Shown here: in pieces, positions 1-49,496 of the stretch | How the letters are laid out: each line of letters starts with the position of its first letter | Numbering within the stretch: position 1 is the stretch's first letter | Virus record (IMG/VR): IMGVR_UViG_3300031576_000070 | Coordinates: 1 to 49,496 of that record | DNA from: a virus | Strand: one strand, 5' to 3' | Length of the DNA: 49,496 nt | Position numbers and translations under genes: made by a program | Notes under the pieces: model-generated | Told to the model about the DNA's origin: nothing | The model's input: only the letters and a program-made list of their open reading frames with translations | The model's database searches: none

Positions 1-79
1 TCCTATCCGATGGTCCATTGTGTACCATCTGCGGCGAGCGCTGAGTATAGCGCTTGCCCCGTTGGCAAGGAAAGTCTGA
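1..79 (+). CDS. C-terminal fragment of the 61-aa gene that spans the contig ends
   Basis: These bases repeat the last 79 bases of the gene at 49263-49448, in the same frame up to the TGA at 77-79. It is not a separate gene. It is the same gene seen twice because the circle was cut here. It contains a small CTTGCC/GGCAAG hairpin. Bases 80-175 hold no gene. Confidence 0.8.
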   Translation, partial: PIRWSIVYHLRRALSIALAPLARKV

Positions 80-127
80 CCCACAGCAAGCCGCCGGACG
101 GAGCGAAAAGCCACGCCTATTCGAAAC
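1..127. repeat. Terminal direct repeat, left copy (circular overlap)
   Basis: Bases 1-127 are identical to 49370-49496. Such a short, odd-length exact overlap is typical of a circular genome cut open by an assembler rather than a biological terminal repeat, and it falls inside a gene end. The unique genome length is then 49,369 bp. Confidence 0.95.
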
Positions 128-175
128 ACCCGTGGCCGAGTAACTTCGCCCGGCGGCGACTTTGAAAGAATCGAC

Positions 176-1375
176 ATGCAACACATAAGGCTCACTCGCG
201 CGGACTGCGACCGGCACGACGCAACGGATGCGATCCAGAAGGCGCTCGATACCCCGAACGTGGATGCCGTGACCGTCGAGTATACCGGCAGGCCGTGGAT
301 CGTTCGCCCGCTGTTTATTCGGAGGGACGGCCGATCGCTTCGCCTCAACCCCGGCGTTGCCATCGAGGCCAAGCCGGGTGCATTCAAGGACATCCACGAT
401 TGCCTGCTGTCGGTGCTGGGTCAGGAAAACGTCACCATCGAAGGCCACGGTGCCACGCTGCGGATGCGGAAAGAGGACTACACCGGCACCAAGAGCACCA
501 AGGGCACCAAGGCCTACACCCCCAGCGAGTGGCGTCACGGAGTCAGTATCCGAGGGTCGCGGAGCACGAACGTTTCCGGGATCACCGTCGAATCGTCGGG
601 CGGAGACGGCATCTATATCGGAGCCTACGCCCCCGGTCTCGATTATGGGCATGGCGTTGCGTCCAATGTGGTACAGGTTCACGATTGCGCTCTAGACCAG
701 AACCATCGCGCGGGACTGTCCGTCGTTTCCGGGACTGGCATCCATATCGAACGGACAACGGCCTCGAACACGAAAGGGACAGCGCCGCAATGCGGGTTCA
801 TCGTGGAACCTGCTAACCCAACGCACGAAGCCGACGTGAGTTTCGTCGATTGCAAATCGGGAAACGACGCATCGGGCGGGTTCTACGTGAATTTGGCACG
901 GATGAAAGACCCCATAAGAGAGGCACGAATTTCGTTCCGCGCATGCCGTGTTTTTCGATCCGGCGGGTCTGGCATACGGATCAGACTATTCCCCACCGAG
1001 TCGCGCGGTTCTGTCGTCGCGGAGGATTGCCTGTTTGAAAACACCGCCGGTCCAGGTCTGCACCTGCAATGGACTCCGAAATCGAATATCAACGCCCGAT
1101 TCGATAACTGCGTATGGAAGAACGCGGCATACATTCGGGAGAGCGCGTTCCGATTCGACCTATCGGACGGTGAAGTGCAAAACGGCACGGTCACGTTTTC
1201 CAGGGCGATGTTGTTCGCCGCGTTGAGGCGCAGGGATTTATTGAACGTGCAGTGCGTGGACGGAATGGTATTCCCCGGCATCAGCGGCGACGTTGCAGTG
1301 TACGACCGGGTAGGCGGGACGCTGCCAATTCCTGAACTTCCTAACGTGAACGTGATAACGGAGATACTGCCGTGA
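176..1375 (+). CDS. Right-handed beta-helix (pectate-lyase-fold) protein
   Basis: The 399-aa protein shows the short repeating rungs of a parallel beta-helix: runs such as GDGIYIG, ALDQNHRAGLSV, SGGSGIRIRL and CLFENTAGPGLHLQW recur about every 22-25 residues, as in NosD-like, pectate-lyase and phage tailspike domains. The N-terminus (DATDAIQKALD) matches the usual cap of such folds. No signal peptide is visible. In phages this fold commonly binds or degrades polysaccharide, but this gene lies in the plus-strand early block and not with the fibre genes, so a virion role is uncertain. The next gene starts with a GTGA overlap at 1372. The fold call is good; enzymatic activity is inference. Confidence 0.75.
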   Translation: MQHIRLTRADCDRHDATDAIQKALDTPNVDAVTVEYTGRPWIVRPLFIRRDGRSLRLNPGVAIEAKPGAFKDIHDCLLSVLGQENVTIEGHGATLRMRKEDYTGTKSTKGTKAYTPSEWRHGVSIRGSRSTNVSGITVESSGGDGIYIGAYAPGLDYGHGVASNVVQVHDCALDQNHRAGLSVVSGTGIHIERTTASNTKGTAPQCGFIVEPANPTHEADVSFVDCKSGNDASGGFYVNLARMKDPIREARISFRACRVFRSGGSGIRIRLFPTESRGSVVAEDCLFENTAGPGLHLQWTPKSNINARFDNCVWKNAAYIRESAFRFDLSDGEVQNGTVTFSRAMLFAALRRRDLLNVQCVDGMVFPGISGDVAVYDRVGGTLPIPELPNVNVITEILP

Positions 1376-1560
1376 AACGCCGAGCCAATCATGCGGCGCA
1401 ATGCCTGCACTGTTCGAAGTACTTTCTTGCACAACCATCCAGGACCCCGCAGGCGATCTGTTTTACGTGTCAGGCGAATGGTCACGAGCCGAGTGTCGTC
1501 AAAGAATGCAAGGCGTGCAAAGCGAAACGTGAGCAAGCGCCGGTGCGAGGGCAGTCCTAA
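1372..1560 (+). CDS. Small double zinc-ribbon protein
   Basis: The 62-aa basic protein has a GTG start that overlaps the stop of the beta-helix gene (GTGA). It carries three paired-cysteine knuckles, CLHC, CFTC and CKAC, separated by about 20 residues, the layout of a small zinc ribbon. Its stop TAA overlaps the ATG of the RusA gene, so the three genes are coupled. A role in nucleic-acid binding is likely from the fold and charge, but no specific function is recognisable. Confidence 0.7.
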   Translation: MKRRANHAAQCLHCSKYFLAQPSRTPQAICFTCQANGHEPSVVKECKACKAKREQAPVRGQS

Positions 1561-1982
1561 TGCCGAATAAGCCGATTGTTTTCGCCCTGCCGTGCATCGT
1601 GCTTCCGAAGGGCAACGTGCGCAACCCGCGAGTCGTCAACGGGAAGATCAAAGGCTTTTACGAGAGCAAGAAGTCGAAGGCCAACGACAATGAACTGATT
1701 ACGCTGGCATGGCCGTACAGGCCTGAGAAGCCGATCGAAGGTCCGATCCGGGTCAGTTACGTGTTCTCGTACCCGTACCGAAAGGGCGATAAAGACCGCG
1801 ATGACTCGGCGTATTGCTACAAATTGAGCAAACCCGACCTCGGGCAACTGGAAAAACGAATGGACGACATTTTGAAAAAGGCGAGATTCATCAATGACGA
1901 CGCTCAGATTGTCGAGCGCGGCCACAGCGGAAGATACTGGCGTAAGACCGGCGGGATCGGTGTGTCGATTGTGGTGCTGTGA
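1560..1982 (+). CDS. rusA: RusA-family Holliday junction resolvase
   Basis: The 140-aa length matches RusA (about 120-140 aa). The diagnostic motif is KPDLGQLEKRMDDIL followed by FINDDAQI: the acidic residues D93, D102/D103 and D113/D114 correspond to the metal-binding aspartates of RusA, and the KPD signature is intact. RusA dimers cut Holliday junctions. In phages they resolve recombination or replication intermediates before packaging, which fits the YqaJ exonuclease and RecT genes upstream in the same block. The start is coupled to the previous stop (TAATG). Confidence 0.9.
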   Translation: MPNKPIVFALPCIVLPKGNVRNPRVVNGKIKGFYESKKSKANDNELITLAWPYRPEKPIEGPIRVSYVFSYPYRKGDKDRDDSAYCYKLSKPDLGQLEKRMDDILKKARFINDDAQIVERGHSGRYWRKTGGIGVSIVVL

Positions 1983-2056
1983 TGACTGTGCCTTTTCCCC
2001 TCCGGCCTGTTGCGGGGTCGTGTTTATGCCGACCCCGCGCAGGTTTGAAAGATTAA
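1982..2056 (+). other. Hairpin with possible 24-codon ORF between rusA and the next gene
   Basis: A perfect 9-bp inverted repeat (GCGGGGTCG at 2012-2020, CGACCCCGC at 2030-2038, 9-nt loop) lies in this gap. No T-run follows, so it is not an ordinary terminator; it may be an mRNA processing or stability hairpin. A 24-aa ORF starting with a TGATG overlap at 1982 runs through it, and its coding status is doubtful. Confidence 0.4.
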
Positions 2057-2059
2057 ACG

Positions 2060-2329
2060 ATGGACGACGTTGAAAAGTGTTGCCGCAAAATACTGAAGTC
2101 CTTTGGTAAGGATGGACGACGATGGGTCCAAGGCGTTCCACCCATGGGGAAACATTGCATTGAGTCGGCGGTAGACGCCGCCACGTCATTGCGCGAATTT
2201 TATGCTACGATGCCGGCCCTACGCGAGGCCGCAGGGACCAATCAGAGAATGGCGCTGTGGAACGACCAGCCGGGCCGAACCTGGGCGGATGTCGAACGGG
2301 TCATCAAAAAGGCGGGAGGCATAAAATGA
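2060..2329 (+). CDS. Hypothetical 89-aa protein
   Basis: A small soluble protein with a helical pattern, a Cys pair near the N-terminus (KCCRK) and a basic C-terminus (ADVERVIKKAGGIK). No family is recognised. The start ATG follows a purine-rich stretch (GAAAGATTAAACG). Its stop overlaps the ATG of the next gene at 2326. The coding call rests on this coupling and on codon choice like its neighbours. Confidence 0.6.
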   Translation: MDDVEKCCRKILKSFGKDGRRWVQGVPPMGKHCIESAVDAATSLREFYATMPALREAAGTNQRMALWNDQPGRTWADVERVIKKAGGIK

Positions 2330-2688
2330 AAGTCGTTTACGTTTCGGGGGCGTACAGGTCAAAGACGGAGCACGGCGTTCACGACAACATCGAGTTGGCC
2401 CGCGACTGCGCCGAAACCGTTTGGCGAGCCGGCGCCATGGCGTTCTGTCCGCAGATGAACTCCGCGTACATGGGCGGCGTGGTTCCCGACGAGGTATTTT
2501 TGGCCGGAGACTTCGAAATGCTCTCACGGTGCGATGCGGTGTATTGCGTGTGCGGGTGGCGGGAATCCAAAGGCTCAGTGGAAGAATTCGAGTTGGCAAG
2601 GAGTCTCGGTTTGCCCGTCTTCGAGAGCGTGAACGAATTGATCGAGTGGATCGACGAAAAGGAGGACAGGGAAGGGTGCGCGAGTTAA
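2326..2688 (+). CDS. DUF4406-like / nucleoside 2-deoxyribosyltransferase-superfamily protein
   Basis: The 120-aa protein begins KVVYVSGAYRS, then NIELARDCAETVWRAGA, FCPQMNSAYMGG, GDFEMLSRCDAVYCVCGW and SKGSVEEFELARSLGLPVFE. This order of a first-strand SGAYRS loop, a conserved asparagine helix and a GW..S.G..EE.A helix is the Rossmann-like nucleoside 2-deoxyribosyltransferase superfamily, as in the DUF4406 proteins common in phages. A nucleotide-binding or nucleotide-salvage role is plausible. The substrate cannot be told from sequence. Its TAA overlaps an ATG at 2688, the expected start of the methylase gene. Confidence 0.75.
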   Translation: MKVVYVSGAYRSKTEHGVHDNIELARDCAETVWRAGAMAFCPQMNSAYMGGVVPDEVFLAGDFEMLSRCDAVYCVCGWRESKGSVEEFELARSLGLPVFESVNELIEWIDEKEDREGCAS

Positions 2689-2749
2689 TGCCAACGCTCA
2701 AAGCACCCTTCCCGTAGCGTACTTCGGCGGCAAGGCATCCGTTGCCGAC

Positions 2750-4747
2750 GTGGCATGGCACCGTTTCGGCGACGTGGCCAACTACGTGGAACCATTTTGC
2801 GGAACGTGCGCCGTACTGCTTGCAAACCCCAGCCCGAAATACGAGTGCGTCAACGACGTGAACGGGTTCATTGCAAACTTCTGGCGGGCGCTGAGTAAAG
2901 ACGCTTATGCGGTGTTCCGGCATTGCGACCATCCTGTAAATGAGTGTTGCCCGGCCGGGATGATGATTTCTACCCCAAACGGAGACATCGCCATAGAACA
3001 CATTCGAGTAGGCATGATCGTCTGGGGAGAACATCAGGGTCGGATCGTTCCGACTCGCGTCATTGCAACCAGAAAAAGCGAGTCTGACGCGAGTGATTTA
3101 CGCAAAGTCGGAAGGCTGAGATTGACGGCTAATCATCCCGTTTGGACGACGAATGGATATGTTGACGCACACCTATTGACCCCAGGCATGAATATCGGCA
3201 TGATATGTACGAATGGGAGCAATGGAAAAACCTTGCGAAAGATGCGGCTTGGAATTTCGACCAAGACCAAGAGGCGGGAAGTATTGCTGCCGCGCATGTT
3301 CTTCGGCAGCACACCGTCATCCAGAGAAGACGTGCATTGTTTGTGGGGCGACTTTCTACCGACGACAAGGAACAAAGCATCAACGATGTTGCTCGCTAAG
3401 TTGCGGTCGGAAATTTGCTTGGAAGCACAGCGAGACAATGCCAAACAATTTGAGAGCAGCCTGGGCGGCAACAAAGACGACCGAAGCGCAAGCAAAAATT
3501 CGTCGTTGGGCATTATCGCCGGAAAATCCTATTTATCAACCAAAGGTCCGAAGGAAGGCGCTGATTGCACAACGAGAGAAGGGGTTCATAAACCTAAACG
3601 GCGGGAATGGAAGCGGTCTCAGTATGCCGCAAAGACTGCTTGCCGCAAGATTGGGCTGGGCTACCGAAGTCGTAATACGGACGAGATCGGGGACAGGAAA
3701 AGCTGTTCGACCATATCGGTACATCGCGGATATCGCGGACCCAATTTTGAAGATTGCGATAGAAGTCGATGGTCAAAGCCACAAAGCTATGGGAGTCATA
3801 ACTCGCGACGCCAAGAAGGATGCCGCCCTGCTCCGATTAGGCTGGAAAGTCCTTCGGTTCACGAATCGAGAAGTGAACGCGAATCTGGGGAAAGTGGTAT
3901 CTACGATCATGGACGCTGTGCGGTCTACAACTTCCAAACCGAAACCGAAAACTACTTCGCCGAAAACATCTTAGTCCACAATTGCGAGCTGCACGTTTGG
4001 GAGGCGTGGATGGTGGTGCAGGCCAAAAAGATGGACTTGGCGAACCGATTGGCCAACGATCCGCATTGGTACTCGGCGACGCTGGCGGGCCGCTGGGTGT
4101 GGGGCCAGTGCGCGAGCATTAGCGGAAACTGTGGATCGCAGAAAAGTGCGAAGCCGCAACTTACCAGCGCCAGAAGAATAGGCCGCCTTTCGCTGCGCGA
4201 CGCGGTGAAGGTGTCCCACGAAATTCCGTATCTAAGCCGCGGCGGAAAAGGCGTCCACCGTCCCTATCTGCACCGCGCGCGTGGCATTGACAACCAGCGC
4301 ATTCGCTCCGAGGGGCTATTGGAGTACCTGCAAGCGCTGGGGCAACGGCTTCGGACCGTGCGTGTGTGTTGCGGCGATTGGAAGCGAGTCGTCACCAATG
4401 CCTGTACGTGGCATGTAGGGCATCCGTGCGGGGTGTTCCTCGACCCGCCGTACAGTGAAAAAGCACAGCGGGACATGAGTCTCTACGGCCAGCACGACGA
4501 CGGCGACGTGGCCCACGAAGTCCGGGAATGGGCGATTGAGAACGGAAACGACCCGCGACTGCGAATAGCACTGTGCGGCTACGAAGGGGAACACGAAATG
4601 CCCGAGGGGTGGACCACGCACTACTGGAAGGCGAAAGGCGGCATGGCGAACACCGCCAAGAAGACGAACACGCAAGGCCGCAAGAACCGGCGACGGGAGA
4701 GAATCCACTTCAGCCCGCACTGCCTGCCGGAAATGAGACTGTTTTGA
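2750..4747 (+). CDS. dam: Dam-type DNA adenine N6-methyltransferase interrupted by an intein
   Basis: After removal of the intein (2945-3982) the exteins form a D12-class adenine methylase. The AdoMet motif YFGGK lies at 2720-2734, the typical NYVEPFCGTCAVLL and VNDVNGFIANFWRAL follow, the splice site joins PVNE to CELHVWEAW, and the catalytic DPPY lies in GVFLDPPYS. Position 2750 (GTG) is only the first standard start codon in this frame; it would drop YFGGK. The coupled upstream ATG at 2688 reads MPTLKAPFP and then stops at TAG 2715. A change of frame near 2714 would give MPTLKAPFPVAYFGGK, which looks like real family N-termini. So the gene is either frameshifted or recoded. The enzyme would methylate adenine in phage DNA, perhaps against host restriction. 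Confidence 0.85.
   Translation: MAWHRFGDVANYVEPFCGTCAVLLANPSPKYECVNDVNGFIANFWRALSKDAYAVFRHCDHPVNECCPAGMMISTPNGDIAIEHIRVGMIVWGEHQGRIVPTRVIATRKSESDASDLRKVGRLRLTANHPVWTTNGYVDAHLLTPGMNIGMICTNGSNGKTLRKMRLGISTKTKRREVLLPRMFFGSTPSSREDVHCLWGDFLPTTRNKASTMLLAKLRSEICLEAQRDNAKQFESSLGGNKDDRSASKNSSLGIIAGKSYLSTKGPKEGADCTTREGVHKPKRREWKRSQYAAKTACRKIGLGYRSRNTDEIGDRKSCSTISVHRGYRGPNFEDCDRSRWSKPQSYGSHNSRRQEGCRPAPIRLESPSVHESRSERESGESGIYDHGRCAVYNFQTETENYFAENILVHNCELHVWEAWMVVQAKKMDLANRLANDPHWYSATLAGRWVWGQCASISGNCGSQKSAKPQLTSARRIGRLSLRDAVKVSHEIPYLSRGGKGVHRPYLHRARGIDNQRIRSEGLLEYLQALGQRLRTVRVCCGDWKRVVTNACTWHVGHPCGVFLDPPYSEKAQRDMSLYGQHDDGDVAHEVREWAIENGNDPRLRIALCGYEGEHEMPEGWTTHYWKAKGGMANTAKKTNTQGRKNRRRERIHFSPHCLPEMRLF
2945..3982 (+). 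mobile_element. Intein in the adenine methylase (346 residues)
   Basis: Block A starts at Cys1 (2945): CCPAGMMISTPNGDIAIEH, followed by RVGMIVW. Block B is LRLTANHPVW with the TxxH pair T61 and H64. Blocks F and G read VYNFQTETENYFAENILVHN, ending in His-Asn followed by Cys+1 at 3983. All self-splicing residues are present. The flanking exteins rejoin to the family-typical PVNE|CELH. The middle of the intein, in this frame, matches no known fold. That stretch carries the endonuclease gene in another frame, yet the intein frame has no stop. Confidence 0.9.
3213..3974 (+). CDS. Zinc-finger Vsr-like (EDxHD-type) homing endonuclease nested out of frame in the intein
   Basis: The 253-aa protein has two N-terminal zinc knuckle pairs (C8/C11 with C26/C29, then C41/C44 with C60/C64), a basic linker, and a C-terminal nuclease fold: PYRYIADIADPILKIAIEVDGQSH, then RDAKKDAALLRLGWKVLRFTN. 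E184, D186 and H190 fit the Vsr-related EDxHD homing endonucleases known from phages and from intein-associated genes. It is read one frame away from the intein, and its stop TAG (3972-3974) lies inside intein block G. The start could be ATG 3213 or ATG 3222. It should drive homing of the intein into unoccupied methylase alleles. Confidence 0.85.
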   Translation: MGAMEKPCERCGLEFRPRPRGGKYCCRACSSAAHRHPEKTCIVCGATFYRRQGTKHQRCCSLSCGRKFAWKHSETMPNNLRAAWAATKTTEAQAKIRRWALSPENPIYQPKVRRKALIAQREKGFINLNGGNGSGLSMPQRLLAARLGWATEVVIRTRSGTGKAVRPYRYIADIADPILKIAIEVDGQSHKAMGVITRDAKKDAALLRLGWKVLRFTNREVNANLGKVVSTIMDAVRSTTSKPKPKTTSPKTS

Positions 4748-4757
4748 AAGGAAGCGA

Positions 4758-5105
4758 ATGGCTATTTGGAGCAACGCGATGCTTGACCCGGAAGATTTCG
4801 ACTTGCTTGACGCGGTAATCACCGCACGCGACGTTCCGATCGGTCTTGCGATGTTGGTAGTGTTTTACGCCCGCACGCCGGACGATCACTCGGAACTCCA
4901 CGAGGCTCAGCGTGAATTGCTGGACACCCTCGCCGAGAAACCGTTTGGCGTGATTGGTTCGGACAACCATCCGTGTCCCATCGACCGGATGATTGAGTTT
5001 GGAATGTTGGATCGCGGACTGGTTTGTGCCGCGGTCCAGGTGACGGCGGAGCGAATCAGAAAACGGAGCAAAGCCAGCCGAAGAGAGGACGCGGTATGTC
5101 CTTAA
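4758..5105 (+). CDS. Hypothetical 115-aa protein
   Basis: It starts 10 bases after the methylase stop with a good ribosome site (GAAAGGAAGCG before ATG). The protein is largely helical, with a hydrophobic segment IGLAMLVVFYA that is too short for a confident membrane span and a basic C-terminus (ERIRKRSKASRRED). No family is recognised. It overlaps the next gene by 10 bases in a coupled arrangement. Confidence 0.65.
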   Translation: MAIWSNAMLDPEDFDLLDAVITARDVPIGLAMLVVFYARTPDDHSELHEAQRELLDTLAEKPFGVIGSDNHPCPIDRMIEFGMLDRGLVCAAVQVTAERIRKRSKASRREDAVCP

Positions 5106-5269
5106 TCGCGTATGGACTATACGAAGCGATGGAAAAAAGAGAACTGGAAAGCCATCCGTGCGAGATGTGTGGAAGCTCCACCCATCGGTCCTTGCGATAC
5201 TGCTATTACTCCGTGATGGCGGGTGTTCCAACGGGACAAAGTTGCAGGCCGCATGCGAGGCGCTGTTGA
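5096..5269 (+). CDS. Small cysteine-containing hypothetical protein
   Basis: A 57-aa ORF starting at ATG 5096 inside the end of the previous gene. It carries one CEMC knuckle (HPCEMCGSS) and further cysteines near the C-terminus, so it might bind a metal. No family is recognised. The coding call relies on tight coupling and on lying in an unbroken run of plus-strand genes. Confidence 0.5.
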   Translation: MSLIAYGLYEAMEKRELESHPCEMCGSSTHRSLRYCYYSVMAGVPTGQSCRPHARRC

Positions 5270-5281
5270 AGGAAAAGCACA

Positions 5282-5476
5282 ATGACTGACAACCCGCACC
5301 GGCTTCCGTGGACAATGAAAACGTCGCCGTGGCGGTGTTTGTGGGACTCCGTTACTCCGTCACTTGCCCTTGCCGATTACCATGCTTTGTGCTGGCAGGC
5401 GTCTGGACGGCGCGACGTGGAACGAAATGCCGCTAAGCGGCGGAAAGGAATGAAATGTTACCAGGACTTGGACTAG
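5282..5476 (+). CDS. Small hypothetical protein, partly built from a duplicated gene end
   Basis: A 64-aa ORF with a ribosome site (GAAGGAAAAGCACA before ATG). Its middle (5353-5374) is a 22-base exact copy of 6195-6216, which is the reverse-strand end of the small membrane gene at 6202-6441. The residues there (TPSLALADYH) are thus by-products of an imported fragment. It overlaps the next gene by 22 bases. Function unknown. Confidence 0.45.
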   Translation: MTDNPHRLPWTMKTSPWRCLWDSVTPSLALADYHALCWQASGRRDVERNAAKRRKGMKCYQDLD

Positions 5477-5739
5477 GGAGGATCGTACATTACGTGCTAT
5501 GTAGCTCGGACATTGGTGCCAGCCGAAAAAGCTGCGCCGGGGAAATCATCCCCGCGACCGTCGTGAATTGCTGGCCGTCGCTCAACCGCGACGACGGCTA
5601 TGCAAACCTGTACGGATTCCCGGACGGTTCGAATAACTTGGATACCTTCGAAAAGGGCAATCCTATCATCTGGTTGACCTCGCGGACGTATTCGGAATCG
5701 AAAGAGCCGGGCACATTTCACTGGCCGCCGAAGGTGTAA
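5455..5739 (+). CDS. Conserved-type small phage protein
   Basis: The 94-aa protein starts LPGLGLGRIVHYVL and ends in a Gly-Trp-Pro pattern (EPGTFHWPPKV), with YANLYGFPDG in the middle. This layout resembles a group of small hypothetical proteins often found in phage genomes, which read like compact beta-barrels. Function is unknown. A clear ribosome site (AAAGGAATGAA) precedes the ATG at 5455. It is the last gene before the tRNA-like RNA. Confidence 0.65.
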   Translation: MLPGLGLGRIVHYVLCSSDIGASRKSCAGEIIPATVVNCWPSLNRDDGYANLYGFPDGSNNLDTFEKGNPIIWLTSRTYSESKEPGTFHWPPKV

Positions 5740-5748
5740 TTAGCATGT

Positions 5749-5901
5749 GATCCGTCAGTTGGTGGGACAACGGCTTTCCGGCGAGTGCTCGCGGAAGCAG
5801 ACCCGGCCCGCGTGCCAATGCGTGACCCTTCGGGCGACTCAGCATTGGCACAAACCGAGCGGTGGTGCAACTCGAACCCGGTTCGAATCCGGGGCGGATC
5901 G
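5749..5901 (+). ncRNA. RNA with tRNA-like ends and an enlarged central domain
   Basis: The ends fold like a tRNA. Acceptor arms GATCCGT (5749-5755) and GCGGATC (5894-5900) pair over 7 bp with one G-U. A D-like arm GTTG/CAAC spans 5758-5771 with GG in the loop. A canonical T arm CCCGG-TTCGAAT-CCGGG spans 5877-5893. CCA is not encoded. The normal anticodon/variable part is replaced by about 105 nt: a hairpin at 5774-5798, a perfect 10-bp stem at 5812-5821/5842-5851 enclosing CCCTTCGGG, and a CGAG/CTCG arm near 5856-5874. No ordinary anticodon loop is visible. It could be an unusual or split tRNA, or a tRNA mimic. Confidence 0.55.
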
Positions 5902-5917
5902 TAGGATGTAATTCGAC

Positions 5918-6160
5918 ATGCTTAAGATCGGACAAAAAGTTCTTGTTTACGAACCTCCGTTAGGACTCACGTTGGGGATAGTTACCGAAAATCAAAGCGC
6001 CTGCGGAGTTCGTGTGCAAACGGACGAACGGGTTGCGTCGAACAGGCTTCGATCGTTGTTTCGCGTATGGCCTTATGCTGTCGAAGGAATCAGAAAAGGA
6101 TGTGCTGAGGTCGAGGACCTTGACCGGGTGCGTCGTAAGGCCCATGACCGCATGCGATGA
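5918..6160 (+). CDS. Small hypothetical protein ending the plus-strand block
   Basis: The 80-aa protein starts LKIGQKVLVYEPP with a compact beta pattern (GLTLGIVTENQSACGVRVQTDERVA) suggestive of a small SH3-like barrel, which is inference. The last 11 codons lie in a 33-base exact repeat shared with the lipoprotein gene at 44254, read there in a different frame, so its C-terminus is probably a recombination scar. It is the last gene of the right-going block and faces the end of the virion operon, with 41 bases between them. Confidence 0.55.
   Translation: MLKIGQKVLVYEPPLGLTLGIVTENQSACGVRVQTDERVASNRLRSLFRVWPYAVEGIRKGCAEVEDLDRVRRKAHDRMR
6119..6151. repeat. 33-bp exact repeat, copy 1
   Basis: Identical to 44254-44286. 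There it encodes the lipobox region LTGCVVRPMTA of a lipoprotein. Here it forms the end of an unrelated gene in another frame. This is a short-homology recombination scar. Confidence 0.85.
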
Positions 6161-6201
6161 GCCTAGCCCGAGAGGCGTTGGCCCTCACGACCCATACTCC
6201 G

Positions 6202-6441
6202 TCACTTGCCCTTGCCCTTGCCGATTATCATGCCTTGTAGTTCGAGTTTCTCGCGGGTCAATTGATCGCGAGCGAGAATGCATTCATCCAACAACTTTTC
6301 AACCCGTGCAAGTCTTGCAGCGAGCGTATCGGCGTAGTCCTTCGTAGCCCGCTGGCGCACGCTCACGGTGGTCATGACCCCCATGCCGAGACTTACCATA
6401 AGGGCCGCTACAGCGATCCACAACGCAGGAGGAAATTCCAT
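6202..6441 (-). CDS. Small membrane protein with coiled coil (spanin- or holin-like)
   Basis: The 79-aa protein has one N-terminal membrane span (LWIAVAALMVSLGMGVMTTV), then a charged helical segment (AARLARVEKLLDECILARDQLTREKLELQ) and a Gly-Lys tail. One anchor plus a periplasmic-type coiled coil resembles inner-membrane spanins. It closes the virion operon next to a multi-span protein and a lipoprotein, which is how lysis cassettes look. No endolysin was found nearby, so the lysis role is inference. Confidence 0.6.
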   Translation of the reverse strand: MEFPPALWIAVAALMVSLGMGVMTTVSVRQRATKDYADTLAARLARVEKLLDECILARDQLTREKLELQGMIIGKGKGK

Positions 6442-6443
6442 GT

Positions 6444-6902
6444 TTACCGCTCTTCCTCATCCAATTTTTCGAGGTATGTACGCAAGGCATCCACGAAGGG
6501 CAATCCGACGTAATGCTCAACTAGCGCCGCGGTGTGGAGGATCGCCAACAACACGATCGCGCTTTGGTCTACCAGGATGAACGTCCAGGGCCGGATGACT
6601 CCATCCGCGAATTGGCTCTTTGCGATGCACACCAGCGCCCCAAACGCCGAGGCCATAAGAATGAGTTGCTGGGGGATCACCCCTAACAGCGAACGCATGG
6701 ACGGCACGGTCTCGCGTCGTAGGCTCCAAAGCGCCGCAGCTGAAATGAGAAGCAACGCAGCACCTTCAACTCGCGGCCAGGGAATGAACAGGCTGAGCGT
6801 GTAGATCGCCGTCGTTTGAAGTTGTTCGCCGCTCACGGCCAGAACAGCGCCCCACGTCGCGTGCAGGACGATGGAATAGATGATGATCCAGCTAGTTCTC
6901 AT
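6444..6902 (-). CDS. Four-span integral membrane protein (holin candidate)
   Basis: The 152-aa protein has about four hydrophobic segments: SWIIIYSIVLHATWGAVLAV, AIYTLSLFIPW, QLILMASAFGALVCI and AIVLLAILHTAALVEHY. The charged tail is FVDALRTYLEKLDEEER. Size and location fit a phage holin or a related envelope protein. No family motif is certain. The start overlaps the end of the upstream lipoprotein gene by 11 bases. Confidence 0.6.
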   Translation of the reverse strand: MRTSWIIIYSIVLHATWGAVLAVSGEQLQTTAIYTLSLFIPWPRVEGAALLLISAAALWSLRRETVPSMRSLLGVIPQQLILMASAFGALVCIAKSQFADGVIRPWTFILVDQSAIVLLAILHTAALVEHYVGLPFVDALRTYLEKLDEEER

Positions 6903-7236
6903 GTGGCGCAGCCTCCTGCGCGGGCCTGCAACTCGGCTTGCGTTTCCAAATCGGGTACGAAACTTCCAGCCCGACGATAGTTTGGCTCGACGCCTGGGAC
7001 TCCGATCCGCTCACGTCGCGGCGGATGACCGTCGCCGAAACAACGACCCCGGACTCGAAAATGCAGTCGATACCCTGTGACGCTTGGATTTCCACGAACG
7101 GATCGGTTCTGTTGTCCCAGTAGTTCGGTCCGGATCCCGTCCGTCCGCGAACCTCCACCAAGGTGGAACATCCGCCGAGTGCCCATAGCCCCAAGCATCC
7201 CCACCGAAGATTGCTCAAAACCCGTGAGATACTCAT
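6892..7236 (-). CDS. Lipoprotein (outer-membrane spanin candidate)
   Basis: From the ATG at 7236 the 114-aa protein begins MSISRVLSNLRWGCLGLWALGGC, a short signal peptide with a lipobox (ALGGC). The mature part has WDNRTDPFVEIQASQGIDC and ends proline-rich. The 7236 start is chosen because it gives the lipobox at the right distance and overlaps the stop of the previous gene (ATGA at 7233). A two-component spanin with 6202-6441 is possible but unproven. Confidence 0.65.
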   Translation of the reverse strand: MSISRVLSNLRWGCLGLWALGGCSTLVEVRGRTGSGPNYWDNRTDPFVEIQASQGIDCIFESGVVVSATVIRRDVSGSESQASSQTIVGLEVSYPIWKRKPSCRPAQEAAPHEN

Positions 7237-7388
7237 GGCGGTGATTCGCTCTGCACGGGCGGCGGCGTTTGCACCAATTGCTTGATCGGCAGATGCCGCA
7301 AAACGACGATCACGTCGAGCAAGGCCAAGACCATTGAATCCCGGTCGCGTTGCGACATGATACACACGGACTGCGCTGCTTCATCCAT
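7233..7388 (-). CDS. Small hypothetical protein (51 aa)
   Basis: Start at 7388 overlaps the stop of the upstream 75-aa gene, and its stop overlaps the lipoprotein start. The protein MDEAAQSVCIMSQRDRDS has a hydrophobic helix (MVLALLDVIVVLRHLPI) and a Pro-rich tail (TPPPVQSESPP). It is a possible small amphipathic or membrane-associated factor of the same cassette. No family is known. Confidence 0.5.
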   Translation of the reverse strand: MDEAAQSVCIMSQRDRDSMVLALLDVIVVLRHLPIKQLVQTPPPVQSESPP

Positions 7389-7608
7389 CGGGGAACGCCT
7401 CCTCCGGCGGAGGGACCACGGTGGCCGCCGCTGCATCTTGCTCCACTCGCCGAATCATGTCACGGAGCATGGTCCGCACCGCCCGGTTGTAGCGCTGTTG
7501 CTGTGTCTCCGGGGGATCGACCTCTAAGGGGAAACGCGCGTTCAGAGCCGCAAGGCACCGCGCAAATATCGCATCCGACACCCCCAAGCGACTGACCATC
7601 GTCTGCAT
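7381..7608 (-). CDS. Small hypothetical protein (75 aa)
   Basis: A helical, soluble protein (RLGVSDAIFARCLAALNARF, then YNRAVRTMLRDMIRRVEQDAAAA) with a Pro-Glu-rich end. It lies between the tail fibre and the membrane cassette in a fully coupled series. No recognisable family. Confidence 0.55.
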   Translation of the reverse strand: MQTMVSRLGVSDAIFARCLAALNARFPLEVDPPETQQQRYNRAVRTMLRDMIRRVEQDAAAATVVPPPEEAFPDG

Positions 7609-7630
7609 AGTTCACCAACTCCATCATACC

Positions 7631-10069
7631 CTACCCCAAACGCACGATAAACCCGGTGCACACGAGATCGTCGGTCGTCGTGGCATCACCGGTCAGTTTA
7701 ATGACGATCGTCGCCGCATCGTCTTGGGCCAAGGACGTTGTTTGCGCCGTGTCCGTGAATTGGAACGTTCCAGACCCGGAGCCTACGAGCGTGACCCCAG
7801 CCCGCTGGACATCGAGGGCCTTACGACCCACGAAGGCGTGAATCATCCACGACGTATTGTTGGCAGCGGCCGTCGCGGTGAGAATGGCCACCGCGCCGAA
7901 GTACAACCGCAGCGTTTTGGAATTGGCGTTGTTCAGCGTGGTACCATAAGCGATGATTTCCACGAAATCGAGATTGGTATTGAGCATCGACGCCGGTAGG
8001 GTGTAGGTCTGTAACGGGTCCTCGCCCGCGCCGATATTGCCTCCCTCGGTAAAGCTCGCATAGAGCGTTACCGCCGCTCGCCCGGTGGCGTGGGGCAACG
8101 TGATGGTCTTGGTCGTTCCGTCCGGCATAACGGCCGCTTTTACGCTGATCGTGCCCCCAAAATCTCCGTCGTAGAAGTTGAAGCCCTGCCCGTCGCTGAC
8201 CAGCAGCCCGGCATTGAATTCCTGTTGACCCGAAGATACCCGCGTTCCGTCCATCCGCAGGTATTGGGTATGATCGTCATCGGCCAGCCCGAGCAGCGAG
8301 CCGTGATCCGGTTGTGCCCAAGTGGGTGCGGCGGATACCGCGCCCGTGCCGGTTTGCGAGAGGAACTTTTGGGTAGCCGTAATCTGACCGGCCAGCCTGA
8401 CGCTGTTGGTCCCGTCGTGATAAAGCACGTCGCCCAAGGTCGTGAGCGGGTCCAAGGCATCGAAAGCCGCCGTCACAGTCGTTTGACCCGTGCCCCCGTT
8501 GGCGACGGCCACCGTGCCCGTGATGGACAAAGTCGCGTCGCCATTGGCCCCGCCGTCCGCAAGGTTCAGCGGGGCCGAGGCTACCAGTCGCCGTTCACCA
8601 GACAGCGTTCCATCCAGTGCGAGGACGAGGTATTGTGCATTGGTGGGCGGTACGCTGCCGCTTGCCGCCGCGGTCAGCCGCCCTTTGGCATCCACCGTCA
8701 AATTAGTGTTGGTGTAGGAGCCGGGCGTAACCGCCGTGTTCGCAAGAGTCGTTGCCCCATCCCCTACGCTGGTCACGTCACCTGAATGATTGGGATGAAC
8801 GTAGTTGTTCGCCCCATCGGCGACGTTCAGGATCGTCCGCGCGGCGGCGGCGGCGATTTCTTCGCCCGGCCCGGCAGCCGCCGTATCGCGGCCAAAAAAG
8901 ACGTTGGTCTGGCTGGCGTGCATTTTTCCAACGGTGACAACATCGGCGGCAATCGTCGTTGCGTTGGAATCCTGCGCCGCGGTCACCTCTCCGGTCAGCG
9001 CTGCGCGTGCCAAAAGTGGGGTGGCGTCCACGTAAACCAGCGATACTCCGGCCATCGCCCCAACCGCGTCCTGCGCCTGTTCATCGGTGTAGCTGCCGAC
9101 CCCGGCCCCGGACCCGCGTTGCGTAAAGTAGTTGGCGCCGTCCGAGAAAATGCGAACGCCCTGATTGAGAATCAGAGCATAGGTAGGCAAGCCGTCGATG
9201 GTGCTCACCGTTGGCGTGATGGTCAGCGTTCCCGCCCCGCTGTTTTGCACATCGACGAACCATCCGTCCGGGAAGCTCGATCCGGCTTGCGGAAGCGTGC
9301 CCGCAATGGGCAGCACGTTGGAATGGGTGACCAGCTTACCTCGATCGCCGCTGACATAGGTGTAGGTGACTCCCGTTTGAGCATTTACCCGACGCCGGGC
9401 AATGGCGGTGATCGCGTTGCCACCATCGTCGTAGGTGAAATCGACGGTATCGGTGTCAACGAGCGCCGCCCCGACCGCGTCCTGGGCTTGCTCGTCCGTA
9501 TAGCTGGCACCCGTCGCATTCAGCGTCGTACCGGACATCGACAGGTTGGTGCCGAGAACGATCTCCTGCGCGACTCCCGCCCCGGCCGCGGAGCCACGCC
9601 CCAGCAGCCGAGACGCCGCAATAGAACCGATTTGTCCGACGGACAAGGAAGCCCCGGTGATAACCCCGGCATCGTTGATTTGGACCACAGAGCCTTTCAG
9701 TTGGCCAAAGGCCCCGTCCGCGCGAATGATGTCGTTGGAGTTCACGTCCACGCTCGGCGATCCACCGGCCACTTGTCCGCTGACGTTCATCAGGGTGAAG
9801 TCGGCGAGCTTTTTCCACTTCAAGGAGGCAATCGAATTGTCGGCGCATTCATAGATGTGCTTGTCGGGCGCCGGCGCTGCCGACGTGATCCATTTGGAGC
9901 CTATCCTTATGCCTTTGGTAATGTCGTCCTGATCGACACCGGACGTAATGGGCGGTGTCGTCTGATTGTAGGTGGAGAGCGGAACTTGGATACGCATTTC
10001 ATACAACGCGCGCACTATCTCGTGCAGGTCGTGTACGTTAGGATTGAAGGTCTGGGCGCTTCCACTCAT
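7631..10069 (-). CDS. Tail fibre protein
   Basis: The 812-aa protein has a virion-binding N-terminus (NPNVHDLHEIVRALYEMRI) followed by long low-complexity beta repeats. It contains VAVANGGTGQTTVTAAFDAL, the GGTGQTT element common in phage tail fibres, and repeated SYTDEQAQDAVGA segments (about residues 196 and 330). The C-terminus (GSGTFQFTDTAQT, DLVCTGFIVRLG) looks like a compact receptor-binding tip. Fibre trimers recognise the host surface. Its ATG at 10069 overlaps the stop of a preceding frame (ATGA). Confidence 0.85.
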   Translation of the reverse strand: MSGSAQTFNPNVHDLHEIVRALYEMRIQVPLSTYNQTTPPITSGVDQDDITKGIRIGSKWITSAAPAPDKHIYECADNSIASLKWKKLADFTLMNVSGQVAGGSPSVDVNSNDIIRADGAFGQLKGSVVQINDAGVITGASLSVGQIGSIAASRLLGRGSAAGAGVAQEIVLGTNLSMSGTTLNATGASYTDEQAQDAVGAALVDTDTVDFTYDDGGNAITAIARRRVNAQTGVTYTYVSGDRGKLVTHSNVLPIAGTLPQAGSSFPDGWFVDVQNSGAGTLTITPTVSTIDGLPTYALILNQGVRIFSDGANYFTQRGSGAGVGSYTDEQAQDAVGAMAGVSLVYVDATPLLARAALTGEVTAAQDSNATTIAADVVTVGKMHASQTNVFFGRDTAAAGPGEEIAAAAARTILNVADGANNYVHPNHSGDVTSVGDGATTLANTAVTPGSYTNTNLTVDAKGRLTAAASGSVPPTNAQYLVLALDGTLSGERRLVASAPLNLADGGANGDATLSITGTVAVANGGTGQTTVTAAFDALDPLTTLGDVLYHDGTNSVRLAGQITATQKFLSQTGTGAVSAAPTWAQPDHGSLLGLADDDHTQYLRMDGTRVSSGQQEFNAGLLVSDGQGFNFYDGDFGGTISVKAAVMPDGTTKTITLPHATGRAAVTLYASFTEGGNIGAGEDPLQTYTLPASMLNTNLDFVEIIAYGTTLNNANSKTLRLYFGAVAILTATAAANNTSWMIHAFVGRKALDVQRAGVTLVGSGSGTFQFTDTAQTTSLAQDDAATIVIKLTGDATTTDDLVCTGFIVRLG

Positions 10070-10073
10070 GGCG

Positions 10074-10463
10074 CTACCATCCTATCATGCGGCGCATGAA
10101 CCAGAACAACGGAGCCGGAAGGCCCCAGCCGATCTTCGCGGCATTCTCCTCCGCCGGACTGATCGTCGTTCCACAGTCCGTAGTCATTGAAGGCTTCGAA
10201 GCCCAAGCCGCCACCTTGGGGAAGCAGGATGTACGGGCCGGTCCGCTGTTTCGCGGGATTGCCGACGCCTTCCGCAATTGGTGCCGATACAGCGAGCCGG
10301 GTTGGATGTTCCAATCGCCCGAAGCGAACATCGCCATCATCCGCATTGCGGCTACGGCCCCACTCATCACCTTCGCCACGAAAGAGGCAATCGTGAACGC
10401 CACAGCCGAGCAAGAATCCGTCGTGGACCCGCCGCTCCGAATTGCAATGCCGTAGTGCGTCAT
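10074..10463 (-). CDS. Small virion-operon protein; frame uncertain
   Basis: The ATG at 10463 is coupled to the stop of the 1647-aa gene (ATGA) and opens a 129-aa frame (MTHYGIAIRSGG...) that ends at 10074. The overlapping frame ending at 10066 is the one coupled to the fibre start, and its C-terminal half (GPYILLPQGGGLGFEAFND) looks more protein-like. A single -1 frame change would join the two into one gene coupled at both ends. A plus-strand ORF at 10087-10455 is also open, with good codon choice. The gene's presence is likely; its exact frame is not settled. Confidence 0.45.
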   Translation of the reverse strand: MTHYGIAIRSGGSTTDSCSAVAFTIASFVAKVMSGAVAAMRMMAMFASGDWNIQPGSLYRHQLRKASAIPRNSGPARTSCFPKVAAWASKPSMTTDCGTTISPAEENAAKIGWGLPAPLFWFMRRMIGW

Positions 10464-13400
10464 GGCCTTCGGCTCTCCCACTGTCTGCCGCCCTTGGGAT
10501 GCGTATCTACGCCCTCACCGAGTAACCCGAGAAGAATCAACGCATCCTCTTTATTGACCCCTTGATCGTGCAGTGCGTCCAGAATGCTTTCCAACGAGAT
10601 GGGAACGGTCAAGCCTTGGAGCACGGTCCCCGGCGTCACTTTTCGGCCCTGTACGTCTTCGCGTTCCCACCAGTCCGGGAACACCGCGGCGGACGGCGAA
10701 AGACTACTACGCACGTATTGTTGAAAAAGGTCAAGACGGGTCGGATCGACGATGGACCGCACCTTGTCGCCTTCCACTGAAACAACATTTCCTCGCCGGT
10801 TTATCCGCCGGCCTGAAACCATTTGCGTAATGAACGAACCGGCACGCTTCAACCCGGACGACACGTCAACCCAAGTGTTTCCGATCCGAAAGCTTCCAAC
10901 CTTTTTGGAACGCGGATCAAGAACGATCTCCCAATATTTGTCCTTTCCAGGCAGTCCGAACGCCGCGTAGAGTCCGCCCGCGATGATCGTGTAGTACACG
11001 CCTTGCCCAATCAATGCCTTCGCGTACAGGACAGCCATTGCTTTTCGGACTCGCGGCGTCATTCCTTTGCCGACCCCGCCCGCCAGCAACGGACGAAGTA
11101 ACGTCTTGAACCGGCTCACCTGAAACCGCAACGAGAAGAAAACCTCGTTAAACACGTAAGCCGCCATCACTAGCCTCTTACCGGTCGCACGACCGGTGAA
11201 ATCGCCGATCAAGCTTGCCATTCTCCGCGCTTCATCCAGGGTGACTTCGCCGCCTCGTTTCCCCATGTAGCGAATCGCCCACTTAAAGTGATCCATGCGC
11301 AGTTCATTGAGTAATTCCGTCTGCCCGGCGTTGCTCTGCTTGATTCCTGGGATTTCGTTGGCCCACGAAGACGCCATCGTTTCTTCCATCCGAGAATGTG
11401 GGCCTTCGGTCTCCGTGAATGGCAACCCGGCCCGTTTGGCCAGCGCGTAGTCTTTGTCTTTTGTCCGCTGATCGACGAATCGGCGTAGGGCCTTCTTGGA
11501 AACCGTCGCGGCGACTAAGTGCTTGATTCGTCGTGGAATCTTATGCGGCTCAGCGAGAAACAAAGGCCCCGCCTGCCGACGAATAACGCCAAAGTCGAGC
11601 GTAGTTCTCAACGCGCGCGGCAACCGCAGAAAAAGTTCCGCCGCGAAGTCGGCGATCTTCACAACAAGATTAGAACGCCGATCCCGCTCCTGCATTCGTG
11701 CCAGTTCATTTCGAAGGTCGGCGTACTTGGACCGTAGCGTATCCGTTTGCGCGTTGCCCTTGATCGGCGTGCGAACTTCCTTGGCGACTTGCCCACTGGC
11801 AATCTTGCCCATCATCTTGGCGATTCGCCGAAAGATGCCCTGATTGAGTAGGTGCGTATTGCGTTCGTCCGCCGACATCTTCGGGTTCTTCAACGCCCGA
11901 ACAGCAGCCAACTCCGCCTTGAGCTCGTCACGCTTCGCTCGCAGGAATGCCAGTTTGGTTGAACTCGCCTTGGGACCGGCCTTGCGCGGAGCGCCGCCCT
12001 GAATCTGCCGCTGCACTTCAGCGATAGAACGCTCGGCAGCCTTCTCGGCAAGTTCGACCTTCTCTTCGTCCGTCAGTACCCGCTTCCCACGCTGCTTCTT
12101 GCCGAAGATTTTGTTGTGTCGCGCCTTGACCGCAGCCCGTTCCTTTTGGAGTTCCTTCAATTCGGGGTCGTCTTCAACGGCGAGACCCTTCTTGCGGACG
12201 ATTCGTTTACGCTCTCCAATTTCGTAGTTCAAGTCCGAGATTTCGTTGCGAAGCCGAGTCTTTTGGCTCGCCAGCCAAGTCTTCTGTTGGGCCTTTTGGT
12301 CGGTCGTAACGTATCCGCCGCGGCGCTTGAGTTCATTCACGCGCAACTGAATGCGCCGCTGCTTATCGGTAGGCGGATGTCTCCCCTTGCCGCTCCTCTC
12401 CGGCGCCTGCTTGGCCTTCAATGCCAACTCTTGCGATGTCAGTTGTCCTTGCCCGCGCAGGTCCGCGACGGCGACATCGACTTCCTCCAAGCTCGGCGGC
12501 TTGTAGTCTCCGTAACCGGACAGAGCGTGCAAGGCTTCCGTGCGTGAGATGCCGGGCAAGACCGCCTTCAGGTCGGCGTGAACGGCGTCCGTCACCTTGT
12601 CCAGGTCGCGCATCCCGTCCTCGACGTAATGCCGAAGAAGGCGTCGCGCGTAGACCCGAACACCATCCACATTCGTTGGAGCTTTTTTCAGCTTCGGTTT
12701 GGCGAGTACCCGTTCTGAGTCCCATGCCGCCCGCAAGCCTTGCTCGACTTCCGGCGTGATTCGCTCTTTGCCTTTCGCACGCACTTCCGCCACGAACTCG
12801 GCGAAGTTCACGTATCCGAGTTTGATATACGCCTTGACCAGTCGGGCGAACGAAGCGATTGGTTCGATAGGATTGCTGAACAGCTTCGGACCGGGAAGAT
12901 CGAGGATGAATGCGTCCAGTGCATCGTCCGCTTCCTTGCGGGCCTTCGCGTACCGCTTGGTGCCTTTTTTAACCTTCATTGGCGCTTCGGCGGCGGCTTC
13001 GTTTACCTTCGCCTGCAACGCGCCGCGAACGACTTGCTCTTCTTGCTTTGCTACGGACGCCTCATAATCCGTCTTGGTCTTCTCGAGATCGTCGCTGATT
13101 TTGGCCACATTCTCGCGTTCCGGTTTCGTCAATTCGCGGCCAAGGTCGGCTTCCTTGCGAAGCAAGAGCGAAGAAAGGTCGGTCTCTTCGACGACCATCG
13201 TGCGTGCCTGGAGCGCTTGCCCAAGCGACGTTCCCAATGGTGCTGTGATTTCCGCAATGGCTGTAAGTCTGTCTGAAAGCAGGGCATCTTCGGAAACGAG
13301 CCGGGCAAGGGCTTCGGTATCCCCGCGTCGCTCGGCATCAATCCTGTCGCGTAAGACCTTGTTGTGCGCCGCTTTGATCGGAGCCTTGTGCTGTAAGATG

Positions 13401-15403
13401 ACGGTTTGGTCTATTTTGCTCAGCGGCCTTGGGTCCGCTTGCCACGATTCGAGAAGGCGGTATCCCTCGTTCGGATCGGCTTGCAGACGGCGCTCCGCTT
13501 CATCCAACGCGAATTCGTTGGTGATAACCGCCCCGCGCTTGGCCGGTTCGCGGCCCCGTGCCCTTTCTTCCGCATCGACTACCGCGTGCTTTAGACTGGT
13601 CCCGGCTTGAGGGTCGATACTTACGGCCCTCGCAAGGGGCACTACGTCGCTCGGCGGGGCCGCCTCAACCGCGGCATCCGGCGGAATCCCCGGCGGCTTC
13701 AGTACGGCTTCGGGCGAAGACGGCGTTCCGGTGTAGAAAACTCCATAGCGTTCTCGCAGCCGTTTGTCGGCCCGCGCGAAAGATTCGTCGGATGGACGTT
13801 TGTTAAAAGGGTCCATGTCCTCTTGGAGAAATGGAATTCCTTTCGCCCCGTATTGATGGAATTCACCCGTAAGAGGGGTATCGTGGATGTTAAACCGTCC
13901 AGCGACTTTCGGATTGAACAGAATATCGTCGATTAAGGCATCGCCATGTGGAGGGTCGAGCAACGCCCCGGTCTTTCCGACAATAGCGTTCGCGGCGGCG
14001 TCCGCTGCGTCTTTGCTCCCGACGTACACGGTGAGGTCTTTGCCGGTCTGTCCGCTGCCACGCCCGACCTTGTGCCGCAGGCCGAGTTTTTTCAACTCTT
14101 CGCTGACCGCTTCCGGGTTCTTCGTTGAAAGATGGAGTTTCCAGCCGCCGGCATAGCCCTTCCACTCGGCGTCCGTCATCTCCCACGGCTGTTTGCCTAA
14201 TACGGCTTCGGCTTGGGTTTTGGCCGGGGCTTCGGCTTCGGTTTTAACTTCAGCATTGGCTTTCTCCTGTTTCAGGGTTTCGATGTAGGCAGCCCGCTCC
14301 GTGCGGGTGCCGTTTGCAATCTCTTCGGGTACTCCGGCTTCCCGGAATTGCTTCTTGCTCGGCGTACCGTCCGTCTGACCCGCCGCCAAGTACGCCTCGT
14401 GGATGGCAAGCAATGTGTCACCCGGATTCGCACTCGGCGTTAATCGCACTGGAGTACCCGGCGGCAATGGTGCCAAGATATTTTCGTCGGTCGCCGTGGC
14501 CTGTTGAACCTCAAGACCATCAGCGTCCTTGCCAAGCGCCAGTCGCTTCACGGCAATCGCGATGCCACCCAGAAGACCGCCGACGATCCCGCCGACCGCC
14601 CCAGCATGGGCAATAGCCACAAGCCCGTCCCAAAAGGTTCGGTCTTTCCGGTAGGCTTGCCGCGCCGTTTCGTCTGGAATCTCCTGGACGGACTCCTGAA
14701 GGGCCTCTGCGGTTGCAGCCTTGAGAATCTGCTTCCCGACGAACCCACCGGTCAACTTGTCGGCACGCTTGAATATCTTCAGTGCCGTCGCAAGTCCGCC
14801 AAGCGGCTCCGTGACTGCCCCGACCAGCCCGGAAGCCCTGGCATACTTCCTGGCATCTTCCGGGGTAGCGCCAAGCTCTTCTGCCTGTTGGAGGGTGGAT
14901 TCGTAGCTTGCAAGCCCGCCAAGCATCGCCAAGCCCGCCGGCCCCGCTGCTAGGGCCGGTCCAACGGCCGCGAACGAGAACCCGGCGCCCTCGCCGACCG
15001 CCCGTGTCCAAGAGTCCTCCATCCCCGGCGTAACCGGAATGGCCTTGGCCGTGCCCTTCTGGACCGATCGGCCAGCTTGTTGGATGTCCTTAAAGCTCGG
15101 AACGCCCCAAAGGTTCACCAGTTCGGTCAGGTCGGAATCCGCCCCGACGGCGCTCAATAGGTCGCGCCCGACGCTACCGAACCCGGCAGTAACCAGCCCG
15201 GCTGCCGTACCCGCCCCACGACCGACCGACTTGCCGAACTCGATAGGGTAATCCAAGCCGCGCGGCTCCATCGAACCGACGATGGACCGGCGTTCTTCTT
15301 CGGTCAGATTGGAAGTGCCCGGATCGGGCAAACGGTCAAGGTCATCCAGCCAATTGGCGGCTTTCGGATTCGGCAAAGAGTCAAGGTCATCCAGCCAACT
15401 CAC
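10460..15403 (-). CDS. Giant internal virion / DNA-ejection protein with LPD38-like domain
   Basis: The 1647-aa protein has an N-terminal duplicated motif (SWLDDLDSLPNPKAA, NWLDDLDRLPDPGTS), an Ala/Gly-rich helical hydrophobic region (about residues 60-290, GIVGGLLGGIAIAV), long charged coiled-coil stretches (about 600-1200), and a C-terminal part (about 1440-1560: LYAKALIGQGVYYTIIAGGLYAAFGLP) resembling the large polyvalent protein-associated domain LPD38 of phage polyproteins. Size and place between the nozzle-like gene and the fibre match ejection proteins that enter the cell with the DNA. Residues 400-560 may include a small catalytic or binding domain that I could not identify. Confidence 0.75.
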   Translation of the reverse strand: MSWLDDLDSLPNPKAANWLDDLDRLPDPGTSNLTEEERRSIVGSMEPRGLDYPIEFGKSVGRGAGTAAGLVTAGFGSVGRDLLSAVGADSDLTELVNLWGVPSFKDIQQAGRSVQKGTAKAIPVTPGMEDSWTRAVGEGAGFSFAAVGPALAAGPAGLAMLGGLASYESTLQQAEELGATPEDARKYARASGLVGAVTEPLGGLATALKIFKRADKLTGGFVGKQILKAATAEALQESVQEIPDETARQAYRKDRTFWDGLVAIAHAGAVGGIVGGLLGGIAIAVKRLALGKDADGLEVQQATATDENILAPLPPGTPVRLTPSANPGDTLLAIHEAYLAAGQTDGTPSKKQFREAGVPEEIANGTRTERAAYIETLKQEKANAEVKTEAEAPAKTQAEAVLGKQPWEMTDAEWKGYAGGWKLHLSTKNPEAVSEELKKLGLRHKVGRGSGQTGKDLTVYVGSKDAADAAANAIVGKTGALLDPPHGDALIDDILFNPKVAGRFNIHDTPLTGEFHQYGAKGIPFLQEDMDPFNKRPSDESFARADKRLRERYGVFYTGTPSSPEAVLKPPGIPPDAAVEAAPPSDVVPLARAVSIDPQAGTSLKHAVVDAEERARGREPAKRGAVITNEFALDEAERRLQADPNEGYRLLESWQADPRPLSKIDQTVILQHKAPIKAAHNKVLRDRIDAERRGDTEALARLVSEDALLSDRLTAIAEITAPLGTSLGQALQARTMVVEETDLSSLLLRKEADLGRELTKPERENVAKISDDLEKTKTDYEASVAKQEEQVVRGALQAKVNEAAAEAPMKVKKGTKRYAKARKEADDALDAFILDLPGPKLFSNPIEPIASFARLVKAYIKLGYVNFAEFVAEVRAKGKERITPEVEQGLRAAWDSERVLAKPKLKKAPTNVDGVRVYARRLLRHYVEDGMRDLDKVTDAVHADLKAVLPGISRTEALHALSGYGDYKPPSLEEVDVAVADLRGQGQLTSQELALKAKQAPERSGKGRHPPTDKQRRIQLRVNELKRRGGYVTTDQKAQQKTWLASQKTRLRNEISDLNYEIGERKRIVRKKGLAVEDDPELKELQKERAAVKARHNKIFGKKQRGKRVLTDEEKVELAEKAAERSIAEVQRQIQGGAPRKAGPKASSTKLAFLRAKRDELKAELAAVRALKNPKMSADERNTHLLNQGIFRRIAKMMGKIASGQVAKEVRTPIKGNAQTDTLRSKYADLRNELARMQERDRRSNLVVKIADFAAELFLRLPRALRTTLDFGVIRRQAGPLFLAEPHKIPRRIKHLVAATVSKKALRRFVDQRTKDKDYALAKRAGLPFTETEGPHSRMEETMASSWANEIPGIKQSNAGQTELLNELRMDHFKWAIRYMGKRGGEVTLDEARRMASLIGDFTGRATGKRLVMAAYVFNEVFFSLRFQVSRFKTLLRPLLAGGVGKGMTPRVRKAMAVLYAKALIGQGVYYTIIAGGLYAAFGLPGKDKYWEIVLDPRSKKVGSFRIGNTWVDVSSGLKRAGSFITQMVSGRRINRRGNVVSVEGDKVRSIVDPTRLDLFQQYVRSSLSPSAAVFPDWWEREDVQGRKVTPGTVLQGLTVPISLESILDALHDQGVNKEDALILLGLLGEGVDTHPKGGRQWESRRP

Positions 15404-16809
15404 TTCGTCAATTCCCGAAGCCTCTTGGCTTCCGCAATAACTTTCAGCGGCATCGCGTGCACGTCCCCGTGATACTTAGCCCCAATGGCGTCCAGCTTTT
15501 GTTGTGCGCTTTGCTTGGTTTCCCCGTTTTTGTCTCCGCGAAAGAGATCCATCGCGGTGCCGATGGCTGTCCCGGCATGAATACCACGCCCCGTAAAGCG
15601 ATCACCCATCCGCTCAAAAAATCCGGGTCCAGGCTCCGGCTCCGGCGGCATGGGAATCCCGGAAAGCTCCTCACGCACGGCCTTCTCACCATCTGCGATC
15701 CGGCGGGCTTCTTTCCGAAGTTCCTCTTCGGTTGGATCACGTCCCTGGTCCTTCCGCACGTTGGCGTCGGCCTGCCTGGCGATCCTATCGACTTCCTTGG
15801 AACCGCCATTGTCATCCGTCTTTCCGTAGAAGTGTGGCTTGCCATCCTCGTCCTCGACGTACCAAGTGGATTCGTCGAGTTGGACCGGATTCTTAGGCAC
15901 AATTTCAATTGTTCTACCGTCGAAAGCGGTGGCCGTTCGCGGTTCATTCGTCGCTGTGGGGTGCAAGCCGGAACTCACCTTGAGTCCGCCGGTCTGCGGA
16001 TCACGGAGAAACACGTTGTTTGTCCCCTTGATCCGTATGGCCTCGCCGCCGGCAAACACTTCATCGTCGGTCTTCGGCGGCGCCGGCCTCGCATACCGTT
16101 GCATCCGCCGACGTTGCTCGGCCATCTCGGGAGCCAAGGCAAAGATGGCCGAACCAATATCAGCCTGCGACGCCCCACTCTTCTTGATTTCTTCTAGGTC
16201 GTTTTCGAACTCCAAGACCTTACGACGCGCCGTCTGGTATTCCTTGGTGTTCGCTGGGTCGATGCTCGGCGACGGAACGGCCCCTGCTTCAGTCTGCGGT
16301 CCGGCCATGCTCGGCCCGGTCTCGGGCGCTGGGGGGCCGACGAATTCCGGCGCGGGCGGTCCGGCGAACTCCGGCGATTCAAATTGACTGGGCGGCCCAA
16401 TAGATTCCGCTCCGCCGAATCCGCTAGGGCTATATCCGCCTTCTCCCGAATATCCGCCGCCGGGGAAGCCACGATCGCCACCCCCCATACTAGCCTTGAA
16501 AAGGGCTTCTTCCGCGGATTGCCGCAACTGGTTCCCGGACCGCAGATTCTCCAGGTCGAACAGACCTTGAAGGCGAGCCGCCGCGGTAGCGGCCTCTCGC
16601 TTGGCTTCTCCGCGGCGCTGCAAGCCGCCGCCGATGGCTTGCCCGGCAGTCAGAATTCCAGAACCCAAACTCTGGGCAAAGTCGCGGTCCTGCTGAGCTT
16701 GTAGGCCCGCCTCGACTTCTTTGACCCGCTGCCGCTGCTGGCCGAAGCCCGCCAGGAATTCCAGCGGCCCGGAGACCCAGGGATTTTGACTGAAGTATCG
16801 GGTAATCAT
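15400..16809 (-). CDS. Internal virion protein with Pro/Gly-rich linker
   Basis: The 469-aa protein has an N-terminal helical section (QQRQRVKEVEAGLQAQQDRDF), then a Gly/Pro-rich linker with tandem motifs (EFAGPPAPEFVGPPAPE, about residues 145-165), and a mixed C-terminal half (EVDRIARQADANVRKDQGRDPTEEELRKEARRI). It is coupled to the genes on both sides by ATGA overlaps at 16806 and 15400. The company of the LPD38 protein and the S74 protein points to the internal core or ejection machinery. No family is identified. Confidence 0.65.
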   Translation of the reverse strand: MITRYFSQNPWVSGPLEFLAGFGQQRQRVKEVEAGLQAQQDRDFAQSLGSGILTAGQAIGGGLQRRGEAKREAATAAARLQGLFDLENLRSGNQLRQSAEEALFKASMGGGDRGFPGGGYSGEGGYSPSGFGGAESIGPPSQFESPEFAGPPAPEFVGPPAPETGPSMAGPQTEAGAVPSPSIDPANTKEYQTARRKVLEFENDLEEIKKSGASQADIGSAIFALAPEMAEQRRRMQRYARPAPPKTDDEVFAGGEAIRIKGTNNVFLRDPQTGGLKVSSGLHPTATNEPRTATAFDGRTIEIVPKNPVQLDESTWYVEDEDGKPHFYGKTDDNGGSKEVDRIARQADANVRKDQGRDPTEEELRKEARRIADGEKAVREELSGIPMPPEPEPGPGFFERMGDRFTGRGIHAGTAIGTAMDLFRGDKNGETKQSAQQKLDAIGAKYHGDVHAMPLKVIAEAKRLRELTK

Positions 16810-18185
16810 TTCGCAACGGCATCCAGCTTGTCAGACAACGCCTGGACCGCGGCCCATAGCACCCCAATGGCGTCAACAAAGGGTATGTGCGTCTTGCTTC
16901 CAAGGCCGAACGCGGAGTTGAATGCGTCGGCCATCGGACCGACGTGCCGGTCCCCGTCTCCGCGATAACGCCATGCGCGAATAGGCACCCTGCGCACGCC
17001 TTCCAGAATTTCCTTGTCGTTGATAGGAACAATATCGGTCTTGGCGCCCGGATCGGACAATCCCGCAAAGATAGTTGGGTACCACCCAGCCGCTGCCGCA
17101 CCACCAGCAATGGCGCCGCCAGCTCCGATGGAAGGGCCTAGCAGCGATTTCCAATCAAACCCAGGCGCTTCCGCCGGGTCAACCGCAAGTTGGCCGAGTT
17201 GATACGGCAACTGGTTCGGCGGCGGTGGAACGTACTGGATATTCATCAGGGTGTTCAGGATGTCACCCATTCCGCCCATGTACAGGTTGGATCGGTTCGA
17301 GGCGTTGGTCCCGTACCAATTCGACCGATTGGTGTCCGCCGCGTAGCGAGTCGCGGAACCTTGATGTCCGTATTGCAGAGCGAGTTGCCGGGCCGTGTTC
17401 ACGTCGCCCCGCATGGCCGCATCGTAGGCCGCCGTCGCCGCATCCGCAGTCGACCTCAGATTGAGTCCGCCTTGCATCCCGCCCCATTGATAACCAGCCC
17501 GTCGGCCGCCCAACCGCTCCCTAGCACTCAACTCCTCGCCGGACAAGCCGGTGAGGAAGTTTAGGCGATTGCGGATCAGGTCATCCGCCGATCGCCGTTG
17601 CTCGGCCGACCGTCGCTCCGTGACGCCCAGGAAGTCATGCCCGGCCTGGGTGGACGAAATGAGTCCGCTATTGATAAGTTGTTGTTCGACCTGACCGCGT
17701 TCATCGTCGAACCTTCGGTCGATATCAGCTTCTTGCTGCTCCCCATAGCCCTTCAAGTCCTCTTCCGCCCGGCGGTAACGATCACGATAACCTTCGAGAA
17801 TGGATTCATCTTCCCCGGCCTGTCCCTCAAGGAAGCTCTCGACGCCCTGTCCCCAGCCTCGTTGCGTCGCTAGATTGCGATTGTTGAAGTCTTTCAGGAA
17901 GCTCATGCGGTCTGCCTGATACTGCCCTGGAAGCCGATCCGCTTGGTCCTGTAGCGATTTGGTCCGGTCCTCAAGGCGACGATTCGCACCCAGCAACGCC
18001 GTCAACGATTCCTGGGAGTCGTCGTCGTACATGGCAAGGCCCGTACTCGCACGTTCCCGAGCAATGCGCATCGCCTCTTCGATCTGCGCGTCCGTGCGAC
18101 GATTGGCTTCGTCGGTCTTACTCGCCTGTTCGGCAGTGCTTGCGAACCCGCCCAACAACGACATTAACTTGAGCAAAAAGTCCAT
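16806..18185 (-). CDS. Internal virion protein with C-terminal S74 auto-processing domain
   Basis: The 459-aa protein starts with a hydrophobic helix (FLLKLMSLLGGF), then a long charged coiled coil (about residues 25-240). Residues 375-459 match the peptidase S74 / endosialidase chaperone: GLSDPGAKTDI, then RAWRYRGDGDRHVGPMADAF and HIPFVDAIGVLWAAVQALSDKL. S377 is the expected self-cleavage serine, with K382 nearby. In phage fibres this domain folds a trimer and cuts itself off. Here it follows a coiled-coil protein of the internal cassette and not the fibre gene. Confidence 0.8.
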   Translation of the reverse strand: MDFLLKLMSLLGGFASTAEQASKTDEANRRTDAQIEEAMRIARERASTGLAMYDDDSQESLTALLGANRRLEDRTKSLQDQADRLPGQYQADRMSFLKDFNNRNLATQRGWGQGVESFLEGQAGEDESILEGYRDRYRRAEEDLKGYGEQQEADIDRRFDDERGQVEQQLINSGLISSTQAGHDFLGVTERRSAEQRRSADDLIRNRLNFLTGLSGEELSARERLGGRRAGYQWGGMQGGLNLRSTADAATAAYDAAMRGDVNTARQLALQYGHQGSATRYAADTNRSNWYGTNASNRSNLYMGGMGDILNTLMNIQYVPPPPNQLPYQLGQLAVDPAEAPGFDWKSLLGPSIGAGGAIAGGAAAAGWYPTIFAGLSDPGAKTDIVPINDKEILEGVRRVPIRAWRYRGDGDRHVGPMADAFNSAFGLGSKTHIPFVDAIGVLWAAVQALSDKLDAVAK

Positions 18186-18188
18186 GTT

Positions 18189-20477
18189 CTACAACCTCTG
18201 CTTTCCCAATCGTTCTCGCGCAACCGTCATCATTTCCAGCGCCCAGGGCGGAGCACCGTGCAATCGAATAATGCAAGCGTTGCCGCGTATCTGAGGGCGA
18301 AATGTCCGGTTTTTCCCGCCACGGAGAGTCCCTATCGGCCGCGGCGTCGCCCTGTAAGCGTTTTCCGCCGACGTGCCAATCAACAAATCGCAATTCACTT
18401 CGCTGCTGCCTTCGGCCAATTGACCGACGACCTCGACCAACATTCCGTCGAAGTATCCGCCTCCGCCCAGCGCGATCGGTCCGATGAGCAATTCAGGGGT
18501 CCGCTCCGGCAAGCCGTCATCGGTAAACGCGGCATCGTTCATCGTCCGAATGTGCCCGTCTCGGCATCCAAACAGAAGCCGCTGAGCCGACGCCGCGTCG
18601 GCATTGCGAAACACCAGGGAAGTAGGCTCGTGGCTGGGATCGAATTCCAACGGCCAGAAGCCGCGGTTCACCCAGTCCAGCCAGAAGTACTTTCCGCCGC
18701 TTCCCATGATCGGCGTCTGGCCGATGAACACGCCGCGATTGTACACGTCATAGGCCATGAGGATTCGATAGTTCTTCACGTCGATGTCCCGAAGCTCTTT
18801 CGGCAAACGCTCGCGTGATACGCTTTCCGGGAAAGCGCCGAATTGCGGAGGAATCGCATAGATGCCGTCGTTGGAAAGAAAGACTGTTTCGCCGTCCGGG
18901 CCGCGTGCGTAGGCTTGCGGAGCGACGATGCCGACACTGGCCGACAACCGGTCGATTTGCCCGCCGTACGTCGGATCGCCGCGCAAGAGGTACAGCGAAT
19001 TCAAACACCCGATCAACAGGTAGTCGTTGCTGTGTGCGATGAGACAGTTAATCGGCTCGCCGAGCTTGCCCGTGTCGATGCCTGTGGTGTTAAGCTTGAC
19101 CGCCGATCCGACCGGAAGCGAGGCAAAGCTCCAATCGAGCGGCGTGCCAACTTTCGACATGGAGATGTTTTGCGGGCCGCCGCCGCCGCTCGGCGTCCCT
19201 GTATCCGTCTGACTCACTACGCAAAGTCGCGTGCGCCAAGCGGCAATCGCCGTGCAATCCGACGGACTACTACCCGCCGTAGCGATTACGACGCGCAAGG
19301 CGCCTGATCCTGACGGATCAAACTCCCAAAGCCCGGCATCCTCACCGACGATGTAAAGCTTCCCGAGTAATTCGGCGGCTTGGAGCTGACGGCCCCCTGC
19401 GTTGGGTATGAGGTGCGCCACCGGCAACGTTAAGGAGTGCGGAAAATCTTCGAATCGAAGCTCGGCATTGGCCGCGGTGACGAACACGCCCGCGTTCGTC
19501 CCACCCAACGCCACGACGACGTTGCGATTCGCCGAGGGGGCCGTGCCGATGTAATACACGCCGAAGGAATCGACGCGACGCCACATGACCCCGTTATCGA
19601 CCGGCTGATGAACCCCGCCGATGGAAAATCCTATCCGCTTACCGACCATGGGTAAGATAAATTCGCTGGCAATGGTAGCGGCCGCGCCGCCCACAAAGCA
19701 TTCGATCGTGATAGCGCCCGCAACGCCGGTGAAAACCCGCGCCCTAAATGTGCTGGGACCATTAGCGGCGGGAAAGGCTAATCCGGTGAGCAGGGGGGTT
19801 CCAGCGCCGGAAACATACTGGGTCACTGACAAGATGTGTAGGGTGTGGTCGGCTTCGACTAATATCCCGTCCTGAAAGACGTTTGGGGCGTTGTCGCTCA
19901 TTCCCAGGAAAATGCGGGATCGCCCGGTTGTCGAGCCGCTATCCGTTACGACGGCACCCGCCTGTCTCATGTCCCCGGATATGATAAGTTCGACGAAGTA
20001 GTTCGTGCTGTTCGCCACCGACTGGTCGAAAGCAGGCGCAATGAGACCGCCTTCGTTATGATGTTCGTATGGCGGGGGGCTGTTCGCGCGCATGATGGCC
20101 CAGGTTCCCGTCTGCAATAGATTGAGAAAGTCACGATTGCAATCCGGCCTTCGTGCGATCCACGTCGGCGTGGACCATTCTAGGGCCTGGGTCGAACCGG
20201 GAAAGTCGAATTCGCGGAGGAAGTGCGTCTGCGTCCCCGTGGTCGCGATGCCTTCGATGACCCGCACGTTGGCCAGGAGGTGGACCGGGCCGGTGACGCC
20301 GGAGGGGAATGCCTTGACGAGTCCGGGCCGCGAGCCGCATCGGTCCCGGTTTTCGAATACGTCATGCGGCCAGACGTTTTTCGCTAACGGCGTGGAAAAT
20401 GGGGGTTGCTGTTGGTAACTCAGCCGCCGATCGAGTCCTAATACTGGCGAAAGAACGTCTATAACGGAACTTGCCAT
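18189..20477 (-). CDS. Tail nozzle-like structural protein
   Basis: From the ATG at 20477 (GCGGAG upstream) the protein is 762 aa. It shows repeated beta segments with loops such as LLIGCLNSLYLLRGDPTYGG, GPDGETVFLSNDGIYAIPPQF and GVFIGQTPIMGSGGKYFWLDW, a propeller-like pattern found in tail-tube nozzle proteins of short-tailed phages (T7 gp12 type). The C-terminus (EVNCDLLIGT, FRPQIRGNACIIRLHG, WALEMMTVARERLG) is typical of such proteins. Placement before the ejection proteins supports this. The family assignment is by pattern, not alignment. Confidence 0.65.
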   Translation of the reverse strand: MASSVIDVLSPVLGLDRRLSYQQQPPFSTPLAKNVWPHDVFENRDRCGSRPGLVKAFPSGVTGPVHLLANVRVIEGIATTGTQTHFLREFDFPGSTQALEWSTPTWIARRPDCNRDFLNLLQTGTWAIMRANSPPPYEHHNEGGLIAPAFDQSVANSTNYFVELIISGDMRQAGAVVTDSGSTTGRSRIFLGMSDNAPNVFQDGILVEADHTLHILSVTQYVSGAGTPLLTGLAFPAANGPSTFRARVFTGVAGAITIECFVGGAAATIASEFILPMVGKRIGFSIGGVHQPVDNGVMWRRVDSFGVYYIGTAPSANRNVVVALGGTNAGVFVTAANAELRFEDFPHSLTLPVAHLIPNAGGRQLQAAELLGKLYIVGEDAGLWEFDPSGSGALRVVIATAGSSPSDCTAIAAWRTRLCVVSQTDTGTPSGGGGPQNISMSKVGTPLDWSFASLPVGSAVKLNTTGIDTGKLGEPINCLIAHSNDYLLIGCLNSLYLLRGDPTYGGQIDRLSASVGIVAPQAYARGPDGETVFLSNDGIYAIPPQFGAFPESVSRERLPKELRDIDVKNYRILMAYDVYNRGVFIGQTPIMGSGGKYFWLDWVNRGFWPLEFDPSHEPTSLVFRNADAASAQRLLFGCRDGHIRTMNDAAFTDDGLPERTPELLIGPIALGGGGYFDGMLVEVVGQLAEGSSEVNCDLLIGTSAENAYRATPRPIGTLRGGKNRTFRPQIRGNACIIRLHGAPPWALEMMTVARERLGKQRL

Positions 20478-20566
20478 CAGAGCGCTCCGCAATGAAAATG
20501 AGCGAGTCGCCAACGGATAGGTAGTCCGATGACGACTCTGGCCAAAAACCTGCAAAGGAGGTTGCG

Positions 20567-21208
20567 ATGGTTGATGTTGATCGTAGTCCACTTCCCCCAT
20601 TCGTCAAAGACATCCGTGGGCTGAGGTTTGGGAAACTGGTAGTCGTTCAATTTTCTCACATTCACCCAAAAACTCGATACGCGATTTGGCTTCTGCGATG
20701 CGATTGCGGCGGTGTCGCGACGGCCAATTGCTCGGACCTGAAAAAGGGACATAAAGCGACGTGCGGTTGCACGCATTCCCGTCTTCAGCACGGTTGCGCC
20801 AAGAAGGACAAATGGACGCGAACCTATCGCATCTGGACTGGTCTGTCCGTGCGATGCCACAACCGGAATTCGCGGAAATGGAAATGGTATGGAGCACGAG
20901 GCATCGTCGTGTGCGATCGCTGGAAAAAGTTCGAGAACTTTATCGAGGACATGGGAGAACCGCCGCAGGGGATGGAACTCGACCGCATCGACAACGACGG
21001 TAATTACGAACCGACGAATTGCCGATGGACGACACGCCGAGAACAAATGCGCAATACGCGGCACAACCGCTATCTGAGCATGGGAGGAGAAACTATGTGC
21101 GTTGCAAGTTGGGCCGAACGAACCGGACTTTCTCAGCAACGGATATACACGCGGCTGAAGGCCGACTGGACCATCGAGCGAGCACGTACGACGGCCAAAC
21201 TCTATTGA
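20567..21208 (+). CDS. Free-standing HNH homing endonuclease
   Basis: The 213-aa protein starts at ATG 20567 with a strong ribosome site (AGGAGG, 4 bases upstream). It has a zinc ribbon (C45/C47 and C66/C68), then WYGARGIVVCDRW, the HNH-type core LDRIDNDGNYEPTNCRW with N151 and R153, and TRREQMRNTR. A C-terminal helix-turn-helix (SWAERTGLSQQRIYTRL) resembles the NUMOD-type DNA-binding modules of homing endonucleases. It sits on the strand opposite to the virion operon, between two structural genes, as such selfish genes usually do. Confidence 0.9.
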   Translation: MVDVDRSPLPPFVKDIRGLRFGKLVVVQFSHIHPKTRYAIWLLRCDCGGVATANCSDLKKGHKATCGCTHSRLQHGCAKKDKWTRTYRIWTGLSVRCHNRNSRKWKWYGARGIVVCDRWKKFENFIEDMGEPPQGMELDRIDNDGNYEPTNCRWTTRREQMRNTRHNRYLSMGGETMCVASWAERTGLSQQRIYTRLKADWTIERARTTAKLY

Positions 21209-21246
21209 TCGTTCGTCGGCTGTTTTCTCCACACGCCTGAATCCTT

Positions 21247-21624
21247 CTACAGAGCATCCGGCACAAGCGCGGCCTGCACCGCGCCCAGATTCGTATATCC
21301 GACGACGATCCACGTATTGGCGGCGACGTATGTGCACACGTAAGTGTTGTTGGCCGTCAGTGCCGCCTCGTTCGTCGCGCCTACCGTTACGTTGTTGACC
21401 TTATGGGCCGCGACGGACGAAACCAGTTCGCAGCCGGTCGAGCCGACCGTAATCACGATCACGTCGCCGACGGTCGCAACGGGAAGCGAAATCTGCTTAT
21501 CCGCGTTGTCGGAAATAGTCGTAACGAACGGGGATTCCACCGGAATCACTTCACCACCGGCGACCCCGGCGGTTACCGAAACCCTTATCTTCCCAACTCT
21601 CTCCAAAATCTTCGTGGAAGCCAT
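21247..21624 (-). CDS. Small virion protein, beta-rich
   Basis: The 125-aa protein consists of short beta strands rich in Val, Thr, Asn and Gly (DKQISLPVATVGDVIVITVGSTGCELV, NNTYVCTYVAANTWIVVGY). It resembles small head-decoration or fibre-associated proteins of short-tailed phages. It belongs to a run of similarly sized beta proteins after the capsid gene. Exact location in the virion is unknown. Confidence 0.65.
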   Translation of the reverse strand: MASTKILERVGKIRVSVTAGVAGGEVIPVESPFVTTISDNADKQISLPVATVGDVIVITVGSTGCELVSSVAAHKVNNVTVGATNEAALTANNTYVCTYVAANTWIVVGYTNLGAVQAALVPDAL

Positions 21625-21636
21625 AAACGCAATCTC

Positions 21637-22248
21637 CTATACGCTGACCGCTTTAATCACCGCAAAATTGATAATCATCGCTCCTGTGTCGGACAGCGCG
21701 TTATTCAAATTCGTCAAGGTAAGATCGAACGCACTCGCGGCGACTCTCGTTACGGCAACCACCGACGTATTGGCCGTTTGTCCGGATCGACAAGAAACAA
21801 CGACAACGTCGCCAACCGCCACGGAGGTATTGTTGACCGTAAACGTCGCTTCCTCACCCGGGAGTAAGGCCGTATTGTTGGTCGTAATGGCTCCGCACAT
21901 CCCAGTCATAGTTACGGAGTTGGAACGACTTCCAGTCTGCAAGCCCGTTCCACCCGCGCCCGTGGTGTATCCAACGCCGGCGCCCACGGCCGCGGACGAG
22001 CACCTGATGGCCCCTGCCGTCACAAAGAAGCCCGCCCCGGACCAGCTTCCTACAAAGCCGCCCTGAAGAGTGTAGCTTGCCGCATCGATACTGCTTGCCG
22101 CTACGACAGAGGTGACTTCGAGAATTCCAGTTTCAGTTGTCAAATCTTCGACCCGGAGATCAACGTTGTTCATATTGATCAACTGGTTCTGGCCGGCGCT
22201 CCGGGTGTTGAACGCTTCTGCATTCTGCTTGAAATTGTGCCCAGGCAT
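21637..22248 (-). CDS. Structural beta protein, paralogue 1
   Basis: The 203-aa protein shares its design with the next gene upstream (22270-22872): a start MPxHN, a central GVGYTTGAGGTGLQTGSRS, then CGAITT, FTVNNTSVAVGDVVVV, and an end MIINFAVIKAVSV. Both look like beta-sandwich decoration or collar proteins. The pair arose by tandem duplication and has diverged strongly in the N-terminal third. Coding and a structural role are well supported by context; the site in the virion is inference. Confidence 0.7.
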   Translation of the reverse strand: MPGHNFKQNAEAFNTRSAGQNQLINMNNVDLRVEDLTTETGILEVTSVVAASSIDAASYTLQGGFVGSWSGAGFFVTAGAIRCSSAAVGAGVGYTTGAGGTGLQTGSRSNSVTMTGMCGAITTNNTALLPGEEATFTVNNTSVAVGDVVVVSCRSGQTANTSVVAVTRVAASAFDLTLTNLNNALSDTGAMIINFAVIKAVSV

Positions 22249-22269
22249 AAGCCTAAAACTCCTTTCTTG

Positions 22270-22872
22270 CTATACGCTGACGGCTTTGAGGATCGCGAAG
22301 TCGATGACCATCGCAACGCCGCCCGTATTGATTGCCGACGCTCCGTGGTTCGTCATGCTAATGACAAAACTGCCGGACACTTTCGACTTGACATACGCCG
22401 AAATCCGAGTGTTGGCCTGCGAGGAATTGGTGGCAATCGTAAGAACAATGCCGTCACGGGAACCAAGGGCCGTGTTCGTCACCGTAAACGACGTTTCTGC
22501 GCCAGCCGCAAGCTCTTGGGAGCCTGTCGCGGGGGTGGCGGTAGTAATCGAGCCACATACCTTGCTGAGCGTCACGCCGGTCCCGAAATTGGCGGTGCCG
22601 GTTCCTTGCGTGACAATTCCGCCCGCACCGGACGCATATCCCACGCCGCTTGTCCCACTAGCCGATTTGATGGACCCGAGGGTGCTAAGAACATCGCCAA
22701 GAGAGACGATAAAAGATGCTTGGAAATTGCCATTGAAGAACGCTTCATCTTGGATGATGATCGAATTAAGCGTAAAATCCACGCGGTCCATCGCGAGGAC
22801 GGGGGTCGGCCCTCCTGCGGGGACGCTCAAATTGTACTGTTCGAAATTGGACTTAGCGTTATGCGCAGGCAT
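22270..22872 (-). CDS. Structural beta protein, paralogue 2
   Basis: The 200-aa paralogue of 21637-22248 shows the same landmarks: MPAHNAKSNFEQYN, GVGYASGAGGIVTQGTGTA, VCGSITT, TSFTVTNTALGSRDGIVL and VIDFAILKAVSV. An Asn/Ser-rich beta protein with no signal peptide. It is probably assembled on the capsid or tail surface. Duplicates of this type can offer different surface-binding tips; the divergent N-terminal halves fit that. Confidence 0.7.
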   Translation of the reverse strand: MPAHNAKSNFEQYNLSVPAGGPTPVLAMDRVDFTLNSIIIQDEAFFNGNFQASFIVSLGDVLSTLGSIKSASGTSGVGYASGAGGIVTQGTGTANFGTGVTLSKVCGSITTATPATGSQELAAGAETSFTVTNTALGSRDGIVLTIATNSSQANTRISAYVKSKVSGSFVISMTNHGASAINTGGVAMVIDFAILKAVSV

Positions 22873-22886
22873 ATCTCACTTCTCCT

Positions 22887-23540
22887 TTACGGACATTCCC
22901 GAAACGCCAAGGGCTTGAAGATCGCCCCCAGGCTGGTCCCCACCAACGTCGTCACCAGCACCGCAAAATACTTGTACTGGGAACGATGGAAGTTCACGTT
23001 CAGATAGCCCGGAAAATCGGCCAGAACGGGCGAAACGCCCAACGTCGTCTGCGGTGCCACGACGGAACGATGCTGCTGATAGAAAATTCCAGCGCTGTCG
23101 GTAATCGCTTCCTGTTCGTAATCCGTGACCGTGTACGTGTCACATCCCCGATACTCCGTGCCAGGAAGAAACGCCTTGCGGATTCCCGCGTGAGTTTCCA
23201 CCCCGGCGTGCCATCCCGTATTGGCCGGACTGGCGAAATTGCCGTAGGCCAACGTGACCCGTCCAATGTAGTTGCCGGGACCGTAGTGGCTCCAACCGTA
23301 TAGGTCGATCACCGGGGCATTGTTGTCCGCGGCCACGCCCCAAACCTGCATCCGAATCGAGTCGTAGGAGGACACGTCGAGGAGTTCTACCGTCGATTCC
23401 ACGAACGACACGTCTCGCAGATTTTGAGACAATTGAGCGGCGGTCAACGCCGTCTGCACGATGCTCGGCGACTTGAGCAGTTGCCACGCCTGTTGCGAAC
23501 TCGGGGCCGAATGATTTTCCAGGAACGTTGGCGCTGCCAT
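22887..23540 (-). CDS. Structural protein, 217 aa
   Basis: The protein starts MAAPTFLENHSAPSSQQAWQLL and is rich in aromatic beta segments (IDLYGWSHYGPGNYIGRVTLAYGNF, YLNVNFHRSQYKYFAVLVTTLVG). It was not matched to a family. It lies between the adaptor-like gene and the duplicated beta proteins, so it is probably a head or tail component. Confidence 0.6.
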   Translation of the reverse strand: MAAPTFLENHSAPSSQQAWQLLKSPSIVQTALTAAQLSQNLRDVSFVESTVELLDVSSYDSIRMQVWGVAADNNAPVIDLYGWSHYGPGNYIGRVTLAYGNFASPANTGWHAGVETHAGIRKAFLPGTEYRGCDTYTVTDYEQEAITDSAGIFYQQHRSVVAPQTTLGVSPVLADFPGYLNVNFHRSQYKYFAVLVTTLVGTSLGAIFKPLAFRECP

Positions 23541-23553
23541 GCACTACCTCACA

Positions 23554-24363
23554 TCATGGGACCGCGATCCCGGCATACGTCGATCCGCTCACCGAACGAA
23601 TGCTCATCGAGAACCGCCCGCCGTCCGGGTCCCGCATGGAACCCACCGTGCGCTCCGTGTTCGTCGCTGCGTCCGTGGCGATCGCCTCCATGAGCATTTT
23701 CTCGAAAATGCTCCACTGGTCCCCCCGTTTCCCGTTCTTCTTGGCCTCGCCCACCGCCTTGCAAGCCTCGACCATAAGCTGAGACATCCTCATCCCACCC
23801 AAGGGATAGGGATTCGATAGGCTCAACCGATTGACCAGTTTGGCGTATTGATAGGTCAGCACGTAGGCCGCATCCGGCGTGGGATACAAAACGATCTGCT
23901 GTCGTTGATTCAAGCCGGAGACCTGCGAAGCCCATTGGGTAGCGTACAAGTAGGGCTGGCCGGACCGGCTGCTGTATTGCAAGCGTTCCCGAATATCCAA
24001 AGCCGAGGTCACCTTGACGGGAACAAAGCCGCCGTTGGCCGGATAGGTGAGTGAGCTTCCGTGCAGCGCCCCGAAATCGGCGGGCATGGTATACGTGCTC
24101 GTCCCGCTGACCGTAGTGAGCGTGGCAAGATTGAGAAGAAAACTCCACGTGTGCGGAGGTCCCAAGCCGCTCGGGCGCGTCGGGTGCAGAATGGTCAGAT
24201 ACGTCTCGTGTACGATGCGACCCAGTTCGTCTTGCTGTTGCGTGGTCCATAGGTCGATATCCGCCGTGTATCCGATGTATTCCGCAATCGCCAACCGAAA
24301 GTCGAGGAAGCCGAGAAGCGAGTCCGGCGGCTGGCTCGGAAGATTGAAGAGGATGGTTAGCAT
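23554..24363 (-). CDS. Head-tail adaptor-like protein
   Basis: The 269-aa protein has an N-terminal helical part with DLWTTQQQDELGRIVHETYLTIL, then TTVSGTSTYTMPADFGALHGSSLTYPANGG, then GQPYLYATQW and QQIVLYPTPDAAYVLTYQY. The series Tv-G-T-Y-P-adF, RyGqPyLYA, lyPtPdaaY is typical of ring adaptors or gatekeepers between portal and tail of T7-like phages. Its length (about 200-270) fits that group. It supports a short-tailed particle. Confidence 0.65.
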   Translation of the reverse strand: MLTILFNLPSQPPDSLLGFLDFRLAIAEYIGYTADIDLWTTQQQDELGRIVHETYLTILHPTRPSGLGPPHTWSFLLNLATLTTVSGTSTYTMPADFGALHGSSLTYPANGGFVPVKVTSALDIRERLQYSSRSGQPYLYATQWASQVSGLNQRQQIVLYPTPDAAYVLTYQYAKLVNRLSLSNPYPLGGMRMSQLMVEACKAVGEAKKNGKRGDQWSIFEKMLMEAIATDAATNTERTVGSMRDPDGGRFSMSIRSVSGSTYAGIAVP

Positions 24364-24903
24364 TTACTTGTACCATAGGTTCACGATGTGCTCATTGGCC
24401 GAAACGTTGCCGGTCGTTCCCGCGGCAACCGTGGTTATCGCGTAAGCAATCCCAGAAGCGAAGTTCAGCCCGCCAGGAATCGAAAACGGCGTCACTGTCC
24501 CAGCGGCCAAACCGGGGATCGCAATGGTCGCCTTGAGCAATGAACTGTCCGCAGCCAGGACCGGCGCCGTAGCCTTGTCGAACAGGTGCAAATAGCGAAC
24601 CGCCGCGTTGACGCTCGAAACGATTCCGCCGTACAGCTTCAATGCCCCCGCCGCGACTAAGGTGAGATTGTCGGATGCAGCACTGACCGCGCGATGCGTC
24701 GTAAATGCGATGGCAGGCTGAAGAGCAAGAACCGCTGCGTCCGTCACCGGAAGCGGAGTCACCGCCGCGACTTCCGTCGCGACGCCGTCACCGCCCCAGA
24801 TCAATTTGACGCGCTGATATTGCTTGTTCCCGACGCTGTCGGAAGCAATTGTCTCGATTCCGCCAGACGTGGAAACGCTGACATCGTCACTCAGTCCAGG
24901 CAT
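24364..24903 (-). CDS. Small structural protein, 179 aa
   Basis: The opening (QRVKLIWGGDGVATEVAAVTPLPVTDAAV) matches a recurrent element of phage structural proteins, with VKLvwG..G.a..V...tPLPV. The rest is Ala/Thr-rich beta (LKLYGGIVSSVNAAVRYLHLFDKATAPV). It is a likely head or tail surface component encoded between the capsid and adaptor genes. Confidence 0.6.
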   Translation of the reverse strand: MPGLSDDVSVSTSGGIETIASDSVGNKQYQRVKLIWGGDGVATEVAAVTPLPVTDAAVLALQPAIAFTTHRAVSAASDNLTLVAAGALKLYGGIVSSVNAAVRYLHLFDKATAPVLAADSSLLKATIAIPGLAAGTVTPFSIPGGLNFASGIAYAITTVAAGTTGNVSANEHIVNLWYK

Positions 24904-24904
24904 A

Positions 24905-25234
24905 CTACGCAGCTCCCGCCGTCACGCCCTCTTTCGAGGCCCGGCCTTCTTTGGCTTGAAAATCGGCCCGGCGGGGCGATTGAGCGTCTTCACGAGACAC
25001 GCCCACGCCGGATCGGCTGTTTTCCAACTCGGCCTGCCGCCGCTCCAAATCCGCCAGGAAGCAGATGATCGGCCAGTCGTTATAAGGAATGTCCTCCGCG
25101 CCCTGGAAGTGTCCGAACTTCCGATACATCTCCACGCACTTGTCGTAGTAGGCTACGTAGTGCTTGGGAATGCTCTTAGGGTCTGCGCCATCCCCCAACG
25201 CCTTGACGAACAAGCCTTTCACGCCGTCGAACAT
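24905..25234 (-). CDS. Hypothetical protein, 109 aa
   Basis: A mostly helical, charged protein (YVAYYDKCVEMYRKFGHFQGAED, FLADLERRQAELENSRS) with a basic C-terminal tail. Unlike its beta-rich neighbours it looks like a soluble helical factor. It starts two bases after the stop of 25236-26030 in transcription order. No family is recognised. Confidence 0.55.
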   Translation of the reverse strand: MFDGVKGLFVKALGDGADPKSIPKHYVAYYDKCVEMYRKFGHFQGAEDIPYNDWPIICFLADLERRQAELENSRSGVGVSREDAQSPRRADFQAKEGRASKEGVTAGAA

Positions 25235-25235
25235 G

Positions 25236-26030
25236 TTACGAATGGCCTCGAAACTGCAACGCCTTAATCCAACTGATCGTGGTCAATCCGCCGGATGCAG
25301 CCACAGCGGTCTGACCAAACAGCGGTCCCATCGCGGCATCGTCGGGGAAATTCGTCGCCGTCACGGCCACGCTGTCCGCCGCTTCCACCGCATTGACGTA
25401 GAAACGGAATACGCCGTTCTTCAACGTCATTCCGACCTTGAGAAAGGTATTGGCGACCAACGTCGTCACGCCGTTTTTCAAGATGGTATGAGTCGCCGCC
25501 GCATCGTTGTGCACGGTGTTGAGTTCATCCCCATCCGTCGCATCCCTATGGAAACCGACGAACTTTTCCGTGGCCAGGTCGCCGGCCGTGACCGTGATGG
25601 GAACTGCGGCGCCCAACGTCATCGTGTCGCCCAATCCGATGAAGAAGTCATTCAAAGTATTCGCAATTCCGGCAAACTTTAAGCGGGCCTCGAAAGCGAA
25701 ATCTCCGGCGGTCGCGCCAAGGATGAACGGCAATCCCGCCTGAGCGTGCAGATAGTCGTTATCCGCGGACTCGGTAGATAGCGTCAGCCCTTCGCCCTGA
25801 GTGAGCGATTGACCGAAAATTCCGTTCGTCGCTATGCCGACTGCCTTCCACACCCCGGTCCAAGCGACTTCGGTGGACGATGGAACGCCTGTGCGAAATT
25901 TCGTCATGTCCTCGAAGAAACCGGACGCCAATCCGTTGCGTTCATGGGCGTCCAACGTATCGAAGAGTAAGGCACTCGGCGCATATCCCGTGTCCGGGCC
26001 GGAGATCCCCCGATAAGAGCTATATTGCAT
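25236..26030 (-). CDS. Capsid-associated lectin-fold-like protein
   Basis: The 264-aa protein has segments typical of concanavalin-like jelly rolls: GDFAFEARLKFAGIANTLNDFFIGLGDT, EKFVGFHRDATDGDELN, VANTFLKVGMTLKNGVFRFYVNAVEAA. It follows the major capsid gene directly (12 bases), as head-decoration proteins do. The fold is a good guess; binding partner unknown. Confidence 0.6.
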   Translation of the reverse strand: MQYSSYRGISGPDTGYAPSALLFDTLDAHERNGLASGFFEDMTKFRTGVPSSTEVAWTGVWKAVGIATNGIFGQSLTQGEGLTLSTESADNDYLHAQAGLPFILGATAGDFAFEARLKFAGIANTLNDFFIGLGDTMTLGAAVPITVTAGDLATEKFVGFHRDATDGDELNTVHNDAAATHTILKNGVTTLVANTFLKVGMTLKNGVFRFYVNAVEAADSVAVTATNFPDDAAMGPLFGQTAVAASGGLTTISWIKALQFRGHS

Positions 26031-26042
26031 CGTTTTTCTCCT

Positions 26043-27167
26043 CTAAAGGGTCGCCACCCAGTTCTCGCGGGGCGAGCAACAGACCGTCTGCGTTTCCAGA
26101 TACCTTGCGTGCGTCACGTCCATCGGAGCAGATCGGTCCGGCTGGAACAGCGCGTCTTTCAAATTGAAGCCGCCGGAAGTCGCCATGTACCACGTATTCC
26201 AATTCAGCCCGAAGATCGGCGAACGATTGAGAGCGCCGTACATAAGAACGTCATCGAGCTGTGGAACGTAGTACATCGGAATTCGGAACACGGAGTTCTC
26301 CGCGAACCGGGACATCAGATCGCTGGTGTTTTGGTCGTTCTGCTGGCGAGCCATCTTGGCCCGCGCCACGACGTTGGAGATTCCGGTATACATCGCCTTG
26401 TCCGGCGGACCCTGAATCTTGTCGGGATGCTGCACCGGAGCGTCGAATTCCGTCTTCAAAACCGCAATGGCAATTTTGTCAATCAGCGCGTCGTTGAACG
26501 CGCTATACTGGAAGTTGTAATTTCCCCACATCGGATACGTGACGCGGCTCAGTCCGCCCGGCCCCGCGGTGTAGCTCGCGTGGTTGTTATTCAAAAAGCC
26601 GCCATCGCCGGAAAATGGCGCCGCATACGCAGGAGCGCCGTCGCCTTCCGGCTGACAAAAAATCCAATACCGAAGCGGGAACGCCGTTTGTTCGTCAGAG
26701 AACGTAGGCGGCACACCCCAACCCCACGTTTCAAACGAGTCCGCCCAGTCTTGATCGTCGCCGATCTTCCGAGCGGTCATCAAGTCCGTCAGTTCCTCCG
26801 GCCCTTTGCACGCCTCGGTCTCGCGCATGTTGATGGACCAGTGCGTACGGCACATACGCCGCGGGAGCCGCACTTGCTTCTGATAGTCCTGACGGACGAT
26901 ATTGATCGGCGTGGTTTCGCGGACCCACGAGAACGTGCTCCCCTTGGCTACCTGAACGTTGAACACGTATTCCGTACCGCCCGTGTCGCTGACGTGGTTC
27001 GGCATCCCGAATTTGAGCTTGTTTTTTTCGGCGTACTGCGCTCTACCCCGCATGGAAGGGAAGAACGTGTACTGCGTCTTCGTGTTGCTGATATTGACAA
27101 ACGTCTTCCGGTTGTAGTTCGGAATCGCCTGTTGCAGTAACCCCTCGTGGCTTTCCCACGTTGCCAT
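26043..27167 (-). CDS. Major capsid protein
   Basis: The 374-aa protein lies directly downstream of the scaffold gene. It begins with a helical N-arm (LQQAIPNYNRKTFVNIS), then a segment with aromatic strands (YVFNVQVAKGSTFSWVRETTPIN, VRLPRRMCRTHWSINMRE), a long spine-like region and a C-terminal end with FGLNWNTWYMATSGGFNLKD. Length and position match the HK97-fold coat proteins of tailed phages. The ribosome site on the minus strand (AGGAGTGAAAC before ATG) is strong, consistent with high expression. Confidence 0.8.
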   Translation of the reverse strand: MATWESHEGLLQQAIPNYNRKTFVNISNTKTQYTFFPSMRGRAQYAEKNKLKFGMPNHVSDTGGTEYVFNVQVAKGSTFSWVRETTPINIVRQDYQKQVRLPRRMCRTHWSINMRETEACKGPEELTDLMTARKIGDDQDWADSFETWGWGVPPTFSDEQTAFPLRYWIFCQPEGDGAPAYAAPFSGDGGFLNNNHASYTAGPGGLSRVTYPMWGNYNFQYSAFNDALIDKIAIAVLKTEFDAPVQHPDKIQGPPDKAMYTGISNVVARAKMARQQNDQNTSDLMSRFAENSVFRIPMYYVPQLDDVLMYGALNRSPIFGLNWNTWYMATSGGFNLKDALFQPDRSAPMDVTHARYLETQTVCCSPRENWVATL

Positions 27168-27176
27168 GTTTCACTC

Positions 27177-28154
27177 CTACAGGAATGGATTTCTTCCACC
27201 ACTGGCCGCCCATGCCTGTTTCATGGCCGCCAATCGCGCTTCATAATCGCCCGCCGGGTCTTCGGCGGGAGACGTGGAAGCGCCGGAAATCGAAGACCGG
27301 GGCACGCCGCGCGGCGCAACACCCGGCAGGGACTTGATTCCATTGCCTTGTCCGTTGCCTTTTCCTTTCCCGCCGATCGCTTGGTATGCGAGCCACCCGT
27401 CGCGGGTGGCTCGCTCATAGTCGATCAAATGGGCCGGAACGCCCTGAATGGTCGCGTTGGCGTGAATCATCGTAGCCACCTTGGACCATTCCGCGGACTC
27501 CGCGCTTCCTGGACGAATCATGGCCTGCGAAGGTAAACCAACCGTCTCAACGAGGCCGGGGACGGATTCCACGATCCGATCCCAAAACGCGGCCTGTTGC
27601 TGTTTGGTCGTTTCTCTCGTACTGGCCGCGCTTTGCGAAGCAAAGTTGGCCAATTGATCTATCTTGGAGTCCTTCTCGGCCAGACTCTTCTCAAACACCG
27701 CCCGCATCTGATTGAATTGGGCCACAATTTCCTTCAGCGGCGCCGCCGTCGCCGGGTCGATATCTTCCGACAAATTCAAGGCGAACTCGGGAAAGGCGGA
27801 CGCGGGCGGGGGCAGTACGTTCTGTGGAGCCTGAGCAGGCGGTTGCTCTCGCGGCTCGTTCTGCCTCGGCATCGACGCCATACGGCCAATAACCGCCTCA
27901 TACAACAGGCCACCGTCGGCAAACGAGTTAATCTGATCGTCGGTGTAGTAGACGGTCTTCGCCAACTCGACCAACTGCGGAGAAAACTTTGTGGGTGGCG
28001 GCGGAGGAGGCCCTTCGCTCGGCGAGGGAACAAATCGGCCGCTGTCGTCGCGGGGGCGGACGGCGGACGATTCCGAGGCCGCTTGAGTCGTAACAGGTGG
28101 GGCTTCCCCCACGGGAATCGCGGTGAACGGGGTCTCCAAGACTGCTTGTTCCAT
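27177..28154 (-). CDS. Head scaffolding protein
   Basis: The 325-aa protein has the composition of a scaffold: a disordered N-terminal half (SEGPPPPPPTKFSP, EPREQPPAQAPQNVLPPP), a central helical part (LKEIVAQFNQMRAVFEKSLAEKDSKIDQLANFASQ) and a Gly-rich C-terminal region (GGKGKGNGQGNG). It precedes the capsid gene, the standard order. It has the best ribosome site of the operon (AAGGAG, 6 bases from ATG), immediately behind an intrinsic terminator hairpin. Confidence 0.8.
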   Translation of the reverse strand: MEQAVLETPFTAIPVGEAPPVTTQAASESSAVRPRDDSGRFVPSPSEGPPPPPPTKFSPQLVELAKTVYYTDDQINSFADGGLLYEAVIGRMASMPRQNEPREQPPAQAPQNVLPPPASAFPEFALNLSEDIDPATAAPLKEIVAQFNQMRAVFEKSLAEKDSKIDQLANFASQSAASTRETTKQQQAAFWDRIVESVPGLVETVGLPSQAMIRPGSAESAEWSKVATMIHANATIQGVPAHLIDYERATRDGWLAYQAIGGKGKGNGQGNGIKSLPGVAPRGVPRSSISGASTSPAEDPAGDYEARLAAMKQAWAASGGRNPFL

Positions 28155-28166
28155 TCGATGCTCCTT

Positions 28167-28204
28167 AAAAAAAAGGGGGCCGTCGGATTACTCCAACGAC
28201 CCCC
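28167..28204 (-). terminator. Intrinsic terminator just upstream of the scaffold gene
   Basis: On the minus strand GGGGGTCGTTGGA (28204-28192) pairs over 13 bp (two G-U) with TCCGACGGCCCCC (28187-28175), with loop GTAA and an eight-T run (28174-28167). The scaffold ribosome site AAGGAG follows at once. No promoter fits between, so read-through or regulation is expected. Confidence 0.8.
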
Positions 28205-28293
28205 TGTAAAGGCCGCGACGAACAGGCGTCTTGCGGTTGCAACCGCTGTGCCTCGTCACGGGACCGCCGATTTCTCGACGGCCCCCTTTTTTT
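28168..28293 (-). promoter_or_regulatory. Attenuator-like leader with competing hairpins before scaffold/capsid
   Basis: An 18-bp perfect inverted repeat joins 28276-28293 with 28168-28185. In minus-strand RNA the first arm can (a) fold locally with the CGG/CCC segment after it (28260-28286), (b) pair with the terminator's 3' arm and U-tract and so dissolve the terminator, or (c) leave the terminator to form. Between the arms is a perfect palindrome GCGGTTGCAACCGC (28233-28246). This is the topology of a transcription attenuator. Confidence 0.6.
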
Positions 28294-28294
28294 C

Positions 28295-28372
28295 CTACTC
28301 TTCAATCATGCGTTTCGGCGCCTCGTTGTCAAGCGCTCGTACTTCGTCCTTGTCGAGTATCTGATAATTCAT
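28295..28372 (-). CDS. Possible 25-aa leader peptide
   Basis: ATG at 28372 opens MNYQILDKDEVRALDNEA and six more residues, ending with TAG at 28295, one base before the first arm of the attenuator-like structure. The codons resemble the phage's genes and the product is acidic. No ribosome site is convincing, so coding is uncertain, but the spacing suits a leader peptide that couples translation to RNA folding. Confidence 0.35.
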   Translation of the reverse strand: MNYQILDKDEVRALDNEAPKRMIEE

Positions 28373-28409
28373 GCCGTACACGCGAACCGCGAAACTGGGT
28401 ACTGAAAGA

Positions 28410-28535
28410 TCAACCCTTCGTCCACCTCCGTATTAACTCCTCGATAATTCCACGAAGACAAAAAAGAGCGAAGATCGCAAGGATTGGCCAAGACGAAGAT
28501 AGAAACTCGGAGTAGCGGTCGAGTAGCAAAGTCAT
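28410..28535 (-). CDS. Small single-span membrane protein (41 aa)
   Basis: ATG at 28535 overlaps the stop of the 311-aa gene (ATGA). The peptide MTLLLDRYSEFLSSSWPILA continues into IFALFCLRGIIEELIRRWTKG: one hydrophobic span with a positively charged end. It sits between the head genes and the scaffold leader. Function unknown; the location would suit a small membrane or capsid accessory protein. Confidence 0.6.
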   Translation of the reverse strand: MTLLLDRYSEFLSSSWPILAIFALFCLRGIIEELIRRWTKG

Positions 28536-29467
28536 CGTCGTACCATCCCGCCACGATAACTCGCCGGTCGGGCGCCCGGCACGGTCGGAATCCGCCTTTG
28601 CTGGTATCCGCCGCTACCCGGTCGCCGGGGATCGCGTGGGTTCAGGTACCATTCCATGCCGGGACCGGGCGGTTGCTCGGCGTTGAGGCTTTTCATCTTC
28701 TGGGCGTTCGCCGCGGCCTGACCTTCCGCCGTCTGAAACCGAATGCCGGGAAACAACTCCTGAGCCAACCCGTTGGTCTGCTGGCCAAGGCCGGGGAACA
28801 TCCTGGCCAACGCCTGCCACACCCCCGCGTCCCCGGAACGTGTCTCGCCCGGACGGCTTCCCGGATCGGCATTGTAAGCGTCTTGATTCACAAGCTGATG
28901 TGGGACATTAGGGTTGGCCGCGTACATTTGCCGCTGAAAATCCGAAAAATCTTGGTATTTGGCGGGGGTCGTCACCGGCTGTTGCATCCGATTACGCGCG
29001 GCAAGGATCAGCGGCATCAATCCGCGAAGTTGATCCGGCCCCATGACGGAAGCGAACCTGTCGATCTCTCGCGGGGTATACCAACCGGCGTTCGCAGCTC
29101 CGCGAGGGTTCGGAGTCCCCCTAGAAGAGTACGGCGCCACGGCCGTCAAAGCCGCCTGATCGTAGAATTGGGCCGTAGGACGATTTACGGGCGCTGGTGC
29201 GCGGAGCGAAGTGCCCGGCGCACTGTCGTAGGGCGAAAGCGGCGTCATGCCGCCTTCCGGGCCAAGGCCCGTCGTCCCCGCCGAGATTCCCTCGCCATAA
29301 GAGTTAAGCGGGTTCACGTAGCCCGGCGGCGACGGCCCGTTACGATTCGGCTGCACGGTGAAACGAAAGTCGTTCGGTTGCGCCCAACGCCGCTGCAACC
29401 CATTCAGCCAATCAAGACGATTGCCGCCGGTCAGTTGCCTGTAGAACCCGCGCCCATTCAATGCCAT
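28532..29467 (-). CDS. Pro/Gly-rich structural or assembly protein (311 aa)
   Basis: The start at 29467 is chosen for its strong ribosome site (AGGAGG, 6 bases away): MALNGRGFYRQLTGGNRLDW. The protein is rich in Pro, Gly, Arg and Gln, with long disordered stretches (SPPGYVNPLNSYGEG, PGETRSGDAG) and a helical middle (REIDRFASVMGPDQLRGLMPLILAARNRMQQ). No family is recognised. Position between portal and scaffold suggests a head-assembly role. Confidence 0.6.
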   Translation of the reverse strand: MALNGRGFYRQLTGGNRLDWLNGLQRRWAQPNDFRFTVQPNRNGPSPPGYVNPLNSYGEGISAGTTGLGPEGGMTPLSPYDSAPGTSLRAPAPVNRPTAQFYDQAALTAVAPYSSRGTPNPRGAANAGWYTPREIDRFASVMGPDQLRGLMPLILAARNRMQQPVTTPAKYQDFSDFQRQMYAANPNVPHQLVNQDAYNADPGSRPGETRSGDAGVWQALARMFPGLGQQTNGLAQELFPGIRFQTAEGQAAANAQKMKSLNAEQPPGPGMEWYLNPRDPRRPGSGGYQQRRIPTVPGARPASYRGGMVRR

Positions 29468-29477
29468 ACCGATCCTC

Positions 29478-29819
29478 CTATTTGTAGTCGAAGTGTCCCG
29501 GAGCAAATTCCCGGTAGCCCGCGTCGTGGTTCACATTATGGTGCGCCTTGGACCATTTCAGGTATTCAGATTTCGTCTTGAAGCACGCCCTGCCCTTTTC
29601 GTCATAGTCGATCGAAACGCCCATCGTCGCATCCAAACGCTTGGCCTTCGCAACCTGTTGCCGGGGCACCCCGCAACTGGTGCTCTGTAGCCAATAACCG
29701 CCACTGCCGGGCTTCGCGTTTCTCCGCTCCGGTCCCGAAACGACATTCCGCTCCCCGGTCACGTAATTGACCAGGGTGACCGTCTTGACCCCGTCGCGAT
29801 ACTCAATCTCGCGCACCAT
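29478..29819 (-). CDS. Conserved-type small protein next to portal
   Basis: The 113-aa protein opens MVREIEYRDGVKTVTLVNYVTGE and has a C-terminal half with MGVSIDYDEKGRACFKTKSEYLKW. This DYDEKGRA.F.s...y..w element recurs in short proteins encoded beside portal genes of short-tailed phages. Two cysteines (TSCGVP, RACFK) do not form a clear zinc site. Function unknown. Confidence 0.6.
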   Translation of the reverse strand: MVREIEYRDGVKTVTLVNYVTGERNVVSGPERRNAKPGSGGYWLQSTSCGVPRQQVAKAKRLDATMGVSIDYDEKGRACFKTKSEYLKWSKAHHNVNHDAGYREFAPGHFDYK

Positions 29820-29831
29820 GCCGTGAACTCC

Positions 29832-31559
29832 TCATGCGGCCATTGCTTCCTGCAGCGGTTGAGGCCGTCCGAACATGCGCATCAACTCCTGCATCTCCCC
29901 GGCGCCGCTGTTGCGGTCCTCGCGGACGTAATGCCCTTGCGGCTTCATCGCGTTCATGGGGGTTTCGCCCGGCCGCGCACCCATGAGCCGAGACAATTCC
30001 TCGGGATCCTGATTCAGGATCAGCGCGTCGTACAACTCCGGCAAATCCTTGTAGGCCGCAATCGTTACGGCAATAGCCTCCATGTCCAGACTTATTCCCT
30101 GGGCCGCCATCATCGGTGCATATTGATTGAGCAACTGCAAGGAACCCAGGAAATCCGCCAGCCGCCCGTCCGGTGTACGGGACCGGTAGCTGTAGGGTTC
30201 CACGTCGACCTCGAACGCCATGTCCTGAATCTGACGGCGTTTTTCGTAGGTCCAAGAGACGGGATACGACACGCCCGTCTTACCGATCGGCTTCCAAAGC
30301 TCCGCCTTCGTTTTGGGGTCGCGGATATTGAACCAAAAGGCGTCCTGGACGGCCTTTAGCACGAAAAGCCGCACAACCTCGCCCATGTCCTGCATGTTGG
30401 CAGCCGTCGCCTCGCCCAATAGCCGCTCCTGACCCAGCGTGTGCGCCGACGGCTGAAGGCCCAGTAATTGGTCCAAGCCGCCCGCCGCGTAACTGAAAAG
30501 CCGGCCAACCAACTCGGACATCGACACCGTATCCGGCGAAGCCCCGCCGACGTGCGTCCAGCGGGTCGGGCCGTTCTCCTGAAGAGCGCTCTGCAAGTCA
30601 GGCGACTCGAGGATTTGCTTCGCTTCCTCCTTTTGCGCCGCGGTGTACAGCAACACGCCCTTGGCGACCTGTTGCTGCCTCAACGCCTTCACCAACAGCA
30701 CGTTTCGGGCATTCGCCAGCCGATAGACGTTCGACATGGGCGACACGGGCCACGCATGGCCGGGCGGAGAACCATAGTGGAGCAATCGGATAAAACCATT
30801 CGGCGGACCGTTCCACACGTCCCCCATCAGCATCAACTCGGGCTGCTCGACCGGCCAAACGTACATGCGGTTGTCGGCACGGTCCAAAACCTGATACAAC
30901 TCGACGTAGTCGTACAACGAAGTCCGCATCCAGCCTTGAGCGGATTGCCAATTCGCCTTTTCGTCGTCCGGCTTAAAGTTCATGTAGGACGGACCGACCT
31001 TCGTCCGGGCCTGTGGGTCGTACAAGGGATGATCACGCACGTCAATCAATTTCTGAAGGATTTTCCGGCCAAGGTAGTCTGAATCATGCAGATTCCGGCA
31101 GTCCGCATCCCACACCAAATCGGGACAGGGTACGCTTTCCAAAACGAGTTTCTGACGCATCCCGCGTTCGGTGCCGACGTAGTCGGCGGTCATGCACAAC
31201 GCGCCGACTGAATACAGCGATTGATCCACGACTTCGCTGACCGTCCGGCCAAAGTCCGCCTCTTCGATCGTGCGGTTCAGGGCGATCACGGCGTCTTCGG
31301 CGAATGCCTTGTACTGGGGAACTCTCGTATTGGCCATCGCCCGCGGATTGCGCATGTACAGCCACCGAGACAGCGCACGGTGGGTCATCCAAAGCAAATT
31401 GAGCGGGGTTTCCGGGTCTTTGCCGATGGCGCGCGGATAGTACTGCCCCATCGCGGCGTCCACGAGCATCTGGTGAAGTTCCCGGTGCGGACGGGTACGC
31501 TCACGACTATGCCGCACACACTCCGTCAACCGCCGAAAATGTGGGTCCAGTACCGCCAA
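29832..31559 (-). CDS. Portal protein
   Basis: The 575-aa protein starts right after TerL in transcription order. It has the usual portal layout: an N-terminal wing region (QMLVDAAMGQYYPRAIGKDPETPLN, WMTHRALSRWLYMRNPRA), a beta-rich centre (VESVPCPDLVWDADCRNLHDSDYLG-type LESVPCPDLVWD), a helical clip/stem (MSNVYRLANARNVLLVKALRQQ) and a long C-terminal crown helix region. The dodecameric portal forms the DNA channel, packaging motor base and tail attachment. The call rests on length, position and pattern. Confidence 0.8.
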   Translation of the reverse strand: MAVLDPHFRRLTECVRHSRERTRPHRELHQMLVDAAMGQYYPRAIGKDPETPLNLLWMTHRALSRWLYMRNPRAMANTRVPQYKAFAEDAVIALNRTIEEADFGRTVSEVVDQSLYSVGALCMTADYVGTERGMRQKLVLESVPCPDLVWDADCRNLHDSDYLGRKILQKLIDVRDHPLYDPQARTKVGPSYMNFKPDDEKANWQSAQGWMRTSLYDYVELYQVLDRADNRMYVWPVEQPELMLMGDVWNGPPNGFIRLLHYGSPPGHAWPVSPMSNVYRLANARNVLLVKALRQQQVAKGVLLYTAAQKEEAKQILESPDLQSALQENGPTRWTHVGGASPDTVSMSELVGRLFSYAAGGLDQLLGLQPSAHTLGQERLLGEATAANMQDMGEVVRLFVLKAVQDAFWFNIRDPKTKAELWKPIGKTGVSYPVSWTYEKRRQIQDMAFEVDVEPYSYRSRTPDGRLADFLGSLQLLNQYAPMMAAQGISLDMEAIAVTIAAYKDLPELYDALILNQDPEELSRLMGARPGETPMNAMKPQGHYVREDRNSGAGEMQELMRMFGRPQPLQEAMAA

Positions 31560-31568
31560 CGTCTCACC

Positions 31569-33485
31569 TCAGATCAAAAGCTTATCCCGTGCCCGCTTGG
31601 ATTCCAAGAGCTTCAAGTGCGCGTAGCTTCCGAACGGCGGAATCTCCGCGTCGCGTTGCGGCCGATTGCGGCGGTTGGACAATTCCATGCAGGCCAATAC
31701 CGTCGCCATCGTCCGATCCCCGTGGTTCTCGCGTGCCCCGCTGGGGTCCACGACGCCCTTGCCGGACGAGTGGAACGGGGGGCCGCCGGTGGGATTGTGG
31801 TTGTAGTGACGCATTTCATTCACCGTGTCCACGCTCCGCTCCAAATACCGGCCTTCCCAGAGCATCGTTTCGTGCAAGCCCCACGGCCGACGCAATTCAT
31901 CCCTACTCCCGGCCTTGAGATACCCCGCCCGCACCGTCCCGTCACGGTTTGAACGATGATACACGTTGTCGTGCAATCCGTACTCCTCGGTCAAAAGACG
32001 GCCAAACTCATTGCCGCAACCGCCGGCGTCCCAGTTGAGCCAACCATGCTCATCCGTGCCGCAAAAAAAACGAGACGCGGCGACGAACAACTCGGCGAAC
32101 CGAGGGACGGGCATCCCGTGGGTCGCGTATTCGGCGACCTTGGCGCACTGCAACTCACTCACCACGACAATCGCAGAATTGCTCGCTCCGCGGCCTTCCG
32201 CGTCCACGCCACCGGCCGCAACGTCAACGCACAGGATGTAGCGGTCCTCGCGGACCGGACGGCCGGCGGCATCCCAACGCAGCCAGAACTTCCACCGGCC
32301 GCTCGCCTGCGGAATGAACCCCGTCACCCACGGACCCGTCGGACCCGTTCGATAATCCAACTCGCCGACATACGCCGGATCACGAACGGTGCCTTCTTTC
32401 GTCCCAACCCCCAACATGATGTCGAACAATTCCTTGGCGTAATAGGCGCCGGTCGCCTGGGACTCATCCGCCCAAATCTCATTGTTGATGTGTACGGGGT
32501 CGTATCCGACCCGCGCCATTTCCTTTTCCAGCCACGGAGACCAGCGGCCACGATCCCCCTTATCCGGGTCAACCGTCATGCCTTCGGTATGCGCCGGATT
32601 CATCCACCATTCGAGCCGAATTTGAGGGATCGGCGAACGGCCCAGCATCGCGTGGGCCGTGCTCGGACCGTTCGGACTACTCCACCAAATGTGACAGTCG
32701 CTCGATTGGCTCGAAGAACCGATGATCTCGTATCCGTGGTCCGTGTGGGCGTGTTCGTCAAACCCGATCCCGTAATATCGTCCGCCGCGGGCGAATTTCG
32801 GACTGGCGGAGGCCCCCTCGATCAACCCGCCCAGCTCCGGATTGACGATTCTCATGAACGTTCGCACCGGCTGCGTTCTGGGTACGTACCCTTCCGGCCA
32901 AAGCCAACTCGGCTGATTTAGGTGGATGAAATCCACCTTGGGGAGCAATTTGCTCCACTGGCCGCCAAGCCCGCCACCCTTGTCGGAGTCCCGCGTCGAC
33001 CCGTCGACCTCGTCCGCATTGCGGCTCCCAAGGCAGAACTGCAACATGGGCATGAAGTGCCATCCGTGCTCAAAGAGCACGATCACGAACCACGTGAACC
33101 CCATGTCTCGAGGCTTCAAGCCCCGGCAATCCGTCTGGCCGGAAAACCCCCACCACGGATGGCCCGGAATGGCCCGCTTGTCGTGCAGACACTTCCATAG
33201 GAGCGTCACACACTCGACTTGAAAATCATGCAAGAGAAAAGGAACCGGCTTCGGATCGCCCTTGGCCTGAAAAATGTACACGAACGTGGCGGTGTAGAAG
33301 AGTAAGTCCTCGCGGCACATCTTCTTGACCAGGGCACGATCACGAGCACTGGTCAGGCCGCGCATCTTGGACCGAAACAGACGGTTGGCTTCCGGCTCCA
33401 GCGGAACCTTCCCGGTCATGTAATGCGGAAAGTACGCAAGCTGTCGGCCCTCTAACGTGCTGTCGATGATTCCCCATCGCGACAA
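31569..33485 (-). CDS. terL: Terminase large subunit (packaging ATPase-nuclease)
   Basis: The 638-aa protein has an N-terminal ATPase: a Walker-A-like loop KPRDMGFT at residues 124-131, Walker B GIGFDEHA at 239-246, and DCHIWWSSPNG after it (coupling region). The nuclease domain begins YILCVDVAAGG with D421, continues LNWDAGGCG with D486 and ends GDRTMATVLA. The P-loop lacks the usual GK[ST]; such loops with a shifted basic residue occur in terminases (K/R upstream). It cuts concatemers and pumps DNA into proheads through the portal. Confidence 0.9.
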   Translation of the reverse strand: MSRWGIIDSTLEGRQLAYFPHYMTGKVPLEPEANRLFRSKMRGLTSARDRALVKKMCREDLLFYTATFVYIFQAKGDPKPVPFLLHDFQVECVTLLWKCLHDKRAIPGHPWWGFSGQTDCRGLKPRDMGFTWFVIVLFEHGWHFMPMLQFCLGSRNADEVDGSTRDSDKGGGLGGQWSKLLPKVDFIHLNQPSWLWPEGYVPRTQPVRTFMRIVNPELGGLIEGASASPKFARGGRYYGIGFDEHAHTDHGYEIIGSSSQSSDCHIWWSSPNGPSTAHAMLGRSPIPQIRLEWWMNPAHTEGMTVDPDKGDRGRWSPWLEKEMARVGYDPVHINNEIWADESQATGAYYAKELFDIMLGVGTKEGTVRDPAYVGELDYRTGPTGPWVTGFIPQASGRWKFWLRWDAAGRPVREDRYILCVDVAAGGVDAEGRGASNSAIVVVSELQCAKVAEYATHGMPVPRFAELFVAASRFFCGTDEHGWLNWDAGGCGNEFGRLLTEEYGLHDNVYHRSNRDGTVRAGYLKAGSRDELRRPWGLHETMLWEGRYLERSVDTVNEMRHYNHNPTGGPPFHSSGKGVVDPSGARENHGDRTMATVLACMELSNRRNRPQRDAEIPPFGSYAHLKLLESKRARDKLLI

Positions 33486-33502
33486 AGCTTATGATCCGCC
33501 CT

Positions 33503-34363
33503 TCACGCCTCGCCAAACAACCGCTTCTCCAAGCTCGCATCGTCATCCATTCCGTCCAATCCCGACACCCGGTCCGCCGCAAACACCGCGGAACTCCCAC
33601 CCTTCGCGTCACCAGGAGCCATCCGCTTCGACCAGGTCATCTTCAACAAATCCCTCATCAACGGATCAACCCCGGCAGGATCATTCAACAGCAGCCACGT
33701 CTTGATCGCAATCTGACTCGGCGCAGTGGTAAAATCAGGCCACTCACGCACACGGCTCAAAATCCATTTCATTTCCGTCTGAAAATCGACCTGGTCCGGC
33801 TTCCCGGTACAGGACTCGACCGCGTCCTCCAAAATGAGCGGAAACTCCGTAGCGCTCAACACCCGAAGCTTGATCCGCTTCGACGCAACCGTCTCAGGAT
33901 GGCCCGACCCGCAATCCAACAATCCAGCCTCCACGGACGACGTGGGATCGTCCCCCGGCAAACCCGCCCGCAACCAACGGCCATGACGGCCGAAAATCCC
34001 ATGCTCCACGCCAATCGCGCCGCGAACCTGACGCTCCGAAAGTCCCAACGAATGACGATGCTTACTCAATAAACAAATCTCGGCGTGAACCCGCGTGGAA
34101 TCAAAACCCCTCGCCTTCAACGCATCATAGAACAACCGGTTGAACTCCCGAGACACCGCATACCAAACAAAACGCAACGCCACATCCAGCGAGTCCCGGC
34201 TGATCGGCATCAACTCGCCGTCCACCATGAGCGGAGTGTCAACGACCGGCGGAACCGTAATGGCGATAACGGCATCCGGGGCGTGGTCCAGCGCCCTATT
34301 GCCGATACGTGCAGCCACAACCTCAGCCGCAGCCGCCGAGCAAATGAGAACATCACTCGTCAT
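33503..34363 (-). CDS. Hypothetical protein upstream of TerL (terminase small subunit candidate)
   Basis: From the ATG at 34363 the protein has 286 aa. It has a helical, charged centre (YAVSREFNRLFYDALKARGFDSTRVHAEICLLSKHRHSLGLSERQVRGAIG) that could contain a helix-turn-helix, and an acidic C-terminal tail (GLDGMDDDASLEKRLFGEA). Only the position directly before TerL suggests a small terminase role. The start overlaps the previous gene by 11 bases. Confidence 0.5.
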   Translation of the reverse strand: MTSDVLICSAAAAEVVAARIGNRALDHAPDAVIAITVPPVVDTPLMVDGELMPISRDSLDVALRFVWYAVSREFNRLFYDALKARGFDSTRVHAEICLLSKHRHSLGLSERQVRGAIGVEHGIFGRHGRWLRAGLPGDDPTSSVEAGLLDCGSGHPETVASKRIKLRVLSATEFPLILEDAVESCTGKPDQVDFQTEMKWILSRVREWPDFTTAPSQIAIKTWLLLNDPAGVDPLMRDLLKMTWSKRMAPGDAKGGSSAVFAADRVSGLDGMDDDASLEKRLFGEA

Positions 34364-34487
34364 TCGTAACGATCGTTCCATCCACGAGCAAAGGAACTTC
34401 AGTTTCGACTGGCATGTCGACGACTGGCACTACGTGTCCCTCGAAGTATAAATCAGCTGGACCGCAAACGTCTTCAGCAGCTTGCAT
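34353..34487 (-). CDS. Small acidic protein (44 aa)
   Basis: Its start (ATG at 34487) overlaps the stop of the HTH gene (TAATG). The peptide reads MQAAEDVCGPADLYFEGHVV and then PVVDMPVETEVPLLVDGTIVTNDE, acidic with beta tendency. It overlaps the next gene by 11 bases. No family is known. Coding is supported by the coupled starts on both sides. Confidence 0.5.
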   Translation of the reverse strand: MQAAEDVCGPADLYFEGHVVPVVDMPVETEVPLLVDGTIVTNDE

Positions 34488-34882
34488 TACAGTTCGGCGC
34501 GGTCCACGTTGCGATACTCTATCGTCTTGTTCGCCCACTTCTCGGACACGCATTCTCCGCCAGTCTGACAAACAGTCTCCAAAGGCGGTTCCTGCGGCTT
34601 CAACACGATCGCACCGTAACTGGCAGGCGCCACCTCCACCTCCACCTCCGGCAACCGCAAATCACACGTCGAACCAACAGGAAGAACCCCCAAACCAGAA
34701 CCCTCCACAACCCCACTGTCCAAAAAACGACCCATCACGCCTCGACTCCAACGCCAAACCCCGCCAAACTCCACCGGACGCGGAGCCAGACCACTCTCCA
34801 CCATCTTCCGAAAATGAGCCACAGACACACGACACAACGCAGAACACTCCACAACGTCCAGCAACGACGGAAGACACTCCAT
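34487..34882 (-). CDS. Helix-turn-helix (AlpA/excisionase-type) DNA-binding protein
   Basis: From ATG 34882 (GGAGG 7 bases upstream) the protein has 131 aa. Residues 8-58 read LLDVVECSALCRVSVAHFRKM, then VESGLAPRPVEFGGVWRWSRGVMGRFLDSG, the winged HTH of AlpA/MerR-like excisionases and small terminases. The C-terminal half has an acidic repeat (PEVEVEVAP). As first gene of the virion operon it could be a late regulator or bind packaging sites. Confidence 0.65.
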   Translation of the reverse strand: MECLPSLLDVVECSALCRVSVAHFRKMVESGLAPRPVEFGGVWRWSRGVMGRFLDSGVVEGSGLGVLPVGSTCDLRLPEVEVEVAPASYGAIVLKPQEPPLETVCQTGGECVSEKWANKTIEYRNVDRAEL

Positions 34883-35026
34883 CAAACAACCTCCATTCAA
34901 CCCGCAGCAAACCAACGAAAAACGAGACACAGCCAAAAAGGAGAAGGGGATACCGCTACCACAAGCGCACGCGCGTAACGCCCCTTGGGAAAAAAGGTCC
35001 GCTTAGCCGTTGGGTCCCATACAAAG

Positions 35027-35054
35027 ATAATAGCGAAACTAGCGCCGTAGTCAA
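35027..35054 (-). promoter_or_regulatory. Sigma70-type promoter for the virion operon
   Basis: On the minus strand: -35 TTGACT (35054-35049, 5/6), 16-bp spacer, -10 TATTAT (35032-35027, 5/6). Transcription would start near 35020, 138 bases before the HTH gene. Confidence 0.65.
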
Positions 35055-35251
35055 CCCAAAAGCACGCTAGATGCTACAACGCAACAGAAGATTGCTTCTA
35101 GGACGTTAAGTGCGTACTTTCACGCACTCCGAATGGGCCTCCAATAAGCCACAAGTAGGACCAACCGATTCGGTCACACTTCAACTTCTGGGACAACTGT
35201 GCTAATCCGCCCATGTGCGTGATTTCGCGACGTTACATGAGCATCGCGCCC

Positions 35252-35281
35252 GCAAATAGTACATCTATTTGCATCAAATAG
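35252..35281. promoter_or_regulatory. Operator-like cluster of three CAAATAG half-sites
   Basis: CAAATAG (35253-35259), CTATTTG (35265-35271) and CAAATAG (35275-35281) alternate in orientation and form two overlapping perfect palindromes, with spacers of 5 and 3 bases. The cluster ends 12 bases before the -35 box of the rightward promoter: a likely repressor or activator site. Confidence 0.6.
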
Positions 35282-35293
35282 GACGGAATTGTC

Positions 35294-35322
35294 TTGATAA
35301 GCACCTTTTAGCATGGTATAGT
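35294..35322 (+). promoter_or_regulatory. Strong sigma70-type rightward promoter
   Basis: -35 TTGATA (35294-35299, 5/6), 17-bp spacer, -10 TATAGT (35317-35322, 5/6). Start expected near 35329. It drives the early block. Confidence 0.8.
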
Positions 35323-35340
35323 TTTGTCGTAAGGCTAAAG

Positions 35341-35372
35341 TGGCCCGCGTTCGGTGGATACGAACCGGGCCA
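35341..35372 (+). other. 5'-UTR hairpin of the early transcript
   Basis: TGGCCCGCGTTCG (35341-35353) pairs with CGAACCGGGCCA (35361-35372) over 12 bp with a single bulged base and a 7-nt loop. No T-run follows. It may protect the 5' end or bind a regulator. Confidence 0.55.
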
Positions 35373-35401
35373 TTGGCCAAAACCGTGAAAGGGTTTTGAC
35401 A

Positions 35402-35596
35402 ATGAGTATTGTAGCAGAAATCGTGGGCAATGAGCTAGTCATTCGGCTGCCGTTGCAATCCCCAGCGCCATCGGCGTCCGGCAAAACGCTCGTAGTCGCG
35501 TCATCGCATGGAAACGTGGCAACGACGGCGGTCGTGAACGGGCAACCCGTCATCATCGGCGTCAACGCCTACATCCGCAAAGGGGGTGCATCGTGA
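35402..35596 (+). CDS. First early protein, 64 aa, unknown
   Basis: ATG at 35402 follows AAAGGGTTTTGACA. The protein (MSIVAEIVGNELVIRLPLQS, then SASGKTLVVASSHG) is a compact beta pattern that ends KGGAS. Its last bases AAAGGGGGTGCATCGTGA also serve as ribosome site and start of the next gene. It is the promoter-proximal product of the rightward block, so it is made first on infection. No family is recognised. Confidence 0.65.
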   Translation: MSIVAEIVGNELVIRLPLQSPAPSASGKTLVVASSHGNVATTAVVNGQPVIIGVNAYIRKGGAS

Positions 35597-35850
35597 AAGT
35601 TACAGGAATATCAGAATTCGAGCACGCTCTATCGCTGAACATACTCGAGACGTGTCGGATGGCGCGCGCAGACGGAACGGCCGCTATGAGTATGGCGTGC
35701 CTACAGCAGTGCGTACCATCTCCAAGCGCCTTGCTGCCGGGCGCGCCGCGCGGAGCTAACGCGCAGTATTACTACGCGCAATTGTTTGCAGCGGTAGCGC
35801 GTCGTATCTGCAAAGGATATTTCAAGATCACGGAAGGGGGTGGCGCGTGA
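35593..35850 (+). CDS. Early protein, 85 aa, unknown
   Basis: GTG start coupled to the previous stop (GTGA). A helical protein with two Cys-containing segments (LETCRMARADG, MACLQQCVPS), then YYYAQLFAAVARRICKGYF and the tail TEGGGA. The tail's DNA (GGAAGGGGGTGGCGC) acts as ribosome site for the next gene. Function unknown. Confidence 0.6.
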   Translation: MKVTGISEFEHALSLNILETCRMARADGTAAMSMACLQQCVPSPSALLPGAPRGANAQYYYAQLFAAVARRICKGYFKITEGGGA

Positions 35851-36377
35851 AAACCATTATTTTAACGGGCAAACCGCATTTTCAACGCTACGCGGGCGGC
35901 GTGAATGGCGGTGGCCGCATGATGAGAAGCATAAATTTTGATGCATTATCAAACGCACAGCTACTGGATCTAGCGAGTCAACGATACCGAACCAAGCAAA
36001 CCCCCACGCGACTAGCGCGGCTTACAGCGGTAGGCGCAACTTGGAACGAGCGCAACGAAGTTGGAGCACAAGCTGAAGCAGTATTTCGAAAGCGCGGGCG
36101 CCAACATTTGGAATCGAAACCGCTTTCAGAGCGACTCACCGTAAGACGTTGGTCCGGCGTGCGAGCCATGAATTGCAATTCACCCGAATGCTACGAGGAA
36201 AACGAAATCGCTGACCCCCACGAATTGTCAATGGAGCGCGTCGAACAGCTTGAAAACGTGCTCATGGTGTTTCTCGACAACGAGCCATTGAGGGATTGCG
36301 ACGACGAGGAAGATTTGGTTCGCTTCGTAGTCGAATTCGTTTTGGAGCACACCGCGGAAATGGCGGTGACAGCGTGA
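35847..36377 (+). CDS. Early protein, 176 aa, unknown
   Basis: GTG start in the coupled series. The N-terminus is basic and Gly-rich (YAGGVNGGGRMMRS), the centre is helical (LLDLASQRYRTKQTPTRLARL) and the C-terminal third is strongly acidic (LRDCDDEEDLVRFVVEFVLEHTAE). Two nearby cysteines (NCNSPEC) are present. Acidic tails like this are frequent in phage anti-host proteins, but nothing specific can be claimed. Confidence 0.6.
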   Translation: MKTIILTGKPHFQRYAGGVNGGGRMMRSINFDALSNAQLLDLASQRYRTKQTPTRLARLTAVGATWNERNEVGAQAEAVFRKRGRQHLESKPLSERLTVRRWSGVRAMNCNSPECYEENEIADPHELSMERVEQLENVLMVFLDNEPLRDCDDEEDLVRFVVEFVLEHTAEMAVTA

Positions 36378-36435
36378 CCGCGCCGATGGCCAAAACCGTG
36401 AAAACGCGACGATCGCACCGGTTGGCGTTGACGGT

Positions 36436-36561
36436 GTGCATCGGTCTGTTCCTATCGAAGCGACTCGCGTGGAGGCGCGGTTCGTGGCGTTCGTCCTGGC
36501 CCTGGCGGATGCCGAGACGGTTCGCCGCGCGCTGGATTACGCGGAAGGGGGTGGCGCATGA
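36436..36561 (+). CDS. Small early protein, 41 aa, start uncertain
   Basis: A GTG at 36436 is the only standard start in this frame. The peptide VHRSVPIEATRVEARFVAFV continues LALADAETVRRALDYAEGGGA. It ends in the same GGGA tail, encoded by the same ribosome-site DNA as 35593-35850, and its stop overlaps the next ATG (ATGA). These support coding; the 5' part may have been disrupted. Confidence 0.45.
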   Translation: MHRSVPIEATRVEARFVAFVLALADAETVRRALDYAEGGGA

Positions 36562-36710
36562 CGCACGAAAACATCTTCAAGGCGTTCGTAAAAGCGGGCG
36601 GGAAGAGGATGCAACTATCGGAATTGAAGCACGTGAGGTCGATGGACTGCTCCAAGTGCGTGGAATGGCCGGGATGCGTGAGACCGGCGACCGCCACATC
36701 ATTGACGTAA
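36558..36710 (+). CDS. Small Cys-containing early protein, 50 aa
   Basis: ATG 36558 has the shared ribosome site GGAAGGGGGTGGCGC. The protein MTHENIFKAFVKAGGKRMQL has a knuckle-like CSKCVEWPGC near its end. The first residues M[NT]HEN[VI] recur in two more small ORFs at 37625 and 38474, so this is a small repeated family. Its stop overlaps the next ATG (TAATG). Confidence 0.6.
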   Translation: MTHENIFKAFVKAGGKRMQLSELKHVRSMDCSKCVEWPGCVRPATATSLT

Positions 36711-36973
36711 TGAAAGTCGCCGGAGCCCAAGGGCGCCTCGCGTGCTCGACCACCGAGGTCTGGGATATGGCCAACCCATGCCCGATCGAAATCAATCCGT
36801 CCGACCGAATGGCGTTTGCTGCGGCGCTGTCGCCGATAACGTGTGAGTACGGATGTAAGGTTCCGTGCATCACACGCGGTCAAGAGCGGCGCTACCCCAA
36901 GCGAGCCTCGCTCATCGGATCGGCGATGGTCGCCTCGCACAAAGCGGCGCTTGGATCGGATGGTGCGATATGA
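36710..36973 (+). CDS. Hypothetical early protein, 87 aa
   Basis: ATG 36710 overlaps the previous stop. The protein has four cysteines (LACSTT, NPCPIE, TCEYGCKVPC) that could make a small metal site, and a basic middle (RGQERRYPKRAS). A longer reading from 36296 in this frame is Arg/Trp-rich noise upstream of 36710 and is not used. The stop overlaps the start of the AAA+ gene. Confidence 0.55.
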   Translation: MKVAGAQGRLACSTTEVWDMANPCPIEINPSDRMAFAAALSPITCEYGCKVPCITRGQERRYPKRASLIGSAMVASHKAALGSDGAI

Positions 36974-37635
36974 CCGCGCTATTTGAACGCTATCGACCCG
37001 CTATTTGGGCCGAAGTTGTCGGGCAAGACAAGGTCGTTGCGCAAATCGACTTCATTCGTCAGCGCGGGCTTGGTGGGAAAGCTTATTGGTTGTCCGGCTC
37101 ATCCGGCACCGGAAAGACCACGATTGCGAGGTTGCTCGCGGGCGCGATAGCCGAGCCGTTCAATGTTACGGAAGTCGATGCTAACGAAGTGTCATTGGAT
37201 TGGCTCCGCGATGCGGAGCGCGTCAGCCCGATGTACGGGCTTGGGGCGCGGTCCGGCCGTGCGTACATCATCAACGAAGCGCATGGACTCAAGGGCATGG
37301 TGTTGCGCAAATTGGATGTAATGCTCGAAGACCTTCCTAACCACGTTTTGTGGGCATTTACCACAACTTCTGAAGGTGAAGAGCTTTTGTTTGAATCGCA
37401 ACGGGACGCCGGGCCGTTTATGTCGCGCTGCATTCCATTGCCGTTGGCGCGTCGAGATATCACTCGCCCAATGGCCGAGCGCTGCAAGATGATCTTGGAG
37501 CGAGAGGGCTTGGACGGTCTGCCGATCGAACGGTACGTATCGGTCTTAAAGGAAGAACGAAACAACATGCGAGCGGTCCTTCAGCGCGGCGAGCGCGGGG
37601 ATTTTATCTCGAAAGGAAAAAACAATGAACCATGA
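36970..37635 (+). CDS. Clamp-loader-like AAA+ ATPase (DnaX-type, short)
   Basis: The 221-aa protein starts YRPAIWAEVVGQDKVV, like DnaX/RFC subunits. Walker A is GSSGTGKT (43-50), Walker B is AYIINEAH (98-105, with Asn in place of the usual Asp), sensor 1 is in WAFTTT, and the clamp-loader SRC motif is at 152-154 (FMSRCIPLPL). The C-terminal collar domain is missing. It may borrow host clamp-loader subunits or form a shortened ring to load a sliding clamp at phage replication forks. No phage polymerase was seen, so it probably serves the host replisome. Confidence 0.8.
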   Translation: MTALFERYRPAIWAEVVGQDKVVAQIDFIRQRGLGGKAYWLSGSSGTGKTTIARLLAGAIAEPFNVTEVDANEVSLDWLRDAERVSPMYGLGARSGRAYIINEAHGLKGMVLRKLDVMLEDLPNHVLWAFTTTSEGEELLFESQRDAGPFMSRCIPLPLARRDITRPMAERCKMILEREGLDGLPIERYVSVLKEERNNMRAVLQRGERGDFISKGKNNEP

Positions 37636-37714
37636 AAACGTGCTGAAAGTCTGCGAAGCGCGCGTGCTTGTTGCGGCTGAGCAGAAAGAGGAATCGGAAG
37701 CAGGTGGCGCGTGA
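37625..37714 (+). CDS. Small MNHEN-family peptide, 29 aa
   Basis: ATG 37625 begins MNHENVLKVCEARVLVAAEQ and ends KEESEAGGA. It overlaps the AAA+ gene's end and is coupled to the next gene (GTGA at 37711). Its first 20 bases are repeated exactly at 38473-38492. It is a helical peptide; function unknown. Confidence 0.5.
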   Translation: MNHENVLKVCEARVLVAAEQKEESEAGGA

Positions 37715-38244
37715 AGCCACACATTGACTTCCTGAAATCCTTAGATGCTTGCGACGAGGCCGTCGACTGGGCTGAACAATTCGATGACTCGCAAACGGCG
37801 TGGGACGCCTGCGAGCGCGCTGACTGGATGGTTTGGCTCATGGCGTACACGGTCATCGGTGCGCCCTGGTCGGACGCGCGTCGTCCATTCGTACTGGCGG
37901 CGTGCGAGTGCGCGAGATTGCCGTTGCGGTACGTTCCAGCGCACGAACATCGTCCGCGTATCGCAATCGAATGCGCAGAGTCTTGGGCGCGCGGGGAGCA
38001 TGATGACAGAAAGCGCATCGACGAAGCGGCGCGGGCGGCGGCGGCGGTGGCGTCCTGGGGGGCGATGGCCTGGTATGTGAGGGTGGCGGCACCATGGGGC
38101 GCGAGGGACTGGTTGGCGGCGTTTCTGTTGGCGGGGGCGGAACCGAGCACCATTCGCGCGTGCGCCGTCATCGTTCGTCGGCACTACCCCGTATCGCCGG
38201 ACAGGATGTTGTTGAACTCGCAGGAAGAGAAGGGCGTCGCATGA
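37711..38244 (+). CDS. Helical early protein with DxxDACxRADW motif, 177 aa
   Basis: The N-terminal third reads CDEAVDWAEQF, then TAWDACERADWMVWLMAYTV. This Cys/Trp-rich motif is widespread in small phage and bacterial proteins of unknown function. The middle is an Ala-rich helix (RIDEAARAAAAVASWGAMAWYV) and the end is basic. GTG start, coupled on both sides. No catalytic site is seen. Confidence 0.6.
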   Translation: MKPHIDFLKSLDACDEAVDWAEQFDDSQTAWDACERADWMVWLMAYTVIGAPWSDARRPFVLAACECARLPLRYVPAHEHRPRIAIECAESWARGEHDDRKRIDEAARAAAAVASWGAMAWYVRVAAPWGARDWLAAFLLAGAEPSTIRACAVIVRRHYPVSPDRMLLNSQEEKGVA

Positions 38245-38456
38245 AAACTGAAAAACCGGAATCGGCAAGGACCGCGAACGAAGGCCACGTGAAAAGTGGC
38301 GCGATCCAAAAACAGTTCGCCATATCGCAACCGGTGCTGTTGCGGTGGATCAAAGAGGGGAAAATTCCGTTCATCAACATCGGCAAACTCGGCGGGCGTC
38401 CAGTCTACAGGTTCCGATTGTCCCAGGTTGAGGCGGCGCTGAAGGGCTTGGCATAG
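38241..38456 (+). CDS. Excisionase/AlpA-like HTH protein, 71 aa
   Basis: Residues 19-66 read KSGAIQKQFAISQPVLLRWI, then KEGKIPFINIGKLGGRPVYRF and RLSQVEAALKGLA: the short winged HTH (helix_turn_helix_17) of excisionases and AlpA regulators. It probably regulates transcription from a phage promoter. Its ATG overlaps the previous stop (ATGA). No integrase is present, so an excision role lacks support. Confidence 0.75.
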   Translation: MKTEKPESARTANEGHVKSGAIQKQFAISQPVLLRWIKEGKIPFINIGKLGGRPVYRFRLSQVEAALKGLA

Positions 38457-38473
38457 CAGGAGGAGGGCGGCGA

Positions 38474-38512
38474 ATGAACCATGAAAACGTGCGGCCTGTT
38501 GAAATTGAATGA
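38474..38512 (+). CDS. 12-codon MNHEN mini-ORF (remnant)
   Basis: A perfect ribosome site (AGGAGG at 38461-38466) precedes ATG 38474, which encodes only MNHENVRPVEIE. The first 20 bases copy 37624-37643. It is most likely the truncated start of a third family member that closes the early operon. Confidence 0.35.
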   Translation: MNHENVRPVEIE

Positions 38513-39652
38513 AAGATCAACATCCGTGGATTTTTCGCTTTCGGCAGCGTTGCAGAGGGGAATTAGGGGTGATCCAATTTAGTAATGGCGTCAAGCTCCA
38601 GTTTGTTTTTTTGATTTGTCGTCGATCGTTCGTTAGATTGTGTAATGCAGGAGTCGGGCGCGCCGGCCGTGTATCCTCATCCGGCGCGCCCTGCACTCGC
38701 TGCACGTATGGGCGCTCGGGTTGCTTCCCAGCATTGCCCTATCCTCCCATACGTTTCCCATAACGCTGAAAAACCCGGCGTGCGACGTTGCGCGGCTCAC
38801 GACGGTCGCACGCCTCAATGGGACTACTCCTAGTGCAGGAATAGACCGTCCGCGCTCCATCCGCCGGGTTATTCCGCGTCGAAGTAACAAAGCGATCAGG
38901 GGTGTAAGGCGTGTCGGAGTCGTCGTCGTCACGGGTCGTGGTCTCTGTCGTTTTTCATCCGCAATCCATCCTCCACTTTCCATCATTGCTATGGTTCTCG
39001 GTTCGCGCGGAGCAACCCCATCATTTTCAACAATGATGTAAGCCGCTCTTTATTTGCCACAGCCCTTCGGACAGCTTAGAGCGTTCTGCTTCTTTATCGT
39101 GGCTATCAGAACCGCACCCGCCACGCTGCAATTTATTACCGTTGGGTGGGTTATTCCAACGGGAACTTACATATTTAAGGTATCATTTCTTCCGTGCGGC
39201 AGAAGTGTTGCACTCTGCGCGCGGAAACAGTACATAAGGCGCAATGCCCACTGGCGGGCTTAGACTACGCGGAATCCTGCCGCCGTACCGCGTATCCCCC
39301 GGTGGGCCTCGGCCCTGCGGAGCGTCCGGGAAAGCTCCGTACGTTTTTTGCCGGGCCACGAGTTGGATTGACCAACGCCCGACCTCTTGGTGTTATTGGA
39401 CTTCCCTCCTGCACTAGGCGCGATCGGACTGCCGCAGCATGGTCGGGAACCAACGTCGGCGCAGAAAGATACCCGAGTGCTTCGCGAATCGCGTCCAGTT
39501 GGCCCCTAGAAACTTCCCCCGAGTCTGCCGCAACATGGCCTTCTTGGTAAGGAACGGATCGATGCGTTCCGACCGTGTCCTCCGCGAAACATCTTGAGCC
39601 TCACGTCGTCTCCAGGCGGGGTCGTCTGCCGCGGCTCCTGCACCGGTGGTGT

Positions 39653-39991
39653 TCAGGCTCTGTGCTCTGTAGACTTGACCACCTGTCGTTGCCAAGCATG
39701 CCGGCGGCGTTTCCCTTTGCTCAACAGCCTGGCTCCGTATCCCTTGAATTCGTTGGCTATTACGTCCCCGCAATCGTTGCACGCGAATACCCGGTGCACC
39801 GTATCGCGCGAGATGTCGGAAGCAATCGGGGTCCGGGCAGCGTTGTCCGGGCTGGGAACCGAGGAAAAAGCCAGCCTGTGCCCGGACCCCGTCGCTGTGT
39901 GCTTGTCCTGTTTCACAAAAAACGCTCCTCGGTTCCGACCACAAGGGCCGAAATCGAATGGTCGTGACCGCATCAAAACCCGCCGACTCAT
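39653..39991 (-). CDS. Possible small zinc-knuckle protein on the minus strand
   Basis: The 112-aa frame starts at 39991 with ATGA overlap to a 9-codon ORF behind the minus promoter at 40.05 kb. A GTG near 39913 after GAGGAG would give about 86 aa. The end reads HRVFACNDCGDVIANEFKGY, then GARLLSKGKRRRHAWQRQVV, with one CxxC knuckle and a basic tail. Possible DNA-binding regulator; overlapping frames make this uncertain. Confidence 0.4.
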   Translation of the reverse strand: MSRRVLMRSRPFDFGPCGRNRGAFFVKQDKHTATGSGHRLAFSSVPSPDNAARTPIASDISRDTVHRVFACNDCGDVIANEFKGYGARLLSKGKRRRHAWQRQVVKSTEHRA

Positions 39992-40031
39992 GGCCGGAAC
40001 CGAAAAGCGTTCTCCATGCGATCACGCCTTG

Positions 40032-40060
40032 AATATACGCTATCCTTCCCGCTCCTGCAA
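40032..40060 (-). promoter_or_regulatory. Leftward promoter, CTTGCA-N15-GCGTATATT type
   Basis: On the minus strand: -35 TTGCAG (40060-40055), 17-bp spacer, -10 TATATT (40037-40032, 5/6). It shares CTTGCA and GCGTATA at identical spacing with the rightward promoter 160 bases away. Confidence 0.5.
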
Positions 40061-40193
40061 GAGAAAAATCTTGTCCCATTGGCGAGCGCCGCGGGAATCG
40101 TCGCATCGACGGGCAAAATGGTCCCGCTCCGCGCCCGATCTCGACGCGCTGATTGCCGTCCAAAAGATTTTCCAGAATTCTCGATTTCGCCAC

Positions 40194-40222
40194 TTGCACA
40201 TATTCGCAACCCGGCGTATAAT
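40194..40222 (+). promoter_or_regulatory. Rightward promoter, CTTGCA-N15-GCGTATAAT type
   Basis: -35 TTGCAC (40194-40199), 17-bp spacer, perfect -10 TATAAT (40217-40222). The ATG of the next gene is at 40229, where transcription should begin, so the mRNA would be leaderless. Confidence 0.6.
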
Positions 40223-40228
40223 CCCAGC

Positions 40229-40468
40229 ATGTGCGAACACCCTTCAAACAATCCCGAGACGATACGCAGAGCAAAACTATGCGACTTGGATCATGGCATA
40301 CGACTGGCCTGGGAGGCCTTCGCGGAGCTGCACCCAACTGGGAGCACCAATTCAGAGGCGTTCGCAGCGGGGTACGTCAGCGGCAGTGTGCGCGATTTGG
40401 GAAAAGACGAAATGGGGATGCGATGGACAGCACGAAGCACAAAACAGCGGACGAAATCGACGAAATGA
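40229..40468 (+). CDS. First gene of the recombination operon, 79 aa, unknown
   Basis: ATG 40229 sits 6 bases after a TATAAT box with no ribosome site, which suggests leaderless translation. The protein MCEHPSNNPETIRRAKLCDL has a helix (DHGIRLAWEAFAELHPTG) and AFAAGYVSGSVRDLG. The element AW..f......AF.AGy..G resembles the next gene product, so the two may be diverged relatives. It overlaps the next gene by 46 bases. Confidence 0.55.
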   Translation: MCEHPSNNPETIRRAKLCDLDHGIRLAWEAFAELHPTGSTNSEAFAAGYVSGSVRDLGKDEMGMRWTARSTKQRTKSTK

Positions 40469-40647
40469 TTGAGGCAGCGTGGCGCACGTATCGCGCGAAC
40501 ACCGACTGTGGCGATCAAGAACGCTTCGGGTGCTGGTCGAGTCGGTACCTCGACTTCCAGGCCGGTTTCATTCGCGGGCGGATCACCGGCCTGGAACATT
40601 CGATAGCGTCGATGCGAGAGACGCTGACCGGTTACCATTATGCTTGA
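40423..40647 (+). CDS. Hypothetical protein, 74 aa
   Basis: MDSTKHKTADEIDEMIEAAW continues with RYLDFQAGFIRGRITGLEHS. A soluble helical protein with the same AW...F.aGfi.G element as its upstream neighbour. It is coupled to the exonuclease gene (ATG at 40640 lies inside its end). Probably an accessory of the recombination operon. No family is recognised. Confidence 0.55.
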   Translation: MDSTKHKTADEIDEMIEAAWRTYRANTDCGDQERFGCWSSRYLDFQAGFIRGRITGLEHSIASMRETLTGYHYA

Positions 40648-41602
40648 TCCGCGACGGCGAAACCACTTGACGGCCAGCGCATTGCCGAAGATTATGAAAG
40701 ACGGCTCTGGGCGCTACATTTCCGAGTTTGGCGACGAACAGGCGGTCTACAATTGGTACATTTTTGGCGTGCAGCAAGAAGCCGGTCCCGAGGCGGCGTT
40801 AGGGCACATGATGGAGCCTGGACTAACCGAGCACGCTATACGGCACTGGGGTCTTGAGACCGGCGTCCACGGCAAGAGCGAGCAGGTATTCCAAATATCG
40901 CGGCGCGAGCCGATTATGGCCTGCACCCACGACATACTGCCCGTGGGGCTGTGGAACGGCCTGCGCGTCAACGTCGAACTCAAGACAGTGTGGAGCGAGC
41001 AAAGGGCCGAACAGCTTGGGCACGAGGCGGACGAAATCTTCGACGACTGGAAGGTTCAAACCGCGGGCCAGCAATACGTCGGAGAACTGGACGCGACGTT
41101 ACTCTTGGTAGCGGTGATCCCTAAGAGGGAAATGCGATACTACGTGCTGCAAACGGATTCGAGCCTTTGCGACCAACTCGTATCCCTGGGTATAGCATGG
41201 TGGAATCGGCACATTGTCCCGCGAGTTTCGCCGGACGGGTGTACGCTGCCCCCGTTGTCATACCTCAAGTCGTTGCGGCGCGATGAAGGCAGCGTGATAG
41301 AACTGCCGGACTACGTCCAGGAAGCGTGGCTGGAAATGAAGGACGTGGCCGCGGAGCGGCTTGCGGCGACGAAACAGTGTCAGGAGCGCGAGGACGAACT
41401 GAAACGGGTCATCCTTGGCGCAATGGGCGATGCGTCCGCCGGATCGATGCCCAACGGCAACGTGCTTCGGTGGGCAATGCAGAATTCGTCGCCGAGCGGG
41501 GTCAGAGGCGGGGGTTACGAGGGTCTTCGCCGGGACGGGCTGTTCGAGCAGTACTTCGAGCAGGGACAACACGGCGTTTTGCGGGAGAAACGATCACGAT
41601 GA
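40640..41602 (+). CDS. YqaJ-family (lambda Exo-like) recombination exonuclease
   Basis: The 320-aa protein begins RNHLTASALPKIMKDG, the usual YqaJ opening, then GHMMEPGLTEHAI (E59), THDILPVGLW (D98) and NVELKT (E113, K115), the metal site and lysine of the PD-(D/E)XK fold. QTAGQQYVGEL follows, as in lambda Exo. It would chew 5' ends of double-stranded DNA to give 3' single strands for the RecT annealase encoded next (ATGA overlap). Together they form a two-gene SynExo-type recombinase used for end joining, repair and mosaic exchange. Confidence 0.85.
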   Translation: MLDPRRRNHLTASALPKIMKDGSGRYISEFGDEQAVYNWYIFGVQQEAGPEAALGHMMEPGLTEHAIRHWGLETGVHGKSEQVFQISRREPIMACTHDILPVGLWNGLRVNVELKTVWSEQRAEQLGHEADEIFDDWKVQTAGQQYVGELDATLLLVAVIPKREMRYYVLQTDSSLCDQLVSLGIAWWNRHIVPRVSPDGCTLPPLSYLKSLRRDEGSVIELPDYVQEAWLEMKDVAAERLAATKQCQEREDELKRVILGAMGDASAGSMPNGNVLRWAMQNSSPSGVRGGGYEGLRRDGLFEQYFEQGQHGVLREKRSR

Positions 41603-42504
41603 CGACAACGATGCAGAAGAGTGCGCAGCCAACGACGGCAGTAGTGCGCAGCGCTCGGGTCGAAAAGCTGGGTGAGCTTGACGCTTTTTTTGAATCGCGG
41701 AAGAACGACCTCGCAAAGGCGCTGGGGACAATGCTCAGCCCCGAGCGTGTTCTGCGGATGTGGATGACGATGCTCGCGCGCCCACCGGCCCGGACTGGCT
41801 CTGCCAGTCTGTGGGAGTGTACGAAGGTTTCGCTGTTCGACAGTTTGATGGGTTGCGCGCAGTTGGGTCTGGAGCCTGACCCGACGATGGCCATCGCGTA
41901 CTTTGTGCCATTTCGCAACAGCAAAGCCGGTACGATCGAGTGCAAATTGATGGTCGGGTACCGCGGCCTGATGCAGATCGCGGAGCGTGACGGCGACGTG
42001 ATGTTTTACCCGCCGAAAACGATCTACTCGAAAGATGAGTGGCTTCCTCCGGCGGAGACGCCGGACAATCCGGCACCCACTGTTTTGCACCGACCGTATC
42101 AAGGGGAGGATCGTGATGTTCCGATCGCCTACTTGTCGCACGCGGTTCGTCAATTTTGCGGGCATTTGATGCATACGTATTGGTCGATGACGACGACGCA
42201 GATCAACAAGGTTCGCGCCCGCTCGAAAGCCGCAAACGATGGACCTTGGGTAACGGACTATGAGGCGATGGCGTGGAAAACGGTGATTCGCGGACACACG
42301 AAGTTCGTGAAGCAGACTGCGTTGATGTCGCAGGCGATACGGCACGACGAGGACTTCATCGACGTGGACGCTCTGCCGTCGCGGCCCGAGCAGCGCGTGG
42401 CCCTGACGGAGCGTTTGAAGCCCATTGTCGAACCCCAGCAGTTACCAGACGACGCGGCGGCAGACGGCCCGGTGTCAGATGGAGAAATGGTCGAAACGGC
42501 ATGA
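41599..42504 (+). CDS. recT: RecT-family single-strand annealing protein
   Basis: The 301-aa protein starts coupled to the exonuclease stop. Typical RecT features: LSPERVLRMWMTMLAR near the N-terminus, then SLFDSLMGCAQLGLEPD, IAYFVPFRN, CKLMVGYRGLMQIAERDG, and the C-terminal WVTDYEAMAWKTVIRGHTKFV. It coats single-stranded DNA and anneals complementary strands. The C-terminus after about residue 260 is acidic and variable, as usual. The pair can explain the short exact repeats scattered in this genome. Confidence 0.9.
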   Translation: MTTTMQKSAQPTTAVVRSARVEKLGELDAFFESRKNDLAKALGTMLSPERVLRMWMTMLARPPARTGSASLWECTKVSLFDSLMGCAQLGLEPDPTMAIAYFVPFRNSKAGTIECKLMVGYRGLMQIAERDGDVMFYPPKTIYSKDEWLPPAETPDNPAPTVLHRPYQGEDRDVPIAYLSHAVRQFCGHLMHTYWSMTTTQINKVRARSKAANDGPWVTDYEAMAWKTVIRGHTKFVKQTALMSQAIRHDEDFIDVDALPSRPEQRVALTERLKPIVEPQQLPDDAAADGPVSDGEMVETA

Positions 42505-42863
42505 AACAAGTTTTTCCACGAACGGCGAAACAGGCGCAGGTCGCTCTGTTTTTTTTGCGGGTTGGTCCGCGGCCACATGGCCGATCATTGGTTTCCCTGC
42601 TGATCTGCGGTTCCCTGACGATCGGCGACATCGTCGCGGGTATGGACGGCATAAAGACGTGGACGGTCCGGCGGACGCTCCGCGACATGCTGGAGATAGG
42701 CTTGCTCCTCCACGATTACGACGTGAGCCGCTACGGGTCGAGGTCGCTCTGGTCGGTGAAACAAACGGCGCGAGCGCTCGCGCGATGGCGTGTGGTACTG
42801 GAACGGGCGAGGTTGCGGTTGGAAGGAACAAAGAAAGGAACAAATGGAAAGGCGAAAAAATGA
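42501..42863 (+). CDS. Winged-helix-like DNA-binding protein, 120 aa
   Basis: After a basic start (KQVFPRTAKQAQVALFFLRV) the segment SLLICGSLTIGDIVAGMDGI, then KTWTVRRTLRDMLEIGLLLHDY, DVSRYGSRSLWSV looks like a winged helix (HTH plus beta wing). The basic tail contains ARALARWRVVLERARLRLEG. The DNA of this tail (42766-42808) recurs at 43941-43983. It may regulate the recombination operon. No certain family. Confidence 0.55.
   Translation: MKQVFPRTAKQAQVALFFLRVGPRPHGRSLVSLLICGSLTIGDIVAGMDGIKTWTVRRTLRDMLEIGLLLHDYDVSRYGSRSLWSVKQTARALARWRVVLERARLRLEGTKKGTNGKAKK
42766..42808. repeat. 43-bp exact direct repeat, copy 1
   Basis: Identical to 43941-43983. It encodes the TARALARWRVVLERA segment of the winged-helix-like protein. 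The similarity continues weakly upstream for about 25 bases. Confidence 0.9.
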
Positions 42864-43678
42864 TGGGCGTTGAAACGATGTGGAATTTTGTTCGCAAGGT
42901 TGCGGTCCAACTGGCGGGGGAGAGCACTCTGCCGATCGGGAATGACGGTCGGCGGCAGCTAATCCGTGAGCCGGATGGGAGCTACGTCCAAATGGACCTA
43001 CCGGCCCCGAGAAGGCATTTTGAGGCTTCGTCGATTGCCGGGTTCGCCGAACTCGTGATGGCGAATCGCGGGCGATTCGAGAAAGATTATTCTAAGGATG
43101 AATGCGTTTTGGTTGACCTGCATGGCGTGACGGCGTTGCACGACGCCTACAATCGAGTCACCGTGCTTTGGCGGCCGCCCACAACCAAGGCGTTCGATAG
43201 GTTGTTGACGTGCGGGCCAAACATCACCCATCGTGATTTGATGAGAACATTTGCCGTTGAATGGCGCGGACATGTTGGCGTGGAGGTCGTCGAAGCGTTT
43301 TCGCGGTTCCATGTCATTACGGTAGACACGAAAGAGTCGGAGCAGCGGGAGACGAGATCGACCCTGGGTCGGACGATTGCCAGTGAGTTGGCCAGTGAGT
43401 TGAGTGGCGTTGGTGGGACGGGGGTGGGTCCGCCGCCTAACGGATTCGCGGTTGTGGCGGCGATGCTCGCCATGCCGAATTCGCCGCCGTTTAGTATCCG
43501 AGTCAATTCGTGGTTCGATTTTCTGAAACAGGAATTCGTCTTGCGTCCGGACGACGCGGATATGCTCCGCGCGGCCAACGGCGCGACAGAGTGGTTGGCC
43601 GCCGACGTTCGCACGGCGCTTATCGCGCTCGCCGGGTCCGACTCCATGATTCCCGTGGTAATGGGAAAGGTGTGCTGA
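42860..43678 (+). CDS. Hypothetical protein in recombination operon (DUF2303/YfdQ-like?)
   Basis: The 272-aa protein has N-terminal PIGNDGRRQLIREPDGSYVQ, then FAELVMANRGRF, CVLVDLHGVTALHDAYNRVT, a middle with AFSRFHVITVDTKE and a C-terminal half FSIRVNSWFDFLKQEFVLRPDD. The pattern of an N-terminal name-like pad, a TALHDA element and a coiled middle resembles phage YfdQ (DUF2303) proteins, also located near recombination genes. This is a weak match by eye. Coding is well supported by codon choice and coupling on both sides. Confidence 0.6.
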   Translation: MMGVETMWNFVRKVAVQLAGESTLPIGNDGRRQLIREPDGSYVQMDLPAPRRHFEASSIAGFAELVMANRGRFEKDYSKDECVLVDLHGVTALHDAYNRVTVLWRPPTTKAFDRLLTCGPNITHRDLMRTFAVEWRGHVGVEVVEAFSRFHVITVDTKESEQRETRSTLGRTIASELASELSGVGGTGVGPPPNGFAVVAAMLAMPNSPPFSIRVNSWFDFLKQEFVLRPDDADMLRAANGATEWLAADVRTALIALAGSDSMIPVVMGKVC

Positions 43679-43914
43679 TGGGCCGGAGTGCGCGAACGAA
43701 GATTCCGCGCGAGGGTCCGATGCGCGTCGAGTGGCCGGACAAACGTCCCGCGAAAGGCCCATACGGCGGGTTCGTGCCGCCGGACATGGACCCGCACGAG
43801 CGGATACGGCAGTTGCGGGCGATGATCGGGGAAACCAAGGAACCGGGCAGAAATCGCATCCTCGAAATACAAATCGCGGCGATCGTCGCCGCGGGGAACA
43901 AAGGGAAGGCGTGA
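43678..43914 (+). CDS. Small basic protein, 78 aa
   Basis: ATG 43678 overlaps the previous stop. The N-terminal half is basic and Pro-rich (ARTKIPREGPMRVEWPDKRP), the second half is a helix (HERIRQLRAMIGETKEPGRN). No family is recognised; possibly nucleic-acid binding from charge. Confidence 0.5.
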   Translation: MGRSARTKIPREGPMRVEWPDKRPAKGPYGGFVPPDMDPHERIRQLRAMIGETKEPGRNRILEIQIAAIVAAGNKGKA

Positions 43915-43915
43915 C

Positions 43916-44002
43916 AGGTCGCCCTGGCGGGTGAGCCAATCGGCGCGAGCGCTCGCGCGATGGCGTGTGGTACTGGAACGGGCTATGGCCCTCGGTGAAT
44001 GA
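43916..44002 (+). pseudogene. Duplicated gene-end fragment of the winged-helix-like gene
   Basis: In one frame this reads RSPWRVSQSARALARWRVVL then ERAMALGE and stop, parallel to RSLWSVKQTARALARWRVVL in the gene at 42501-42863. It includes the 43-bp exact repeat (43941-43983). No start is present. It is a remnant left by duplication or recombination. Confidence 0.7.
43941..43983. repeat. 43-bp exact direct repeat, copy 2
   Basis: Identical to 42766-42808; see there. It lies in the fragment between the 78-aa gene and the next ORF. Confidence 0.9.
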
Positions 44003-44213
44003 CGTGGCGAAAGTAGAACTAGAGCTAGAGCTAGAGCTTGTATGGCATCGACGATTCATCGCGCTGCTAATCAGCGGGGAAATCCGGTGGGAATGGTTGC
44101 CGAGCAAGACGTGCGGGGAAGTTTGCTTCAATGGATTTAGGCACATTAGGCACATCGGGCCTGACGGATGTCCGACAGATATATTGGGTCCATGGATGCA
44201 GGGGACGGTATGA
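43995..44213 (+). CDS. Possible 72-aa protein with ELELEL tract
   Basis: GTG 43995 opens NDVAKVELELELELVWHRRF, then IALLISGEIRWEWLPSK. The ELELEL tract comes from a threefold CTAGAG hexamer repeat near 44020-44037. The stop overlaps the start of the lipoprotein (ATGA at 44210), which supports coding. An earlier GTG (43965) would start inside the repeat. Confidence 0.4.
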   Translation: MNDVAKVELELELELVWHRRFIALLISGEIRWEWLPSKTCGEVCFNGFRHIRHIGPDGCPTDILGPWMQGTV

Positions 44214-44716
44214 AACTGATCTTTTCGATTTTCATTGTGTTGGTTCACGGCTGCTTGACCGGGTGCGTCGTAAGGCCCATGACCGCCAAAGATTTGGGTG
44301 GCATTCCCGAAAAGCCGCCCGGATTGCAGATCAACGTAGACTGCAAGAGCGACGGTACCGCCAAATGGTCATTGCAAACCGACGCAGACTTCAAGGGCAC
44401 CGGCACGGTCGATGTAGGCCCGGAAATCGGGCGGTATAAAGTTGAATTTACCCGGCTCGATTCGAAAGCGTCCGACGTGATTGAGGCTCAGGGCGTGCGG
44501 GCCGCCGCCCTGGCTGAACTGCGGGCGATCGAGGCGGAGCGGATGGTCCAGCAACAGAAACTCATCAACGACCAATTGGCGAACGTGATGGCCAGCATTA
44601 CCGGGATGCTGTCGAACGTACTGACGGCGATTGCTCCGTTGCTGGTTCCCGAGCCGCCCGCGCCGCCCAGTCCGCCGATCGAGGTTCCGCCGATCTCGAT
44701 TGGTGGTGCGCCATAA
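44210..44716 (+). CDS. Lipoprotein, 168 aa
   Basis: ATG 44210 (GGGGACGG upstream) gives MKLIFSIFIVLVHGCLTGC, a signal peptide with lipobox LTGC. The mature part has a beta segment (GLQINVDCKSDGTAKWSLQTD, TGTVDVGPEIGRYKVEF), a helix (LAELRAIEAERMVQQQKLINDQLANVM) and a Pro-rich tail (PEPPAPPSPPIEVPP). It is expressed in the early block, so it is likelier to act in envelope modification or superinfection exclusion than in lysis. Function unproven. Confidence 0.65.
   Translation: MKLIFSIFIVLVHGCLTGCVVRPMTAKDLGGIPEKPPGLQINVDCKSDGTAKWSLQTDADFKGTGTVDVGPEIGRYKVEFTRLDSKASDVIEAQGVRAAALAELRAIEAERMVQQQKLINDQLANVMASITGMLSNVLTAIAPLLVPEPPAPPSPPIEVPPISIGGAP
44254..44286. repeat. 33-bp exact repeat, copy 2
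   Basis: Identical to 6119-6151. Here it encodes the lipobox and first residues of the mature lipoprotein and is probably the donor copy. Confidence 0.85.
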
Positions 44717-44733
44717 AGCTCGCGGAGTTTGGC

Positions 44734-44922
44734 ATGAATCTGATAGCGGCGAGAATATCAAAATTTATGACCGTCGAGCTTGACGGTGAGTGGCTAAATA
44801 TCATTGATTCCCGCGACGGATACGAAATTTTTATCAGACCGGGCGAATGGGCGCTCTTGGTTGAATTCGCCGAGGCCAACGGCTTCGGAAAGGAGACAAA
44901 TGATGGGATTGGTGAAACTTGA
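44734..44922 (+). CDS. Small hypothetical protein, 62 aa
   Basis: ATG 44734 after GCGGAGTTTGGC. MNLIAARISKFMTVELDGEW is followed by LNIIDSRDGYEIFIRPGEWALLV, a compact beta protein. The stop lies inside the next gene. No family is recognised. Confidence 0.55.
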   Translation: MNLIAARISKFMTVELDGEWLNIIDSRDGYEIFIRPGEWALLVEFAEANGFGKETNDGIGET

Positions 44923-45121
44923 TTCTCGCGGACTCGGGCAAGCGGAGTCCGGGCGGCGTTGGGAGATTGCGATTGAGCCGGTGGAGCAATCGCGTGAGCA
45001 GTCCGTGAATGCGGAGCCGGACGAAACGTCCTGGTATGGTGGCGACGACGGCTGGGGCGTCAAGGCGCTGTATCTACTGTCCGTCGTGTGCATCATGCTA
45101 GTGTTGTATGTGTGGGGGTAA
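44900..45121 (+). CDS. Small C-tail-anchored membrane protein, 73 aa
   Basis: AGGAG at 44891 precedes ATG 44900 (or 44903). A soluble acidic N-terminal part (EIAIEPVEQSREQSVNAEPD) is followed by one hydrophobic segment at the very end (ALYLLSVVCIMLVLYVWG), so the protein is anchored by its C-terminus. Function unknown. Confidence 0.6.
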   Translation: MMGLVKLDSRGLGQAESGRRWEIAIEPVEQSREQSVNAEPDETSWYGGDDGWGVKALYLLSVVCIMLVLYVWG

Positions 45122-45123
45122 AT

Positions 45124-45324
45124 ATGGCTAGAACGAAACGAAGCTTTAATTACGCCGCCGTAGCGGCTCAGGCCAACGCCGCCCTGGGAGAAATCATGAA
45201 CAGTGGAGGATCGTTGGATGTCAGACGGATAGCGCTGGAATCTGTCGTCGGTTACGCGACCAACCTGATTGCAGCGTTGAACAAAGAACAGGCGTACCTT
45301 GGGCGCCAGAAAGATGAGGATTAG
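45124..45324 (+). CDS. Small helical protein, 66 aa
   Basis: MARTKRSFNYAAVAAQANAA is followed by LGEIMNSGG and SLDVRRIALESVVGYATNLIAALNKEQ. Basic N-terminus and two helices; possibly nucleic-acid binding. Starts 2 bases after the previous stop. No family is recognised. Confidence 0.55.
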   Translation: MARTKRSFNYAAVAAQANAALGEIMNSGGSLDVRRIALESVVGYATNLIAALNKEQAYLGRQKDED

Positions 45325-45402
45325 ATGATTGGTTTTTTGATTTGGTTGTGCGATTGGTTTCACGGTCTGATCCCGCTCATTTCGATCGGGACGGAAGGTT
45401 GA
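45325..45402 (+). CDS. 25-aa hydrophobic peptide
   Basis: ATG 45325 follows the previous stop without a gap (GATGAGGATTAG upstream serves as ribosome site). The peptide MIGFLIWLCDWFHGLIPLIS plus five residues is a single hydrophobic, Trp-rich segment. It could be a membrane peptide. Confidence 0.4.
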   Translation: MIGFLIWLCDWFHGLIPLISIGTEG

Positions 45403-45406
45403 CGGG

Positions 45407-45604
45407 GTGAAACGATCGACGGTGGCTTCGTCGGCGTGGTGCACGCAGGTGCTTAATAGACACGCAGGAAACGGCCGTAGACAGCGGGATCAGAGTGCAT
45501 TCCGTGATCCGCGCCGCGAGAAATCGCCTCGCCGGAAACGGCGACTTGTGCCAAAACGTCTAAGCCGGTCGCGCCGGCACGAAGCCATTTATCGAGAGGG
45601 ATGA
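45407..45604 (+). CDS. Arg-rich small protein, 65 aa
   Basis: GTG start after GGAAGGTTGACGG. The sequence is strongly basic (RRQRDQSAFRDPRREKSPRRKRRLVPKRLSRSRRHEA). It could bind RNA or DNA, or the frame could be a by-product of composition. No opposing gene explains it better. Confidence 0.4.
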   Translation: MKRSTVASSAWCTQVLNRHAGNGRRQRDQSAFRDPRREKSPRRKRRLVPKRLSRSRRHEAIYREG

Positions 45605-45605
45605 T

Positions 45606-45869
45606 ATGAAAAAGGCCGGACCACCGGATATTCTCACGACGAGGAATCCACCTCGAAATCGAAACATCAGTTCGCAAGAGGCAATCGGCGAATTGGCACG
45701 CTCGATAGATCATCAGCATTTGTGCGCGCTACGTCCAATCGGACACCGTACGATCGGCTATCAGCTTGAACCACTGTACGACCCGTTCCGATCCGATAGC
45801 TTCCCTGCGGGCCTCCGAATCGCCTGCCTGCGTTGCGGGCGGTACGTCGATTATCGAAGGGAAGAATAA
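45606..45869 (+). CDS. Small protein with CxxC, 87 aa
   Basis: ATG 45606 after GAGAGGGATGAT. N-terminal helix with basic residues (DILTTRNPPRNRN), then SSQEAIGELARSIDHQHLC and a C-terminal knuckle ACLRCGRYVDY. A single CxxC may pair with His/Cys upstream (HQHLC). No family is recognised. Confidence 0.5.
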   Translation: MKKAGPPDILTTRNPPRNRNISSQEAIGELARSIDHQHLCALRPIGHRTIGYQLEPLYDPFRSDSFPAGLRIACLRCGRYVDYRREE

Positions 45870-45874
45870 TCAAA

Positions 45875-46672
45875 ATGAACCGAGGCTTTGAACGTGCTGC
45901 CTTCGTCTTGACTTCCATCGGCATCTGGTGCCTTATAGGATCACGCACGCCTGGCCGCGGGCCTGTCTCGGACTCTGAAGTCCTATCAGTCAACCCTAGA
46001 GGGCCTGTCGTCCAGGCACCATTGCCGGATGCCGTGCCCGATGGCTACATGCTCTGTCACGCGCACAAGTCCGGCAGGTGGCGGGCCTATGCCCTGCACT
46101 GCCCGCCGCGGTCCGGCGAGCACTATTTGTTCCTTGATGCGAACGGGAAAGTGGTTCCCAACCGGAACGCGACTACCCCCCCCTTTGCTCTGTCGCTTCC
46201 GGTTGGGGCCACGGCCGTCGAGCCGCGCAGCCGCCGGACCGTTGTCGGTCCGCCGTCCGAGTTGGTTCTGTACGGATGCGCAAATCGACCCGGACCGGGC
46301 GGTATGCCTGTCCAAAACGCCTACGGAACGCGACTTGGATTCGTGCTCAATCCGGCGAATTGCCAAGCGCCATTCGTCCTGGAAGACCCCGAGAAACGTT
46401 CGGCGCCGCATTCGCGCGAGTTCCTGGAACGGTTCGCTATGCACATTCATGATTGGTGGGGTGGGGCACCAGTGTACGGCGACGTAGCTCCATTTGGCGG
46501 GAACGGCATCGTCGATTCCGACGACATCGTCGCGGTGACAGAGGCCCTGCTCCACGGAGCGGACCGACCGGCAATCGACCTCCACCCGTGCGGCGGCGGG
46601 AACGGCGTGCTGGACTCGGACGACTTGCTGGCCGTGCTCGGAGCGTTTCGGGACGGGGGAGGATGCCCGTGA
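45875..46672 (+). CDS. Secreted protein with C-terminal dockerin-like repeats
   Basis: From ATG 45875 the 265-aa protein has an N-terminal hydrophobic signal ([18 protein letters not shown]), a beta-rich middle with four Cys ([40 protein letters not shown]), and two Asp-rich loops about 40 residues apart: [19 protein letters not shown] and [19 protein letters not shown], ending GGGCP. The paired NGxxDSDDxxAV loops are type-I dockerin-like calcium repeats; this ending form is common in planctomycete secreted proteins. In a phage it looks host-derived and may act in the envelope or outside the cell. Confidence 0.75.
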
Positions 46673-46890
46673 CTAGGGAACTGCGGAGCAACTGTCTGCC
46701 ATGCCCGGTGTGCCGCTCGATAGATGGATGGGATGTTTTAGACTCTCGCGTGCGACGCGGCTGCCATGACGGGAAGGTGTCGATTAGACGGCGCAGGAGA
46801 TGCAAAGCCTGCGCTCAAAGATTCACGACCTACGAATCTATCGTCCAGGAACCACTTTCGACGATCAGCGAAGGGGTATTCGGTTGGTAA
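46663..46890 (+). CDS. NrdR-type zinc ribbon protein without ATP cone, 75 aa
   Basis: The protein reads [20 protein letters not shown] and [21 protein letters not shown], nearly the whole zinc ribbon of the ribonucleotide-reductase repressor NrdR (CPxC ... DSR ... IRRRRxCxxCxxRFTTYE). NrdR has about 150 aa; the ATP-cone that senses nucleotides is absent. A truncated ribbon could bind NrdR boxes and alter host nucleotide-reductase expression (inference). The start overlaps the dockerin-like gene's end. Confidence 0.8.
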
Positions 46891-46894
46891 ACGT

Positions 46895-47164
46895 ATGCTG
46901 AACCAGACGGAAGAACGTGCGCAATACTGGGAGTGGGAAGCAAACAGAATGCGCAAGGCCATTGAACGCTGGGTGCACAGATACGGCAATGAACGTTGCC
47001 ACGAAGAGGACTCGCGTCTCGCCAGGGCCATAGACACCAAGCTATTTGATCGCCAGCGTACCAAAGATTTTAAGATGTCTGCGTCCGAATTTCGCAAACA
47101 ATGCCATCGGTATATTGCTCGTGAGTGCCGGGCGGGCCGGTTGATCGACGATCGGAAAAAATGA
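46895..47164 (+). CDS. Basic helical protein, 89 aa
   Basis: MLNQTEERAQYWEWEANRMR continues with KAIERWVHRYGNERC, and later SEFRKQCHRYIARECRAGRL. Rich in Arg, Glu and Trp, all helical. Coupled to the Gp37/Gp68 gene by ATGA at 47161. No family is recognised. Confidence 0.55.
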   Translation: MLNQTEERAQYWEWEANRMRKAIERWVHRYGNERCHEEDSRLARAIDTKLFDRQRTKDFKMSASEFRKQCHRYIARECRAGRLIDDRKK

Positions 47165-48258
47165 GCACCAACAGCAAAATCGAATGGACCAACGTGACCT
47201 GGAATCCCGTGGTCGGCTGCACGCGGGTTTCGGCTGGGTGCGATAACTGCTACGCGGTCCGCGTGTCGCATCGCTTGGAGTCGATGGATCAGAAAGCTTA
47301 CGCCGGCCTCACCCGCGTGAACGGGAAGGGTCAGCGACATTTCAACGGCACGGTGCGGACGCTGCCCGAGCGGCTAAACGAGCCGCTGACGTGGCGGAAA
47401 CCGCGGATGATTTTCGTCAACTCGATGAGCGACTTGTTTCACGAGTCGGTGCCTTTTGAGTTCATCGGCGACGTGTACTTTACGATGTCGCGTTGCCAAC
47501 AACACACGTTTCAAGTTTTGACCAAGCGTCCAGAGAGGCGAAGAGAGTTCTTTGCCTGGTATAAAACTGCCGGACTACCCACGGGATTGTGGGATAACGT
47601 ATGGGAGGGCATTTCTGCCGAGGATCAACAGACGCTGGACAAACGGCTGCCGCACTTGCTGGCTACGCGGGCGGCGGTGCGGTTCCTGTCGCTGGAGCCG
47701 TTGCTGGGACCGATTGATCTGACCCGCTGCGACCACCGAGCCGGGGAATTCATCGACGTGCTGCATGGTCAGCGCACCAACCACGGCGATGCGACCTACG
47801 AAGATTGCCCCACGATCGACTGGGTCATCGTCGGCGGCGAGAGCGGACCGAAGGCCCGCCCCATGAATCCCGAGTGGGCGCGTTCGATCCGTGACCAGTG
47901 CGTTGCCGCTAGTGTGCCCTTCTTTTTCAAACAGTGGGGAGAGTGGGCGCCAACGGACAGTGACGATTCGCGATTCGACGGCAAGGATTGCGTGCAAGTC
48001 GCGGAAGAGGACGGGGAAGTCGGGCCCCTCAATGTTCGATACGGCCCCGTCGTGCGGTCCAAAGATGGTTCGACGAAAAACGCTTCCCCGATGTCTCGGA
48101 TGGGGAAAAAGGCTGCGGGCCGCCTTTTGGACGGTCGGACGTGGGACGAAATGCCGCAACGCGCTGGGAAGAAACAGCAAACAGAGAACGGTGCCGCTTT
48201 AATTTACACTCCTTTTTACGCTTCTTTTATGGGATTCGATGAGATTGATGCGGAGTAG
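47161..48258 (+). CDS. Phage Gp37/Gp68 family protein
   Basis: The 365-aa protein opens with the family signature KIEWTNVTWNPVVGCTRVSA, then GCDNCYAV: Cys20, Cys27 and Cys30 form a CX6CX2C cluster reminiscent of radical-SAM iron-sulfur sites. Later motifs are NSMSDLFHESVP, FQVLTKRPER, FLSLEPLLGPI, WVIVGGESGPKARPM and FFFKQWGEW, all typical of PF07505 proteins of phages and bacteria. The fold suggests a TIM-barrel radical enzyme. Its reaction is unknown; modification of nucleobases is a hypothesis. Confidence 0.9.
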   Translation: MSTNSKIEWTNVTWNPVVGCTRVSAGCDNCYAVRVSHRLESMDQKAYAGLTRVNGKGQRHFNGTVRTLPERLNEPLTWRKPRMIFVNSMSDLFHESVPFEFIGDVYFTMSRCQQHTFQVLTKRPERRREFFAWYKTAGLPTGLWDNVWEGISAEDQQTLDKRLPHLLATRAAVRFLSLEPLLGPIDLTRCDHRAGEFIDVLHGQRTNHGDATYEDCPTIDWVIVGGESGPKARPMNPEWARSIRDQCVAASVPFFFKQWGEWAPTDSDDSRFDGKDCVQVAEEDGEVGPLNVRYGPVVRSKDGSTKNASPMSRMGKKAAGRLLDGRTWDEMPQRAGKKQQTENGAALIYTPFYASFMGFDEIDAE

Positions 48259-48264
48259 ATCGCA

Positions 48265-48477
48265 GTGGCAAGTTCCAGAAAGGAGTGGTGTAGGAATTGC
48301 GGGAAGATGACGCGAACGCCGAAACTATGTGCAAGTTGCAGGCGACCGATATGTGAGGCGTGCATCACGAGCGTTGTCGTTGATATCGAGACTACAGCCC
48401 ACGACGAATGCCCGGCCTGCCTGTTCTACTTTATGGAAGGGCATTCCACGAAAGGAACTGGAAAAAATGCCTCTTGA
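48265..48477 (+). CDS. Zinc-finger protein, 70 aa
   Basis: GTG 48265. The protein has four cysteine pairs: CRNC, CASC, CEAC and CPAC, at spacing like a double zinc ribbon or RING-like finger. It ends with a basic tail. It overlaps the next gene. The metal site is clear; the partner is unknown. Confidence 0.6.
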   Translation: MASSRKEWCRNCGKMTRTPKLCASCRRPICEACITSVVVDIETTAHDECPACLFYFMEGHSTKGTGKNAS

Positions 48478-48796
48478 ATTAGACTACGAGGATATAAAGA
48501 TCGAGCGCGAATACCTTCGTGCGCCACACGTTGGCGAGGCCATAGGCGAGTTCCTGAAATACTCCGGACATTGGCTATTGATCGCTGGGAACGGCGTCAT
48601 CATCTATCTCCGCCGGATCGAGATTTTGGAACTGCTAGTCAAGAAATGGCCTGGAATGTACGAAGAAACGCTTGCCGACGCTCGAAAGGACTTGGATTGG
48701 TACGAGCGTCTATTCGCGTACTGGAACGAACGGCACCATTCGATGCTGATTGCGGAAGCCGCATGGGATCAAACGATGCCCCCGACGAGAGGGTAG
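48467..48796 (+). CDS. Hypothetical protein, 109 aa
   Basis: MPLELDYEDIKIEREYLRAP continues HVGEAIGEFLKYSGHWLLIAGNG, then RRIEILELLVKKWPGMYEETLADARKDLDWYERLF. An acidic, mostly helical protein with aromatic helices. No family is recognised. Coupled to the zinc-finger gene (10-base overlap). Confidence 0.55.
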   Translation: MPLELDYEDIKIEREYLRAPHVGEAIGEFLKYSGHWLLIAGNGVIIYLRRIEILELLVKKWPGMYEETLADARKDLDWYERLFAYWNERHHSMLIAEAAWDQTMPPTRG

Positions 48797-48844
48797 ATGC
48801 AGCGGGTGGAAGAATTCGCCTCGGACGATTCCTGGGCGATGTAG
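48797..48844 (+). CDS. 15-codon mini-ORF
   Basis: ATG 48797 directly follows the previous stop TAG and encodes MQRVEEFASDDSWAM. Ribosome site GAGGG is weak. It may be translated by coupling only. The 30 bases after it hold the ribosome site (GAGAAAGGGAAAAA) of the next gene. Confidence 0.25.
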   Translation: MQRVEEFASDDSWAM

Positions 48845-48873
48845 GACGAACGAAGAGAAAGGGAAAAATAGGT

Positions 48874-49266
48874 ATGGTGAACAGAAGTACGGTTATGAGA
48901 TTCGATCAGTTCGTGGACGTTGCGGACAACAACGCGCCGGGGCCGCCGATGCCCGTGATGATCACTCGGAAGTCGGGCGGCGTGTTTGGCATTACCTGGG
49001 CATTGCCTTCGAAGGATTCCGACGGCACGGAACTGACCGGGCTGACCAAGATCACGGAAGTTGCGGTCTTTCAGATTGACGGGGTCGATCCGACCGTAGG
49101 TATGGGGCCGGACGAAATTCTTGCCCATGCGGCAAGCGATACGCGATGCGCCGTCGTTGTCGCACCGATCACTCCGGCGCACGCCGGCGCCAATGTCGAG
49201 GTGGATATCAAGCCCGTGAGGATCGGCCCCTACGTCATCTGCGCCTGGGTGGAGGATGGGCCGTGA
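48874..49266 (+). CDS. Fibronectin-III-like domain protein, 130 aa
   Basis: The segment VFGITWALPSKDSDGTELTG, then LTKITEVAVFQIDG and PYVICAWVEDG follow the fibronectin-type-III pattern (W..P..d.DG..l..L..y.v). One domain with N-terminal extension (FDQFVDVADNNAPGPP). No signal peptide. Such Ig-like folds in phages often mediate surface binding, but this gene lies in the early block. GTGA-coupled to the next gene. Confidence 0.6.
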   Translation: MVNRSTVMRFDQFVDVADNNAPGPPMPVMITRKSGGVFGITWALPSKDSDGTELTGLTKITEVAVFQIDGVDPTVGMGPDEILAHAASDTRCAVVVAPITPAHAGANVEVDIKPVRIGPYVICAWVEDGP

Positions 49267-49448
49267 ATCGCTTAGAACCAGAAACGGAAGTTGAGCGTTG
49301 GGGGCGCCGTGCCTTTGGCCCTAATCGCGTCGGACGAACCATCATCGTACACGACGGGGAAGATTTGAATCCTATCCGATGGTCCATTGTGTACCATCTG
49401 CGGCGAGCGCTGAGTATAGCGCTTGCCCCGTTGGCAAGGAAAGTCTGA
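49263..49448 (+). CDS. Small basic protein, 61 aa, crossing the contig cut
   Basis: GTG 49263 overlaps the previous stop. VNRLEPETEVERWGRRAFGP continues IIVHDGEDLNPIRWSIVYHL and a basic helix (RRALSIALAPLARKV) that may be membrane-active. Its end is duplicated at bases 1-79 of the window by the circular overlap. No family is recognised. Confidence 0.6.
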   Translation: MNRLEPETEVERWGRRAFGPNRVGRTIIVHDGEDLNPIRWSIVYHLRRALSIALAPLARKV

Positions 49449-49496
49449 CCCACAGCAAGCCGCCGGACGGAGCGAAAAGCCACGCCTATTCGAAAC
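49370..49496. repeat. Terminal direct repeat, right copy
   Basis: Right copy of the 127-base overlap. Joining the ends restores one continuous plus-strand gene block across the junction, from the clamp-loader region to the methylase. Confidence 0.95.

Follow-up and report, generated by a model that had tools for sequence, protein, structure and literature searches.

What is a tRNA-like structure without an anticodon arm doing in the gap between two genes of a phage that appears to have no tRNA gene of its own? The window, meaning the whole virus record of 49,496 bases analysed here, carries an exact 127-base direct terminal repeat (positions 1-127 and 49370-49496) and is therefore probably a complete genome, in which ARAGORN at default settings finds no tRNA gene. 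By our own reading of the ORF list, the genes diverge from about 33.5 kb, one group reading rightward past the record end as far as 6160 and the other leftward to 6202. The element at 5749-5901 fills the 178-base gap between the open reading frames 5455-5739 and 5918-6160, a gap showing no frame-specific GC3; a promoter-like site for it was looked for and none was found. An earlier note on this DNA placed the element by itself where the early block ends, which is close to correct: one ORF (5918-6160) still comes before the leftward genes. The parts of the element and its two neighbours are as follows.

5455..5739, plus strand: upstream ORF, 94 aa, phrog_2293
5742..5748, plus strand: outer helix, left strand AGCATGT, pairing with 5916-5922 (probability 0.71-0.99) and abutting acceptor base 1
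5749..5755, plus strand: acceptor 5' strand GATCCGT, seven pairs with 5894-5900 (probability 0.89-0.98)
5758..5771, plus strand: D-like arm GTTG-GTGGGA-CAAC, with TTGGTG at 5759-5764 (stem probability 0.03)
5773..5798, plus strand: hairpin H1, where the anticodon arm would be (pair probabilities 0.40-0.90)
5812..5851, plus strand: hairpin H2, 10 perfect pairs GTGCCAATGC/GCATTGGCAC (probability 1.0)
5856..5874, plus strand: small hairpin CGAG/CTCG, where a long variable arm would stand (pair probability 0.90-0.92)
5877..5893, plus strand: T arm CCCGG-TTCGAAT-CCGGG, abutting the acceptor (probability 0.75-0.96); the same 17 nt occur in Pseudomonas phage D14O
5894..5901, plus strand: acceptor 3' strand GCGGATC and discriminator G73, read from the sequence
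5916..5922, plus strand: outer helix, right strand ACATGCT, including the ATG (5918) of the next ORF
5918..6160, plus strand: downstream ORF, 80 aa

The pair probabilities are ensemble predictions for the element folded with its flanks. As sequence, the element at 5749-5901 is real: the acceptor has six Watson-Crick pairs and T7-G66, and acceptor and T arm follow in tRNA order, as had been claimed. The D-like arm of the same claim stands as sequence; its predicted stem probability is only 0.03, so that the arm is assigned from the loop sequence TTGGTG, and a fold with all arms tRNA-like reaches -62.4 against a minimum of -74.9 kcal/mol for the element with flanks. Between the D-like arm and the T arm lie 105 nt (5772-5876) with three hairpins, in agreement with the earlier estimate of about 105 nt of hairpins replacing the anticodon region; the apical part of H2 is 20 nt long and includes CTTCGG. 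G73 is followed by TAG, not CCA, and the lack of an encoded CCA is thus borne out. The outer helix (5742-5748/5916-5922) is absent from the earlier note.

The tRNA-like appearance is not one that default tRNA searches recognise. A 7-bp acceptor and a T arm with a TTCRANY loop are present, and the element has no 5-bp anticodon stem with a 7-nt loop unless a 68-nt intron is assumed. ARAGORN by default called no tRNA in the window, an Rfam scan of the element gave no match at gathering score, and the Rfam tRNA model (RF00005) gave none even at E<=10. Searches for a tmRNA (ARAGORN -m and Rfam) gave no match. Since tRNA finders miss the element, further RNAs of this kind may lie unannotated.

Relatives were sought through proteins and through the RNA itself. 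No close relative of the window virus was found in the sequences searched, a search that may omit very near records. A TerL pattern had no match in viral contigs, the tail protein gave 78 loci with mostly partial-length matches, and a search with a 665-aa protein led to a single locus, from a different type of phage; in the ORF of this protein (2750-4747) the first ~50 residues match a D12 DNA methyltransferase and the remainder matches nothing. Neither neighbour protein of the element had a tblastn match in phages, no family was found for the 80-aa downstream ORF, and a search with the 94-aa protein gave a locus, L003, at 29%. L003, from a tRNA-rich phage, also holds a tRNA-like RNA (5381-5476) with a long acceptor and a 5-bp T-like arm without a TTC loop (z -2.40). 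Elsewhere in the window, a DUF5131 (Gp37/Gp68-type) protein at 47125-48258 has a strong Pfam match and is ~47% identical to mycobacteriophage proteins; a link to the element by way of radical-SAM-like tRNA chemistry was considered, and the search for it gave nothing.

With the RNA as query, the exact T arm plus acceptor end was absent from viral contigs and genome contigs, and no match was obtained when this acceptor and T arm were searched as a pattern with gaps. When the intergenic region was compared with 50,697 phages by a distant BLAST, 17 weak records matched, the top row being D14O, with 29 bases across T arm and acceptor at E 0.6. Among the candidates set aside, locus L082 shares a 21-nt identity, CAGTTGGTGGGACAACGGCTT, with the window that looked homologous and was taken as probably chance; its inner 17-mer also lies within apparent coding sequence of two other loci (L084 and L085), and the L082 stretch has an open frame by eye, a T-like arm that does not abut an acceptor, and no score from the tRNA model. 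Candidates in a Rhizobium phage (H58) and in Mycobacterium phage Knocker (H177) were not tRNA-like.

In D14O (vB_PaeS-D14O, Detrevirus, a TPA assembly) the matching element (L083:1417-1526) is 110 nt long, closed by a 7-bp acceptor and bearing the window's T arm. The surrounding region matches 59 Pseudomonas phage records, and the leader site was compared in 16 phages, namely D14O and 15 drawn from the region matches (YA3 matched and lies outside this set). Marin (deposited genome OR683406), which was obtained through similarity of the flanks and not chosen for its T arm, has a tRNA-like element of 97 nt (L101:438-534) different from that of D14O. Each module is flanked on one side by a T-run hairpin that looks, by eye, like a terminator and on the other by the beginning of a phrog_4801 gene. 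Across the 16 phages, the site carries a tRNA-like module in two, one of two other structured modules in four (a common 59-nt helical module in IME307 and YMC11, and another in EV13 and FBPa19), and in the other ten, D3, CF23a, U7, Shamal, FBPa47, PAE2, U9, BUCT566, BR141b and PP9W2, a short hairpin that tops the same base helix; an additional gene is inserted there in CF23a and U9. The D14O and Marin sites are annotated as hypothetical protein or as nothing, and no description of tRNA-like leader modules in these phages was found in the literature covered, which included few subscription papers. One such deposited hypothetical protein runs antisense over the D14O element (L083:1269-1535, minus strand) and is probably no gene.

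The two modules resemble the window element in their T arm around CCGGTTCGAnTCCGG, in a helix that continues beyond the acceptor, in lying directly upstream of an ORF and in having no anticodon arm. They differ from it in their genes, with no protein homology downstream (the window's downstream ORF was compared with phrog_4801 and is unrelated), in their inner hairpins, and in length, at 110 and 97 against 153 nt. The window thus has the acceptor and T arm, T7-G66, G73 and TTGGTG that mark the D14O and Marin type, and does not have the position upstream of a phrog_4801 gene.

A finer comparison concerns the acceptor. From pair 1 to pair 7 it reads GC AT TA CG CG GC TG in the window, GC AT AT TA CG GC TG in D14O and GC TG CG TA TA GC TG in Marin; pairs 2-5 differ yet stay paired across the three, and G1-C72, G6-C67, T7-G66 and G73 are common to them. 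These pairs were counted by script because a MAFFT alignment of the three elements left the window's 5' end unaligned, and three sequences are too few for a firm statistic on covariation. TTGGTG of the D-like arm occupies the same place in each, beginning 3, 2 and 3 nt past the acceptor (window, D14O and Marin), a placement that shuffling the interior 200,000 times reproduced 214 times for D14O and 391 times for Marin. Acceptor plus T arm arose in 21 of 100,000 shuffles of the Marin leader, a count to be corrected by a factor for the few module types inspected. The T arm of Marin has one mismatch (A-C), and those of the window and D14O, being identical, say nothing about pairing. The window and D14O were connected through the T-arm BLAST match at E 0.6, and T arms become similar through convergence. 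The antisense ORFs over the window and D14O elements differ, so what the two have in common is no protein. The anatomy and position of the window element, and the layout that it shares with the D14O and Marin leaders with compensated acceptors, are matters of observation.

The stability of the D14O element is ordinary (z -0.79, with 43 of 200 shuffles as good). In Marin, a helix of ~20 pairs runs on through the acceptor, and in the isolated fold the acceptor 3' strand has a competing local partner, GCTTTGC; on this modelled fold the module could switch between two pairings of that strand. The Marin module also has a second T-arm-like hairpin.

RNAs of related appearance were seen in uncultured phages. 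One record, IMGVR_UViG_3300031885_000006 (G001), was reached by accident through the L082 identity and gave 12 tRNA-model matches, 11 of them above cut-off. Its gene at 5896-6015, minus strand (locus L099), is 120 nt long, scores 50 bits, and has normal acceptor, D and T arms with two hairpins replacing the anticodon arm; ARAGORN reports 21-nt anticodon-loop insertions at 5520-5612 and 9178-9273, both minus, and one further call is doubtful. The tRNA model applied to 40 further virus records made 53 matches (51 above cut-off). In IMGVR_UViG_3300035670_000113 (G029), hairpins stand in place of the anticodon arm in two tRNA-like genes with canonical acceptor and T arm, one of 113 nt (L100:8373-8485, z -3.48) and one of 98 nt (L053:18578-18675). 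Unlike the window element, these genes of G001 and G029 lie within tRNA arrays or close to them. With the G001 element as query, a distant search found 50 phage records, none over more than 80% of the query and the best rows over its tRNA-like 5' part; the same search of phages with the 113-nt G029 element gave no match. The earlier proposal of a tRNA-like RNA with a different central domain thus gains support from two Pseudomonas phage RNAs of the same layout with compensated acceptors, and from these two uncultured phages. The outcome that it named as refuting, a lack of covariation in relatives, did not arise: compensatory acceptor changes are present, in three sequences of which none is a close relative.

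Our leading reading, held tentatively and at a little under an even chance, is that the element is a tRNA-shaped module within a phage mRNA, lying between two genes and acting in cis. It has the look of a reusable RNA building block, not of a functional tRNA, because RNAs of similar build precede a gene in two Pseudomonas phages. Its outer helix and its placement from stop codon to start codon speak for a segment of an mRNA more than for a tRNA mimic standing on its own. We infer that the element is transcribed as one RNA, is recognised by an enzyme and affects the downstream gene. In such a module the outer helix would carry a tRNA-like acceptor/T-arm stack, and the extra hairpins would replace the anticodon arm, so that it could not decode. 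The stacked helices and the T loop may protect the transcript or present it to a host enzyme recognising the tRNA elbow or a long helix; RNase P, an enzyme of the RNase III type and exonucleases halted there are candidates. The outer helix, with the start codon of the next gene inside it, may also tune that gene's translation. The cap could then serve in cis to protect the mRNA, to help process it, or to govern initiation at the following gene. Among the enzymes RNase P comes to mind first, as it cuts several tRNA-like RNAs, phage C4 RNA included. It normally needs a single-stranded leader, however, of which the outer helix (~20 pairs in Marin) would leave little; an enzyme of the RNase III type would be an equally good fit.

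The Pseudomonas phages bear on this reading in two ways. Their base helix and gene mostly stay while the cap changes, which favours a cis role of a stable mRNA cap, and the assortment of tRNA-like, other structured and short-hairpin forms at the 16 sites suggests a cap interchangeable on a kept helix. The tRNA shape itself may not be what matters, since 14 of the 16 phages are without a tRNA-like cap at the site; the tRNA elbow may be one of several interchangeable cap designs, or a handle for a host tRNA enzyme.

The alternative with most weight, though we consider it unlikely, is that RNase P and the enzymes of tRNA 3' processing release the element as a small tRNA-like RNA. It would accumulate and work in trans, either as a decoy that engages nucleases or modifying enzymes directed at tRNAs or, through the central hairpins, as an antisense or sponge RNA. 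The suggestions in the earlier note, a decoy or a substrate like a processing guide, may be right. The canonical T loop and the stacked 7+5 bp acceptor and T stems agree with such a free RNA, as do the anticodon-arm-less tRNA-like genes in the tRNA arrays of the two uncultured phages, where decoys would be expected. The non-tRNA antisense C4 RNA of phages P1 and P7 is an RNase P substrate, as are other tRNA-like RNAs, according to PMC11143913, which also cites a catalogue of stable non-tRNA phage RNAs. In the window, however, the predicted outer helix joins the 5' and 3' flanks (as ~20 pairs do in Marin) and so leaves no free 5' leader or 3' end for RNase P, no CCA is encoded, and the element is isolated in a genome without a tRNA gene. 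That the arrays of G001 and G029 include genes with enlarged anticodon arms, and that the tRNA model does not recognise the element, would also accord with a decayed tRNA gene, or fused tRNA halves with acquired hairpins, of no present function. This we regard as rather improbable: acceptor and T arm are perfect while nothing is left of the anticodon arm, a combination not expected from drift by itself, and compensatory changes keep the acceptor in D14O and Marin.

A chance arrangement of intergenic hairpins would draw on the fold energy of 5749-5901, which is only mildly low (z -1.80, with 9 of 200 shuffles folding as well), and on a loose acceptor/T-arm descriptor admitting G-U pairs, which matched 38 times in 60 shuffles. 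With a strict descriptor (T arm all Watson-Crick and acceptor 6/7 Watson-Crick, criteria fixed after the element was seen) there were 6 matches in 600 shuffled genomes and, with the D arm added, 0/600; this and the details in common with D14O and Marin make chance quite improbable. A working tRNA with an anticodon loop split by a small intron appears very unlikely. ARAGORN in intron mode (introns up to 300) does call the element 'tRNA-Ala(ggc)' with a 68-nt intron, and the predicted loop TTGGCAC is plausible as an anticodon loop, but 3 such calls arose in 60 shuffles, a C-A mismatch remains in the anticodon stem, and by eye such a loop is absent from both Pseudomonas modules. The 68 nt are far below group I intron size, as the earlier note had judged of the insertion, and to our knowledge fit no bacterial intron type; its statement that no anticodon loop is usable holds unless that intron is assumed. 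Least probable, and scarcely credible here, is an attachment site, the 3' part of a host tRNA gene carried for integration. Phages commonly retain such copies, and in the P22-like phage L attP lies within a tRNA-like gene (PMC8022706). Nevertheless, a tyrosine or serine recombinase was looked for in the window and none was found, and a search of 84,980 species, one genome apiece, did not yield the 21 nt of T arm and acceptor end. For the related phage YA3, PMC7326022 places attP at 22196-22259 and describes no obvious tRNA genes; the YA3 leader site, at 32492-32574, is far from that attP.

Several known RNAs offer partial likenesses to the element. The known RNAs of tRNA shape that lack an anticodon are mainly tmRNA, the 3' ends of plant-virus RNAs and a few phage RNAs. 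In tmRNA (RF00023) a large insertion takes the place of the anticodon arm beside a tRNA-like end; the window element shares both features, and differs in having no tmRNA call and no encoded CCA. C4 is, like the element, a phage non-tRNA RNA, and its role is that of an immunity antisense RNA. T4 'species 1' and the other stable non-tRNA RNAs of T-even tRNA clusters are phage-encoded and larger than tRNA; the T4 RNA lies within a tRNA cluster and is likened to the element by description. So is put of phage HK022 (see PMC9378689), a structured leader RNA of an early phage operon that acts in cis and is not described as tRNA-shaped.

A wider idea, possible although doubtful, is that these RNAs form a class of phage mRNA module, a leader helix topped by an acceptor/T-arm elbow that serves as a swappable cap, with diverse hairpins for the anticodon arm. 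Unrelated phages would use it in cis to attract host tRNA enzymes or to deceive them, and otherwise similar phages would exchange the cap rapidly among themselves. If this is true, the exchangeable caps in cultured Pseudomonas phages would make the processing or protection of phage mRNA by host tRNA enzymes testable.

Follow-up and report, generated by a model that had tools for sequence, protein, structure and literature searches.

A candidate promoter-proximal conditional terminator ahead of the presumed scaffold and capsid genes of a phage

In phage lambda, a promoter, a short terminated RNA (6S), and an intrinsic terminator (tR') stand before the late structural genes. Attenuators of the trp type carry an open reading frame (ORF) upstream of four arms that can pair as 1:2, 3:4, 2:3, and 1:4. 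Lambda Q attaches to DNA within the late promoter, at a sigma-dependent pause, and renders RNA polymerase resistant to terminators (PMC6606751). In Pseudomonas aeruginosa, AlpA is loaded at a promoter and lets RNA polymerase bypass an intrinsic terminator downstream (PMC9371919, PMC7969949). The put RNA of phage HK022 is a nascent RNA with two stem-loops near the promoter, upstream of terminators (PMC9378689).

We analyzed a stretch of viral DNA of 49,496 nucleotides (the window), which is a complete IMG/VR viral record. The leader that precedes its presumed scaffold gene resembles the lambda PR'/tR', AlpA, and put RNA systems in layout. We do not claim membership in any of them, because no cognate factor was identified. 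As at lambda PR'/tR', a promoter-like site, a short RNA, and an intrinsic terminator are found, at the sequence level, ahead of late genes. Unlike in lambda, no Q-like gene was recognized in the record, and the terminase and portal genes lie upstream of the leader unit. The layout that the leader shares with AlpA is a promoter followed by an intrinsic terminator downstream, but no AlpA-like protein or site was identified in the record. The put RNAs differ in being about 70 nt long and in serving early genes, whereas the terminator of the record is immediately adjacent. With trp-type attenuators, the leader has in common four arms with such pairings, an upstream ORF, and a first structural gene preceded by an intrinsic terminator. 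As tested, however, it fails two defining features of that class: at equilibrium, no ribosome state lets the antiterminator win, and no leader peptide with regulatory codons overlaps arm 1 (the upstream ORF has no Shine-Dalgarno sequence, and the related locus L121 has no such ORF).

The late-gene region and its predicted leader RNA

The record ends in a direct terminal repeat of 127 bp, so the genome is about 49.4 kb long. On the minus strand, the late genes follow the order terminase, portal-like gene, 113-aa gene, 324-aa ORF, a gap, presumed scaffold gene, and major capsid protein (MCP) gene (Table 1). The scaffold gene was named by position only. The match of the MCP to its NCBIfam model (E value of 3e-18) is under the curated cut-off, which the L121 homologue exceeds. 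Searches with single proteins (MCP, terminase, portal, and 324-aa ORF; including IMG/VR) found no close relatives, DNA and protein searches of phages and plasmids returned only distant terminase matches and a few chance-level ones, and DNA or protein searches of genome contigs found no close relative of the record. The pairings therefore have no close homologues in which base-level covariation might show.

Elsewhere in the record, a gene for a Dam/D12-type adenine methyltransferase (2750-4747, plus strand) contains an apparent intein, as judged from an N-terminal PF02086 match (residues 9 to 51), a weak Hint match (residues 79 to 134; PF14623, below cut-off), an HN/C junction at about residue 411, and the motif DPPY at 565. 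A DUF5131 protein (47125-48258, plus strand; Pfam E value of 4e-100) also gave a weak match to NCBIfam TIGR04471 (radical SAM mobile-pair protein), below the cut-off.

Table 1. Coordinates of the late genes and leader features in the window
Feature	Position	Strand	Description
Terminase	31569-33485	minus	
Portal-like gene	29832-31559	minus	Named by position and similarity to the L007 counterpart
41-aa ORF	28410-28535	minus	Contains a hydrophobic stretch; its ATG and the 324-aa ORF stop overlap; no coding-like codon usage
ORF25	28295-28372	minus	25 aa, MNYQILDKDEVRALDNEAPKRMIEE; stop TAG at 28297-28295; no Shine-Dalgarno sequence; codon usage coding-like
Sigma70-like promoter, TTGACA-16-CATGAT	28305-28332	minus	10/12 consensus match, inside ORF25; predicted start at ~28298
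Predicted structured leader RNA	28168-28298	minus	~131 nt, three hairpins
Arm a	28276-28293	minus	AAAAAAAGGGGGCCGTCG; A7 tract and 5' half of hairpin 1
Hairpin 1 (H1)	28260-28285	minus	11 pairs, GAAA tetraloop, -20.7 (local fold)
Hairpin 2 (H2), central	28215-28259	minus	Self-complementary apical GCGGUUGCAACCGC
Hairpin 3 (H3), intrinsic terminator	28174-28205	minus	14 pairs, GUAA tetraloop, -27.4 kcal/mol alone
Arm b'	28168-28185	minus	CGACGGCCCCCTTTTTTT; terminator 3' half and U tract; perfect complement of arm a
Terminator U8 tract	28167-28174	minus	
Shine-Dalgarno sequence of scaffold gene	28161-28166	minus	AAGGAG
Presumed scaffold gene	27177-28154	minus	325 aa; directly precedes the MCP gene, position conserved in relatives
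MCP	26043-27167	minus	374 aa; NCBIfam NF033394

A first-pass annotation of this DNA had described a 25-aa ORF (here ORF25) ending one base before an 18-nt arm, which could pair perfectly with the 3' half and U tract of an intrinsic terminator directly ahead of the scaffold ribosome site and could also fold locally. Every part of this description (leader ORF, arms, and terminator) was found in the sequence, together with the competing pairings. A single G separates the stop codon from arm a, arm a is fully complementary to arm b', the local fold is H1, and H3 with its U8 tract is, by sequence and fold, an intrinsic terminator in front of the ribosome site. The central hairpin and the promoter-like sequence inside ORF25 are additions to that description.

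The a:b' pair is the sole perfect 18-nt inverted repeat in the whole record, and a scan of both strands of the genome gave no strong hairpin with a T tract other than H3. The 141-nt fold reached -72.3 kcal/mol, compared to -47.7 ± 3.9 in shuffles (z = -6.4), and the leader region ranked first for structure among 140-nt segments genome-wide after GC correction. Because G-U wobbles turn into mismatches on the opposite strand, its fold is less stable (-59.0 versus -72.3 for the late-strand RNA), and a bidirectional terminator was rejected on this difference. Also rejected was an origin of H1 and H3 by duplication on the basis of sequence similarity alone, as 18% of random hairpins were equally similar when the shared G run and tetraloop were fixed. 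No Rfam family reached the gathering threshold for the leader region, no further copies of the leader were found in the genome, and a search of genome contigs with the DNA pattern of the paired arms gave no match. The hairpin region was not coding-like in any of the three late-strand frames. Among the next most structured segments of the genome were 39897-40036 (minus strand; z = -3.9) and 35261-35400 (plus strand; z = -3.4), the latter overlapping a region of promoter-like sites on both strands near 35.0 to 35.3 kb.

Promoters were scanned by consensus match to sigma70-like hexamers. Sites as good as the one inside ORF25 have a density of 0.06 per kb of strand, and 0.1% of shuffles of its 60-nt stretch contain one. 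RNA from this site is predicted to begin at the foot of the hairpins, a position at odds with the earlier idea that the leader ORF belongs to the same transcription unit.

The codon usage of ORF25 was exceeded by 0.2% of wrong-frame chunks, and 40% of shuffled gaps contain an ATG ORF of 25 aa. Judging by codon usage, ORF25 may be translated, but translation would not make it a sensor. It contains no run of regulatory codons and ends before arm 1. Equilibrium (as opposed to kinetic) folding gave the terminator a probability of 0.996 in the unmasked RNA and 0.9999 in each of three masked states: a ribosome placed on the ORF25 stop codon, arm a blocked, and both a and a' blocked. A ribosome stalled at the UAG leaves H1 folded (computed P of 0.9997) because too little of arm a is masked. 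The 18-nt arm had been proposed as the antiterminator, but the pairing probability of a:b' is only ~0.001 to 0.004, and as b' emerges, a:b' would need to outcompete the adjacent b:b'. When arm a is masked, nascent chains form a':b before b' has emerged. This makes a':b the better antiterminator candidate, if there is any, and one that may act kinetically.

Leaders in distant relatives

A profile search identified 53 loci with distant relatives of the MCP, some of them mutually near-identical. Start codons in these loci were called mechanically, and base-by-base reading was limited to L007, L021, and L121. In most relatives with readable upstream genes, a small gene ends at, near, or over the scaffold start; the 113-aa gene of the window is its likely counterpart, with weak sequence similarity. 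Among the relatives examined apart from L007 and L121, the upstream gene mostly abuts or overlaps the scaffold gene, and no terminator was found there. Some others (e.g., L102) have a gap before the called scaffold start, in which no strong hairpin or terminator was found. The sole examined relative with a terminator found directly before the scaffold gene was L121.

The MCP of L121 is 25% identical to that of the window. At positions 7467 to 7672, before the scaffold gene, this locus carries an analogous leader, again of three hairpins and ending in a U6 terminator (fold z of -4.5). It was found over 725 kb of searched sequence with a covariance model made from the window RNA as its only sequence (E value of 0.007, a rough figure) and also in an unfiltered search; much of the model score at L121 comes from a generic terminator. 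A match at L091 scored slightly above that at L121 (18.4 bits). It aligns to the opposite strand with deletion of most of the model, at a terminator away from the scaffold gene, and is probably just a terminator. When the RNA model was run over 27 complete records of relatives, it gave no match and missed even the directly found L121 site; this search is hence uninformative.

The 5' arm of H1 in L121, GGAGGACC, is fully complementary to GGTCCTCC, the 3' arm of the terminator; an 8-nt complement of that arm occurs somewhere in 2% of shuffled leaders. As to conservation of the pairings, which the first-pass annotation suggested checking in relatives, L121 keeps the match between the H1 5' arm and the terminator 3' arm with bases that differ from those in the window. 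As for a leader ORF, L121 has only ATG-TGG-TGA, nothing comparable to ORF25.

In the same place before the scaffold gene, a single strong hairpin is present in L007, with no U tract behind it. Promoter-like sites lie just upstream of the hairpins in both L007 (TAGACA-18-AATAAT, 10/12) and L121 (TAGACG-16-CATAGT, 8/12; about 0.03 expected by chance in that short stretch). The L121 site alone means little, because sites of at least 8/12 also precede the scaffold gene in several leaderless relatives. The palindrome GGGGTAnnnTACCCC occurs nine times in the 23.5-kb contig of L007 (G001), several times at gene boundaries, including before the portal gene and before the scaffold gene. In L121, terminator-like hairpins were also found at 5317 and 9829, directly before the portal gene and just after the MCP gene, so its late operon contains several of them.

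Readings of the leader

We tentatively read the leader as a promoter-proximal conditional terminator that would gate transcription of the scaffold and capsid genes, at a probability of roughly 0.4. In this model, the host RNA polymerase would start at ~28298 or arrive from the upstream terminase and portal genes, make the 131-nt three-hairpin RNA, and normally stop at H3. Some polymerases would pass H3, leakily or after alteration by a factor or the nascent RNA, and continue into the scaffold, capsid, and further late genes. A factor like Q or AlpA might decide readthrough, as might the nascent RNA, a protein bound to the repeated hairpin, or plain leakiness. The matching stems of H1 and H3 could serve a common binding partner or form a second fold (a:b' plus a':b) that removes the terminator.

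The computed features are the fold and position of a terminator-like sequence, that sequence itself, a sequence resembling a promoter, and the similar layout of a distant relative; we infer promoter activity, termination efficiency, and regulated readthrough. The distance from the U tract to the scaffold ATG is 12 nt, so no promoter fits after the terminator, and scaffold transcripts must therefore cross H3, provided that H3 terminates in the host. The conditional terminator is further supported by the uniqueness of H3 in the genome, by a promoter-like site (10/12) lying upstream at a suitable distance, by the presence of a promoter-like site in both L007 and L121, the relatives found to have a hairpin-bearing gap there, and by the analogous L121 leader with its complementary H1 and terminator arms. 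Against it, the full layout was found only in L121, where the promoter is weak and the model match partly generic, the L007 hairpin has no U tract, and the upstream gene abuts or overlaps the scaffold gene in most other relatives examined. Pfam recognized no antitermination protein in the record, in which most genes have no family match at all.

The alternative that survives best, although we regard it as unlikely, is a passive and unregulated element: a partial terminator, or a 5' hairpin with a U-rich spacer, that would adjust dose, protect the mRNA after processing, or mark a module boundary. The L007 hairpin at the same place, with no U tract, is consistent with such an element, as are the core palindromes repeated along the L007 contig and the L121 terminators before the portal gene and after the MCP gene. 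The T7 gene 10 leader likewise has the order hairpin, U-rich stretch, and ribosome site. However, a passive role leaves H1 and H2 unexplained, along with the sharing of stems between H1 and H3 in two phages, and a terminator ahead of the capsid genes would reduce capsid relative to portal.

Slightly less credible is a stand-alone, trans-acting phage small RNA (sRNA) that lies before the scaffold gene by chance while the late transcript reads through it. The unit would be complete, with a promoter, a 131-nt RNA, and a terminator with a U8 end. Moreover, the 113-aa gene and the scaffold gene, adjacent in most relatives, are here separated by the 324-aa ORF and the RNA, in the manner of inserted accessory elements. 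The lack of an Rfam match and of a second copy in the genome speaks against an sRNA. The layout also recurs before the scaffold gene of L121 with a different sequence, which points to a scaffold-tied role, and for this reason we favor regulated readthrough.

We consider it improbable that the leader works as an RNA switch in which the H1 and H3 stems would re-pair into one rod (a:b' plus a':b), dissolving the terminator and letting a phage factor set scaffold-capsid transcription. Unassembled scaffold protein acting on the leader would be an example of such a factor, after the idea of P22-type scaffold autoregulation; a literature search on P22-type scaffold autoregulation found no relevant paper in the collection searched. 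The rod lies ~3 kcal/mol above the three-hairpin fold in the window (-69.1 versus -72.3) and ~6 kcal/mol above it in L121 (-59.2 versus -64.9), and the a:b' match is retained in both with different sequence. By our own reading of the folds rather than a tool result, the wobbles assignable at aligned stem positions of both phages belong to a' and b, the inner arms, and a:b' is wobble-free. This counts as weak support, because the pair was noticed for a:b' being perfect.

Ribosome-mediated attenuation by translation of ORF25, as the first-pass annotation envisaged, is poorly supported and the least probable reading: its parts stand in a fitting order, the codon usage of ORF25 is coding-like, and masking of arm a permits a':b in nascent chains ahead of b', but the terminator kept a probability of 0.996 to 0.9999 across all states tested, the UAG-stalled ribosome fails to open H1, and ORF25 has neither a Shine-Dalgarno sequence nor a run of regulatory codons, is without a comparable ORF in L121, is of a length often met in shuffled gaps, and harbors the promoter-like sequence.

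If the leader is a conditional terminator, a terminator within the late operon would set the dose of scaffold and capsid in this lineage, beyond what operon position or translation provides. Together with L121, it would then offer a testable repeated-hairpin leader and a possible RNA switch for capsid assembly genes.
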